The translations under genes were made by a program, and so were the position numbers. Below the pieces are notes generated by a model, which was given only the letters and a program-made list of their open reading frames with translations, searched no databases and had not been told where the DNA came from. Of a stretch of DNA of 64,000 bases, positions 1-64,000 are shown in pieces. Within the stretch, counting starts at the first letter, position 1, and each line of letters starts with the position of its first letter. The stretch spans positions 171,864,900-171,928,899 of the forward strand of contig CM041292.1 in the NCBI GenBank assembly GCA_023052935.1, written 5' to 3'. Source of the stretch: Piezodorus guildinii. Lineage: Eukaryota > Arthropoda > Insecta > Hemiptera > Pentatomidae.

Positions 1-974
1 TGTAAAGAAATCCTATAGACATCTGTTGAAGGAGTATTATGTTAACGTAAGTCATCACGTGGCCGCGCCGGTGGCCACCTTGTAATACAAGAATAATAAA
101 CGCAGTGACGTAAATCCTATGTTAAAACATGAATAATAATATATCCCAGTAAAATACAATTCTTGACTTTTTCTAAACCAAATAACATTTATTTATAAAA
201 TTATTACTTGAAAATAATAAAGTAAATTACCAAGTGATATGTTACTTCTGACTGAGCGTCGACATAAAGTAAGCAGTATTGTTGACCATTACGAAAATTT
301 AAAAACCGACCCATAATGTGAAAAAAAAAAATTGCAACCGTAAAACTTTTGACTCCTAGATTCTCTAAAATTATTTTTAATAAATTCCAATCATTATTTA
401 TGATGAAATGGGGAAATTATAAATACGATCGTTTAAAAATGTTAAATGATGTCTTCCTTATTAATAATAAGGAAAAAAAATTAACTTTACTTCAAAGTTT
501 TACTGACTTGTGCTACATTAATAATAATTATACCGTTTGTTTTTTCATTTTTAAACAATAAATATTTTCAAAAGAGTATAGGTGTTGGTGGGATCCAAAG
601 TTTTTCCAATGAAAATGAAAGAATCCATAGACTGATTTTTAGTGAAACAGTTTCCATAACATCCCAGGCCTATTACCATCTTAAATATGTACTTTAGGAT
701 CGTGCTACTTTTCGTGTTCGAGCCAGATTTCCCAAATTGCAAACAGTAAGTATACAGGTTCGACGTATTAATAAAAAAAATGCTACTTTCGCTGAAATAT
801 AATTAGACAACCAATTAAAGGAAAATATGAGTTAATGAAAATGTTTTCATCCATCAAAAGAACTTGAAGAACATTATGTCTCGCTTTCTCTGCTCGATTC
901 AACGAAGCACATCGGGACTCCTCGCGTTTGAATCCAACAGGATAATAATACTCTACACAGGAAAATGAATATGA

Positions 975-1005
<31 letters not shown>

Positions 1006-1197
1006 ATATTATTATATAATATATATTATTACTATGAAAAAAATGAGTAAAAATCCTTTTTTTTCAATTCAGCAATAGATCGCCGATTAGAACTGAGCTG
1101 AATAACACTTCTATAAGCAGTTTAAAAAAAATATATAAATTAAAAAGAAAATAATAATTGTGTAAACAACTTTAATATGATGAGTTGTTTTTAAATT
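1..1197. other. AT-rich non-coding stretch
   Basis: No gene is supported here. The reading frames around 349-561 and 551-742 have no recognisable domain and AT-driven composition. A short GC-rich palindromic patch lies near 60-80 and an interrupted (TA)n tract near 970-1030. Confidence 0.5.
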
Positions 1198-1464
1198 ATT
1201 TAACGCCACATATTGCTAACATGACGAATGAGGCGATAGTGGTTCAAGATTTTTGCTTATCCAGGTTTAACTAGGATAGGGATCTTTAACGAGTACTTGA
1301 CGTCACACAGGATCGGGACTACCATTTTACGTCCCCTCTGAAGAACTGCATAATCAAGGAGTTTGTACTCCCTTAAAAAAATCTTGACGCCATCCGCCGG
1401 GTTCGAACCCACGACCTTTGGCATAGAAGGCTGTTATGCTAGCCACTACGCCACAGGTGAACCC
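1198..1464 (-). mobile_element. tRNA-derived SINE, family S1
   Basis: Read on the minus strand, the head at 1464 begins GGGTTCACCTGTGGCGTAGT, matching a polymerase III A box (TGGCGTAGTGG). A B box follows (GGGTTCGAACCC, complement near 1399-1411). The body continues for about 200 bp past the tRNA-like head and is shared with copies near 9.8, 10.1, 14.2 and 18.3 kb, which is why this is a SINE and not a tRNA gene. The shared body contains the block that reads tttaattaggataggga on the plus strand elsewhere. No functional tRNA is claimed. Confidence 0.8.
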
Positions 1465-2247
1465 GATTCAATAAGATGATTATACATACTTTAATCAGAA
1501 TAGATTATGTTTGGAAAAAAATCCTCATAGAAGTGAGAAGCTCTGAGGGAAAGATCACAAGAGTCATTCCACTCGACAGTGCCTTTGTAAAGTGCAGAAA
1601 GTAAAGTGTTAAAATTTCTCTTTGAAATGCACTTTCTGTGGTTTTAACCTATGGCGAGGTGAAAGGTCCCATATTTAACCTAGATTTTAGGAGGCGACAT
1701 GGAGTAAAAAGAAAATTAACGTTTTCCCTTAAGCTTCATTGAGAGCGATCTCTTAGAAATGAATAACTCGTCGGTGGAAGTATTTTCTTTTGAAACAAAT
1801 AAAAATTCATCTTAGATTCAGTCCAGTTATTATTTAATTGCATAAAAACTAATTTGGTAACTGACATTAATTAATAGAAACCAAAGATCGTAAAACCAGG
1901 AATTCATCTCTTGAAACGCTTTCCATCTCAGATTTACTTTCGAATCCGTTCTTCATTTTTTGAAAGTAATCCTAGGACAGCATGTGATACTAAGTAAACA
2001 AAAGTGAATAATTGACTTTTCACAATTTAATTGTTTGCCATTCGATTTACAGTCAAATGAAAAAGCTAATATATCTTATGTTTCCCAGCTTTATTTCACT
2101 GATTATATAAGGAGTAACGCAACAGCCATTATATTCTGTGATTTTCTATGAAAGATTAGGACAGTATCTCCATCATATTTCTTAAAGAAAATTAAGCTAC
2201 AACAATTTTCAGGATTGAGAGGTTGATAAAAACCGAAAAGAAAAAAT
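1465..2247. other. Unassigned AT-rich sequence
   Basis: No coding region, RNA gene or recognised repeat was seen between the S1 SINE and the first arm of the family F inverted pair. Confidence 0.45.
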
Positions 2248-3110
2248 TCTGGTGCGGGCAACACACGACTTTCACTTACCTCCATTTTTAAAATCAATGA
2301 AAGAATTTTCAAATACAGTTAGAGATAAAAATACGTGAAACTATTAAGGAATTAATCAAATTAAATTTCTATAGAAACATGTGTTTCATTAAAAAATCTA
2401 TTATATTATTATCTAAAATAATCAGATAGTTTTATGTTCATTTTATCACTCTCTATTAACTTTTAAAAGCTTGTGTATGAGATGATATTTTTTCTAAAAT
2501 CTTTAGCTTTCCAACGGTATATCATACATGTATATTACTGCTCTTATGTTCAAAAACGAAAAATTGCATTAAAAAAATATTTGTTCTGTTTTCTCCTTTA
2601 CCTGTTTTTCATCAGCGTTAACAAGATAATCTAGTTATTATTATTGAATCTACAAAATTAAAGGTACTTTAGGGGAAGAAAATTTAAAATATCGGCATTT
2701 AAGCCCTATCAGACAATTTTTATCCAAATAAAACCTACATGATATTAAAGCCCATTAAATTTTACATCGATATAGCGAGTTTAATCAAAATCGTCGGAAC
2801 CGTTTTCGAGAAAATCGAAAAAAGGTGAAAAATGCATGGTATAAAGTGCCTCTTCTGGTAAGCACATTTTGATGAAAAGGGTTTTAACGTCTCGGGCGTA
2901 TAGTTGTTTTAAATATGAAATTTCAGTTTCATAGGACTTACCGTTTCCGCCCGGGAATTACCACACACACACACACACAGACCTTTTTGCGGGACTTGGT
3001 TATTTGGACTCAGGGGACCCTAAAACGTGTATTTCCGTTGAAAACTGGAATTCGAAAATTTTCACGATCGCAATACTTCCCCTTACTATATATAGTAAGT
3101 GAAAGTAAAA
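2248..3110 (+). mobile_element. Family F non-autonomous element, left arm of inverted pair
   Basis: The copy starts TCTGGTGCGGGCAACACACG, followed by ACTTTCACTTAC, and ends with TTACTATATATAGTAA and GTGAAAGTAAAA. The 12-mer ACTTTCACTTAC near the left end is the reverse complement of GTAAGTGAAAGT near the right end, giving subterminal inverted repeats. A (CA)n tract lies near 2963-2980. Subterminal inverted repeats, an internal microsatellite and a terminal palindrome together resemble DINE-1/Helentron-type elements. A simple terminal-inverted-repeat MITE is the alternative. This arm lacks about 36 bp that the opposite arm retains. The frame at 2915-3115 recurs only because the DNA repeats. 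Confidence 0.75.
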
Positions 3111-3491
3111 ATTGAAATTTTACAAATAAATACACCCAAAACTCACTTATTTTTTAAGATATAGAAAACATTTATTCTAACCAAAAAACTGCGAATAACT
3201 TAAAAAAAGAAAAAAAAATTTAATTTTCACCCATAGTTACGCCGATAACTCAGTTATTTTGGAAGATAGGGAAAAATATGCAGAGCATTAGACTCAGAAA
3301 AGCGCGATAAACATAGCAAAAAGTTGATCTATCGTACATATTCAAGGCACAAATTATAATGAATGTGATTCCACCAAATTCAGCTATTATTAGAGGTAGA
3401 GAAAAATCGAAACGATTAGTAGCTATAATCAGTTATACCCTATAATATAGTTATTTGGAAATAATAAACCATTGTGTAATAATTTGTAGCA
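3111..3491. repeat. Spacer of the family F inverted pair
   Basis: 381 bp between the two arms. It is not unique: blocks such as the one ending aataataaaccattgtgtaa recur near 38.46-38.50 kb, downstream of another family F copy. Inside it, phrases like ataactcagttatttt plus aagatagggaaaaatatg repeat loosely. This suggests the spacer belongs to a larger composite element with long inverted arms. Confidence 0.55.
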
Positions 3492-4390
3492 TTTTTACTT
3501 TCACTTACTATATATAGTAAGGGGAAGTATTGCGATCGTGAAAATTTTCGAATTCCAGTTTTCAACGGAAATACACATTTTAGGGTCCCCTGAGTCCAAA
3601 TAACCAAGTCCCGCAAAAAGGTCTGTGTGTGTGTGTGTCTGTGGTAACTCCCGGGCGGAAACGGTAAGTCCTATGAAACTGAAATTTCATATTTAAGACA
3701 ACTATACGCCCGAGACGTGACAAAACTTTTTTCATCAAAATGAGCCTACCAGAAGAGGCACCTTATACCATACATTTTGCACCTTTTTTCGATTTTCTCA
3801 AAAACGGTTCCGACGATTTTGATTAAACTCGCTATATCGATGTAAAATTTAATGGGCTTTAATATCATGTAGGTTTTATTTAGATAAAAATGGTCTGACA
3901 GGGCTTAAATGCCGATATTTTAAATTTTTCTCCCTAAAGTACCTTTAATTTTGTAGATTCAATAATAATAACTAGATTATCTTGTTAACGCTGATGAAAA
4001 ACTGGTAAATATATAAATTGAATAAATTCGATACCCAACTAAAGGAGAAAACAGAAAAAATATTTTTTTAATGCAATTTTTTGTTTTTGAACATAAGAGC
4101 AGTAATATACATGTATGATATACCGTTGGAAAGCTAAAGATTTTAGAAAAATTATCATCTCATACACAAGCTTTTAAAAGTTATTGGAGAGTGATGAAAA
4201 GAATATAAAGCTTACTGATTATTTAAGATAATAATATAATTGATTTTTTAATAAAACACATGTTTCTATAGAAATTTAATTTGATTAATTCCTTAATAAT
4301 TTCGCGTATTTTTTAACTGTATTTGAAAATTCTTTCATTGATTTTAAAAATTTAGGTAAGTGAAAGTCGTGTGTTGCCCGCACCAGATTT
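3492..4390 (-). mobile_element. Family F element, right arm of inverted pair
   Basis: Near-perfect inverse of the arm at 2248-3110. It starts ttttACTTTCACTTACTATA and ends GGTAAGTGAAAG, then TCGTGTGTTGCCCGCACCAG. With the other arm it forms an inverted repeat with arms of about 860-900 bp. The arms are far more similar to each other than to the other copies in the window, suggesting either a recent foldback unit or gene conversion between arms. Confidence 0.75.
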
Positions 4391-5911
4391 TTTTCTATGC
4401 TGTAAATCAGTAACGGTCGCTTACTTTGAAGGATGAACACCTCAAGGTTTCGATAATGAGTTTTTACGTAAAATTGTTTGTCCCAAGATGGATAAGGCCA
4501 ATTAAATAAAACTTTTTTTTTTTTTTCTAAGGACTACATATTTACTACCAAAAACTGAACGTTTCAGTGTAAAATATTTTAAAATAAAAAAACATGAAAA
4601 ATCAGAATTGACGATGAGAGGAAATGGGAGAGGAAACACATGACATGCATCAACGATTTTGAGTTGTCGCCACTATCGCATCGTATCCTCTGCGGTCATT
4701 GACGTGTTGAAATTATGTTTTGTTGTGACAGTATTATTTCATGCTCATAACCGTTATTTATTTTCCTAAAGGTTGAAATTCTGCTATTATATTGACTCTC
4801 CAGTTCTAAGCAGAAATACAAAATTCAATAGATTTCAACTAGATAGATCATAGCTTGGTTATAACTGTAAACACTTAAAGAATCAAATATTATTATGATG
4901 AGCTAAACCTTGTTGGCCTAGATTGCTATTTAACAGAATAGTAAATATGTTGCTGAATTATAGTTCGTTGACCAAGAGAATGGTTAGATAATTGTTTGTT
5001 CTTTTATTCATTAGACTCACTTTATACTACGGACGAGGTACAGCAGGAGTGATAATTTTTCCAATCCAGATTTGATGAGGATAGGAATCATTAACGAGTA
5101 TTCGACAAACACACAGAGATTACGTCCTCTCTAAAGGACGGAATAACCAAGGCTTAATTTTTTTATTCCCTTTAACTAATCCAAATGTCATCTACCAGGT
5201 TTGAACCCGAAACCCTTTAAATGAGAAATCTCATTTATTATATATTTTGAAATATAATAAATAAAATAAAAGCCGGGAGAATTGCTGTCGAAATGCCGGC
5301 ATACAATAAATTAGATTTCTTGTTTAAAGTGTTTTCATAATGAGCTCAACCTCCCTCTTCCCTAACAGCTTGTCTTTTAATTTATTATAGTTGAATCTAT
5401 ATCAATTTAAGATGAAAGGGAATGTCACAAAAATGGATTAATGGTAAGATACGACTCTTAGCGAACTTACTGTAGTTGACAGATTTCCGATGGTAGATGA
5501 TGGAACATATCCACAAAGTTGTTCTTCCAGATGCTGAAAGACTAACAGGAAGTTTTCTATTTGAAAGATGATATCATTTTGTAAATAAACTGCTCATGAT
5601 GTCTACGCGACTGGATGTTGTTCAAGGTTGAGTCAATGCACAGAAATAGCTCATTACTACGTGTGGCAGTGTGTTTGGGGAAATGATCCTGAAGATGCAT
5701 GAGGAAGTATCTGAGGAGAGACCTCAATTTGGATTATATAACCAAAATTTTCCGAATTGATTTGGTGAAAAAATAATGCTATCAAATGATCTGATTTATC
5801 AACAGCCTAATGAAGTTATATTATCTATGGAATTTAATAGGTCTAAATGATAATGCGAATTAATCTGATTTGCGATTTTGACAAACGGGTTCACTGCACC
5901 TTAAAAGATTG
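4391..5911. other. Unassigned sequence with a SINE relic
   Basis: Apart from the degraded S1 SINE near 5020-5215, I see no gene or recognised repeat here. The stretch 5440-5720 is somewhat less AT-rich but has no long frame. Confidence 0.4.
5020..5216 (-). mobile_element. Degraded SINE, family S1
   Basis: Shares the S1 body: a block like gaggataggaatcattaacga followed by cctctctaaaggacggaataa, and a B-box-like CCAGGTTTGAACCC in complement near 5196-5209. The A-box end is lost or diverged, so this is an old copy. Confidence 0.6.
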
Positions 5912-6485
5912 AAGTAATATTAAAGAAAGAAAGAAAATTTTATCCTGGGAGCATCAGTCCCCTAAGAATAACAGAAAAGTACAAAACTGAGACTTGTGTC
6001 TGGCACAGAAACAAAAACATACAAGAAATACAAACTTAACATATATTATTTATAAAAAAATAAATAAATAAATTCGTCTACTCAGGATACATATATGTTT
6101 ATAATCATATAATCATTTGTGTGTATGTGAAGATATATTATAATTGTATAATAAGATCATAGAGAAAAACCACAAGGAAGAGAAGAAAAAATAAATAAAT
6201 AAATATATTTATAAAGATTATTTTAAATATTTGCAATGGCCTTCATTTTAAAATGTAATTTGATCATTATTGTAACGTTTTGTTTACAATCAATCGGAAG
6301 ATGGATGGTTGAGAAGATGAAGGAACAGTTTGCTTTTAAATGAGATTAAAGAAGGTGCTTTGCGTATAAAGGTAGGTATGGAATTCCAGAACGATGTGGC
6401 ACGAAACTAAATGATTTTGGTGTTGGATGAAAAGGAAAATAGAGGTTAGTGAGCTGGGATCTTGTATTAAATGAATGTAACGATG
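5912..6485 (-). mobile_element. CR1/L2-like LINE 3' end with ORF tail
   Basis: On the minus strand, about 6480-6250 can be read as the C-terminal tail typical of CR1/L2-type reverse transcriptase ORFs: FRATSFWNSIP, then a segment ending FKSKL, matching the family pattern of W-N-S-L-P followed by F-K. The 3' end at 5912-5980 carries a hairpin-like GGGACTGATGCTCCC and then a (TTTC)n tail, a usual CR1/L2 ending. The copy is 5'-truncated and its frames are broken. Confidence 0.6.
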
Positions 6486-6488
6486 AAT

Positions 6489-6553
6489 TGAAGTAATATT
6501 AAAGAAAGAAAATTTTATTCTGGGACCATCAGTCCCCTAAGAATAACAGAAAT
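6489..6553 (-). mobile_element. Second CR1/L2-like LINE 3' tail
   Basis: A near-identical direct copy of the 5912-5978 tail, with the same GGGACTGATGGTCCC hairpin. It abuts the first copy directly upstream, so two 3' ends lie in tandem. Confidence 0.55.
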
Positions 6554-6679
6554 TATTATTTTGTTGTGTTTATATTATTTCAAGTATCACACATGAAGTA
6601 GCTATTTCTGTTTATTTATTTCACTCTAAAAGTGTGGTTTGAAAAGTGTGCATATTTTATTACCTCAAATAATTATTTT

Positions 6680-6800
6680 AGTCCAGCTATTTGTTGTTTT
6701 AAGTTATGACAACATTGTTCCGGATTTATATTTTATTCTTAAGGGTCTTTAGTCCCAGGGTATTAAAGAATTTTTCATTTTATTTAATAAGGATGGTGAA
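6680..6800 (+). mobile_element. CR1/L2-like LINE 3' tail, opposite orientation
   Basis: Near 6732-6782 the plus strand reads like the same tail (ttcttaagggtctttagtcc, then cagggtattaaagaa), diverged. It is a relic of the family seen at 5.9-6.5 kb. Confidence 0.45.
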
Positions 6801-7475
6801 CTAATTTAATTTTAATTTCAAACTTTTTGAAAACACGCCATAAGGTAAAATTTTATTTTATATATATCTGGATTTCATTCATATATAGGGGCCAACAATC
6901 ACACTATCAATGCGTTTCATAATGTATCTGGCATACAATTTTATTTATCAATGCAGTTGAATGCAAGAGTGAACAGATTATACAACAAAGTAACTTCAAC
7001 ATAATGATAACAGCAGACATATCATGTGCATGTTGAAGTTAACAGGAAAAAAAAATAATAGTTAGAAAGTTCACCCAGCTGTTGCGAAACTGATATCACA
7101 TAATGGTGAGCGATATATCAGAATGGACTAGGCTCAGGAGTATTAAAAAAAAAGAAATGAAGCAATCAACGAGGTAAGTTATGAGTCATCTTTAGGGGAA
7201 GATTATAAATTAAGACATTATAAGAACATTAAGGTCTTCAGTTTGGGATGGTGGGCCATCTTTGGTCAGGATTTGTCGGTAGAAGTCTGCCTATCGGCTC
7301 ACATCTTGATCGGGAGTAATTAGCCAACACAACAAACATTCTTAGCAGATCTTATCATAATATTTATTAAAATATCTCATATCCTTTGAGGTTTGTTTAT
7401 AAACTTGTAGTTTTTATCGGGCAGTCTTTTCAGCTCTCGTTTTAAGGAGCAAATAAACAATATTTTAAGATTTCT
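6801..7475. other. Unassigned AT-rich sequence
   Basis: No gene, RNA gene or recognised repeat seen. Confidence 0.4.
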
Positions 7476-7796
7476 TCCTCTAAAGTACCTTTAATGTTGT
7501 AGCTTTTATGAAACTGACCATATAATTTTATTAGCATTGCTAAAGATTTTAGAAAAATATTATCTTATACACTATTGTAAAAGTTAACGGAGAGAGATGA
7601 AAAGCCAATAAAAAAAACTGATTGTCGTAGATGATAAAATAATAGATTATTTAATAGAACACAAATATGTATCTATTACAATCCAATGTAAATAATTCTT
7701 TAACAATTTATTTCGTTGCTGAATTTTTTTTAAAATTCCTAATTTGTTATAAACAACGGAGGTAAGTGAAAGTCTTGTGTTGAGCCCACCAGATTT
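7476..7796 (-). mobile_element. Family F element, truncated
   Basis: Keeps only the 'tctggtgc' end of the family. It contains the shared phrases ctaaagtacctttaat and gctaaagattttagaaaaat, and ends GGAGGTAAGTGAAAGTCTTG, then ...CCCACCAG. The half with the (CA)n tract is missing. Confidence 0.65.
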
Positions 7797-8469
7797 TTAG
7801 AAAGTCGCTAAACATGAACTTCAATTTTTTTTTTTTTTTTTAATTTATCCTACCATATGAAACAGTAATTGAACCTAACCGGTTTGTAAAAAAAAAAAAT
7901 AAACATTATACATATAAAAGCATCAACATCATAAAAATCCCATTAAGTGTCCACCATTACACGTCAAGTTAACTGTTTAACCCTATAACTGTATCTTTAA
8001 TACATAAAACACATTAAAAAGTTATGAAATAACTCCAGTAATTTATTATGATTTTAAACTTTAAAAAAAAAATTAGATTTTTATATACTTATAAAGTGCC
8101 AAAATACTATAGGCATACAATATTGTACACTTCCAGGCTAAATTTTAGGAAAGAAGTTGAAATTCAAAACTAGCATTAAATGAAACTCAAAAGTGTATAG
8201 AACTTCTCCAAAAACTTTCCTCACAAAAGTAGCATGTGCATCGACTAATTACAGCCCTGATGGATGCTACTACGTTTTCAAACTCATGGCTAATTTACAG
8301 TCTTGGGAGAGCCCTTACAGCGATGGCTAATTCTTCTTCCCGAATCTAATGGCTGGTTTCAACAGCTCAACATCACGAATGACCGAAGCAGGTTCCAAAC
8401 ACGATCTACGACTGTTTTGGGATCCCATCAAGCATCAAGCATACTGAGCTTCACAACAAGGGAGACAAA
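7797..8469. other. Unassigned sequence
   Basis: A poly(T) run lies near 7826-7842. The interval 8220-8465 is less AT-rich than its surroundings, with an open frame from 8303 (alternative start) that runs into the MITE. I recognise nothing in it. Confidence 0.4.
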
Positions 8470-8616
8470 AGGGGTACTCACTACGTTTGCTATAGCATGC
8501 TATTTGTGCTATTGTGCTAAACCCATCAATTTTATACAGGAAATAACTGTAGAAACTCGACGGGTTTAGCAAAATAACACAAAAAGTATGCTATAGCAAA
8601 CGTAGTGAGTACCCCT
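8470..8616. mobile_element. 147-bp foldback MITE, copy 1
   Basis: Almost the whole element is a palindrome. It begins AGGGGTACTCACTACGTTTG and ends with the reverse complement, CAAACGTAGTGAGTACCCCT. Inner arms carry CTATAGCATGC-type and GTGCTA...CTAAACCC blocks. It is flanked by AAA on both sides, consistent with a 3-bp target duplication. A second copy at 51725 differs at about three positions. It has no coding capacity and needs a transposase from elsewhere. The superfamily is not determined; a 3-bp duplication would suit PIF/Harbinger, but that is only a guess. Confidence 0.85.
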
Positions 8617-9792
8617 AAAATCATTTCTTGTAGCCTAAGTTATGATAATTGACAAGGTAACAACTTCCGAGACGAAACAATTGAATTGCAAAAAATAATT
8701 CATAGTAATACTGTGAAGGCCTTAGCAATCATCAAAGATGGAAGGGATCACAACTGAATTTATGAATTAGACAATCGTCTCATTTCTACTGTCAGCATTG
8801 ATTGCATCTCCGGTTATCAATTACTTTAGCAAATATGGAGGTATCAATCAGTCGCGGAAAAGTAACAGGCTGTAGATCATAATAGATCTTATTAACTATA
8901 GATCTCAAATTGTGAAGTAAATAAATATCTGATGAAGCATAATAATGAGAATATCAAATTTCATATTCTGGACATGTATGTGCCTGTGATGTTGCTTTTT
9001 CTGTAAAATCGACTTTGTGCATTTTGGCACAAATTAGCAATTGTGGGTGGAGTAAATACAAAAATATTTAAGCTTTTGAAGTGTCTGAAGAGTAAAAAGA
9101 ACTAAATTTTTCAAGAGGTCATAATGATGAAAATGCATGTGGTAATAGGAATTACAAGTTCTATTCTGGGCAGAGTTCTCTGGCTCCGGCAGGAGGTTCA
9201 AAGGTATAAAAAAGCAAACCAAAAGATGATTCAAATAGGACGTGACGAAGATGGGAATATCATTAAAGAAGGCTGACAGGATGAGGCAATGTAAGCAATA
9301 AGCCGGTAATTATAAGGCATTGGCAGGGGACTGCTAGTGGGAAAGGGAGGAGAAATCGAAAGTGTGGATGAGGGTATTTAACTGGAGTAAGTTGGCAGTA
9401 GTGGGGGCCTCTACTACCCAGCCTGATTACATCTGACTTCCTGCATCCTGGTTAGTGCACCGCTCTCACGGCCGATAGTATTTTGTATCTATATGGCCCT
9501 CCTGTCGCAGGATAAGATAACTTCTAGGCTAGTAGTGTAGCCCTGTCGGCACTCTTCTCTCAGGAAGGAGGAAAGAACAAGCTTCTCACTCCGGTTCAAC
9601 ACCCTTTGCGGTACGATGCATCTGCCTCTATTTTTAGCCGGCTACAATGGGTGTAGATTTTAAAAACTTCAATCCGGTACATTAAGTGAAGACAGGGAAA
9701 AATTAAAGCTATGAAGAAGAAAACTGATTAAGAGGTTGGGTATGAAATAAATACAGACAAGCAGGACTAATAGTAGTATAGTAAATCTATAT
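8617..9792. other. Unassigned sequence with a GC-richer block
   Basis: About 9285-9690 is clearly less AT-rich than its surroundings and contains GGTTCAACACC, which resembles a B box. There is no matching A box at normal distance and no coding frame. It may be a relic repeat; its origin is unknown. Confidence 0.35.
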
Positions 9793-10035
9793 TTTTGTCG
9801 CTAACGGACAATTCGACGTGGGAGTCTTAAATTTTTCCTTTCTAAATTAAATTAGGATAGGGAATTTAAACGAGTACCAGATATCGCACTGGCTCGGGAC
9901 TACTATTTTACGTATCCTTTGATGGGCGCCAAAACCAAGGATTTTTCACTCCCTTTAAAAATTCCAAGGGCCATTTGTCGAATTGGAACCAGCGATCTTG
10001 GGCGCAGACGTTGCCATTCGACCACAAGTGCCATT
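9793..10035 (-). mobile_element. SINE, family S1
   Basis: Diverged S1 copy lying head-to-tail with the next copy. Shared blocks include attaggatagggaatttaaac and ctcgggactactattttacg. The tRNA-like head lies at the 10035 end and its B box is degraded. Confidence 0.65.
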
Positions 10036-10058
10036 TGAACAAGAGGGAAATGTATTAT

Positions 10059-10335
10059 TTGTTTATTTATTTAACGTCCCTTTATGCTGCTGTGGCTAAT
10101 CGGACGATGCTACATTGGGAGTCCTAAATTTTGCCTATCCAGGTTCAATTAGGATAGGGATCTTTAACGAGTACCTGTTATCGCACAGGCTCGAGACCAC
10201 CTTGTATCGTCCCCTCGAAGGACGGCATAAATAAGAATTTTTTACTCCCATTAAAAAATCCTAGGACCACTTGCGGGTTTGAACCGGGGACCTTGGGGAT
10301 AGGATTCTGTTATGCTATTAGGTAACCAGGTAACC
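10059..10335 (-). mobile_element. SINE, family S1, nearly full length
   Basis: On the minus strand it begins GGGGTTACCTGGTTACC and has a B box, GGTTCAAACCC (complement near 10275-10286). It carries the shared body and ends in a (TAAA)n-like tail at 10059-10070. This is one of the best S1 copies in the window and defines the family's 3' end. Confidence 0.75.
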
Positions 10336-12410
10336 CCAAATCTATTATTTTATTTATCATTTATTGAAATTTACACCTGCATTTAATCATACATTATGTA
10401 AATAAGTTAAGAGAAAGTGACTTGAAAGAAACTAGTAGAGAATTTATTGAATAGTAGCACTCGATGGGCGCAGGCAGGAGGAATTAGCCCTACAATTGTT
10501 AGAACAGATAAAAATATTAAAAATAAAATAAGATAAATAGATAAATATAATAGCTATAAACTGTTTTTACTCAACACCACGCCTTTGATTAATAATTATA
10601 TATGTTTACAGATAGGGTTTCGAAAAAAAAAAATATATATATATTTATATATGAAACCCACTTGGTCTCTCCCAACGAAAATCCTTTGTAAGCCTTTGAC
10701 TCTATCAAATTATTATGGCATTTTAATAACCAGAAAAAAACAACGAATTTCATGACAAAATGAACTCGAGTTCAAAGGAAAATGCGAGCACTTTCAGAGT
10801 TCATCTATCATGAACAGCAGAAATCAACAAAATAACAATAAACAAAATTTTATCCATCCCACTTTTCTTCAAAGCAAGAACAACATCTTACGGCCTCTGA
10901 GTAATAGATATCGTGTATTATAATCGGTACGCAAATTTAGGATACAGCTAGAAAATTTAGAAGATTAGAAAAAGAAATTGCGGAGTTCATTTCTCGTATA
11001 ATAAAGTTTATGCATAGCGGCGGTTGAAAAGGACATTCAGAGTGGTTAGGTACTTAAGAACTCCTAAAAAATTAATACGCGCTGAGCCGACTCTTAGGCG
11101 TCAGAGGGATTGAGGATTGCGTAAAAACTGATTTAAGGGATTTGGGCTTGGGCGGTGGTCGGTGGATGGTATCGTGTAGGCAGGCTTCGGTGGCATCAGC
11201 ATTGGGCATTCAGAACCGGAAGGTGGAGTTTTAGTTATTCATAAACTTTAACATCAGTCCAAATCGCATGGACCACTGACACCTGGATTGAGGATTAGTT
11301 TCGGATATCATAACTCAAGAAGCACTACGTGAAGTTTAGCAATTGTAAGGGCTCGAAGGAAGCATTTGAAAACTTAGACTATTATTAAAGATAAAACGAT
11401 ATTCGTCATTATGGCAGGGATGCATTTGTTGAATTTTTCAGACAAGTTTATTACAGATAAAATGTAATCATCTCAAAATTATAAAATACTATCACAGAGT
11501 AGGAAGAAAGTAGGATTTTTCAGTATATTGGCATTAATATCCGACATATAAAAAAAACAAAAACTAAATAATAAATTAAATAAAGACATTAATAATATTA
11601 ATTAGATAGAAAAAAAAAACATTATTAAGATATGTTACTGAAAAATAAATATAAAAAACTAACCACTCTGATATTTTAATAAATAACTATTCTATAACCG
11701 TTCAATCATTTGAACTGACAAAAATAAGGCCTCAAAATGTGATATATTTTATAATGGACCTACGTCTTTGGAGTCAGTTTTCGTCATTTTCGAACACACA
11801 TAACACACAATTCAACCGCTCTTTCCAATGTACTGTTTATACATACCATTCCTGTTTATACATAAGCAAAAAGAATTCCGAATAGGAATGAGTAAATGTG
11901 CGTACAGAAAAAATTTGCGAACGTCTAAATTTATTTATAATAGCTCAGACGATGGTGGTGGTTAAGTGTGTTATGGGAAAAATAAAAAAGGGAATGTAAA
12001 CTGGCAGAAGGTTTTTTTCCCCGTGCAAATTATGGTTCTAATGACACCTCTCGGGGTAAAAGGTGTTTTTAAATACCTGCAATTACGTTTTTTAAATATG
12101 TTAGTCATGAGGAAATAGAGTAGGTACCTATAGGAATTATAAACAAAATGGCATAAGAACCATTGAAGTTTATTTTAAATAATTGAGAAAACCTCCTCGA
12201 AATGGTATGCGACAGCTCGTGGGTAAATATATATCCGGTAAAATATTATGCTGATTCCGTACAAATACTATTGAGTGGAAGTTTAGAGATTTGAGATAAA
12301 GAATAAACGTGCCAAAATAAAGAAGATGTGTTTAATTAATTGTCTCTAAATTGATCTTAGCTGCCTTGGAGTATAACATAGAGCTCTGATTCAACAAAAT
12401 ATAAAAAAAA
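10336..12410. other. Unassigned sequence
   Basis: No gene or recognised repeat. A GC-richer patch at about 11035-11300 has no long frame and no repeat partner that I could find in the window. Confidence 0.4.
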
Positions 12411-13294
12411 TCTGGTGCGGGCAACACACGACTTTCACTTACCTCCGTTTTAAAAATCGATTAAAGAATTTCAAATACAGTTATAGATAAAAATTATTGA
12501 AACTATTAAAGAATTAATTAAATTAAATTTCTATAGAAACAGGTTTTTTTATTAAAAAATCAATTATCATCTAAAAGAATCAGTAAGTTTTATCGGCTTT
12601 TTATCACTCTTTATTAAATTTTAAAAGCTTATGTATTAGATAATATTTTTCTAAAATCTTTAGCTTTCCAACGGTATATCACACATGTATATTAATGTTC
12701 TTATGTTCAAAAACAAAAAATTGCATTAAAAAAATATTATTTCTGTTTTCTCCTTTAGTTGGGTATCGAATTTATTCAATTAATATATTCACCTGTTTTT
12801 CATCAGCGTTAAAAAGATAATCTAGTTATTATTATTGAATCTACAAAATTAAAGGTAGTTTAGAGGAAGACAATTTAAAATATCGGCATTTAAGCTCTGT
12901 CAGAATATTTTAATCAGAATGAAACCTGCATGATATTAAAGCCTATTGAATTCTACATCGATATAGCGAGTTTGATCAAAATCGTCACAACCGTTTTTGA
13001 GAAAATCGTAAAAAGGTGCAAAATGCATGGTATTAATGGCTCTTCTGTTAAGCTGTTTTTGGTGAAAAAGGTTTTGTAACGTCTCGGGCGTATAGTTGTG
13101 TTAAATATGAAATTTCCGTTTCATTGGCCTTTTCGTTTCCGCCCGAGAGTTACCACACACGGACACACACAGACACGGATAATCTTGCGGGACTTGGTCA
13201 TTTGGACTCAGGGGACCTTAAACGTGTATTTCCGTAGAAAATTTTCACGATCGCAATACTTTCCCTTACTATATATAGTAAGTGAAAGTAAAAA
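12411..13294 (+). mobile_element. Family F element, full length
   Basis: Runs from TCTGGTGCGGGCAACACACG to TTACTATATATAGTAAGTGA with AAGTAAAA. Both subterminal 12-mers and the palindrome are intact. It holds the stretch lost from the arm at 2248 (the phrase gggtatcgaatttattcaat). The CA tract is eroded to ACACACGGACACACACAG. This is the best solitary copy for defining the family. Confidence 0.75.
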
Positions 13295-16100
13295 TGATAA
13301 ACAAATCTCATGCCTTTGTTAAATTCACCACTGATACAGATAAATTAATAAGACCAAAACTCGGTGTAAACAAACATGACGAGATAGAGCTAGATTGTAA
13401 GTAAATAGATCGAACACTGACATCAGCAAAGAGGCTATCTGAATAAAGCGAGTTGTTTGATCAACTTAGCATGCGTAGAGTCGATATGGAGCAACTGTTG
13501 CTTTTTGGCCAATTGATCTCAACAATAAATTATTCCTACCATGCGGAACAGATATTAGCGACCATGCTAACCAGCAATTAATAACGTTTGTTATTAATTA
13601 CTCAACGACGATATTCGGGATCACGCAGAAACAACCTACAGTGATTGAGAAAATTCGCAGATATTTCAAGTTAATATATTATTAATTACAACGAAAAATA
13701 GATTTTGAGAATATAATATCGATATAGAACAATAAATAGAGCCGTATGTGTACGTAACGCAGGATCAGATGTTACCAGGTGCGTTCAGAATTTGATCATG
13801 CTGTCATATGTTGTGATACGAATCAGAGGGAGAGAGAGGAGGAAAATGAAAAGGTAAATCATTATTCAAATTACTACAACATAAATAAAATCTCTATTAG
13901 TTCCAATATCTTTACTATATTTTAATAAGCCTGTTGGACTTAATTAAATTTGGCAAGTTCCTCTTCTTCATCCAAAACAAATCTCTTCCCCTAAAAGGTA
14001 AAAATTCCATTCCTAAAACCAGTCACTGGCATTGATTTAAGTAAAAAGATTATATAAGGCCTTAAGAAAAATAAGATTTTTTTTATTCAAACTAATATAG
14101 GATAAAAATGAAAGCACAAGTTATAAGAATCTAAACTGGTTGCCAAAAGGCCTGGATAAAGGTTATAATAATAAATGCTGTTTCTCAAAACCGCCTGTTA
14201 CCTGTATTGTAGGGCTTATAATATCAATATCCTAAGTCGAGGGTTCAAAAGCCACTCAAATTGTCCTGTGCATTATCAGACAGTCGTTAAAGATCAATAT
14301 CTCAATTAAACCTGGACTCTCACTGTGGCATCGTCGGATTAGCCACAGTAGTATAAAATGACGTTAAAAGAATAAACAAACAACAAAACCTAATTCTGTC
14401 TAGGTTGCACTGTACATATCATTTCAACTCCTTTCTACTTTCCAAAAATTCTCACTTCAGCCGTATCAATTTTCGAGCTTCACAAAACTGTAAATCTCGA
14501 GGAGGTTCGTGGTCCAGTACCTCAGATCCGACGGAAGACCAGTCATCGGAACAGAAATATTAAAATGATCCAACAAAAAGTTAAAAGCAGCGTTCCACTC
14601 CGTGGTGGTGCGTTGGCCTGTTCTTCCAACCATGGATCATGGAACGGTTTTCTCAACGTGTATGTTACAAAACCCCAACATTATATGATTAGGGAAACCT
14701 TTACTCAGTCAGAGAAAACTTCTAAGCTGATAATGAAGAACTTTCAAAAAACAAAAGAACTTATAACTCATGCAAAATATTATCGAAAGCGTGCCATCAA
14801 TTAAAAAGTCAATTTACAAAAGGTACTATATCCACTCAAAGAAATTCTACAGAAAGTGTAAAACTCTCTCATTACTATATTATTAAACCATACTTGATTC
14901 TTTTCGCATTAAAATCTATAATTTTTTTATTACTATATCAGTAACACTATATTAAAGTTATAGAATGAAATGTTTAATATGATCTGGATTGAAACTAAAT
15001 GCCTTAATAACAACATAAATTCAAATAGAAGATTTAGAGATTTAAATAAAACTAAATGATGAGAATACAAATGTCAAAATATGAATTTCGTACATTTAGT
15101 ACATTTTGGAAATCAACGTCTCAATTATTCCATAGTTGCAACCTGTTAGAAGCAACAACATAATTTTATATCACAGTTTAAATAAAATTTATAATATATT
15201 TCAATATAATTGACATTGTTTTGACTAATAGAATTTTCCTTCTAACCTTTAATTAATAAAATATTTTTAAGTATATTGTACTTACAAATATTTATTGCAC
15301 AGGCAATTTGAATTATAATTAATAAGTTTCATTATAATTGTTACAAGGTGAAATATCTAAAAAAAAAAATTATTTTAACAGTGATAAACTATGAGACTTA
15401 GGTTTCCAAAATTCGCTGAAGCACATTTTTTACAAAATTAATATATTGCCGCAATTGTATTCTAACCGTTTAGTAATATCCCATTTTATCTAATTTAATT
15501 TTCCAAAAAGTACTAATTACACATCAATTTCGTTAGATATCAAATTAAAATATTTCTTGAACAACATAAAAATAAAGCCATTGAAATTAAAAAATCATGA
15601 TTTTAAAATGAAAAACAAAACAAATAATGTGGTTTAATAATAACTTAATAAAGATTTATTTGTCACCTGTAAATTTTTCTAAATAGAGTACCTTTGGCGA
15701 TTTCCCAACGTGTCAGTTCTTATCAATTTCTCTATCTGGGGCGTGTTTAATAAAACTTTCCCTTACCACCTTATTATAGTTTCATAAAACATTTACTATT
15801 AATTAAATAATATAACAATTGAAATTACTCAACAACACTTAATTAATAAAGTTTATGCGTTTTTGATACCATTAACTTTTGCGACTTTATATGTTAGGTA
15901 ATATTTTGCCTGTATTCGTTAGCTTTGCAAGGGTACATTACACAACAATATTAATACTCCAGTTTCCGGATATTTATTTTCAACCTGAGAGAATTATTCT
16001 TCAGTTAATTATTAATGTATTTCATAGTTTACATTTTTATCACTACAAACAATTTGGGATGGTTAATCGCAAAATATAAGGAAAATTGATGACCCTCTTG
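13295..16100. other. Unassigned AT-rich sequence with one SINE copy
   Basis: Apart from the S1 SINE near 14.2-14.4 kb, nothing is recognised. A 79-codon frame at 14565-14804 has no family resemblance and lies in AT-rich sequence; I do not call it a gene. Confidence 0.4.
14190..14385 (+). mobile_element. SINE, family S1, plus strand
   Basis: The only plus-strand S1 copy. It has a B-box-like GAGGGTTCAAAAGCC near 14239-14253. The body is in the reverse sense to the other copies (cattaaacc...ttagccacagtagtataaa), with a tail like aaaagaataaacaaac. The body is internally shortened. Confidence 0.6.
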
Positions 16101-16403
16101 TTTTTTTTTCTTTTCGGTTGGCGCGACATGCCTTGAAGACCCTTGTCCGGGCTGAATGGTTTCTTAAGATTCCACACCGCAATACTCGATAATATTTTAT
16201 AGGGTAAGAGTCCATCACTCACTACGCCCATTTTTGTGAGTGTCCACCAGTTGGCTGACGGATCTCACATACCCTAGAGGAGGCTGTGAGTGAATAACCG
16301 TTTAATTACGAAAGTCCTCTTCTTAAAAACGTTTGTCAGGACTGGAATTCGAACTCACAAACTTTATCATGGTATGCTAGCCACACAACCACGGACTCCC
16401 TCT
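16101..16403 (-). mobile_element. tRNA-derived SINE, family S3
   Basis: On the minus strand the head reads GAGTCCGTGGTTGTGTGG then CTAGCATACC (A-box-like), and GTGAGTTCGAATTCC (B box, complement near 16339-16353). An unrelated body follows, ending in GGGTCTTCAAGGCATG and an A-rich tail at 16101-16115. The body differs from S1 and S2, so this is a separate family, seen once in the window. Confidence 0.65.
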
Positions 16404-16489
16404 TTAAAGATACATTATGAACAAACATTTTGACAATTCGGTATCAAAGGTCAGTGAATTAATCTAAATTAGAAACATCAAATACTATT

Positions 16490-16640
16490 TTATCGTATGT
16501 GTATATATATATATATTGTTTGATCAGTTCTCGACTGTTGATAATTTAAGTTTGTGCTGTTCTTAGATTTCAGTCAATGAATAAACAATTTTATCTATGC
16601 GACGTTTCGAGAATTTAATGTTCTCATAATCATGCCTTAA
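16490..16640 (-). mobile_element. Solo arm with hammerhead-like core
   Basis: On the minus strand, about 16630-16600 reads ATTATGAGAACATTAAATTC then TCGAAACGTCGC. That is a short hairpin (GAGAA/TTCTC) followed directly by GAAACGTC. Four other loci share the layout of TGA-rich lead, hairpin, CGAAACGT and AT tail. The CTGANGA box of a true hammerhead ribozyme is degraded here. Confidence 0.4.
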
Positions 16641-16914
16641 CAGTGGAAAAACAAAAAAATCAGAACATTAATATTATTATACAATAATTAATATATGATG
16701 TTATTGTTAGAGATATAAAGAAGAGTACATTGAACAATGAATAATCATACAGTAGGTACATAGATATTTTAAATTAGGATTTACATTAAAGATATTACTA
16801 TAAAATTACTTACAATTTTGGACAAAATAGTCTCTTAATTAGACATGTTTAGCCTACAAGTTTGGCTGTAGGGTAAGTTAGCCTTTTTTTATTTATTTAT
16901 TTAATAATTAGAAA

Positions 16915-17310
16915 TTCGGGCTCTACTAAACCATCGAATTCTTCCCTTATCCAATCACAACAATCCAAAATCCTTCGTAAAATCCTCAATGCTCCTTACT
17001 TTGTCATGTACAAACTCATCCATAAAGACCTTGATGTTCCGTATGTTGCTGATTTTGCACGACCTAGATACTATTCCTTTCATGACAAACTCCATTCCCA
17101 CCCTAATTTCAATCCTTTCTTCCTCTTCAACTCCTGACAATCCTCGGAGGCATCTGAAAAGGAAATGGCCCCAAAACCTTCTTGGCTAGAATATTTTTAG
17201 AGTGCTTCCAATTGGGAAGCTTCTCTACATGTGTTTCATGCCTTTTTATATTTCACTCAAATTTACTTGTTGTATTCAATTATACAGTTGTAAATTCCAC
17301 TAAATAAAAA
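16915..17310 (+). mobile_element. Jockey-like LINE, 5'-truncated 3' end
   Basis: The plus strand encodes the end of a Jockey-type ORF2: a segment like SKILRKILNAPYFV, then KLIHKDLDVPYV, the family's usual tail ahead of the stop. It is followed by a 3' untranslated region (cttctctacatgtgtttcat) and an A-rich end near 17310. The same product is encoded by the copy at 44.2-44.8 kb. Reverse transcriptase motifs are absent because only the last few hundred bases were inserted. Confidence 0.65.
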
Positions 17311-17994
17311 AATTAGAATAAGACTTGGCGAATAACTGTCAGCCCGCAAAAAAAAAAGTTGGCAGTTCATATATCAATCATCCTCGAACCAGCGAGTGCA
17401 AATAAACACTATAACGATAGCCAAATATAACAAATGAAATAAATAAATATATATCAACTTAAATAAATATTCATTACTAAACCAATTGGTAAGTGAATGA
17501 CATTCAAGCTAATTTGCCAATGACTAGGCAGCTAAATGAGGTCAAAAAGGATGACTATGGAAAACCTCTTTGGAGAGGATGAATGAAGGTGGAAGACTGG
17601 CTGCAAGGGGGAGCTACGCCTTCTTGTCAGTTTTACATAATAATAACATCTCTGGCCTAGTTTACTGCCATACATTAGCAATTATGTATTCCGGTTGCGA
17701 CGTTTAAGGAACCTCTTCACCTTTTAGTTTTAGATTTGCAAAACTAGAGAGACTAGGTGTTCTCATCAGTGAAAACAGGTCTTGCCTAGTGGAACATAAC
17801 ATAAGTTATAGGAAAAGAAAAACACCAATATTCCTTAAATAGAAATGTTCTCGTTTAAGATCATTGTATACAAAAATTGATGTGGAATTAATTTATTTTT
17901 TTAAATGAAGTATGAAATATCAAAATGACAGGAGTAAGATATTGGAGGACCCAAAAAGATACTTCCTCAACATCAAATGAAGTAACAAGGACAT
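17311..17994. other. Unassigned sequence
   Basis: No gene or recognised repeat. About 17500-17760 is slightly less AT-rich but lacks a long frame. Confidence 0.4.
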
Positions 17995-18198
17995 TTGCTA
18001 AGACTTGAGAGGAGCGCCAAACCTTACACCGCAAAATTTCATGATACCACGAACCCCGAGGTACGGAGATTCGGCACATTTTATCCACCGACAACGCTAG
18101 AAGATGCCAAATGTAGCAGAAGAAATATATACATGTCGATATATGATGGAAAATCTCGAAATACCCATCTAATTCCATCCAAAGGGGATCACTGGTAA
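17995..18198 (+). other. Open frame of unknown nature, possible exon
   Basis: A 67-codon frame in a locally GC-richer patch. The frame ends just before GTAAGAGG, which would be a reasonable splice donor at about 18197. The upstream side (gctaagacttgag) gives only a weak acceptor. The product has no domain I recognise. It could be a relic exon, a transposon fragment or chance. Confidence 0.15.
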
Positions 18199-18259
18199 GA
18201 GGGGCGGATCAGAAACTTTTTTTATTTTTTTTCGAAATGAGATATGGGCAGTGATGGAT

Positions 18260-18518
18260 TTGTTTGTTTAGATATTTAACGTCACTTTATGCTACAGTGG
18301 AAGTCCTAAATTATGTCCATCCAGGTTTAATTAGGATAGGGATCATTAACGAGTACGTGACATCGCACATGCTCGGGACCACCTTTTTACGTCCCCCCGG
18401 AAGGACGTCATAACTAATGACTTACTCCCATTAAAAAATCCTAGAACCACCTAAGGGTTTGAACCCGTGACATTTGGCATAGGAGGCTGTTATGGTAGCT
18501 ACCATGCTACAAGTGATC
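18260..18518 (-). mobile_element. SINE, family S1
   Basis: Good S1 copy. It has a B box GGTTTGAACCCG in plus-strand complement sense near 18458-18469, and the shared body ttaattaggatagggatcat. Its 3' end at 18260-18280 reads tttagatatttaacgtcact, as in the 10.1-kb copy. A short internal deletion removes the 'ggctaatcggacgatgctac' block. Confidence 0.7.
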
Positions 18519-18942
18519 CCAGTGATGGATTTAACGACCAAAACAACTCTAAGAGAGCCTAACAAGACAGGTCTTCCTACAGATTATCAATTTAATAATG
18601 CTAAATTATTACTTTCTTTTAGTAGATGGAATCAACAGGGAAAATTCTATTGTTTCCATCTAAAGCAGTTTGATACAAATGGTTCATCGACCTAATATTT
18701 AATCCACAGAAATATACATTAACGCTTATAAAAAGTTATTGAATTTTTTTTTAAAACTTAGTTCAACATAAATATGTGCCTCAGATGGCTTGAAATAATT
18801 AAGGACTGATACACTATTATTATTATAAATAAACCACTAAAACTATAAAAAAAACAAAAAAAAAAACAACAAACTTGATGATTCAAACTTATCGATTATC
18901 AATATATTTCTTTTGCCATTTTAAGGTATATATATGATATTG

Positions 18943-18945
<3 letters not shown>
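18519..18945. other. Unassigned AT-rich sequence
   Basis: A frame at 18492-18695 overlaps the SINE head and is not supported as a gene. Nothing else is seen. Confidence 0.4.

Positions 18946-18946
<1 letters not shown>

Positions 18947-19028
<82 letters not shown>
18947..19028. repeat. (TA)n microsatellite
   Basis: About 82 bp of pure TA dinucleotide. It is the longest simple repeat in the window. Confidence 0.95.
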
Positions 19029-19030
<2 letters not shown>

Positions 19031-19084
19031 ACAATTACCTTTTACTTACTTTTCTATTTTTATTACAAAGAGTTTATGCTTAGA

Positions 19085-19140
19085 CATGGCTCAGTAATGC
19101 CCTGATGATGGCTCACAAGCTTGAGCCGAAACGTCGGCAA
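19085..19140 (+). ncRNA. Hammerhead ribozyme-like motif (degraded)
   Basis: 19102-19138 reads CCTGATGAT, then the hairpin GGCTC...GAGCC, then GAAACGTC. CTGATGA, stem II and GAAA in this order form the hammerhead core. Just upstream, GGCtcagtaatGCC can form stem I, and GACATG stands where the GACGTC of stem III and the cleavage site would be expected, with two changes. Hammerheads of this type are known from Penelope-like retroelements. The stem III mismatch predicts an inactive or weak ribozyme. No Penelope protein lies nearby. Confidence 0.4.
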
Positions 19141-19585
19141 AATTAAAATATTTAGAAAAAGGTTTTCTGTTTTTAATTCTTTATTTTTCATTATTTGCTA
19201 TTATTTTTGACCGCCATCGGAAACTCATTCTTCCAAATTATTTATTTTACATTTTTTTTTTTTTTTTACTACATCGAGCAACAGGCCAAGGTTTATTTAC
19301 AGGCAGTAAATTATACATAAAAATCATACATTACAGTATACTAATTAAAATAATAATAATAATAATTGAAATTTAAACTAATTGGTAATGTACTACATTC
19401 CAGCTTAATTTATAAGATGAAACAAAAAAAATATATATATATTGCTACGGTCAAGACAATGACGGGTGGACCACGCCTGGAGGGGCCTAGATGAGGCTAG
19501 AGACTTCTGGACCTGGACAGTCCTCGAAGTGTCTGGAAAGGCCCACCGCCTTACCTGCGCCCGGGTCTAGAAGATTCGGCAGTGG

Positions 19586-19624
19586 TACAAATAGCGGTCC
19601 CCTGAGCCTGGGTGGGTCAGTCTT
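19586..19624 (+). promoter_or_regulatory. Likely LTR core promoter
   Basis: TACAAATA at 19586-19593 can act as a TATA-like box. TCAGTCTT at 19617-19624 matches the arthropod initiator TCAGT at about 30 bp distance, which would place the U3/R border near 19619. This is predicted from spacing only. Confidence 0.45.
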
Positions 19625-19923
19625 GATCTTGCTCAAGTGAATGTATCAGTGAACAGTGACAGTGAACAACTCGTGACAGTGTGACAGTGTAGTGAAACCG
19701 TGTGTCAGTATTGTGATAATCGGTCGGTGGGAAATTAGAAGACTGTAGTTTATATATAATTTATAGTTGTAAGTCTTAGAATAAGTCTAGCAGATTGTAA
19801 GTAGTTTATTCGTTAGGAATACCTCATTTTATATGTATACTGTTTAGTAGTTAAGCTAGTAATTCCATTATTATTGTTAATATAGTGGTTAGTAATCCCT
19901 TTGTATTTGTGTTTTCTGTATTT

Positions 19924-19929
19924 AATAAA
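19924..19929 (+). terminator. Poly(A) signal in LTR
   Basis: AATAAA about 55 bp before the LTR end. The identical signal in the 3' LTR (25944-25949) would be the one used for the element's transcript. Confidence 0.6.
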
Positions 19930-19988
19930 CATTTGTAATTTGTAAACTGGAGTAGTTCATTTCGCACACCCCGTAGCCCGTAACAATT

Positions 19989-20006
19989 TGGTGTCAGAAG
20001 TGGGAT
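19989..20006 (+). other. Primer-binding site
   Basis: TGGTGTCAGAAGTGGGAT begins three bases after the 5' LTR with TGG, complementary to a tRNA 3' CCA end, as expected for minus-strand priming. I cannot name the tRNA with confidence. Confidence 0.7.
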
Positions 20007-20069
20007 CATTGTAAATGGTTATAATTTTGGTTTTCTTGTTTTTGTAATTATTGGGCTACTGTGTGGAAA

Positions 20070-21305
20070 ATGACTTCTCAGAGTGTTAGACTGAATGATT
20101 TAAAAGTTGCAGACTTAAGACGGGAGTTAGAAGAACGAGATCTGGATACTTCCGGAACGAAATCAGTACTGCAACAACGCTTGCGCCAATTTTTTGTTGA
20201 TTCAGGGGAAAATCCAGACGAGATTACGTTTGAAAATGATTTCAGTAAGTTGTCTGCAACTTTTAAAACTGAATTAGGTAATGTAGAAAAGAAGTTAGGT
20301 AATGAATTAAGTACTGTTAAAAATGAGTTAGGTAATGTAGAAAAGAAGTTAGGTAATGAATTAAGTACTGTTAAAAATACATTGGAGGCTAAGTTAGGCA
20401 ATTTAGAAACTAAGTTAATGGAAAGTGTAGATAATAAGTTAGCTGATGTAGAATCTAGATTAGGAGAAAAAGTCGATTCAATAGAAAATGAACTTAGGGT
20501 AAGAATAGAAGCTCTAGAAGAACGTATGGGCAACCCACCGACAATCGACACCGACCAACCCTCTGAGAGAAGCCCTCACAACACCATTCCCTCCGCCAAT
20601 GCTGGGATGCCACCAACGCACAACACCATCCCATTGTTCGACGGGAAGACGCCGTGGGAGGACTACGTGACTCTCTTCGAGACAGCGGCTTCGATCCACG
20701 GGTGGTCAAAGGAGACGCAAGCATCAGCGTTGTGCCTAGCCTTGCGTGGAGACGCCTTAGGAGTGCTACAGGGGATGCCCATGTCGGAGCGGTGCAACTA
20801 CGGTGAGCTGATGAAAAGACTGGAGATGCGTTTCGGCCATCGCCACATGGACCAACTATACCGTTCCCAGTTAAAGAACAGGGTCCAGAAGACCAACGAG
20901 ACGCTGCAGGAATTTGAAGCAGATATCGCCCGGCTAGTGAGGAATGCCTACCCAACGGTCACCGACGACGTCTACGAGAGCTTGGCTATCGACAAATTTC
21001 TGGATGGACTTCGAGACCCGGAAACCCAACAGGCAGTGAAACTCGCACGCCCTAAAACTTTGGGCGATGCATTGTCGCAGGCCATGGAATTCGAGGCTGT
21101 CAGGCAGTCAGTCCGTGAACATGCACGAGTTCGAGCGGCAGAAGCGGAGCCTAACGCGGCCCCCACCATCGAGGACATAGTAGCAAAGGTTTTAGAAGCC
21201 CTCAGGACTCGCAAAAAGGAGATACGCTGTTGGAGCTGCGGTCAACTTGGACACCCCAGAAGCAAGTGTCCTACCAGGAAGCCGGAAAAGCCACAGGAAA
21301 ACTAA
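20070..21305 (+). CDS. Gypsy Gag with N-terminal SAP domain and zinc knuckle
   Basis: Structural protein of the retrotransposon particle, 411 residues from the first ATG (20070; the frame is open three codons further, from a GTG). Residues 11-42 form a SAP-type helix-extension-helix (LKVADLRREL, then DTSGTKSVL), a fold that usually binds DNA or chromatin. A coiled-coil stretch follows, with an 18-residue unit duplicated at 69-86 and 87-104 (54-bp tandem repeat, 20274-20381). The capsid-type retrotransposon Gag region begins near W196, and a CX2CX4HX4C knuckle lies at C387-C400. The first 460 bp are AT-rich like the host; the rest is GC-rich. The last 151 nt overlap the open pol frame. Confidence 0.93.
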   Translation: MTSQSVRLNDLKVADLRRELEERDLDTSGTKSVLQQRLRQFFVDSGENPDEITFENDFSKLSATFKTELGNVEKKLGNELSTVKNELGNVEKKLGNELSTVKNTLEAKLGNLETKLMESVDNKLADVESRLGEKVDSIENELRVRIEALEERMGNPPTIDTDQPSERSPHNTIPSANAGMPPTHNTIPLFDGKTPWEDYVTLFETAASIHGWSKETQASALCLALRGDALGVLQGMPMSERCNYGELMKRLEMRFGHRHMDQLYRSQLKNRVQKTNETLQEFEADIARLVRNAYPTVTDDVYESLAIDKFLDGLRDPETQQAVKLARPKTLGDALSQAMEFEAVRQSVREHARVRAAEAEPNAAPTIEDIVAKVLEALRTRKKEIRCWSCGQLGHPRSKCPTRKPEKPQEN

Positions 21306-24300
21306 GGAGGGTTGATGGGAAGGGGCAACTGTCAACCCGTAGCATCAAAGGCCCCAGGGTCGCCGTGAGAATCGCGACAATAGGGAGCAAGACAAATAGT
21401 TTTTATGTGGATGGAATGGTGAACGGGCAGCTGCGGAGTTTTCTGCTGGATACCGGCGCAACCATGGCAATACTGAACCTGAAGGCAGTTAACGCTGAGA
21501 AGATATCACCTACCACTTGGGCGTTACGGACAGCCACAGGACAGCCAGCCGAGGTCTACGGGGAGACAGTTGCCACTTTCTTCATCGGGGGCCAACGTCT
21601 AGAGCACCGCGTTCTCGTGGCGAAAATAGACGAGGAAGTCATCTTCGGCATGGACTTGATGATCAAATACGGGATCAAGCTGGACATGTCGAGAGGTGTG
21701 ATGACGCTGGGAGACGAAGAGGTCATCCTTCGGCAGGGAAAGGACCTCTATGCACGAGTACTCCTACTAGAAGACACCACTTTACCTGCACGGAGTCAAA
21801 TTCTGACGCATGGGACGATCAATGGACGACTACCGGAGGGTCAATGTCTTCTACTTGAACCTGGGAAGCACGAGGAGCAGGAAGTCGGACGCGGTGTTCT
21901 GGTTGCAAGGTCTCTCATCAAGGTCGGACATACCACCCCAATCCGACTGATGAATCTGAACAGCTTCCCGGTGACACTAAAGAGAGGAACACCAGTCGGA
22001 GAATGTACGGCCGCTACCTCAGTAGTCCGACAGCTACAACGCAACCCCACCGAGCAACGAGGACTACCCGAAGAATTAAAAGGATTCGTGGAGGAATCAT
22101 GCAGAGAACTTTCGCCTGAACAGAGCGAAATCGTGAAGAGATTGATTACCCGATGGCAGGACATTTTCGAGATCAGCTCAGGACCACGGGGTAGAACGAA
22201 CATCGTCCAGCACAAAATTGACACCGGGGATACAAAGCCCATCCGACAGATCCCGAGGAGGCTGCCGCTAGCTAAACGAAAGGATGCCGAAGAGATTATT
22301 AAGGATATGGCGAATGATGGTGTCATCGAGCCCTCGAGTAGCCCATGGATGTCTCCTGTCGTACTGGTGAAAAAGAAAGATGGGACGACAAGATTCTGCG
22401 TAGATTACCGTCTTTTGAACAACGCCACGAAGAAGGACAGTTACCCACTCCCAAGGATTGACGACACGCTGGACACACTAGAGGGTTGCAAACTATTTTC
22501 TACCTTGGATCTCCGCAGTGGATATTGGCAGGTTGGATTGGCACCGGAAGATAAGGAGAAGACGGCATTTTCAATCGGCACTGGCCTCTGGCAATTTACG
22601 GTAATGCCATTCGGGCTTTGCAATGCACCTGCAACGTTCGAGAGGCTGATGGAAAGCGTCTTAAGAGGCCTTTCTTGGGAGATATGCCTGGTTTACTTGG
22701 ACGACATCATTGTCCTGGGAAAATCCTTCACTCACCATCTGGAGAATCTGGAGCGGGTCTTCGAACGGCTGCGTGCAGCTAATCTAAAACTGAACCCGAA
22801 GAAGTGCAATCTCTTCCGAAGGCAAGTCAACTACCTGGGGCATGTTGTATCAGACAACGGAGTTGCTGTTGACCCAGAGAAGATTACAGCGATCACCAAT
22901 TGGCCAGCACCTCGAGATAAGCACCAAGTGAGAAGTTTCCTCGGGCTCTGCACCTACTACAGGAGGTACGTGAAAGGATTCGCCAACATCGCAAAACCTC
23001 TTACCAGGCTCACTGAGGAAAAACGGACTTTCCTTTGGGATCGCGAGTGTCAGGCTTCATTTGAGGAGTTGAAGAAGAAATTGAGTAGTGCGCCTATTCT
23101 AAGCTATCCACGTCCCGAGGGCAAGTTCATTCTTGACACAGATGCCAGCAACACTGCTATTGGAAGCGTCCTTTCCCAACTCCAAGACGGGGAAGAAAAG
23201 GTTATTGGGTACTTCAGCAAAGCACTGTCAGCTCCAGAACGCAACTACTGTGTCACAAGGAAAGAGCTTCTGGCAGTGGTTAAGTCCATAGAGCACTTTC
23301 ATAAATACCTGTATGGAAGAAGATTTCTACTGAGAACGGACCACGCAGCTCTAATGTGGCTGCTGCGATTCAAGTCACCGGAGGGACAAGTTGCACGGTG
23401 GATCGAGCGCCTTCAGGAATATGACTTCGAATCTGCTCATCGTTCTGGAACGAGTCACCGGAATGCGGATGCGCTCTCAAGGAGACCCTGTGACGGAGAA
23501 TGCAAGCATTGTTCTCGACAAGAAGAAAAGCAAACAACAGTGTTGCGGACTACGGTCGTTACCGACGGTTGGCAGGACACACAACTGGCAAAGGAACAGG
23601 ACGAGGACCCGGACTTGAAACAAATAAGGGAATGGAAGCTATCAGGCCAAAGGAGACCAAGCTGGCAGGATGTTGCTCCAATGTCGAAAAATATAAAAAC
23701 CTATTGGGCTCAATGGGACTCCATTCTACTGGACAAAGGTCTGCTGAAACGAGCATTGGAGAACACAGAGGGAGATCAGCGGAGACTACAGCTCATCGTA
23801 CCAAAGATTAAAGTGCCCGAAGTACTGAGGGAATTACATGATGGAGCATCTGGTGGCCACCTTGGAGTTCACCGGACATTAGAAAAGGTTCGTGAACGCT
23901 TTTACTGGGCAAACCTCAAGGACGATGTGTTAGATTGGTGCCGGCGGTGTGCAACTTGTGCCGCCTCTAATGGACCGATAAGGAAAAAGAAGGCACCTAT
24001 GAAGAAATACAACGTAGGAGCACCATTCGAGAGAATAGCGGTGGACATCGCTGGCCCTTTTCCTGTGACAGATAATGGCAACCGATATATTCTCGTGGCC
24101 ATGGATTATTTTTCAAAGTGGGTGGAAGCTTACGCCCTTCCAAATCAGGAGGCCACCACGGTTGCAGATGTTCTCGTGAAGCAGCTCGTCAGTCGGTTTG
24201 GGGTGCCCATGGAACTTCACGCTGACCAAGGAAGAAACTTTGAGTCGGCAGTCTTCACCAGGATGTGCGAGGCTCTAGGAATACGAAAGACCAGGACGAC

Positions 24301-24910
24301 GCCTCTTCACCCTCAGTCCGATGGCATGGTAGAGCGCATGAACAGGACAATGGGTCGATATTTGGCCAAGGTAGTTTCTGACCATCAGCGAGACTGGGAC
24401 CAATATCTTCAGCTGTTCCTGCTAGCCTATCGTAGTTCAGTCAATGAAACGACAGGGCAGACCCCCGCCAATGTCGTGTTCGGCAGAGAACTACGCTTGC
24501 CTTGCGATCTGAAATTCGGTTTCAAGCCTGATGAGGAGGTCGCCGGAGAAGACTACGTCACGAACCTACGGAAGCGAATGAACACTATTCACGAGAAGGT
24601 TCGCACAAACATCCAGGGAGCAAGTGACAGAATGAAGGAGCGTTACGACATCAAGGCAGAGAAAGGTGGCTTCCAACCTGGAGACTTGGTCTGGCTACAC
24701 GATCCTCGAAGAAGGCAAGGCTGCTCACCGAAACTTCAAAACTCCTGGGACGGACCGTATGAGGTCATCAAGAGGATCAATGATGTCATCTATAGGATCA
24801 GGAAGCAGCCCAAAGGAAAACCCAAGGTAGTCCATTTCAACCGATTGGCCATTTTGACCATGGCCCTACAGAGGAACAGCAAGTCAGGAACCTCACCGAC
24901 AAGGACCTAA
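21155..24910 (+). CDS. Gypsy Pol polyprotein (protease, RT, RNase H, integrase)
   Basis: The frame is open from 21155. Numbering here starts at a TTG at 21230, giving 1226 residues. Domains in order: aspartic protease with DTGA at 74; reverse transcriptase with the catalytic YLDD box at 489-492; RNase H beginning with Asp636; integrase zinc site H870, H877, C907, C910; catalytic core D939, D999, E1035 (35 residues between the last two); and a C-terminal GPY/F-like module (WDGPYEVI) that binds DNA. All catalytic residues are intact. Pol lies in the -1 frame of gag with 151 nt overlap. There is no obvious ATG, so expression by -1 ribosomal frameshift is likely. Candidate slip sites are cAAAAAG (21212-21218) and GGAAAAC (21296-21302, just before the gag stop); neither is a canonical X XXY YYZ heptamer. 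Confidence 0.95.
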   Translation, partial: RGPHHRGHSSKGFRSPQDSQKGDTLLELRSTWTPQKQVSYQEAGKATGKLRRVDGKGQLSTRSIKGPRVAVRIATIGSKTNSFYVDGMVNGQLRSFLLDTGATMAILNLKAVNAEKISPTTWALRTATGQPAEVYGETVATFFIGGQRLEHRVLVAKIDEEVIFGMDLMIKYGIKLDMSRGVMTLGDEEVILRQGKDLYARVLLLEDTTLPARSQILTHGTINGRLPEGQCLLLEPGKHEEQEVGRGVLVARSLIKVGHTTPIRLMNLNSFPVTLKRGTPVGECTAATSVVRQLQRNPTEQRGLPEELKGFVEESCRELSPEQSEIVKRLITRWQDIFEISSGPRGRTNIVQHKIDTGDTKPIRQIPRRLPLAKRKDAEEIIKDMANDGVIEPSSSPWMSPVVLVKKKDGTTRFCVDYRLLNNATKKDSYPLPRIDDTLDTLEGCKLFSTLDLRSGYWQVGLAPEDKEKTAFSIGTGLWQFTVMPFGLCNAPATFERLMESVLRGLSWEICLVYLDDIIVLGKSFTHHLENLERVFERLRAANLKLNPKKCNLFRRQVNYLGHVVSDNGVAVDPEKITAITNWPAPRDKHQVRSFLGLCTYYRRYVKGFANIAKPLTRLTEEKRTFLWDRECQASFEELKKKLSSAPILSYPRPEGKFILDTDASNTAIGSVLSQLQDGEEKVIGYFSKALSAPERNYCVTRKELLAVVKSIEHFHKYLYGRRFLLRTDHAALMWLLRFKSPEGQVARWIERLQEYDFESAHRSGTSHRNADALSRRPCDGECKHCSRQEEKQTTVLRTTVVTDGWQDTQLAKEQDEDPDLKQIREWKLSGQRRPSWQDVAPMSKNIKTYWAQWDSILLDKGLLKRALENTEGDQRRLQLIVPKIKVPEVLRELHDGASGGHLGVHRTLEKVRERFYWANLKDDVLDWCRRCATCAASNGPIRKKKAPMKKYNVGAPFERIAVDIAGPFPVTDNGNRYILVAMDYFSKWVEAYALPNQEATTVADVLVKQLVSRFGVPMELHADQGRNFESAVFTRMCEALGIRKTRTTPLHPQSDGMVERMNRTMGRYLAKVVSDHQRDWDQYLQLFLLAYRSSVNETTGQTPANVVFGRELRLPCDLKFGFKPDEEVAGEDYVTNLRKRMNTIHEKVRTNIQGASDRMKERYDIKAEKGGFQPGDLVWLHDPRRRQGCSPKLQNSWDGPYEVIKRINDVIYRIRKQPKGKPKVVHFNRLAILTMALQRNSKSGTSPTRT

Positions 24911-25482
24911 TTCCCCATCCTAAGGCGCCAGACTCCCGTAGGGTAACGCAGACAGTTTACAGAGACATATTCTCGTTACCGGTAGACTATGCTCTAGCAC
25001 ATTGCGTCGCCGAACATCTGAGGAATTCCCGGGGGATTGCGACGGTCTTCAGGAAGAAGTTCGCTGGAATTGAAGAGCTGGAACGCCAGGGACCAAGAGT
25101 TGGGAAGGCTCTCCATCAAGAGCATGAAGGCCGGCACCTGTTTTACTTGGTTACCAAGAGTTCATCAGAGCAGAGGCCGACATACGACACACTGCGCCGG
25201 AGTCTTGACGACCTGCGGAGAAAGCTTCTGGAACTGCGTGTCACCAAGCTCGCCATCCCGAAGTTGGGTTGTGGATACGATGGCCTGGAGTGGAGGATTG
25301 TCAGGAACATTGTAGAAGAGACGTTCGCCAACTCTGGAGTCATCATAATGGTATGCACGTTCAACCCCTGGAAAGACAAAACACCTACATCGGAGGAAGA
25401 TCAGCATCGCTCAGCTTCTGCAATCTGTGCTCTGGGGCAGAGCACGTCTAAGGAGGGGGTAGTGCTACGGTCAAGACAATGA
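24796..25482 (+). CDS. TARG1/OARD1-type macrodomain encoded as third frame of the retrotransposon
   Basis: Open from 24796 to a TGA at 25480-25482, inside the first 20 bp of the 3' LTR; 228 codons, counted here from 24796. The macrodomain spans about residues 53-190: RDIFSLP then ALAHCVAEH (the family's G-D/R-hydrophobic and A-H-C-hydrophobic pattern), RGIATVFRKKF, YLVTKSS with Lys121, PTYDTLRRSL, LAIPKLGCGYDGLEW with Asp162, and a final strand VIIMVCTF. TARG1/OARD1 removes ADP-ribose from acidic side chains and deacetylates O-acetyl-ADP-ribose using Lys84 and Asp125; Lys121 and Asp162 have the same 41-residue spacing. No ATG lies upstream of the domain in this frame, which is -1 relative to pol with 115 nt overlap. 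It may be a frameshift extension of Pol, a spliced product or a non-AUG start. Function in the element is inferred, not shown. Confidence 0.85.
   Translation, partial: DQEAAQRKTQGSPFQPIGHFDHGPTEEQQVRNLTDKDLIPHPKAPDSRRVTQTVYRDIFSLPVDYALAHCVAEHLRNSRGIATVFRKKFAGIEELERQGPRVGKALHQEHEGRHLFYLVTKSSSEQRPTYDTLRRSLDDLRRKLLELRVTKLAIPKLGCGYDGLEWRIVRNIVEETFANSGVIIMVCTFNPWKDKTPTSEEDQHRSASAICALGQSTSKEGVVLRSRQ
25450..25459 (+). other. Polypurine tract
   Basis: AAGGAGGGGG, three bases before the 3' LTR, is the expected primer for plus-strand synthesis. It is also coding for the macrodomain frame. Confidence 0.8.
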
Positions 25483-26006
25483 CGGGTGGACCACGCCTGG
25501 AGGGGCCTAGATGAGGCTAGAGACTTCTGGACCTGGACAGTCCTCGAAGTGCCTGGAAAGGCCCACCGCCTTACCTGCGCCCGGGTCTAGAAGATTCGGC
25601 AGTGGTACAAATAGCGGTCCCCTGAGCCTGGGTGGGTCAGTCTTGATCTTGCTCAAGTGAATGTATCAGTGAACAGTGACAGTGAACAACTCGTGACAGT
25701 GTGACAGTGTAGTGAAACCGTGTGTCAGTATTGTGATAATCGGTCGGTGGGAAATTAGAAGACTGTAGTTTATATATAATTTATAGTTGTAAGTCTTAGA
25801 ATAAGTCTAGCAGATTGTAAGTAGTTTATTCGTTAGGAATACCTCATTTTATATGTATACTGTTTAGTAGTTAAGCTAGTAATTCCATTATTATTGTTAA
25901 TATAGTGGTTAGTAATCCCTTTGTATTTGTGTTTTCTGTATTTAATAAACATTTGTAATTTTGTAAACTGGAGTAGTTCATTTCGCACACCCCGTAGCCC
26001 GTAACA
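25463..26006 (+). repeat. 3' LTR
   Basis: 544 bp, TGCTACGG to GTAACA, almost identical to the 5' LTR. The AATAAA at 25944-25949 is intact. Confidence 0.95.
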
Positions 26007-26506
26007 ATATATATTTTACATTTAGTTTCAATGCAAAGTTTGAGTTACAGCATTTAATGCACACCAGCTTATATCGGGTTGATGTGCAATATATTGACTA
26101 TTGGTTTGATTCAGCCGAATTAAAACACTCCCACACGATTGAAGGACATAAAAATTAGTTTTTGAGCGGACAGATGACACGAAGAGATGACTACACGGTA
26201 GAAGTAAGAATAACAATATGTGTAAAAGATGTAACTGTGACCTTTCGGTAGATATATCTCCTCTCCTTGAATACGTTACCGCAACTAGAAACCGTTATTT
26301 ATTATCCAACGCTTGGAGGAAGGTGCAGCACCGCTCTGCCGCTGCAGTACAATACTATCGCAATAGGGTCTTCAATAAAATGCAGTTTATGATCCATACA
26401 TTCAGGAGAAAACATTTCAACAACTTTCATAATGTACCTACCTAATGATCATTATTTGATGTACATACCAGAATATAAAAAAAAAAAATTGACTAGTGAT
26501 GAATCT
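26007..26506. other. Flank of the retrotransposon, unassigned
   Basis: The AT tract interrupted by the element continues here (atatatat). The frame at 26218-26445 has no recognisable family and is not called. Confidence 0.4.
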
Positions 26507-27075
26507 TTTTTTTTTTAAATAACAACAATTTGTATTGAGTAAAATTACAATCTGTCCCAATTTGGACATCAATAGTAGTGCTGAAAGATATCATACATAT
26601 TACATTCATACAATATTTACACAGCATAAAATTACAATAAAATATATACACAATAATGAATCAATACAATAAAGTCAAGAATTCAGTTATACCTAAACAC
26701 ACATACACACACTCATACATACATCACATTGAGTGGAGAATCTAGCCAGTGCTAGAACTCCAATATATTTACAAAAGGTCTGCCGTTTCAACCTTCTAGG
26801 TGGGTTGTATGGATGAGTGGAGCTGGATAGGGATTGAGCTAGAGGATTAGGATGATGAATGAGGTTCTGGTGGAATTTGGTAAATTTGGATGGAATTAGG
26901 TCTGAAATAAATGGAACATTAAGGTCGTGGTGCAAGGTATAGTTGGAGACATAATAAGGAGCATTAACTATTGTACGGAGGACTTTGGACTGAAAGGATT
27001 GAATGCGTTTGATGTTAGTACGTTTTTAGCTGTCCCTCACAGTTCAAGTCCGTAGGTCCAGATGGGCTTCAGTAG
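26507..27075 (-). mobile_element. Jockey-like LINE, 5'-truncated 3' end
   Basis: The poly(A) tail appears as T-rich sequence at 26507-26516. On the minus strand the ORF2 tail reads DLNVPFISDLIP, then FHQNLIHHPN and a proline/serine-rich end leading to PPRRLKRQ. The same subfamily lies in opposite orientation at 29.0-29.7 kb. Frames are partly broken. Confidence 0.7.
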
Positions 27076-29004
27076 TGATGAATCTAAAGAAGGGGAACGT
27101 TCGCTTTTTGGATTGATCCTAGAGTAGATTGATTAAAAAAAGGATACCATGCCTTGTTTGGCTTAATTGCAGTTAGTTAGGGCATTAAACTCCCTAATTT
27201 ATCTTCATCCAAAAATAAAAAAAATCTACTTCTGGATCTCTGATATAATAACAATATATAATTCTTACACTCTAAAGCACTAAATTCTTTGGCTGTACTT
27301 AAATAATTAGTTTTAAAGGTCCTTATGCCATAAAAAGTATATTGTTATGGCATAAGAATTATTTTTGGTTAATTCTTTTCAATAATGAATCTTTGTAATC
27401 GACCAAAAAAAAAAAAAATGAACTCCACTCAAAATACATTTCAAGATATGTAGAACCTAAATAACGAAAAAAAATCTGTTTGTATCTGTTGTTAATTAAT
27501 AAATATATTATGCTTGATAAAGAATGAAGTTCATTACAAAACATAAAAGAATCATTGAAATCGGTTCAGAAATAGCAGAAATATAGCGTTTTGAAATTAG
27601 CAGTGATGATAGGCCATTTTCTTTTGAATTATTTATTGTTTTTTTATATTATTTAATTGTCTAAAAACAGCTACATAAACGGTTATACACTAATATAGTT
27701 ATCTGGAAAACAATTTAAATATACAAAAATACTCTAGTTTATTACTTCCGAAATTTTATTTTTTAAACATAATTCTTTTGTTTGCACGTGTTTCTATCTA
27801 AAGTAATAATCAGCGAATGTGCTGATGGGATATGAAAATATGATTTGTTAGCGGTAGAGAAGGGTAGCACTTATTCCTAGGCTTGAATTATGATTTACTT
27901 TTGCAGATCTCGCATCCAGCTCCTTTTTATCCGTTTTCCAAGAAACATTTCTGCTGTTAGCATGTCGTTTATCAGTCTGTATTTATGTCCGTTGTAGAGC
28001 CAGGTTGTAAATGAAAATTTGTAAGTGTTGGTCGATTGTTGTAAGTCAGTATGTATGATTTTGTTGTTCAAGTACAATACAACTGCTGTTATGAATCTTA
28101 AAATTTTTAATTGAAATGATTAATTTGCAGTCTTTGTAGATGAATTTTTTGCTGAACCAAAAATCTGTGAGGCTCTTTATCAAAACATGAAAGTTCGATG
28201 CCAGTAACATCAATAATATTTTCTTATATTACCTTAACAATACAGTATAATATATAACATAACTACATTGTGGTCAGACCAGAAATAATTATTTCTCCAA
28301 CGTCTAACTTATGTTTTAATCTGTGAGGCCATGTGGGTTCCATTAGGTATGTTTATGTATTCAGTTTCAGTTTAATTCTAAGTTTTTACGATATGGATAA
28401 AATGCGGAAAAATACTTGTAGTTTGTTAAGAATATTTCTTTACATGCTGACTTGTTGGTCTCTTATGTTCAGAAAAAATAAATGCAATATTTTTAAATCA
28501 CGATTTTATCGAAGAATAAAACCAAAATTACTTTTCTCCTTCCAAAACAACAATATTAAATTTCTTGCGGTATTGATAAAACCATTTACTTTAACCTCTC
28601 AAGACCAAAATATTTATAACTTGGCTAAATATTGATTAAATGTATATATTCAATAATTAAATGATTAACCTCATTGTTATGCTAATATTCTCTAAGGAGT
28701 TAAATGTTCCCAGTCGCGATTTCTCATCATCTCCCTTTTTTCATATTAATAACGGAAACAGTCGGCAGCCTTGAGATAGGCTAGTGAACCCTAAAGGTAG
28801 TTGCATTATATTCCATGCTCTGCAAAAATCCAACGGAGACGATTACTTGAGAAACGTATTAACTCAGCTTGATATTATCGGAGGAATATAGGGCATCGTG
28901 AAAAGTATAATTTATACAGGAAAGTAAAATCTCATACTGAAATAATATTCAAAATTATAGAGAACACGTTAATAAGACGAAAAACCGTTCTAATAATTGT
29001 CCTA
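27076..29004. other. Unassigned AT-rich sequence
   Basis: No gene or recognised repeat. The frame at 28333-28635 has strongly AT-driven composition and no domain. Confidence 0.4.
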
Positions 29005-29722
29005 AAGACTAACTTGGAACCCGCATACTAGACTTGAACGACAAGAACTTAATCGACGATTTGGACAATTATACAGACTACTGAACAGAAATTCTAAACT
29101 ATCTATCGAGAACAAACTGTTAATATACAAGACAGTACTGAAACCTATCTAGACCTACGGACTTGAACTGTGGGGGACAGCCAAATTTTGTAACATCAAA
29201 CGCATTTAATCCTTCCAATCTAAAGTCCTCCGAACAATAGTTAATGCCCCTTATTATGTATCCAACCATACCTTACACCGCGACCAAAATATTCCATTTA
29301 TTTTAGACCTTATACCATTAAAATTCTCTAAATTTCATCAGAACCTTATCCATCACCCTAATCCCCTAGCTCAATCCTTATCCAGCTCCACACATCCTTA
29401 CCATCCTCCTAGAAGGCTGAAACGGCAGTGGCCTCGAGACCTCTTGTAACATGTATATTGGAGTTCTAGCATTGGCTAGATTCTCCACTCACGTGCTGTA
29501 TGCTTGTGAATTGTATATAGGTATGAGTGACTTTTGTATATATTCTATTGATTTTGTTTTGTATATATGTATATTGTATTATTATTATATAAATTTATTG
29601 TTTAGTATATATCGTGTGAATGTAGTATGAATGTTGTACTTTATCACTATTAAAAATGTCCTAAATTGGACAGATTGTAATATTACTCAATAAAGAATTG
29701 TTTCTAAAAAAAAAAAAAAAAA
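29005..29722 (+). mobile_element. Jockey-like LINE, 5'-truncated 3' end with poly(A)
   Basis: Plus-strand translation, with a few stops, follows the end of Jockey ORF2: LNRNSKLSIENKLLIYKTV, then TYGLELWGTA, SKVLRTIVNAPYYV and HHPNPLAQSL. A 3' untranslated region and an A18-like tail at 29706-29722 close it. A premature TAG replaces the Trp in the usual P-x-W-T-Y-G motif, so it is dead on arrival or decayed. Confidence 0.75.
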
Positions 29723-29765
29723 ATAATTGTCCTAGTAAATATCCTTCTGCAAACATTGAAGAACT

Positions 29766-30370
29766 ATTTTTTTTAAAAATTATTATCTATTTATTGGAAT
29801 TGAAAAATACAAGTAAATGAGCTAGATGGTAATTACACATGATAGAGTCGTGCGAAGGAGTTACTCATTAGGAGCATTTCATACATTAATTAATTAATTA
29901 GACGATGGTTAGTTAATAGTCAATTAGTTAATTAATCATAGAACGTCTCTTGACCATCTTCTTTTCAGTCGTCGAGGAGGATTGTCGGGAACACATAAAA
30001 GGTTACGGACAAGTGGGTATGTGTCGGGAGGGAATTTTTAAGTAAAACAGGTACATCTATTTCGGCCCAAGCCAACCAGTAAGGTATATATGGCATTATG
30101 GATGATTTTATTGGCGACAAACTAAGGACCGTCGAGGATTTTAGTAAGATTTTGGATTGCAAGGATTGAATGCAGGAGGAATTTGATGGTTTAGTGGACC
30201 ATCATAGCTCAATGCCGTAGGTCCAAATAGGCCTGATAATGGTTATATTAATTTTTTGTAGTGAGTAGAGAGTTTGAGCGTTTGTCGAGTAAGAGTTTTA
30301 TTATATTAATCGGTGTCTACGAGCAGTTTCCTGTCACTTCAATCGGATATGAAGATTCCATGTTAAGAAT
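29766..30370 (-). mobile_element. Jockey-like LINE relic
   Basis: T-rich start (its poly(A) tail) at 29766. On the minus strand near 30340-29950 the order of the ORF2 tail is recognisable: the 'pTYG' region near 30220, the 'QSKILLKSST' region near 30150, and the 'PYIPYWLAWAE' region near 30080. It is more diverged than the other copies. Confidence 0.6.
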
Positions 30371-30565
30371 TGAACTCATTGTCAGATCTAATCAAGAGAA
30401 GTAGAAATATATATTTACTTAATTACTGATTTTTTTATGGAGGCAATACACAATAGTGCTATTTCAAGGATATTACTAATAACAGTTCATAGTTAATCTA
30501 TGGAGAAGGTTGATAAATGGAGAAACACTCATAATTTAATATTGATATAAATAAAAAATAAAAAA

Positions 30566-30847
30566 CCTGTGCCACTACAACCCATGAAGGGTCTTGGGCT
30601 CAGTACATATGGAGATTCGTATCGTTTCTAGCGCAACGGCAGTGCAATGCGGTGATTCGGCCGAGATCACGCTCAGCCGCCAGGTTTTTTCCCCATTTTT
30701 GGGTACCAACTTTATAGAGGCTGGGTCTGCCCCAGAATCGCCCCCCGGCTGAAATAACAGAATAAATAATATTCCGTCACAACCGGGATTCGAACCCAGA
30801 ACCAGGAGTATAGTAGACTAGCGCTCCATCCACTAGACCACGCCTAT
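30566..30847 (-). mobile_element. tRNA-derived SINE, family S2
   Basis: On the minus strand the head reads GGCGTGGTCTAGTGGATGGA (A box) and GGGTTCGAATCCCGG (B box, complement near 30786-30800). A GC-richer body follows, then an end with GACCCTTCATGGGTTG and an A-rich tail at 30552-30566. The head resembles a real tRNA, but the 200-bp body and A-rich tail make it a SINE. Single copy in this window. Confidence 0.75.
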
Positions 30848-32194
30848 TGATATAAATAATACCAGGAATATTTTTTTTAATGATATGAATAAATTAATCA
30901 TAATAATAAAAGGTATAATTGGGGATCTTTACATAGATTCATATAACTCAATTTTTTTAATATTAATTTAATAAACTTGGAATACATGTATTATTTATCA
31001 GGTATTTAAATGATATGGGAGGTTGATTCATATCAATTGGCTGCAGTCTAGGAGAGTTTTATCGTTATAGATACTGTGCACAGTAAGGTCTTGGGGTTTC
31101 AGTCATTAATTACTGATTGATTTACTAATTATTAAATTGTAATTTATGGATTCGTTTATAGAAGTTCAACAATTGCTAACTCAATGTTTTAGTAATTGCT
31201 CTGATTTTTATAGTTATTTTTAGATCCATCTTTCTTATATAGATTGAAACCAAATATTGTTTGATATGACATGTTTACAAAATAAAATAATGAATGGACT
31301 ATACCATTTATAACGATATGCTAATAAATTAATAATTAATTCCTTCCCTAAGGTGGTTATGAATGGTCCAAATGTTACAGCCGCTGATCGGAAACACACA
31401 AGGGGAAAACCGGATTCGCGACAAATCCTTAGAACAGGTTCATGTTCCCGAATCAAATCCAAATGCAACAAAAAAAAATATTCCTGATTCCTAATATGCC
31501 ATAATATATTGCTAATCTCTAATATGAGAATTTTTTTTCCTCCACGCTGGAGTGTGTGAAAATTTTTAAAATCGGCTACTGATACTTCCTTTCAGATTGT
31601 CAGGATTTTTAACGGAAGGCTAAAAATGGACTTGACATTGACTATTAGCGAAGGCATCTGATATGGTTGAACCCATTGTTAATGAAATATTCTTACATTA
31701 GTACGATTTAAAATTCATAAAACTATTAAAACACCTTTTTTTTTTTTTTTTTAATTGAATCAATGTTTGAATTGGTCCTTTCTAACAAACTTCGAATTTG
31801 GTCTTCGCAATTTCATGGTGTTGGGAGTATTTTTAATGAAAGTGGAGAACCTATAACTCTTAGCTCTAAAATATACCCATAACCATTAATCTGATCGAAA
31901 AAAATTAAACAATCATTATTACAGAGTTATTTTTACTAAAAACAATTTTTTTTTTAACTTTGTATATTATAATATTTGCTATTTACTTGATAATTTTCGA
32001 GATATTCACGAAAAAAACCTATTAACATTCAGTTTTCTCTATTTCTTCCCCTCCTCCCTGTAAAACCTGAAGTGAAAATTCCGACGTTTTTTACCAGGTT
32101 TTAAGGTAATGGTAACGCACAATTTACATCAATAATAAGCTTCTTTTGTTTTTTGTTAACATGTCTTACTGTACTGTTCCTAACATTTAATATT
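30848..32194. other. Unassigned AT-rich sequence
   Basis: No gene or recognised repeat; several homopolymer runs. The frame at 31235-31471 (minus) has no recognised family. Confidence 0.4.
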
Positions 32195-32310
32195 GTGTCC
32201 AGCTCCACCAACCCCTACAATCCTCCTCGAAGGTTGAAACGGCAGTGGCCCGGAGACGTTTGGTAAACATGTCTACTGGAGTTCTGACACTGGTCAAAAC
32301 CTCCTCTCGT
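32195..32310 (+). mobile_element. Jockey-like LINE fragment
   Basis: A short piece matching the end of the 29-kb copy (ccagctccaccaacccctac, then gaaggttgaaacggcagtgg). It encodes the PPRRLKRQWP-like ending just before the stop. Confidence 0.6.
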
Positions 32311-33096
32311 GTTATGTATGTTTGTGTGATCAAACTCAGCCTCCACTAGCTCATACCAGTGACGCGGGTGAGACAAAGGCGCTGGGATCTCTTTTTTTTT
32401 TTTTTACTTTCACTTATTTATTTGTTTATATATTTATACAATTTTTATTTTCTATTTTTAAGTGATTCGACTTTATCACAGGTTGTTTTAAATATTGTAT
32501 GAATGTGGTCTCAATAAACAGAAGATTTAGATAAAACTAAATTATGTGGATTATGTGTGTAACAAATATGTCAAAATACCAATTTTGTTAAAATGTCCTT
32601 ACGTGTACCTTTTGGAAATCCACGTCTCAAATATTTTAAATCATGTTTTATTTAAGAACGAGCAAAAACTCTTTTTAAAACTTAATAAAAAAATTATTAT
32701 GCTAAGATTAATAAAAAAACAACCTAGATTCCCATTTATAGTGAGTGATACGACCGATTTGAAGAGTTTTTCACGTTTTGTGTTCTGAGGAGCGTAATCT
32801 TTAATGTCTTGATTAACGGATAGATTTGTGTTAAGTCAGGCCATCTGCTTTTATTTGGGTCGATTTTAATGAAGGTACTTTTGAGGAGTCCCGTTTGTGA
32901 TTGGCAGCGGATGTGGGTAATTAGCATTTTATAAACATTTACATTCAATAACTGAGAAATGTCTGTCTGAACTGCAAATATTTTGCTACACAATGCGGTG
33001 AAGGCTGTCTGCCAAGAACGTTTTTCTGCAACATTTTTCAAGAATTTCGATTTAACATCTATAAAAACGTTCATTGATATTGAAAACTTAAAATAT
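32311..33096. other. Unassigned sequence
   Basis: A T-run near 32391-32405 is followed by tttactttcactta, which may be a stray end of family F. The minus-strand frame at 32736-33074 has 112 codons but no family I recognise. Confidence 0.35.
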
Positions 33097-34340
33097 TTTT
33101 TACTTTCACTCAGCTAATATGAAATATTTAGTAAGGGAAAGTATTGCGACTGTGAATATATTCGAATTCCAGTTTTCAACGGAAATAAATATAGAGTCCA
33201 AATAAACAAGTCGCGCAGAAAGGTCTTTGTGATTGTGTGGCGCCTAGATCGAAAAAGATAAGTTTTATAAAACTGAAATTTCATATCATATGCCTGAGAT
33301 GTTATAGCAGCTTCTTCATAAATATTGGCAAACCAAAAGAACCAATTAATACGATGCATTTAGCAACTTTTAAATTTTTTTTCAAAAACCGTTCTAAAGA
33401 TTTTGATTTAACTCACTATATCGATTTAAACTATATTGGGCTTTAATATAATGTAGGCTTCATGTTGATTGAAAAATAGTCTGACATGGCTTAAACGCCG
33501 AATTTTATTATTTTCTTCCTCTAAAGTACATTTAATTTTGTAGATTTAAAAATAAACAAAAAACAACTACATCATGTTAGCATTCATATTGTAAATAACG
33601 GGCAAACATACAAGTTGAACGAATTTTATAAACTACTAAAAGAGAAAAGAGCAAAAATATTTTTCTCGGTAGTTTTTTTTTCCCCGAACATAAATACAAT
33701 AATATAGATGTGTAATTAGGAAAGATAAATATTTTAGAATAATTGTTATCGTATGTGTACTAAGATGTGGGATGTAATGTAAAGTAACTGATAGGACATA
33801 AACTTAGGTAATTATTGTACATAAACATTTTATATTGTTAAATTTATTATTGTAAAATATATGTTTCCAACGAAACTGAATAGTATTCTTAACGTTTTTC
33901 AACTCTAACGTATCGGACATCCAACCAAAAAGTACAGAGCAAAATTATTTTTTAGGTAAATGTCTTTTGAACATACGAATAGTAATGTAGATTTATAATA
34001 TATCGTTGGAAAGCTAAATATTTTATAAACTATTTTTTTTAAATCTTATTTACTAAGTTGTATAAAGTGATGGATAATGATTAAAAGCGGATAAAACTAA
34101 GAGCTTGTAGATAATAATTTATATTCCAAGATTATTTAATCTATATATTTCCATCGTAAATCAATTTAATTCTTTAAACTTTTTTCAACCCAAACTTCAT
34201 TTAAATATTGTTTAATTGATATTAACAAGAGAGTTAAGTGGAGGTCATGTATTGCGCGTTCCAGCTAACTTTATTTACTATATCTTAAATTGACTATAAA
34301 AACCGAGGTGAGAGAAAGTCGTGTGTTGGCCGCGCCAGAT
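33097..34340 (-). mobile_element. Family F copies, partly duplicated or nested
   Basis: Begins ttttTACTTTCACT and ends CCGCGCCAGA, but is about 350 bp longer than other copies. The module around 'taaagattttagaa' occurs twice (near 33660-33770 and 33955-34050). Two left-end-like strings (near 34235-34265 and 34305-34340) also occur. Either two copies overlap or an internal duplication took place. Confidence 0.6.
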
Positions 34341-36110
34341 TTCTTTAATAATGGACTTAATAAAATTTACAATTACAAGTATTGATTAAGTAAAGTAAAT
34401 AAGATACCTACATGATTAAAACCATTTCTCCAAAAATTTCCTCTGGATCCACTTATCTGGTTAAGCTACTAATTACTTCTTCTCCTCAAGTATCCCTAGG
34501 AAAATGTGTCAATGCCGCAGATACCTCATTCATTAGCTACCCCATTGACATAGTTGGTTTTGCAAGCAGAAGATACCCAAGATGACGAAATAAGTGTAAA
34601 TCAAAGGAAGAGGACGAAGCCGACGACGCGGAGTACAATTAGAGGAGCCGAAGAGGCATACCCTGGGAAGGAGAGCATTGTTCCAGAGGCTAAGGTAACT
34701 ACAGCACCTCAACTGAAAGAGCCCAACCTCTCCCAGGATATTATAGTACTAGCCTTCCTGTATTTAGTAACGGTCCTTATTTCGTATACCATCTTACAAA
34801 CAAATGATCATGCCTATTATTCTCAGAACTAGCTCCTATGCCAGTAACTTACAGCCTATACTTCTACGGAAGCATTAATTTATCAAGGACAAGCGACTCT
34901 TCCTAGGTTCGCAAAGGTGCGATGTGGATGTGACGTCATCTATGCTTAAAAAAGTTCAGTTTGACCAATTAAGAGTTCATCGCATGTTTAATGTATAATT
35001 GTTAAAAATTTATTTTGAACATTGAGTTGGGATAAGATATATTACAATAGGGATTCCTCGGCATTTTTATTCAAAAGCATATTTATGGATGAGACGCACA
35101 AAAAGCAACGAGAAACATGCATTTATTAATTTATACACCTGTATATGATGTTTATTTACATAACTAACCTAAAGAGTCATAAACGAAAGAAAAGAAAAAG
35201 ATATCTAGAGAATCTGGAACAATATCTTTTACAACTAGGAGTTTTATCGTAGTGTAAACTTTAGATAAGAAGATGGAGACCCCAGTTCACTGCAGCTGTG
35301 AATGAATTCAGATTGCATAGAACTCACAACTACACAGCTAGGTCCTGAGAAAAATGTGTATGATATTTTTGAACTTCGCTTAAAATATAAAAGTAAAATG
35401 AAATATATGACTTGAACGCTGTATTTACTTGCAAAGAACTATAATTATTAAAATTCGTACAAACAACAAAATTTCATTCAGCCAAGAAACCTTTTTATTT
35501 TATTTTTTAATACATAAAAACATCCCGGGATTTAAGTTTCCTTTTGAATAACACCTCTGAAAATGGAATATCCAAGTCCCAAAAAATTCGCATTGTATGC
35601 AAAAGATAATTTTAACTAATTTAATACTCAAATTTGCACTCCTTAACTTCCTTTTATTATAAATTTATTTTTCATCACAATTTATTACATACTTTTTCTA
35701 CATTTCGGGGTTCTTTCCCTATTATCAAGACTATTTTTATAAACACTTTTTAACACACAACACATTATTTTCCATTTATAGCTTACTACTATTCGTCCAC
35801 TTAGATGTTTATTGGCTGACTGTTTCTCTTATTCAGAAAATAAGTCTTGATAATGGGGAAAGAACCCCGAAACGTAGAAAATGTATGTAATAAATTGTGA
35901 AAAAAAATAAGTGTATAATAATTGGAGTAAAACTTCCTAAAAAAATTATAAAAGAAAAGAGACAAATGTAATGTATAAATTTAAATTTTAAAGCTGGAAA
36001 GAAAATAAAGGGCTAGAAAAAAAAAAAAATGTTTTGTAACGCTCTTAGATGCGTCTAACCGTGCTCCTCGTTCAGACCTACTTAGCCCTCACAGCCGTTC
36101 AGTATTGTAG
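34341..36110. other. Unassigned sequence with one small inverted-repeat element
   Basis: 34430-34930 is less AT-rich. A 92-codon frame at 34554-34832 (no ATG; begins TTG) contains a basic stretch and a hydrophobic segment near its end (IIVLAFLYLVTVLISY). I cannot identify it and do not call it a gene. Confidence 0.35.
35652..35915. mobile_element. Small inverted-repeat element with hammerhead-like arms (A)
   Basis: Two arms face each other: 35652-35740, and 35838-35915 in complement. Each carries a short hairpin (GGGG/CCCC) followed by CGAAACGTAGAAAATGTATG and an AT tail. The right arm reads CTTGATAATGGGGAAAGAAC then CCCGAAACG. The architecture matches the 45.6- and 55.9-kb elements, while the arm sequences are different. 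Confidence 0.5.
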
Positions 36111-36392
36111 GTAAGGTATTGCATCTCCCGTGCTTATTTCTAACTTATACTAATATAAATTCATGAACTATACGATAGTAAATATAATAAATATTAAGAG
36201 ACTCGTTTACTGTGGGGTATTAAATACATTTCGGCTAAATAAATTTGGTTTATTTTTGCAAACATCCTTGGGAAAAGACCCTTACCCTCCTGGTCAGCCT
36301 GATGAATATTTACAAATGTGGACATATATGCATGGAAGGAAGTGTGAAGGAGATCATGATTTTCGTGGTATCATGAGGGCATTATAAATAAA
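36111..36392 (+). other. Candidate terminal exon, product unknown
   Basis: The last third of a 74-codon frame (about 36262-36387) looks coding: KDPYPPGQPDEYLQMW, then YMHGRKCEGDHDFRGI and the stop TAA, which overlaps AATAAA at 36387-36392. The first two thirds are AT-driven and probably intronic. A donor-like GTAAGG at 36111 could end an earlier exon, and an acceptor-like AAAG lies at about 36266-36269. I do not recognise the peptide. It could be the end of a small protein gene or a relic. Confidence 0.25.
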
Positions 36393-36718
36393 ACATATGA
36401 AGGGATTCACATTGAATAAAAGATAAACTCATGAATACAGAAAGCTCGGACGCGCACAGAACCAACACCGGACTGTGTGTATTCCAGTGGGACTGCGCAG
36501 CGAAAATTAAGCATGCCTCGTGGACCAGAGAGTCCGGGTTGATAAAAGCTACATATAACTCCTAGGAACCTACTTGCCAGCCACTCCACAACTTACTGCT
36601 TCGCCCTGTCCCTTTCTCTTCTTATCAGATAGACTTTAAGATCTCTAGGGAGAAGGCCTACGTAAACAATATTCTTAGCTAACGGGTGCACAGTCATTCC
36701 TTTCTTCCTTAAGAAAAA
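36393..36718. other. Unassigned, less AT-rich sequence
   Basis: 36440-36660 has higher GC than its surroundings but no convincing frame or repeat partner. Confidence 0.35.
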
Positions 36719-37597
36719 TCTGGTGCGGCCAACACACGACTTTCACTTGCCTCGACAGTTAAAATCAATTTAAAAACCATTAAATATACTTTAATTTAAA
36801 AAATATTTGAAGTTTATTTTAATAAAACGTGTATTCATTTTCGTTAGAAACATATGATTTAGATTAAATAATATACTTATATCAATAGTTAATCAATAAT
36901 AAGTTTATTCCCCATTCGTCACTTTATATTACCTTTTACAACTTTGTGCATCATATAATATTTTTTATAAAATCTTTCTCATTCCAATGGTATAGTCTTC
37001 TATGGTACTTCTATATTACTGTTCTTATTATCAAAAACACAAAAATAGCATAAAAAAAATATGTTTGCACTTTTCTATTTTGGTTGTCTATCAAATTCGC
37101 TCAACTTGAATGTTTAGCTGTTATTTATCAATGCTAAAAAGATGATGAGCCTAATTTTTTTAAATATACAAAATTAAAGGTACTTTAGAGGAAGAAAATG
37201 CAAAATATCGGCATCTAAGCCCTGTCAGACTATTTCAATCAGAATGTAACTAAGACCAACATAGCGAGTTTAATCAAAATCTTAAGAACTGTTTTTGAGA
37301 AAATCATAAAAAGGCGCAAAATGCATGGTATAAAGCTCAAGGCTCTTCTGGTTAGCCGATTTTGATGAAAAAGTTGCATTAACATCTCGGACTTACAGGT
37401 GTCTTAAGTATGAAATTTCAGTTTCGTACGGCTTATGATTTTTGCGCTAAACTTACCACACACACACACAGACCTTTTTAGGGACTAGGTCATAATGCTA
37501 AAACGGGTATTTCCGCCGAAAACTGAAATTCGAAAATTTCAACGATCGCAATACTTTCCCTTACTATATATTTCATATATAAGTAAGTGAAAGTAAC
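36719..37597 (+). mobile_element. Family F element
   Basis: TCTGGTGCGGCCAACACACG to AAGTAAGTGAAAGTAACA. The palindrome at the right end is changed to a longer TTACTATATATTTCATATAT form, also seen at 40.9 and 59.1 kb, which defines a subfamily. A CA tract lies near 37458-37470. Confidence 0.7.
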
Positions 37598-37724
37598 AAT
37601 TACCAAGTATACTTTCTACTAAGTAAATTATATACTAGTACTTACAAAACACTGAGTGTACTTTGGACTCTTCTTTCGATTCAGTTCTAATTTTTACATT
37701 CAGTTATATATAATAATAATAATA

Positions 37725-37985
37725 ACAACAATAGGCCTAACGAACCCGAAGGTTGAATGCCGAAACCACTAAATACTGCCAGATCCCTCCAACGATCACC
37801 GTTGATGCCCAAGCCCCGAGATTAGAGACGTTTCGGCCTCCCTTTCGGACGCCTACCAGGCTTTCAGCGAATACAACCTTTTTAGGAATTCGTTCTTATT
37901 GTGTATCCGCGATGCCATGAATTCAATTATACACACAGGATACAAGTGGTCTCTACTGACCCTTTTTTTTTTTTTTTTTTTTAAG
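37725..37985 (+). repeat. Unclassified GC-richer insert ending in poly(T)
   Basis: Clearly less AT-rich (gcccaagccccgagattaga, then cctccctttcggacgcctac), with a T20-like run at 37962-37982. It interrupts the family F copy and its spacer-like continuation at 38060. Probably an inserted repeat; type unknown. Confidence 0.35.
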
Positions 37986-38059
37986 TCGTCACAAAAATAC
38001 CAGAGCATCCAACGATAATCCTAACACCAAGACGTTGATACCTACCGATTAGTTTTAAA

Positions 38060-38510
38060 AAACCGGCCGGTAAAAAGTGATTTAATTCAAAAACTCAGTT
38101 ATTTTTTAAGGAAGAGAAAAGAATTATTAAAGTTTTATAAACCGAAAAAACATGAATAATTATTAAGAAAAAAAGAAAAGAATTTTTTTTTTACATTTTA
38201 CCCACAAATACGCCCTTAACTCAGTTGTTTGTAAGGATAGAGAAAAATATGTAAAGAGTTGTAGAATCAGTAAAGGGCGCTAAAAAAGAAAAATAATTTT
38301 TTTTAATCTTTCCTACACATACACAAATAACCTAGTTGTTTTCGAAGATAAAGATAATATTCTATAGAGTTTTAAAACTAATAAATGATTGAATACCAAA
38401 AATTGATTAGAAAAAAACTTTCTATAAACAGCTTTATGAACATTGATTACCCTAATATAGTTATATGGAAATAATAAACCATTATGTAATAATTTGCAGC
38501 GTTTTTTAAT
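38060..38510. repeat. Family F spacer homologue
   Basis: Contains three loose tandem versions of 'aactcagttattttt ... gatagagaaaaata' and ends ggaaataataaaccattatg then taataatttgcagc, as in the spacer at 3111-3491. No right-hand family F arm follows, so this composite is incomplete. Confidence 0.5.
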
Positions 38511-40139
38511 CTTTATTATGAACTTGTAATTTATAAAAAATCAAAAAGTAAATTATTTCGCTTAAACAGATGAGAAGAACCAATTATCGAATTTATTAAT
38601 AGAAAAAATATCAGGAGTTCGATAAGTTACATCAACTCTCTTTTTTTTTTCCTTTAGACTTTTTATGAGAAGTTCTATCTTATCTTGAAAGAGGAATCAT
38701 AATTTTTTGGCTGTGGCCTAGATAGATATCATATACCGGAAATATATACTCATAATTTAATTTGGTTATATTTTATTTCCTATACAACTGTGAAATATAG
38801 AGATAAAAAATGGTTTAGCTTAAACAATGATAAGTACTAGTGAACTCAAAGGTTTACAAACTCCACAATTTTTTATCAGATCCTAGAACAATATTTAAAA
38901 CTAGCGACTCGCATATAGTTAAAATATCACATAACAGTTCATCGTCATACCCACCGACCATAAAAGTTGATAAATGTAATTTTTCATTGATTAAATTTAA
39001 TAATTATTATAGTGAATTTCACAGTAACATTAAGAGCGGAAGTAGGCTTCGTTGTAATGTTTGAATATTTAGTTCACTGAATGACCGTATTCATACCTGA
39101 TATAAATTAATTTATTCAAAATCGATACAAACTAAGATTTTACAAACTTGTTAATTATTAGTACAAACAGTTAGTGTATTCTATAATAAAATAATAATAA
39201 TCATAATTATTCCTAAATATTTAATAAATAATTTGTATATTCCTTGTTTTGTAATATTTAGTTTACGTTATGGAATTGTAGTCCATTTTTAAGTAATTTA
39301 CAATTTATTTTGAAGAGTAGAAACAAGTTTTGTTTTCGAACTATTTTATTTTTGATCGAGATTATTAATTTTTTGTCTTGATTTGTAAGATGCTTACTAG
39401 TCCTCTATCGTATACAATGGAATGGGGAAGGACGCAAAATAAAAATAATATAATTATAACAAGGGATAAAACCATAAGAATTCTTAAAAGTCGAGTTTCA
39501 ACAGTACAACATTTATTATGACTGTAAAAATTAAATGAAATTTCGGAATATATGACTCGACTCTTACGAAACCTGTTTGTATCATTTAAAAAGAAATAAT
39601 GACTAAAAAAAAAAAACTTATAATTTCTTAAATCTATCTAAAAAAACAAAAACAAATATTTTTCAGAAATAATTGACTGTCAAAAGAAATAACGAACCTA
39701 CGATTTTATAGGTCAATAATGAAAATAGCATAATCAAATATTCTATAGATAAATGTTTTAAAATGCCGTGATAGTTTTACAGCAATCAAAAGGTTTTCAT
39801 TTTGTTTTTTCAAGTAAACATTGTGAGCTCTCACGCAACCATACACGACCCCTCCTAGGTTCTCAGACCCGATATTCGGGGGAGCCTCGACATAATTTAG
39901 AGACGATGGCGTGATTTTTTATTAAGTTGGGGTTTAGAGCACGCCTTACTGCTCTAAATAAAATGTTTGTAAACTTCAGGGCTTCCTGTTTAGTTGTTTT
40001 GTTTACTTATCTTCTATCAACAACTAAAGTATTTTAAGTATTTATAACTCTTAGAACAACTACTGTTGCAAATCCCATCCAATCTTCTGTAGCTATCTTA
40101 AACAATCAAAAAGTCTTCAATACAAAAAAATTAAAATGT
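38511..40139. other. Unassigned AT-rich sequence
   Basis: No gene seen. A GC-richer patch at 39830-39970 has no frame or partner that I recognise. Confidence 0.4.
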
Positions 40140-40980
40140 TCTTGAGGGCGACACACGACTTTCACTTACCTCGGTCATTAAAATAAATTTAAGAACTATT
40201 AAATAAAGTAAGATTTGCAAAAAGTTTAAAGAATCATATTCAGTTTCGTTAAAAACATATGTTTTAATTAAAATAAAACAACAATATAAAATTGTTATGT
40301 ACAATAATCACTTCAGTTAATGCCTTAACATAGGATAACGTTTTTCTAAAATATATTTAGCTTTACGTTATATTATATATCTATATTACTATTCCTATGT
40401 TCGTGAAAACAAATTAGGATAAAAAAATATTTTGTCCTTTTCTCCTTTATTTATCAAATTTATTTCAACTTGTATGTTTAGATGTATTTTATAAATTTTA
40501 CAAAATGATATGAGTATTTTTTTGGAATCTACAAAACTAAAGTACTTTAGAGGAAGAAAATTAAAATATTTGGCATTAAAGCGCAGTTAGACTATTTGAA
40601 AAATAATGAAACCCACATTACATTAAAGCCCATTAAATTCTACACCGATATACCGAGTTTAATCAAAATCGTTGGAGCCATTTTTGTGAAAATCGTAAAA
40701 AGGTGCGAAACGCATGTTATAAAAGGGGTACTCACTTCGTTTGCTATAGCACAAAAAATATGCTATAGCAAACGTAGTGAGTACCCCTAAAATATTTCGA
40801 TTTTGATGAAAAAGTTACTATAACATATCGGGAATACAGTTTTATTAAATAATATGAAATTTAATTTTCGCACGACTTTTTGTATTTGTGCTAGACTTAC
40901 CACACACGGATACACACAGACCTTTTCGTTTACTGTATATATTTCATATATTCATTCATATAGGTAAGTGAAAGTAAAAA
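40140..40980 (+). mobile_element. Family F element interrupted by a MITE
   Basis: Left end degraded (TTGAGGGCGACACACGACTT) and right end GGTAAGTGAAAGTAAAAA. A 65-bp MITE interrupts it at 40724-40788, between 'gcatgttataaa' and 'aaatatttcgatttt', showing the MITE inserted later. Confidence 0.7.
40724..40788. mobile_element. Short internally deleted MITE, copy 3
   Basis: AGGGGTACTCACTTCGTTTG at the left and CAAACGTAGTGAGTACCCCT at the right. Only about 20 bp remain between, against about 100 in the 147-bp copies. Flanked by AAA on both sides. Probably a deletion derivative of the family at 8.5 and 51.7 kb. Confidence 0.8.
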
Positions 40981-41274
40981 GGAAACAAGATAAGCTATTT
41001 AAAATGTTTATATTTTTCGATGCCAATTTATTATATCCAAATATAAATATTAATAATATATCCAGGAATAAATAATGTGCTTCCATTTATTAATCGAGGA
41101 ATATGAAGTTATACTTCAAACAGCATTTACGAAACATGACGTAATATCTATTAAAGAAAGGAAATAAGATCAGGAACACAGGTTCTGTCTGAATCAAGTT
41201 TCAAGGACTGCTATCATTATAGGAAAAAATATTTATATAATAAAAAATCTAATTAAAGTAAAGGTAAATTAAAC

Positions 41275-41430
41275 GTGAAGAGCCTAGACAATCTCTGAGA
41301 GCATTCCTGAGCCATTTGTTGCCTCCTTTGCCAGTTGAGACCTGTCCAAGGCCTCCTTAATACAATTCTTCAACTTCTTCCGTGGGCTCCCTCTTAACCA
41401 GGTTTATTTTTAGACTAACTTTCCTTTTTT
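41275..41430 (-). mobile_element. Possible LINE ORF tail (RTE-like)
   Basis: On the minus strand: GSPRKKLKNCIKEALDRSQL then AKEATNGSGML. This resembles the end of RTE/BovB-type ORFs (R-G-x-P-K-K-R-W, then C-V-K-E-D). It is short and diverged, so the assignment is tentative. Confidence 0.3.
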
Positions 41431-41862
41431 CTTCTTGATTTTGTAATCTGCCTCCGCGACTACTTTTTTTTTTTTTTTTTTTTAATCTTAATTATCTTAT
41501 TTCTAAAATTTCATTTACAGCCCAGTAAATGGGACTAATTATTTTTGAATCATGCTACACAAACTGTGCAGTGAAATTCATGCATCGAGGATTTTTATTA
41601 AACCTATACTGATGTAAAACTGAACTGGCTTCAATTCAACGTCAGTTTCATCCTTATCAAAACAGTCTGATTGGGCTTCCTCGCCTTTGTTCACACAAAT
41701 TTATTAAGTAAATTCATTTACTCCAAACAATAAAGCATTTCATAATTTTATCATTGTTAAAAAAGGATAAATATGAAAATTTTAAGAATCAAGTAGCCTT
41801 AGTAATTATAACTGACATTTGATTTGGAATAATCCTGTAGAAATATTATAATAGATTTTGAA
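41431..41862. other. Unassigned AT-rich sequence
   Basis: A T22-like run lies at 41465-41486. No gene seen. Confidence 0.4.
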
Positions 41863-41864
41863 TA

Positions 41865-41922
<58 letters not shown>
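41863..41922. repeat. (TG)n(TA)n microsatellite
   Basis: A short TG run followed by about 45 bp of TA. It produces the artificial repeated Tyr-Ile string in one minus-strand frame. Confidence 0.9.
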
Positions 41923-41925
<3 letters not shown>

Positions 41926-41929
41926 ACTA

Positions 41930-42500
41930 CATATGGAATATAAAATAAGGAAAAGTTTTGAGATCGGAAATTTTTTTTTAATTTGAGATTTCACCGGAAA
42001 TACACGTTTTAGGTTCCCCTGTGCCCAAATGACCAAGAACCCGCAAAATGGTGTGTGTGTATGTGTGTGAGTGGAGATAACTCTAGCCCTAAAAATCGTA
42101 CGACACTGAAATTTCATATTTAATACAACTATATATTGAGATGTAACGGCAACTTTTTCACGAAAGACAAGGAACCAGAAATGCCATTTTATACCATGCA
42201 TTTTGCACCTTTTTACAATGTTCTCAAAAACGGCTCCAACGATTTAAATTAAACTTGCTATATTAATGTAAAATTCAATGGGCTTTAATTTTACGAGGGT
42301 TTTAACCTAAAAAAAAAATAATGTTGACGTTCTTAAATTACCAAATTTCTTCCTCTAAAGTACCTTTAAATATTTTTATTCAAAATAATTAAGAATTTAT
42401 ATTTTTACTTCTATAAAATTATTTAGCATTGTTAAAAATTGATAAATAACTAAGAATTCGAAAACCAAACGAAAGGAGAAAGCACTGGAAATATTTTTCC
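41930..42500 (-). mobile_element. Family F element, diverged and truncated
   Basis: Family phrases in order on the minus strand: the palindrome end is lost, then 'tttcaccggaaatacacgtt', a GTGTGTGTATGTGTGTG tract, 'ttgcacctttttacaatgtt', 'cgctatat'-like sequence, and 'cctctaaagtacctttaaat'. The 'tctggtgc' end is missing. Confidence 0.6.
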
Positions 42501-43042
42501 TGGTTATTTTTTTGCTAATAGCTTGAAAACCTGAATATTGAGAAAAGTAAGCAAATAGTAGATCAAAGCAAGCAGCTATTATAAATATAAAACTAAAAGA
42601 AGAAAAAAAAATTATTATATTACTGTTATACATAATATTATAATTATTTAAAGAATTTCTAGTATGCTGTGTTTTGAGCTACCCAATGTAGTTGGGCAGC
42701 ATTACTTTATGAATTAAGTATTTTCTCTTCTCTTACAATATCTTTTTTTTTTAATTAGAAACAATTTAAAAAAAATATATTATTTTAAATAAAACCTACG
42801 ACGAATAAATGATAAAGTTATTTAAAAATAAAGATAATATTTATTCATCATTAGCAGCTTGATAGTGGAGTACTATCACAATAGGAACTTTTCATTCGGT
42901 ATCAACACTGGCCTGTCAGCTATCATCCTGTAGTCACCCTTTTGTGACTGCCCAATATTGATTTCAGAACTCTACATGGTTTTCAATTTCAATTAGAAAT
43001 CTTGAAATAAATAGCAACTATTCCCGAAAATATCTTTAAAAA
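42501..43042. other. Unassigned sequence
   Basis: No gene or recognised repeat. A short local palindrome (gatagtggagtactatc) lies at 42860-42876. Confidence 0.4.
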
Positions 43043-43450
43043 TCTTGTGCGAGCAACACACGACTTTAACTGACATCCGTTGTTAAAATCAAGTTAAGAA
43101 ATTTTTAAATGAAGTTGGATATGAGAAAATATTAAAGAATCGAGTTTCGATAGAAACCAGTGTTTCATTAAATGATCAATTATATTATTAACCGAAACAA
43201 TCGCTTAGTTTTGTCTACTTTTTGTCATTCTTTATTATCTTATAATACTTTGGGTATATAAGATAATATTTTTTCTAAAATCTTCAACTTTCCAACAGTA
43301 TATTATACATATATATACTTACAGTGTTTGAGCTAGACCGACCACATTAACACACATATCTTTTTCCGTGACTTTGTCATTTGTGCTCAGGGGATCCTAA
43401 AAGTGTATTTCCAGTGAATACACGAATTTACACGATCGCAATACTTTTAA
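43043..43450 (+). mobile_element. Family F element with internal deletion
   Basis: TCTTGTGCGAGCAACACACG at the left and CACGATCGCAATACTTTT at the right, with the middle several hundred bases removed. The terminal palindrome and final 12-mer are lost. Confidence 0.65.
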
Positions 43451-44217
43451 GATAGAAAGGCTCCTTCCTAACCTTCCTTGTTTTCTAATTTTAATTCTCC
43501 TTTGATTTTAATTTTCGTGAATTTGTTAAACAATTTTCTTTGCTACTTAGGTAATATGTTGGAAGGACCAAAACTGTATACAGTAGTCTCACCACCACTC
43601 TAGTTGTTTAATGTTTTTTTTCGTTCTAAAAAATGCAAAATTACAGGAGTTGATAATTGTTAAAGAAAAAGTTATTTTAATGGCAAAGAGAATTTTATCA
43701 ACGGGGACCAGATCAGTCTCAGTCAATATATTTATGTCACTTATAAACATCGTATAGATGTGTATGTTTACAGCAAGTAGGGCTTTGACTAAGCTATGTA
43801 TAAAAATATAATCAAAGGTGAGTCTCTTTTCTTTTATAAGTTTTTAACTCGCTAAAAATCTCAATTTTTATCAATTTTCAAGAATATTTTTAACCATTTT
43901 CTTCCTTTAAAGGTAATAATTTGTAAGGATAAAAGATACAAAACATATCCTTATCTTATTGCTTGTTTTTCTTCTTACTTGATGCCAGCAAAATTACTAG
44001 AAGTAGAGAGATTTACCCAACACATGTTTTCAGTCGCGAAGCGGACTTAAAACGGCTGCAACACTAAAAGTATTAGTCAGAAACAAAATTTATCCACGGT
44101 TCTTTATTCACGAAAGAATATAGAATAACTGGTAAAGAAAAATCACTAAAATCATAACTATTGAGCAGCAAAATTAATGAAAATCGACGATTTTCAGATT
44201 GTTTAACCCATTTACAA
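43451..44217. other. Unassigned AT-rich sequence
   Basis: No gene or recognised repeat. Confidence 0.4.
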
Positions 44218-44830
44218 TTTTTTTTTTTTTTAATTTCTATTGATATTTAGAACTGTATTTTTAAAAAATACCTCAAGTAAATGTGATAATTTTATAATAC
44301 AATCACATGAAATACATGTAGAGAAGCTTCCCATGGGAAGCACTCTAAAAATATTCTAAACTAGAAGGTCCCGGGGCCATCTCCTTTTCAGACGCCTCGA
44401 GGATAATCAGGAATTGAAGAGGAAGAAAGGATGAGTGAGAATGGAGTTCGTCATAAAAGGATTGATACCTGGTCGGGCCAAATCAGTAACATAGGGAACA
44501 TTAAGGTCTTTATGGATGAGTTTATTCGTGAACAAGTAAGGAGGGTGGAGGATTTTACGAAGGATTTTGGATTGTAAGGATTGGATCCGGGAAGAATTTG
44601 ATGCCTTAGTAGAGCTCCATAGCTCTACTCCGTAAGTCCAGATTGGTCTTATAATAGTCCTGTATATGAGCCTTTTGTAGTTAAGACAAAGGTTTGACCG
44701 TTTCTCTAGTAAGTGTTGAAGCAGCCTAAAACGGCGATATATAAAACTGAAAGGAAAAATAAGACAGAATCTAGATATGTAAATAGCATTGTTTGATCGG
44801 AACAATCCACAGATGGCTCTCTCCTTTCCT
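44218..44830 (-). mobile_element. Jockey-like LINE, 5'-truncated 3' end
   Basis: T-run (poly(A) tail) at 44220-44232. A 132-codon minus-strand frame (44407-44805) encodes the Jockey ORF2 end: LEKRSNLCLNYKRLIYRTI, IRPIWTYGVELW, SKILRKILHPPYL, KLIHKDLNVPYV and the stop. It is the most intact tail of this subfamily and close to the copy at 16.9 kb. Confidence 0.75.
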
Positions 44831-45272
44831 TTTTTTTTTTAAATGCATGAAACAAGCGTTCATTCCACAGCTTGAACATAATGGAACTCTTTTAACGAAT
44901 TAGTCTCTTAGGACGCCTGCGAAATTAACTGGGAATCAGAGAAAGGAATAAAGAGGAAGATGATGGACATTATCGTCATTAGAAGAGGCCATAAGTCAAC
45001 CGAGTCGGGAGAAACTAAAACAAAGAAGTAGAACAGAGAGCAATTACGAGTTTCTATAATACTCCTCCTTAACTTACAATTTACAATGGCGGGGTGAAAC
45101 TTTTAGGGCATTCACAGAAATACGTTCATCATTAATCTATTTCTTTTATCTTTATGACATTAAAAAATAATAGTCTTTTTTTTTTTTTCTTTTGTGAGGA
45201 TGAAAGTAAAAGAAAGTTATGACGAGATAATCTTAGTTCAACATACTAAGATTAATGTCTATATCATAAAAA
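44831..45272. other. Unassigned sequence
   Basis: No gene or recognised repeat. Confidence 0.4.
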
Positions 45273-46400
45273 TCTGGTGCGAGCAACACACAACTTTCAC
45301 TTACCACCCTTATTGAAATCAAATTTCAAATAAACCTAAACTGAGTAAAATAACTACATTGCTTCGATGGAAACATTAATTTTAGATTTAATAAAATAAA
45401 AACAGAAATCATTATCTACATCAATCTCCTATTTTTACGCACTTTCGTCACTCTGCATAACCTACAACTTTGCATGTTAGCTAACTTTTTTTCTCAAATC
45501 TTTAGCTAGCATCTTTAAAGGATGTATTACACATCTATATTACTAAATAAATGCTTTGGCTATCTCTTATTTCTATACATTTATTTATTATTACATTAAT
45601 AATTCATTATAACGTTTCGAGGTCCAAAATGCCTCGTCTTCAGAATCAAAGTTTTCCTATTGAATAAATACATGTCATATTTGATTACATATCTTTATTT
45701 TTATTAATAAAATATGACTGAAATGTATTGATACAATATGGAAAATTTTGAATCTGAGGTTGAAGCATTTTGGACCTCGAAACGTTATAAATGAATTCAT
45801 TGATGTAAAAATAAATAAATATATAAAAATAAGAGATAGTTCCAAAGCATTTATTTGGTATAAGTATACTCATCGTGATTAGAAATTGAATCTAAAATCT
45901 TACTGTTCTTCTTTGCTGCAAAAAAATTAACCTGGAAAAATATTTCTGTTGTTTCCTCCTTCAGTTGTTATCATATTTTATATTCACCCATTATTTTTTT
46001 TTATCATTGCTAAAACGCTAAAATGTTAATTAATTAAATTAACAAAGCTTAAGATATTTTAGTAGAAGAAATTTTGACATTTAAGTCCTACCGCACTATT
46101 TCAATTTGAATGAAACCTGTATGATAATAAAGCTAGTTTAATTTTACATCAATATTGCGAATTATATAAAAATCGTCGAAGTAGTTTTTGAGGAAATTGT
46201 AAAAAGGTGCAAAATGCATCGTATATAACTGCCCTAAATATAAAATTTCACTTTCGAACGAATTATCGTTTTCGTCCTACACAGACCATTTTGCAGTACT
46301 TGGACTCAGGGGAACTTAAAACGTGTTTTTCGTTGAAATTTCAAATTCAAAAATTTTCACGATTGCAATACTTCCCCTTACCATATATTTTATATATAAT
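45273..46400 (+). mobile_element. Family F element split by an inverted-repeat element
   Basis: TCTGGTGCGAGCAACACACA at the left. Family phrases resume after 45857 and end with 'cacgattgcaatacttcccc' and a TTACCATATATTTTATATAT end. The 310-bp element at 45546-45857 is nested inside it. The final GTGAAAGT 12-mer is lost. Confidence 0.65.
45546..45857. mobile_element. Small inverted-repeat element with hammerhead-like arms (B)
   Basis: Arms of about 105 bp: both ends read aaataaatgctttgg inward. On the minus strand the left arm reads CTGAAGACGAGGCATTTTGG then ACCTCGAAACGTTATAATG, i.e. CTGANGA, a hairpin (GAGG/CCTC) and GAAACG. The right arm carries the same on the plus strand, with the CTGANGA box changed to CTGAGG. 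Nested in family F. No coding capacity. Confidence 0.6.
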
Positions 46401-48928
46401 AAACATCTAAAGACCTAGGTGAAATATAAAAAGAAAGCATTGAATCGGTTTTGAAAATGAACATAATAGTTGTCAAATGAATACAAAAATTGCATGAAGA
46501 CTATATTAAGTTCATACTGTTTTTTCTTTACAAACCAAAAGAAAATATGTTTGAAGCGCTTTTCTATACCCTTAGTATCAAAATTTATTATAATATTTCC
46601 ATAGGATTGTTCTAAATGAAAAATCCATCTTTATTAATAATGGTTATTTGATTCATATAAATTATCAATTCTATTTTATTTGTCTATTGTTTATTTATTC
46701 TATTTTATTTGTATTATAATTTATTTATTTTGAAGCATGAGGTTTATTTTTGTTGGTTTTCGCCGTCTTTTCCTTAATACTCACCCACTAACTTATACGG
46801 ATTTTCATGCAATCCACATTTAAATTGCAACAAAATTTTGCATAATTATCATGTAGAACGAAAACGATTGCAGATCGGTACATAAACTTTATGTACTTTT
46901 TTGCAGGTGTATAAACTTAAGTAAGCTTATCTATATATATTTTTTTTACATTTTTCCCTCATATAAAAAAAAAAAAATGTTGATACTAATCAATGCAAAT
47001 TTAACTCGAATACGTAACTTCAAGGTAGAATGAAATTTTTTTTTTTTTCAAATTGCGTCACTATCTCGCAAAGCAGTTCATTTGAAGTTGTTAAAAAATA
47101 AATATAATTAAGATTAACAGATTGCTCTGAAAAAAATGCCCAGTATTAAAAGAATGTCATCGGATATTCAATATATTTATTTCATTTATTCAATATATTT
47201 TGTAAAAAATTAACAATATCACCTGCCACAGTTGTCTCCAAAATCTAAAATATAAATAAAGGAATGAAAATAACAAGATTTTTAAAAGGTTGAGACGATT
47301 TAGATCCCCTATCTTTTGACCATCATTTTTAGCCGAGTTCAAATCAACTAACTAAAAGAAATATAATTTAATTATTTTCAACTTTCAAAATTATTATTAA
47401 TTCGGAGAAAAAAAAATTGAAACATTAACAAATTCGAAAATATTAAAACCATTATTTTTTATAAAAGAAGAAAATATATAAAAGAAAAAAAAAATTGAAG
47501 AATGTTTCGTATGTAGCAAGTACCTATATATATCCATATTTATATACAATTGTAGATGTTGTTTTGGGGGATAAACGTATTAATACGAACTCTGATATAT
47601 TAATAAAATAAAAAGTTAATAAAGAGATACAAAATGAAAGATATACAACTCTGAATATAGTGATATAGATAATCCAAAGAGATATAAAAGGAATTTGTGA
47701 GCACAGAGAAGTGATCCGAACAAAGCTGCAAAGATAAAGATTTGCCTGAGCCCACAGCCGCAATGCAGTCAACAATCAGCTCACACATCTTGTAATTTTG
47801 GTATCATACATCTTCAAGGTTGATAACTCTTATCGTCCATGTTTATAGACCTCGATGGAAATCAACGAAATTTTTATGGAACAGAGTTATCGTGAAGTAA
47901 ATCCGATATGCAATTTTATAATGCATATCATTTCTTAAAATAATGTCATAAATGAGATAATATTTTTTTAATGTTTATTGATTCAAGATTTATCACAGAT
48001 AATAAAAAATTTGAATTGAGTGTGTGATAAAGAATATAATAAAATAATTATAATTCTATAGTGTATTTACGGTGCAATTTTTCTATTAAATTTTCATGAA
48101 CACTGCAATGCGATGTTCTGTTTAATTGAAAATTAAATTAAAAAATGAGGAAATTTAAAGCATCTAACTTGCAAAGTGTATCATGCATTAGTCAAGTTTT
48201 TAAGATAATCAATGAACTCAGATATAAAAAATTAAATTAATTAATTACAGTTAATATTCAAATATGATTAATTTAAATCCAAATCCAATACAGGCAGATT
48301 GCAGATAAGGTAAAAGGGAAGCTGATCGTAGCTGTCAGTGCGTTAAAGTCTCGAGAGACGAAGACAGGGGACACTGATAGCGGTTGATAGTAAATAGGCA
48401 TGCACATAAGACGTGATAAAAGATGTTGTTACATGCTCACCATAAACGTTAATCAGGATGTTGAAGAGACGAAGCTTGGGGATGAGAGATATGGGAAAGA
48501 TGACAGGCTACGAGAGAAGACAGTTAGTCCATAACAATCCGTACACAAGGGCACACGGCTCCAACACCGTAGACTGAGCAGTGTCAAAGCCCTCCCTGTT
48601 ACCAAGGCGACCCGATCTTAACCGACTCTAACCGATCTCCAGCGAACCTCTCAGTCTTTAGATAGCTGTCTTCAAGGGACTGCACGTGGCACTTATTTAA
48701 TTATACTAACACACTTCAGAATAAGGCACTAAAAATATCAATTACTTATCGAATCAACTCTTTCTCGTTTAATATTTTAAAATAAAAATTATTTATTATT
48801 TCAGAATGTCATATTATTTATTATAATAACAGCTTTAATTGCATAATTTTCACGACAAAATCCTTTTTAATTTATTTTTTTAAGAGGTAATATGTTCAGC
48901 TGTTATACACCTAAAAGGAAACAAAACA
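46401..48928. other. Unassigned sequence
   Basis: Mostly AT-rich. 48290-48700 is clearly GC-richer (for example cgaagacaggggacactgat, and ttaaccgactctaaccgatc) with no long frame. It could be a promoter or untranslated first exon, but nothing proves it. Frames at 47524-47788 (minus) are not supported. Confidence 0.35.
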
Positions 48929-49785
48929 TTTTTACTTTCACTTACCTATATAAAGTAAGGGAAAGTATTGCGATCGTGAAAACTTTCGAATTCCAGTTTT
49001 TAAACAGAAATAAACGTTTTAGGGTCCCGTGAGTCCAAATGACCATGTCCCGCAAAAAGGTCTGTGTGTGTGTTAAATCCAGCGCAAAAACGAAAAATCT
49101 TATTAAACTGAAATTTCATATTTGACACAACTATACGCACGAGATGTTACAGAAACGGTTTCATCAGAATCAGTTTACCCGAATAGTCACTTCATACCAT
49201 GCATATCGCCGATTTTCTCAATAATGGCTCAAATGTTTTTCAATTAACTCGCTATATCAATGTAAAATGTAGTGGGCTTCAATGTCATGTAGGTTTCATT
49301 CTGATTGAAATAGTCTGACAGGGCTTTCTTCTTCTAAAGTAACTTTAATTTTGTAGATTCTATAAAAATAACCATATCATCTTATTATCATTGATAAAAA
49401 ACAGGTAAATATATTAGATGAACATATTCGATATCCATCTAAAGGAGAAAACTGCAAAAATATCTTTTTAATGCATTTTGTTGCTTTTGAATTTAAAAAT
49501 AGTAATATACATGTATAATATAACGTTGGAAAGCCAAAGATTTTAGAAAAAACATTATCTTATACAAAAGCTTGTAAAAGTTAATAAAGAGTCTTGATAA
49601 GCCGATAAAACTGATTGTTTTAGATGATGATATAATAGATTTTTTTATAAAACACATGTTTCTATAGAAATTCAATTTAATTAATTCTTTAATAGTTTCA
49701 CTAATTTTTATCTGTAACTGTATTTGAAAATTCTTTAATCGATTTTAACAACAGAGGTTAGAGCCGTGTGTTACCCGCACCAGAT
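48929..49785 (-). mobile_element. Family F element, near full length
   Basis: Starts ttACTTTCACTTACCTATA and ends TGTGTTACCCGCACCAGA. The GTGTGTGTGTG tract lies at 49062-49072. The left-end 12-mer (GGTTAGAGCC where GTAAGTGAAAG is expected, near 49757-49766) has decayed. Confidence 0.7.
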
Positions 49786-51724
49786 GTTTTGTACAAATAA
49801 ACAGAAAATAAATCTTTCAATATTAAATAAATAAGTATCTGCTAATTTTATTTTATTTTAATAACCCTCTTTCACAATTCACTGTCCATAGGTAGGTGCT
49901 CCACCAATTGGTTCCAATTATTTCTGTTAACTCTCAATATTACATGTTACTCAAGAACCTCCAATTATAGGTTGCACCTGAATAAAATAGGACTGAACCC
50001 ATATTTTTATATTAACGTTCTTTTTTCTTACAGATCTCACACAGACAATCCACTGATTCTCATGCATATGTATTAGACAGGTGTGGAAAAACAATTAAGT
50101 TATAAAAAAAAGAAAAACAATTAAAAAAAGAAAGAAACTTATTCATCTCATATTATAAACAGGCTATAATCACCTTAGGGTAATGCACCTTAAAACCCGA
50201 ACAAACTTGTTACTCCATTAATCCTCATATCATAAAATTTGGCCTTTTTTCACAACAGATAAAAAATTTGAAGCATCATATTCATATCCCCTTACAATAA
50301 ATTACTCTCTTTATCAAAATTTATATCCATTTAAAAAATCTGTTAATATTGTTTTAATTACATTAAATATATTAGAGAAAAATGTATCACCTAAATGTTT
50401 TTGGCACAACAAAATTTTGATGATTTTAAAATACTTATATGGAAAATAAATATTTTTTTCTGAACTGATTAGGGGGTGAATGCACTAAACACTGATTGAT
50501 TAAATAATATGTAATTTTGATTAATAAAGTTATTGAAATACTAAAGTATTTTCATGATCTACTCATACTAATTAGTACCTCCTCAAAATAAATCTTACCT
50601 ATAATCTATCACCTCCCTTTCTCCCTCCCTCCCCCCCCCCCAAAAAAAAAGAATAGATTGGATTTTTTACTTATTTAACATTAATTTGTTTTTATGAATA
50701 TAATTATCAAAAGAGCGTAAAAAAAAATAACAATAACATAACTTTTTTTTAGCCAATAGCAAAGCAAGAAAATATTTGTTCTAGTTCTGACAGTAAAATC
50801 AGAAAGTTATTATAAAAATTACAATAAAACAAAAAGTAAAGAGGAATCTTGATTTTTAATATATTATCAAGGTTTTAAAATATTAGATAGTTAACCATTA
50901 TTTACCAAACTTAAAACATATTTAATACATAGCACTTTGAAGTAACAAAAGTAGTAGTATTTTAAACTGGTAATCAGATGATGTCCTCAAACCAGAACGA
51001 AATCAGCAATATATGTCAAAACCTTTGATAGCTAGTATTATTGTATAATCAAGGTGATAAGTGGTCCAAATGAAATTTGTCAAAATACTACATATTTTAA
51101 ATAATTATACTTGGAAAAACTTGTAGCATTTATCATCCATTCTCTAGCTACCATTTTAGAAATGTTAGTGACTATTTTATGTATTATGGGCTTCATTATT
51201 GATAAGTTATTAATTTAAATTTTCATGTGAAGGATATACGAGCTAAACGAGTACATGAGTACAAAGTTTAAAATCCTTAAAAGGATGCAGTTCAAATAAT
51301 AATCATTTCATGGATACAATGTTTCAAAACCCAGACATAGCTCAAAAATTTTCAATTTAGGGAATTTCTGCAACAGATGCAACTTCATTTTTTATTATTA
51401 AATGTTAACACATACTCAGGTTCCAATCAAGAATAACCCCTTTTTTTTTTTTTAAACCAACTAGTAATGATTATTGTATTGTGATTAAATGAAAATTTAT
51501 GTGATAATCCAAAACCTTATCAAATCATAATAATTAATCAAATAATTTAGGGATTCCCAACCCACAGAGGTCTGGAAACAACATTTGATATTAAGCTATA
51601 TGTAAAACTTCCCCATTCCACATTTGAGGATTAGAGTTCCATAAGTGCACACCAAGGTGTTTTACAGTAGTTTTAACTATAACTATAGCTAGAAAAAATA
51701 TAGCATACTTAACTTATTTACAAT
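49786..51724. other. AT-rich, repeat-poor sequence
   Basis: No recognised gene or dispersed repeat. A C13-like/A9 run lies near 50627-50650. Confidence 0.4.
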
Positions 51725-51871
51725 AGGGGTACTCACTACGTTTGCTATAGCATGCTATTTGTGCTATTGTGCTAAACCCATCAATTTTATACAGGAAATA
51801 ACTGTAGAAATTCGACGGGTTTAGCAAAATAACACAAATAGCATGCTATAGCAAACGTAGTGAGTACCCCT
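51725..51871. mobile_element. 147-bp foldback MITE, copy 2
   Basis: Same length as, and about three differences from, the copy at 8470. AGGGGTACTCACTACGTTTG at one end and the exact reverse complement at the other. Flanked by AAT on both sides (51722-51724 and 51872-51874), a clean 3-bp target duplication. Near identity across 43 kb implies recent movement. Confidence 0.9.
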
Positions 51872-54800
51872 AATATTTAAACCTGAGGTGGCACTCACAC
51901 CAGCTTAATCACACTTTTAGGGGTAAAGCAGGTTGGTAAGAGATCCCAGCACTTATTTGTAACCATATTAGTAGCAAGTGAGATCAACAAAGCCACAAAA
52001 ATAGAAATAAAATAACTCTACATTCCATTTTATTAAAAATACATCTACAGAACAAGTTTACTAGCTGCAAATATAGTTATGGTTAGACATGGACACAAAG
52101 GAAGAAATATATAAATAAAAGTCATTGGTTTGTTTTCAAATTTATTAAACATAACCTTGAATAAAATGTTTTAAGGAAAACAATGATTTGGAAAAAAACA
52201 ATGTCAACAAATTTCAAGCATAAACTAAATATCACAATTAATACTACCGATAAATAATACAGATCTACTAATAAAAAAAAGTATTATAATAATATAATTA
52301 AAATCAATTCAAACACTGATATGTTGAAACAGTTTTGGAAACACTACTGAAACTGTCAATCTTATTTCCTATAGAAAAACAAAACATGTATAAAGAATAA
52401 TTTGAAAGCGAACAACTCAACAGATGAGATAGTATTAAATAACAACTTAAATCAACAATAATAGGCCTCAAGTAAAAAATATACATAAAATAAAAAATCT
52501 TTGATAGAATGTCAAATATAGGTAACTCAATTATAAATCTACTAAACATTTCTAGAATATTAATGTAAATATTGTCTGTTAAACAACCATTTATCTAAAT
52601 ATTGTTATTCATATATGATTTGTAAGAAGAGAAAATACACATCCTCTTATACTGAATAATTACATTAATTTGCCAAAAAAAAAAACAAAAAAAAAAAACA
52701 ACTACTCTAGGCGTGAAATTCAATTACTAAAAGATGTTAATTTTTTTTAGTGCTATAAAACTTTAAATTGTGCTACATGCAGATTTGTTATAATTTAACA
52801 TCAATGGTTTCACGAAATTTATTTTAATTCCCCAAAAGAAATATTTTCATAATAAAACATTTATATCATAAAAAGTAGTCATGATATGAGAACATTATTA
52901 AGAATCCCAATATGGGATTAATTCATTGAAGTAGAAAATAGATTTTTTTAAAATTAAAAATCACTTAAACTTACTTATACTCATATCAACATTTTTACAT
53001 CAAACAGTATTATCTTAATAAAATGTAAGCTTCCATACCTATTCAAGTTGGTAGCAACAAAATATAGCAATCAGGGAAATATAGGTTCATTACCTTGACG
53101 ATTGGAAATCTTATAAAACATGCACAGTCCTTATTTTTGTTCCAAAACGTCCAGATTAGAATTAAAGGATTCATATGTTTGTTCCAAAAAAACTTTACGA
53201 TTGCCAAATAGCTGAACATGAACAGAAAACTAAAGACAAGTAAAAAATATAAGTACATTAGAATGAAGACTCAAAATTTTTGATCATTCAAAGTCCGTGC
53301 TTGCGCAAAAAAAAAATCTAGGATCATTCTCAAAAGGGTCATAAGAATGCATCTAATAATTAAGGGCTATTAAAAAAAGTTTCAAAAAAGTAATTTGTTT
53401 TCAATTTATGCAACCACTATTTATTGTCAACAACAAGTTTAACATTTTCTTATTATTACTATCACGTTTAACTTTTATTTTACAAAACATTAAAAATTAT
53501 GATCCATTGAATCAATAACCTTTCCTAAAATTAAACACACTCTTAGATATTTTAACTTGACTAGCATAAAGATGGACATGGAGCAAGAGATATTTAATCA
53601 TTGAATCAGCCTCAAAACATTTTTAACTCTTTACAGAAATAATTCACTTTTTATGCATGATTTTTCTAAATCATATACAGTTTTATGGATAACCCACGCA
53701 TTATAATATGAGCTAATGTAAGTTTGCAAGTAAATTTAAGTACATAAAAATTATAAAAAATATTTTAGTGAAGGAATGTTTTTATTAACATAAAATCCCA
53801 TCAAATAATCTGGGGAAGGTTAATTGCTGTAAAAGCATTCAGGGAATAAAATACACAATAGATTTAAAGTAGATAAATTTACATTTATTTTTATTATTAT
53901 ACCTACCACAAATATGTAAAATAGTCGTTGAAGAATATTTTTGCTACTATGTTTATTAATAAAATTCCAATTACTAACAGTTACTAAAAATATGGATAAA
54001 ATTTATTTCCAACAATACTCATGAGAGTAAAAATTACAAGCTTTCTACTAATAGTCGTGAATAGTGAAATTTTCAGTGAAATAAATTATCATGTTCTTAG
54101 AGCAAAATTTAATATTTTCGTGCATAGTTTATAATTATTTATTGCTGTGTTTTATACAGGCCTCACCAGATTCATTCAGTCTCATCAAGACAAATGAATG
54201 ACAGCATGATTAAATAAGTGAAAGCAAAGTCTATAATAGCCAATTAATCAGCTTTAGACTTTTTCAAGAAATATAAGTTGCTGTTTTTTCTTCCCTAATA
54301 CGTCTTATATATTTCTCTGCACATAGCCAACCTCTTGACTTAAGGCATAGAATCGCCTCTCACTTTTAATGCAATAATATTCTATGCCAACCTGAATGGC
54401 ATCCATTTTTGGCTTTATTACTTTATATATTATATTACATTTCAGCACACCTCATTCATAAATGAATTTATTCTTAAAAGCTAGCCGGTAAGGAAATAGT
54501 TCAATAACTTGAAACCGATGACGTGATAAAAAAGTTTATTGAGCAATGACTTTATCATGACTCTTTAACAATAATATCATTTTTAAAGCACAATATGACT
54601 AGAATTTTATCCTTTAAAAAGCTGCAGCTTAATATTAAAATTTATAATAAGGTATTTCAACACCATATAAGCCATCTACTACAGAAATAGCATGAGAAAC
54701 ATAGTGATAGACCAATATCAAATATAGAATTATTATCAATCATACCCGTTTCAAATAAAAAATTGACATCACTAAGTTACACACAATATTCAACTAAGTC

Positions 54801-55796
54801 TACAATAAATTACTTAAATGTAAAAAAGGCAACAGTATTGTCAAATTTTTAAGATTTATAAAAATATAATTTTAAGGAAATACTAAGTTGTTAAGCAAAA
54901 AAAAATAAGAGGAAATCATTACCTATAAGCTGCAGCAAAAATATTTTTAAAAAAAATCAATATTTGATCAAATAATATATAAGCCTTATATACATTGTTT
55001 CTCAATACTTCACAAGATATAAAATCCCAAACCCTACACATTCAAACATGAAAAAAAACACATGCACCTTTATATAATTTTATTTAACCCAATAATAAAA
55101 ACTATAAAAGTGAAAGTGACAATGAATAAAAAAACTGTTTCCGATCCTAAAATGTCAGCAGTGGTCGAAGATGCAAAATAACTTCACATATGTCAAATTG
55201 AAACTATCCATACTTTCATACATCTAACCATTAAAGAAGCAATACAATACTACAACTATTGCAGAGGAGGCTAAACCAAATAAAAAACTTTTTTTCTTTT
55301 TTTTTTTATGAAGGTAGGTATAGATTTTTTAATGCTTAAGTTACAGATGAAACTTTTTCACCTGAACAAATTTTATCTATTAGCAGTTGCTCCATTGCTG
55401 ACATGTCAAAAAAGTTGTTTATATTCTCTTAAGATATTTTCTTCTTATTAACTTCCATCAACTAGATATTTTAAGAATCAATGTTGTCAGTCAGTTCTGT
55501 CATTCCCATGTAAGATAATTTACCCACACTTAATAACAAAAAAAAAAAAGAAAAACAAAAAAAAAGAATGTAACAAAATATTAAACCTCATAACTTCTAA
55601 ACCATCTTTCTCATTGTTTCTATACATATAATGATAAGAAATAATTAAAGTAGATATTTAATAAAAACACTATATCACTCAAGGTTATTATCACAGCATG
55701 AACTAAGACAGGGAATGGACTTCAAGACAACTCAATGAACTACAGAAATTATGTATGACGAAAAACCAGTTTGGGTTAACTTAACAAATCCATTTT
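51872..55796. other. AT-rich, repeat-poor sequence
   Basis: No gene, RNA gene or member of the window's repeat families is recognised. It lies downstream of the minus-strand TTC19 gene and could include long 3' untranslated sequence, but no marker proves this. Confidence 0.4.
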
Positions 55797-56165
55797 TGTT
55801 TGATAATAATCAGGCCGATTTACAAAAGAAATTCTTGGATATTTTTTTTAAACAATTTATTTAATCCAGTATCGCGACGTTTCAGCCTCTAGGGCCATTA
55901 TCAAGCTTCATGCATATCCATCTCAAATTATCTTTTCATTTCACCGCTTTTCAGCAGCGTCGTCATAATTTTTTTAAAATGTCATTTTTCAAAAAAAAAA
56001 AAAACTTAACAGTTTTCGGCCGCCTTTTAGGTGTTCTCGTGCGCGACATACAGGCCCTAGAGGCTGAAACGTCGCGATACTGGATTAAATAAATTGTTTT
56101 AAAAAAATATCCAAGAATTTCTTTTGTAAATCGGCCTGATTATTATCGAACAAATATTCAAACAA
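55797..56165. mobile_element. Small inverted-repeat element with hammerhead-like arms (C)
   Basis: Arms of about 105 bp. The left arm begins ttgtttgataataatcaggc and the right arm is its complement. Inside each arm, the sequence towards the centre reads TTGATAATGGCCCTAGAGGC then TGAAACGTCGCGATACTGG on its own strand, i.e. a hairpin followed by GAAACGTC and a TAAATAAA tail. The arms are nearly perfect complements, so it is young. The CTGANGA box is TTGATAA here, so activity is doubtful. Confidence 0.6.
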
Positions 56166-56713
56166 AAGAACTATAACGACAATGATGAGAAAAACAAATC
56201 CATTTTCCGTTTTTCAATTTTTACCAATTGTAGAAAGAAAAACCCCCCCAAAAAAAAATACCTTGATAGAGAGGAGCCAAGAAATGAAAAAATATGAAAT
56301 TCAATATGTAGGAGTGCGAAGTTGGTTAGAGGTGCGGTCATTAAGAAATAACACACTAATAAGGAAAAATTATATTATGTTTGCTGACTTTTCAGCTCAA
56401 ACTGTAGTCATTAGGACTAACAAAAAAATAAGATAACAAATAAAAATAATCGTAATGGTACAATAATAAGATAACTGAAATAAAAAATAGAAACAAACAG
56501 TAACATAAGATGATTTTCCATATTTCATTAATACCCCCAATCAACTTCTTCATTATCTATCTTCTATGTTCAACAAGTACTCCATCATTAAGAAATATGA
56601 TTTACCATTCACAAATACAATAAGAATGATACCTAGTAGCTAAGTTTAATTTCTTACAAACTTATTGACTGTTTGTGCACTACCTATGATGCAAATGCTC
56701 CAGACAATGAAAA

Positions 56714-56731
56714 TAATAAATAAATAAATAA

Positions 56732-56796
<65 letters not shown>
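56714..56796. repeat. (AAAT)n(TA)n microsatellite
   Basis: A short TAAA run leading into about 55 bp of TA. It explains the artificial Tyr-Ile string in one minus-strand frame. Confidence 0.9.
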
Positions 56797-56797
<1 letters not shown>

Positions 56798-58184
56798 CTT
56801 TAACAGAAGAAAAGCTTAATTTATATACAACCTTCAAAATTCTTTTTCATAATTTAATTAAATGAAAGCAGTGAACTCATAAATCAATAATTTGGTTCAA
56901 ACCATAAAAATAATTTTTCAGGGAACTATTCAAATAAAATTTATTTAGGCCAATCTCAAGAAACTTTCGGCCTATTTTATTGATCAGTAATAATGGATAA
57001 GAGGTCTACAATGTTTTTGTTTTTTTTTAATTCTCACATTAATTTTATCAGAAAATCGAGATTTTTCATGGATATAGAAACCATGACATCACTACAGAAA
57101 TACTTTAGAATTGTGATATGATATAAGATAAAGATGGAAGTTATAGTTTACATACGTGGACTAGAGTAAAAATTGTAAATTATCTTTATCTTAAAACAAA
57201 AGATCCTCTACTAGGACTTTGGAGAAGTTGTGCCCATCACAAAGAATTATGACAATGATATTGCTACTCTGATTACGACTGGAAGACTTAGAAAGGCAGA
57301 ATATTTAGTTGGAACGTAGGACAACTTTCATCTGAAGAACAAGCTATATAAAACTAGTTTTACAAGAAAAGGACAAATGTACAAGTGTTTAGATACAATT
57401 TTTTTTCATGCACAAATAGTACAGTTAAAGTGAATTACTCTTATTTTCATGGAAGAGTTTAGAATTATTCCATTTCTTATAAATCAAACTACTCTTATTT
57501 TTAAAAATCCAATGATTTTTATACTTGTAAGCAGTTAAGGGTAGAACAAAAATAATCTAAGTACCTTCACTATCAATAATCAGAACCATGAGATCATTTG
57601 TTTATATTAAATTTTATTTATACCTTAAAATTAGAGAAATCTAGTCATAAGGCAAATTTAATATTAGATTTTTTTTTCTTTTGTCTTTAAATTTCAAAAA
57701 AAGAAAAGAAATTACTAAAACTAGAATAGCAAAAAAATAAAATGAATTTATTGAAAAAATTGATGTTTTAAGAATATATTTAATAGTTTTATTTTGTTAT
57801 TTAAGTATATACTCGTAGATATTAAGAATAAAATAAACCACTATGATTAATTGACATACATCGTTAAAGAGTGCCAAAGCATCCAAATTCCATGAAAGGA
57901 TCCATTCAAAAAACAAAAAAACCTCACCAACACTGATCATGATTTGCTTCTTATCTAACTCCAACCAAAGATTTAAAATATTGAGCCCTTAAGTACCAAT
58001 ATATATTTTGTGTAGTTTCATTATATTACCAATCTATTAATATGATAATTTAAGTTATATTAATGTAATAATGCTAAAAAAATGTATCAATAATTTTCAT
58101 TGAAATGGCATCCTATAGTGTGTAATTAAAAAAAAATTTTAGCTTAATAAAAATATGATAGCTAATATCCACACATTTGATGTA

Positions 58185-58190
58185 TTTATT
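58185..58190 (-). terminator. Possible poly(A) signal of TTC19
   Basis: AATAAA on the minus strand, 17 bases past the stop codon. It is close to the stop; others further downstream may be used. Confidence 0.3.
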
Positions 58191-58206
58191 ATTTAAATAT
58201 TTAAAC

Positions 58207-58475
58207 CTATGCAGACATCATTTTAGACAGTTCCTTCAAGCAAAGGTTAGCTTCTTGAATCCCTTCACTATTTTTATGACGATTCGCATTTTGCCAGCCC
58301 TCTTTGCAATATTTTTTGGCCTCATCGAACATTTTTTGTTGCATATAAATGTTGCCGAGATTGACATAAACTGATGAGAAATCTTCCATATTCGGCAAAT
58401 GTTTTCCAATTTCAATCGCTTTGGTCAAATAGTTGAGGGCATTATCATGATCACCTTTAAGATAACAAATTGTAC
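58207..58475 (-). CDS. TTC19-like TPR protein, last exon
   Basis: C-terminal 88 residues of a tetratricopeptide-repeat protein. Acceptor TATTCCAG at 58483-58476; stop TAG at 58207-58209. It joins the 59960-60090 exon in phase, with the Gly codon split G|GT, giving LNDLG-TICYLKGDHDNALN without a break. Two TPR units are visible (LNDLGTICYLK...ALNYLTKAIE and SSVYVNLGNIYMQQKMFDEAKKY), then EANLCLKELSK near the end. Length and order match the end of TTC19, a mitochondrial protein needed for assembly and maintenance of respiratory complex III. The same exon could be confused with kinesin-light-chain-type TPRs, but the short post-TPR helix and the stop position favour TTC19. Confidence 0.8.
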
Positions 58476-58599
58476 CTGGAATAAAGTTTCAGGTTTAAAT
58501 ATAAATCAAATAATAATAAAATATTTCAATTTAATCCTCTCTGTGTTTAAAAAATCATGTTTACTTGGTCAAAAATGTTTACATATTCTAAATAAATCA

Positions 58600-59115
58600 G
58601 GCACGAGTATCACTTACCTCAGCTGTCAAAATCAATTAAAAAAATATTAAATAAAGTTAAAGTTTTAAGTTAATTTAAACAAACAATTTAAATAAAAAAT
58701 GTATTTTGTTTCGTTGGAAACATGATTTAGATTAAATAATATAACTATATTAAATTTTTACTTCTAATAATCATTAATAAGTTTATGTTGTATTCTTCAC
58801 TTTACAAAATCTTTTACAACTTTGTGTATAATACAATAATTTTTTCTAAAATCTTCAGCTTTCCAATGGTATATTGTTTTGTATAGTTAATATGGTAACT
58901 ATTGTCGTCTATTTGTCTTAAATACGAAATTTCACTTTCCTATGACTTTTCGCATTTGCGCTAGAATTACCATAAACACACGGACACACAGACCTTTTTA
59001 CAGGACTTGGTTATTTGGACATTATCAGGAGCCCCTAAAATGTGCATTTTCGTTGAAAACTGGAATTAGAAAATTTTCATGATTGCAACAATTTCCTTTA
59101 CTATATATTTCATAT
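58600..59115 (+). mobile_element. Family F element, deleted copy inside TTC19 intron
   Basis: Left part starts near GGCACGAGTATCACTTACCT. Right part has AAACACACGGACACACAGAC and ends TTACTATATATTTCATATAT. The middle is missing. It lies in the last intron of the minus-strand gene, in opposite orientation to it. Confidence 0.6.
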
Positions 59116-59169
59116 ATATGTATGAGAAAAAAATTCATTTTCGTCATTTAATGATTATTTATCTCTGGT

Positions 59170-59340
59170 AAGGAAAATCCACTGGAAAAGCACGGCCCGA
59201 AAGTGGCTTGCTCGGTTCAGAACCAGAAATTTAAGACTTAAAGACGCAAAGCTCTCAGGGGTTCCTTCAACTGTTGCTGACCAAATTGAAGCATTGACAA
59301 GACAGACAACCCTCACTCTACAACACAGGATATGGTAGAA
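59170..59340 (+). pseudogene. Mariner transposase N-terminal relic
   Basis: Plus-strand translation gives ARKWLARFRTRNLRLKDAKL then SGVPSTVADQIEAL, matching the helix-turn-helix part of mariner transposases (the W-F-x-R-F-x-x-G-x-F-x-L-x-D pattern, then S-G-x-P). Frames are broken on both sides and no catalytic region follows, so it is a dead fragment within the TTC19 intron. Confidence 0.6.
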
Positions 59341-59959
59341 ACAGAAGATTCAAAATATTTACAAGAATCTGAAGTTTTATTAGAAAAACCATTAAAAAAC
59401 GTATTTTACAAACCAATATAAAATATAATATCAAAATTCTAAATCCTTTTTCCAAAAAATATATATATCTATTTGTTTATAGCTAAGATTGTATAAAGCT
59501 AATGTAATACAGATAGACAAGAAAAAAAAATAAATCGTAAAAAAACACAAAAATATTAAGCACACCTAAGGGAAAGCAATAGGTGAAATACAAAATGACA
59601 GCACAATCAGTTGTGTGATAAATAGTACAGAGAAATAAGCATTGAGTCAAGATTAATACCATTAATATCAGTAATAGATTGCTGATGAATAACTACAATA
59701 ACTAACACTTACAATAAAATTTGAAAATATCCTTTTACAGGAAATTGAGGGAAAACTATCACTGAAAGTAAACAGCTGAGTTAGGAGCAGATACTGGTGG
59801 CATTGATTTGAGGTCATTTTTAAGCCAATGATGAATCAAAAATAAATAAGAAAAATAAATTGTATATACATGTAAAAAAGAAAATGACAATAAAATGCTG
59901 AAATACACATCAGATAAAAGTATGAAATAAGATAAATTAATCTTAGAAAGAACGTTTAC

Positions 59960-60090
59960 CTAAATCATTAAGAAGAACTACAGTCTGTTCATGCACCTCT
60001 CCATGCAGTTTCAGGCTCAATTGGTAAGCTTTCTCGAAATTAGACAAAGCATCGTCCAATCTATCCTTAGATAACAGAAATCGTGCATAC
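59960..60090 (-). CDS. TTC19-like TPR protein, penultimate exon
   Basis: 131-bp internal exon. Acceptor TTTTTTTCAG at 60100-60091; donor G|GTAAACG at 59959. It encodes YARFLLSKDRLDDALSNFEK, then AYQLSLKLHGEVHEQTVVLL and NDL. This is one TPR unit and the start of the next, which is completed by the exon at 58475. The stretch TVVLLNDL followed by G-T is characteristic of TTC19 proteins. It begins in the third base of a codon, so more exons lie upstream; none is seen up to 64000, implying an upstream intron over 3.9 kb that contains mariner and LINE debris. Confidence 0.8.
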
Positions 60091-60344
60091 CTGAAAAAAA
60101 GATTTTTTAGGAAAAATAAAACTTTTAAATTTAAAAACACAAGCCAAAGTTGATAGCTACATTAGTAATTTTAACAGACCATATTCAATAATTACATCAA
60201 AATAACAAATTTATAATTTATGTTTTTAAAATTATTGGGAAATAATTCATTTTTACAAAGATGTCAAAGATTATTTTTGATCAAACTCGTAGTTTGAAAT
60301 CGGCCGGAATGGTGCCTATATTAGCCAGGTTCAGCAAAAAAATT

Positions 60345-60855
60345 ACAGGAGGGAGACTTCAGCCTCGAAGAAAAAGAAGATGGTGGAAGAACTTTTTCCC
60401 TTGATGACGATGTTCTCCGGGTTTTGGTGAAAGAAAATCTGATAAAAACTGTTCAAGAACTAGTAGGAAAATTCAATTTAAGCAAATCAGCCATCATTGA
60501 CAGCCACAAGGCGATTAGAAAGCTGAGGAAACTCGAAAGATGGACTTCTCACTCATTAATTAACCAACATAAAAAAAAAAGTGGTTTGAAATTTGTGGCT
60601 CACTTCTTTGCTAAAACAACGATTCATTTCTGTTCAGAATTGTTATTTGTTATGTACGAAAAGTGGATCTTCTACAAAAACAGCAGATATTCTGGATAGT
60701 GGCTCGACAAACGAGAAGTAGCACACCAAATTATAAATCAAAGAGCTTTAGGAAATGGGTTTTCTCAATTTATAAATTCCAAGAATTCCTAATTCTATTT
60801 ATAAAGTATGCTAAAGCTGCCAACACATTGGCAGAAATGTATTGAAAGTAATGGA
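60345..60855 (+). pseudogene. Mariner transposase relic (second, separate copy)
   Basis: GDFSLEEKEDGGRTFSLDDD at the start, then VQELVGKFNLSKSAII, the helix-turn-helix KAIRKLRKLERW, and YEKWIFYKN followed by WLDKREVAHQ after a stop at about 60700. Mariner transposases have T-G-D-E-K-W-I at this point; here the catalytic Asp position reads Tyr. Missing Asp, in-frame stop and lack of the rest mark a pseudogene. It belongs to a different mariner lineage from the 59.2-kb fragment. Confidence 0.75.
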
Positions 60856-61327
60856 GACTATTTTTATTAATAAAACAGATATAATTTTTTTTTTTTAATA
60901 CTGGACAACACAATATATTAGCATTACTAAAAAAAAAAATCTAGAGTATTTGTTTGTACAATTTCTTTGATAGACAGGAAACTAAGAAATACTTGTTTTG
61001 CCACTATTGAAGTTTGATTGTTTTGGTTTTAAGGCGTAAAACCCTAAGGTCATCAACGCCTAGCAACTATATGTATATTTAACCTTTATGAGATGGAACT
61101 ATCAGGTAATAAATAATTGGGAAAAAAAAAAATTATAATGTGAACAATAATTAAAAATAAGTTAATTAAAAACTGACAAGGAATGTATAACTTTATATTT
61201 AATTAATATTACAGTCTTTATAATTTAGATAACAATTATTGCTCCTTTAAAAAATCAAGAACTAATTTAATGGTTTCCTCTCTATTACCCAATACTGTTG
61301 AAATATTTGGGTTTAGTCCAATTTTAT

Positions 61328-61519
61328 TCATTGAAATGAATAATATGGGCATTCCTGAAAAATATGCCGAATGGTGAGGGTTCCATCACAATGCTGGCAC
61401 CGGGGCACGGACTGCCTGGTAAAAAGATACAAGTGCGTTAGCCGCGAATGTCCTATCATCAGCCGGGTCAACACGACCTCCCTGCGGCTGCTACGGCTAG
61501 ATGTGGACCAGGGTTTCAC
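61328..61519 (-). pseudogene. LINE ORF2 C-terminal cysteine motif
   Basis: IGHSRLTHLYLFTRQ, then CQHCDGTLTIRHIFQECPYY: a C-x2-C...H...C knuckle-like end, as in I-group ORF2 proteins. Separated from the RNase H part by a frame change near 61520. Confidence 0.65.
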
Positions 61520-61546
61520 TGTTTTTATTTATATTCTTCAGTTTGC

Positions 61547-61936
61547 TTAACTGGCTATCATCCTGCATTTTCTGCCATCGGTCCTCTTCTTGCTTTTTGA
61601 GCTGTTCACTGAGCTCAGACGGGTCAAGATGATTGTTCCTCTCCCTGGCAGTGTGAGCGCCTGCCTTGCTGCCCAGTCCGCAAATTCGTGACCGGTAATT
61701 CCCACGTGGCTCGGTACCCACAAGAAGCTTACCAACTTGCCCAGGTTTCGCAACGCTGCTATATGAGAGTAATATGGGATGAATCGGATACATTTCTGTA
61801 AACCTTTCAGAGCGCTTAGGGAATCGGTTATTATTACGATTTTTGAATCCGTAAGGGGAAGCATTTCTTTTGGAGAGGTGGGAAAGTTGAAGGAATATTT
61901 TAGGTGGTTGGTGAGTCCATGGTGGGATTTTATCAT
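61547..61936 (-). pseudogene. LINE RNase H domain
   Basis: Contains IITDSLSALKGLQ (second acidic region) and WVPSHVGITGHEFADWAARQ, the hallmark end of a LINE-type RNase H. The frame shifts at both ends. Inactive as part of a broken ORF. Confidence 0.7.
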
Positions 61937-62665
61937 AGGAGATTATTTTACACAGTGAAAGGTCTCTAAGTAATGAGGAAGCGGAGGAAATTCTTTCTGC
62001 AAGCGGAAGTGTTAGAATGATTTTGTTTCGAAAGGATCTGGTAAATTTAGGTTTGAATATATATTTGTGTGTGGGATGATCTGTCTGAGGGTATAATTTG
62101 GAAATATAATTTATGGCAAGTTTTTGTCGTCTAAAGATGAGAGGAGGAAACCTGGCTTCTAAGCATAAACTAAGAATGGGGCTGGTTCGAAAAGCCCCAG
62201 TGGATATTCTAATTCCAGCATGAAGTACTGTGTACTGGCGAGAATTCGTGGGTGTGCTGAACCATATATAAATGACCCATGTTCAAGTTTTGAACCTATC
62301 AAATTCTTATAGAGCATTAATAGTTTTCCTGTCTGAACCCCAAGTAGTGCTGCTGAGAACCCGCAGTACGTTTAATTTTTTTGTAGCCTGTGCTTTTATT
62401 GTGGATATGTGATTTTCCAGGTCAGTTTTCTATCAAATGTCAAGCCTAAGAATTTGTGGTAAGTAGTAAATGGTAATTTAGTGTTCCCTAAGTACAATTC
62501 AGGTAGTGGCGGTGTAATCCACTTTCGGCTGAAGAGCAGACATTTAGTTTTTTCTTATGAGAATTGGAGTCCTATGGATATTGACCAGTTATTGAGCCAA
62601 TTAAGAGTTTACTGCAGTTTATTTTGAATGTCTCTAATGTCGTGGGATCTGTGATTGCCATTTCA

Positions 62666-63502
62666 TCAGCGAATAGTAATAGTAACCCCTCTTGGAAGGT
62701 TGAGACCCAAGTCTTTCACTGCCAGGGAGAAAATGATAGGTCTAAGGACGCAGCCCTGAGGGACACCGCTGTTTTGAGAATTATTTTCAGAAAGTTTGCA
62801 GCCTACCCTTACTCTGAAACGGCGATTAGTTAGAAACTGCTTAATGAAAGCAAGCATTTGGCCCCTTATTCCAATTGAGGCTAGTTTACGCAGAATAACT
62901 GCATGGGCAATACAATCGAAAGCTTTTATCATATCAAAGAATACTGCTCCTAGTAGTTGGTTATTGATAAAGGAATATTGTGCTTCGGCTTCTAATACAA
63001 CCAAATGATCTATCGTGGAGCGACCTTTGCAAAATCCTGATTGATAAGGTTGTAGAAGTTTGTCTCTTTCTATCATCCACATTAATCTTTTGTTTACCAT
63101 CCGTTCCATGGTTTTGCCAAGGCAGTTAGTAAGGAAGATCGGGCGGTAGCTAGATGGTAACCTCTTATCTTTACTGGTTTTTAAAATGGGAACCACAAGG
63201 GAGTCACGCCAGCCATTCGAAAAGCCTCCTATGGACCAGATATGATTGAAATAATCAAGGAGCCCTTGAAGAGTATCGTTGGGTAAGTTTTTAATCATTT
63301 CATAGTGAATGTTGTTGGGGCCAGGTGATGATCCTTTCACTGAGTTTAAGACCTCTTTCAATTCCCAAATTAAAAATTGAATGTTGTAGACTGATGTCGA
63401 GTCATCTAGGTTATTACAAATTTCTATTTCATTGGGGATGGTATTGCTGTTTGTATTATTGTTTCTATTTTCATTATATATATATAAGAGAAAAATTGGC
63501 AA
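62666..63502 (-). pseudogene. LINE reverse transcriptase, frameshifted
   Basis: Motifs in order: SSPGPNNIHYEMIKNLP, LPSSYRPIFLTNCLGKTMER, FFDMIKAFDCIAH (motif A) and NSGVPQGCVL (motif B). The frame then ends; in a neighbouring frame the sequence continues as LLLLFADEMAITD at about 62690-62650. A small indel near the GGGG run at 62686-62692 explains the break. The catalytic F-A-D-D box reads F-A-D-E, a second lesion. Confidence 0.8.
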
Positions 63503-63743
63503 ATGTATTTGAAACGATTAAGGGATTGTCGGTCAGTCTTTCATTAACTAATAGAGTGAGGTTGGGAGAGGATACATTTTTGGTTAGTTTGTGGACTTTT
63601 TTCCAGACAGTTGCAGAATTTATAGAACTAACAAATTGTTTCCAAGATTCCTTTTAATAATAGCTGAAGGTAGTTCTGTATACGACTCAATATTTTTTAT
63701 ACTCGATAAGATTTTTTAAAGTCATACTTTTTAGAAATTTTTT

Positions 63744-63950
63744 TTAAGCTCTTTGGCGATTTTTAATAGCTAATTTACATTCTTTATTGAACCATGGAAC
63801 TAGAGGTCTTTTTGGGGTGCCTTTGGTCTTTGGTATCGATGCTTGGACGGCCTGAATGATAATATTTGTAATAGCTACACACCCTTCTTCAACGCTCAGG
63901 TCGTGAGGAGGAGTATTAGGTGGCAGGCCAATGAAGTAAAAAGAGGCCAA
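63744..63950 (-). pseudogene. LINE linker between endonuclease and RT
   Basis: Ends LVPWFNKECKLAIKNRQRA, the usual linker motif (V-P-W-W-x-x-E-C) just before RT in I-group ORF2 proteins. No endonuclease motif is visible before the window ends. Confidence 0.6.
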
Positions 63951-64000
63951 TCTGCTTTATCTAACACCCATCTAGGATTAGCGCGACATAAACGGTTCAT

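What the first reader, a model, noticed from the sequence alone, without database searches (positions are those of the whole stretch)
24796..25482. Macrodomain (TARG1/OARD1 type) as third frame of a Ty3/Gypsy retrotransposon
Seen: a stop-free frame after integrase encodes a full macrodomain with ALAHC, RGIA, YLVTK and GCGYDGLEW blocks; Lys121 and Asp162 are 41 residues apart. Known: TARG1/OARD1 uses Lys84 and Asp125 (also 41 apart) to remove ADP-ribose from proteins, and macrodomains of some RNA viruses counter host ADP-ribosylation. Inference: the retroelement took up a host-type hydrolase, perhaps to counter PARP-like defence or to act on its own DNA or proteins. Intact frame in an element with nearly identical LTRs argues for use, not decay.
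Basis: partly seen in the sequence, partly recalled or inferred. Interest (0 to 1): 0.9.

Follow-up and report, generated by a model that had tools for sequence, protein, structure and literature searches.

The report
Insect retrotransposon integrase fused to ADP-ribose eraser
A family of insect Ty3/Gypsy jumping genes carries, joined to the end of its integrase, a domain like the human enzyme TARG1 that removes ADP-ribose marks, which suggests that ADP-ribosylation is a battleground between insects and their retrotransposons.

The parts
19443..19985 (+). 5' LTR (TGCTACGG...CGTAACA)
   Evidence: 543 bp, pairs with 25463-26006, 1 substitution + 1 indel in 544 columns
19439..19442 (.). 5' copy of the 4-bp target duplication (ATAT); the 3' copy is 26007-26010
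   Evidence: read; ATAT is the commonest first four bases in 80 distinct family flanks (33 of 80)
19989..20006 (+). primer binding site TGGTGTCAGAAGTGGGAT (looks complementary to a tRNA-Leu 3' end; the tRNA identity is recalled, not tested)
20070..21305 (+). gag ORF, with N-terminal SAP domain, coiled-coil-like repeats, capsid-like region and a CCHC knuckle
   Evidence: SAP 4.5e-12, Retrotrans_gag 1.9e-5; zinc knuckle below its cut-off
20091..20195 (+). SAP domain of gag
   Evidence: PF02037, 45.7 bits
21155..24910 (+). pol ORF (protease, RT, RNase H, integrase), frame -1 relative to gag
21407..21661 (+). aspartyl protease domain
   Evidence: PF13975 1.2e-8
22400..22846 (+). reverse transcriptase domain (left end set by the piece searched)
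   Evidence: PF00078 1.9e-34
23036..23422 (+). RNase H domain
   Evidence: PF17919, PF17917
23798..24313 (+). integrase: H2C2 zinc-binding and catalytic core
   Evidence: PF17921 5.1e-20, PF00665 1.9e-16
24752..24850 (+). integrase C-terminal (p58 C) domain, the last Pol domain before the linker
   Evidence: PF22938 3.6e-14
24851..24927 (+). linker between integrase and macrodomain; carries the frame break of this copy (length differs from other copies by a number not divisible by three)
   Evidence: 26 of 27 other copies measured share one linker length; the window copy does not
24796..25482 (+). stop-free macrodomain frame as given in the finding; -1 relative to pol, no ATG before the domain
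24928..25359 (+). TARG1/OARD1-type macrodomain; Lys121 at 25156-25158, Asp162 at 25279-25281
25452..25459 (+). polypurine tract GGAGGGGG; 475 places in the genome match the PPT-LTR junction with up to 2 mismatches
25463..26006 (+). 3' LTR

Best explanation
This is one young, frame-broken copy of a Ty3/Gypsy family whose Pol polyprotein normally ends in a TARG1-type macrodomain directly behind integrase. Shown: a clade-wide Pol-macro fusion, one group of retro macrodomains, a TARG1 fold (predicted), and catalytic residues kept in most members examined. Inferred: the domain is made as part of Gag-Pol, enters the virus-like particle with RT and integrase, and works there or in the nucleus as an ADP-ribose hydrolase. 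It would remove ADP-ribose that host PARPs place on the element's proteins or on bases of its RNA and single-stranded cDNA. Human TARG1 and Drosophila Targ1 and Targ3 remove it from uracil in vitro, and human TARG1 also from thymine (PMC13036486, abstract and passages). The CCCH zinc finger behind the domain in many members would, on this reading, help to hold RNA. This copy cannot make the fusion as a simple Pol extension; it either broke after insertion or was copied by proteins of sister elements.
Against: No activity was measured. In the own genome pN/pS is 0.38 for the domain, weaker than 0.079 for integrase, and rests on 23 changes (binomial p 0.011-0.055). Changes shared by two or more copies, which more likely arose in active lineages, are 2 synonymous and 5 nonsynonymous in the domain (per-site ratio 0.79) against 14 and 1 in integrase (0.02). 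The domain evolves faster than integrase (50% against 74% mean identity). Three of 28 nearest Pols lack it (P0016, P0022, P0035), so it is dispensable at times. P0026, P0032 and P0036 have changed K and/or D; the degenerate fragment P0008 fell out of the count through gaps and by eye lacks both. The window copy cannot make the fusion as Pol.
Confidence: 0.53

Rival explanations
1. The macrodomain is an integration-targeting reader: like the chromodomain behind integrase in chromoviruses (recalled), it ties the integration complex to ADP-ribosylated chromatin or to PARP-bound sites, and hydrolysis is secondary.
For: Same position, directly behind the integrase C-terminal domain. P0032 and P0036, which branch first in the integrase tree (next branch SH-aLRT 80; not first in the macro tree), keep the domain although Asp (both) and Lys (P0036) are changed. 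Macrodomains are known ADP-ribose binders (established knowledge).
Against: Lys and Asp of the hydrolase are kept in 31 of 34 members, more than a pure reader would seem to need. The visible target preference is a short DNA motif, RTAY (80 distinct flanks), as expected of integrase itself.
Confidence: 0.22
2. Passenger: a captured cellular domain that is carried along at the 3' end with little or no selection.
For: Faster than integrase; pN/pS 0.38 on few sites, shared changes 2 synonymous to 5 nonsynonymous; absent in 3 of 28 relatives; cut off in the window copy.
Against: Open and in frame across Pol proteins down to about 68% integrase identity; active-site residues kept; 0 stops in 26 gapless copies taken without regard to the domain.
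Confidence: 0.1
3. A genuine third ORF expressed by -1 ribosomal frameshifting or splicing.
For: In this copy pol and macro frames overlap by 115 nt, 24796-24910.
Against: No X-XXY-YYZ heptamer in the overlap in the pol frame; no Met before the domain; 27 of 30 top copies read continuously for 138 codons or more upstream of the core. Splice sites were only scanned crudely.
Confidence: 0.03
4. The domain acts on small molecules (O-acyl-ADP-ribose, free ADP-ribose or NAD breakdown products) rather than on element proteins or nucleic acids.
For: [quoted passage not shown]
Against: Fusion to integrase and a CCCH finger in many members (16 of 27) points to a macromolecular, nucleic-acid-bound target; this is inference.
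Confidence: 0.07

Closest known systems
TARG1 / OARD1 (C6orf130), human, PDB 4j5q, 4j5r, 4j5s
   Different: Stand-alone cellular enzyme (152 residues in P0131, a mammalian entry); here the C-terminal domain of a retrotransposon Pol
DarG macrodomain (DarTG, bacterial), PDB 5m31, 5m3e, 5m3i
   Different: 21-23% identity in the structural alignment; antitoxin, not part of a retroelement
Teleost endogenous retroviruses with macro domain ORFs (Basta et al. 2009, known here only through a passage of PMC4977317)
   Same: LTR retroelement that carries a macro domain
   Different: Epsilon-like retroviruses of fish with an additional ORF; here Ty3/Gypsy of insects with the domain fused to Pol. Class of the fish macro domain not tested
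Chromoviruses (Ty3/Gypsy with an integrase C-terminal chromodomain; recalled)
   Same: Extra domain behind the integrase C-terminal domain
   Different: Macrodomain instead of chromodomain; no chromodomain match
Kadipiro virus VP8 and RNA viruses found with thrips (BFVD models)
   Same: TARG1-like macrodomain fold, TM up to 0.92 and 41% identity
   Different: RNA viruses, other gene contexts

Membership tests
TARG1/OARD1-type macrodomain | Best sequence and fold match is TARG1 rather than another macrodomain class | tested here: met
TARG1/OARD1-type macrodomain | Catalytic Lys (human K84) and Asp (human D125), 41 apart (human numbers from the finding) | tested here: met
   window K121 and D162; both kept in 31 of 34 family rows with both columns filled, of 37 rows
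TARG1/OARD1-type macrodomain | Hydrolysis of protein- or base-linked ADP-ribose | not testable with these tools
   needs purified protein
Pfam PF01661 Macro by its own cut-off | Score of 22 bits or more | tested here: not met
   17.2 bits; relatives P0003 32.7 and P0021 22.1 pass. A detection threshold, not a structural criterion
Ty3/Gypsy (Metaviridae) LTR retrotransposon | Two LTRs, PBS, PPT and target duplication | tested here: met
Ty3/Gypsy (Metaviridae) LTR retrotransposon | Pol order protease, RT, RNase H, integrase | tested here: met
Ty3/Gypsy (Metaviridae) LTR retrotransposon | RT phylogeny among named Ty3/Gypsy clades | not tested
   the tree was of integrase among database hits, without named reference clades
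Macro-bearing Pol clade (this report) | Integrase falls in the clade | tested here: met
   window integrase inside the 29-row clade, SH-aLRT 98
Macro-bearing Pol clade (this report) | Macrodomain C-terminal to integrase in the same ORF | tested here: not met
   the window copy has it in another frame; 27 of 30 own-genome copies are open upstream of the core for 138 codons or more, and 25 of 28 near relatives have both in one protein
Chromovirus | Chromodomain behind integrase | tested here: not met
   no chromodomain among Pfam matches to E 0.1 in the window's pol pieces
Teleost ERV with macro domain | Epsilon-like retrovirus with a macro domain ORF | not tested
   source paper not held

The most novel reading that the evidence does not exclude
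Insects ADP-ribosylate bases of retroelement RNA or cDNA as a defence, and one Ty3/Gypsy clade answers with an integrase-linked TARG1-type eraser (with a CCCH finger in many members) that cleans its own nucleic acids: an animal counterpart of the DarT/DarG conflict of bacteria.
Probability: 0.2. Interest if true: 0.93.

Novelty: new variant of a known kind. Interest (0 to 1): 0.78.

Why it matters
ADP-ribose erasers are well-known weapons of RNA viruses against PARP-based immunity (recalled; viral macrodomains are reviewed in PMC4245714, passages). A lineage of LTR retrotransposons that holds one fused to integrase would extend this conflict to retroelements in insects, which lack an interferon system (recalled), and would give a natural probe for what PARPs do to retroelements. 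It also warns that insect genes annotated 'OARD1-like' can be pieces of this retroelement: three such annotations, from a leafhopper and a planthopper, are 64, 57 and 50% identical to the window's macrodomain.

Tried and rejected
Third ORF by frameshifting or splicing: no canonical slippery heptamer, no ATG, and continuous in most other copies examined. Bacterial or phage origin: IMG/VR and genome scans gave 2 and 12 loci at 31-37% identity; 8 of the 14 went into the tree, their neighbouring genes were not looked at; donor left open. Host TARG1 gene: the mammalian query P0131 in the own genome returned 150 scored of 508 candidates at 38-40% identity, apparently element copies; a spliced single gene could rank below, so inconclusive. 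Selection test: biased when copies are ranked by protein match, so I used the 30 loci given (exact PPT-LTR matches in genome order, all on contig C1). LTR divergence among the same 26 copies is 4.4% against 0.7% in the domain, but linker (1.7%) and tail (0.4%) vary too, so recombination or a recent sweep can explain part of it; I do not lean on it. Site preference as a test of targeting: only a short RTAY motif. CCCH absence in macro-less Pols (0 of 95) says little, because those shown mostly end within about 20 residues of integrase. Rfam and tRNA scans of the window found nothing. Papers: ten searches listed no Ty3/Gypsy element with a macrodomain; I saw listings, two of them cut short (one search listed 15 of 709, 15 of 40), and the library lacks most subscription journals. 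The fish ERV paper (PMC2748043) is not held.

Full report

THE ELEMENT. LTRs at 19443-19985 and 25463-26006 differ by one substitution and one indel in 544 columns, so the insertion looks young. ATAT flanks both ends. Gag starts with a SAP domain (4.5e-12) and ends with a CCHC knuckle that scores below its cut-off; Pol has aspartyl protease, RT, RNase H, H2C2, integrase core and the p58-type C-terminal domain. The window lies in a 1.2-Gb genome with 104 matches to the 7tm_6 odorant-receptor family and none in 14 control genomes whose names are not shown; that this family is insect-specific is recalled.

NOT A THIRD FRAME. The window pol frame ends at 24910 and the macro frame is -1 to it, without a Met before the domain. 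In the own genome, 150 of 150 scored matches (of 542 candidates) to the domain are 99-100% identical and have no stop inside; these are the best matches, so the sample favours intact copies. Two other queries gave 149 of 150 without a stop and the same place with a TGA. Of the 149 frame lengths that I re-entered, 39 are exactly 1444 codons, 29 are 1770 or more (about gag-pol-macro), 142 are 300 or more, and 7, the window's 228 among them, are shorter. In 30 top copies the frame is open upstream of the core for at least 138 codons in 27; the exceptions are L027, L042 and the window copy L037. 26 of 27 other copies measured share one linker length (L027 differs; L022 and L042 could not be measured); the window copy differs by a length not divisible by three. 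So this copy is frame-broken between integrase and macrodomain; copies in which the two are continuous exist.

A CLADE WITH THE FUSION. A search with the integrase part of pol listed 120 of 1568 hits. A macro HMM finds the domain behind integrase in 25 of the first 28 (67-93% integrase identity; P0019, P0028 and P0033 incomplete) and in 0 of the other 92. P0016, P0022 and P0035 lack it. In a tree of 83 integrase sequences (82 of the 120 plus the window; midpoint root) the 29-row clade has SH-aLRT 98 and holds all 26 macro rows; the label needs 4 changes against about 22 in shuffles, 0 of 500 as low. The nearest relative, P0009 (93% in integrase, 84% in the domain), has both in one 1371-aa protein. 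Names among the clade's hits are beetles (Molorchus, Callosobruchus) and Erysiphe pulchra, a powdery mildew, which may be contamination; among smaller fragments Macrosteles and Nilaparvata, Pyrocoelia and Brassicogethes.

A ZINC FINGER AS WELL. Behind the macrodomain, 16 of 27 members with a tail of 25 residues or more have C-x7-C-x5-C-x3-H. Of five members scanned with Pfam, zf-CCCH passes its cut-off in one (P0030, 22.6 against 20.5); the other four have CCCH matches below their cut-offs. The window and its nearest relatives lack the finger. In the integrase tree P0032 and P0036 branch first and have macro and finger, so the finger may have been there early and been lost in the window's subclade; support for that branching is modest (80) and the macro tree does not place the two first.

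ORIGIN. In a tree of 47 macrodomains the 29 retro sequences, 10 animal TARG1 and 8 bacterial or viral-contig sequences each form one group (99/97, 100/98, 100/97). This fits one entry into the retroelement clade; the donor is not resolved, and none of the 10 animal rows is an arthropod. TARG1 is patchy in invertebrates, present in flies and lost in the honey bee (PMC4245714, passages). A mammalian query in the own genome found apparently only element copies among 150 scored of 508, which does not exclude a spliced host gene. The host has PARP catalytic-domain exons at two places (4 matches).

SELECTION. The PPT-LTR motif occurs 475 times in the genome with up to 2 mismatches, 0 in the reversed control. 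The first 30 exact matches in genome order, chosen without regard to the domain, all carry it (26 complete without gaps; L076, L085 and L088 with a gap or lacking one end base; L087 partial). The 26 have no in-frame stop; pN/pS is 0.38 (11 synonymous, 12 nonsynonymous changes) against 0.079 for an integrase segment in 22 gapless copies (22 and 16). Split by sharing, single-copy changes are 9 and 7 in the domain and 8 and 15 in integrase; changes in two or more copies are 2 and 5 in the domain but 14 and 1 in integrase. The last figure speaks against strong constraint on the domain in the active lineage, on 7 changes. A simple binomial on all changes gives p 0.011 to 0.055, depending on the assumed synonymous share. 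So constraint inside this genome is suggested at best. Across the clade it is stronger: the domain stays open and fused while integrase falls to a mean identity of 74%; mean domain identity is 50%, the two correlate (0.69, 23 members), and Lys and Asp are both kept in 31 of 34 members with both columns. Against: P0026 and P0036 have Arg for Lys, P0032 and P0036 Asn for Asp, and the degenerate fragment P0008, not counted, by eye has neither.

HOW IT WORKS (inference). As the last domain of Pol the macrodomain would be packaged with RT and integrase. Human TARG1 and Drosophila Targ1 and Targ3 hydrolyse uracil-linked ADP-ribose, human TARG1 also thymine-linked, and human PARP10 can place both (PMC13036486, abstract and passages). 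An element that passes through RNA and single-stranded cDNA would expose both substrates. CCCH fingers are the RNA-binding part of ZAP/PARP13, which restricts L1 retrotransposition (PMC4441479, passages); a CCCH finger next to an eraser fits an RNA-bound target. The rival is a reader that guides integration, as chromodomains do in the same position (recalled). The only target preference seen is a 4-bp RTAY motif in 80 distinct flanks from 90 loci, which does not decide between them. I put hydrolase at 0.53 and reader at 0.22.

KNOWN OR NEW. PMC4977317 (passages) reports, citing Basta et al. 2009, macro domain ORFs in epsilon-like retroviruses of fish; the original is not held. TARG1-like homologues in viral genomes are noted in PMC4245714 (passages), and BFVD shows close folds in Kadipiro virus and RNA viruses found with thrips. 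Ten searches of the paper library (listed in Tried and rejected) listed no Ty3/Gypsy element with a macrodomain. I therefore call it a new variant of a known kind: an LTR retroelement with a captured ADP-ribose eraser, here clade-defining, Pol-fused and often joined to a CCCH finger.

Noticed in passing
window 20091-20195: Gag begins with a SAP domain (4.5e-12), a DNA-binding module; whether it is common in the clade was not tested.
   Followed up: no
L015-L104 (own genome), 3' flanks: 80 distinct 3' flanks from 90 loci show a 4-bp target motif RTAY: position 2 T in 97%, position 3 A in 93%.
   Followed up: partly
L033 3' of its LTR: The flank runs straight into a primer binding site, so two elements seem to share an LTR in tandem.
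   Followed up: no
own genome: Two common ORF forms, 1444 codons (pol-macro) and about 1800-1860 codons (gag-pol-macro in one frame); the gag-pol overlap of the window copy has no canonical slippery heptamer.
   Followed up: partly
P0001, P0002, P0007: Genes annotated OARD1-like in Macrosteles and Nilaparvata resemble the retroelement macrodomains (64, 57, 50% to the window); P0001 groups with them in the tree, and P0001 and P0002 begin with retroelement-like linker.
   Followed up: partly
P0012 and P0029: Records named Erysiphe pulchra (powdery mildew) hold members of this otherwise insect-associated family; P0029 continues from macro and CCCH into a coiled-coil-like stretch and a gag-like region.
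   Followed up: no
BFVD A0A8E0KJF2 and A0A7G9IR66: Kadipiro virus VP8 and a Frankliniella-associated flavi-like virus have TARG1-like macrodomain folds, TM 0.92 and 0.89.
   Followed up: no
window 62666-63517 (-): ORF that reads like a non-LTR reverse transcriptase fragment (by eye).
   Followed up: no
window 26780-29428: Inverted repeat of 238 nt, 86% complementary, arms 2173 nt apart, next to the element.
   Followed up: no
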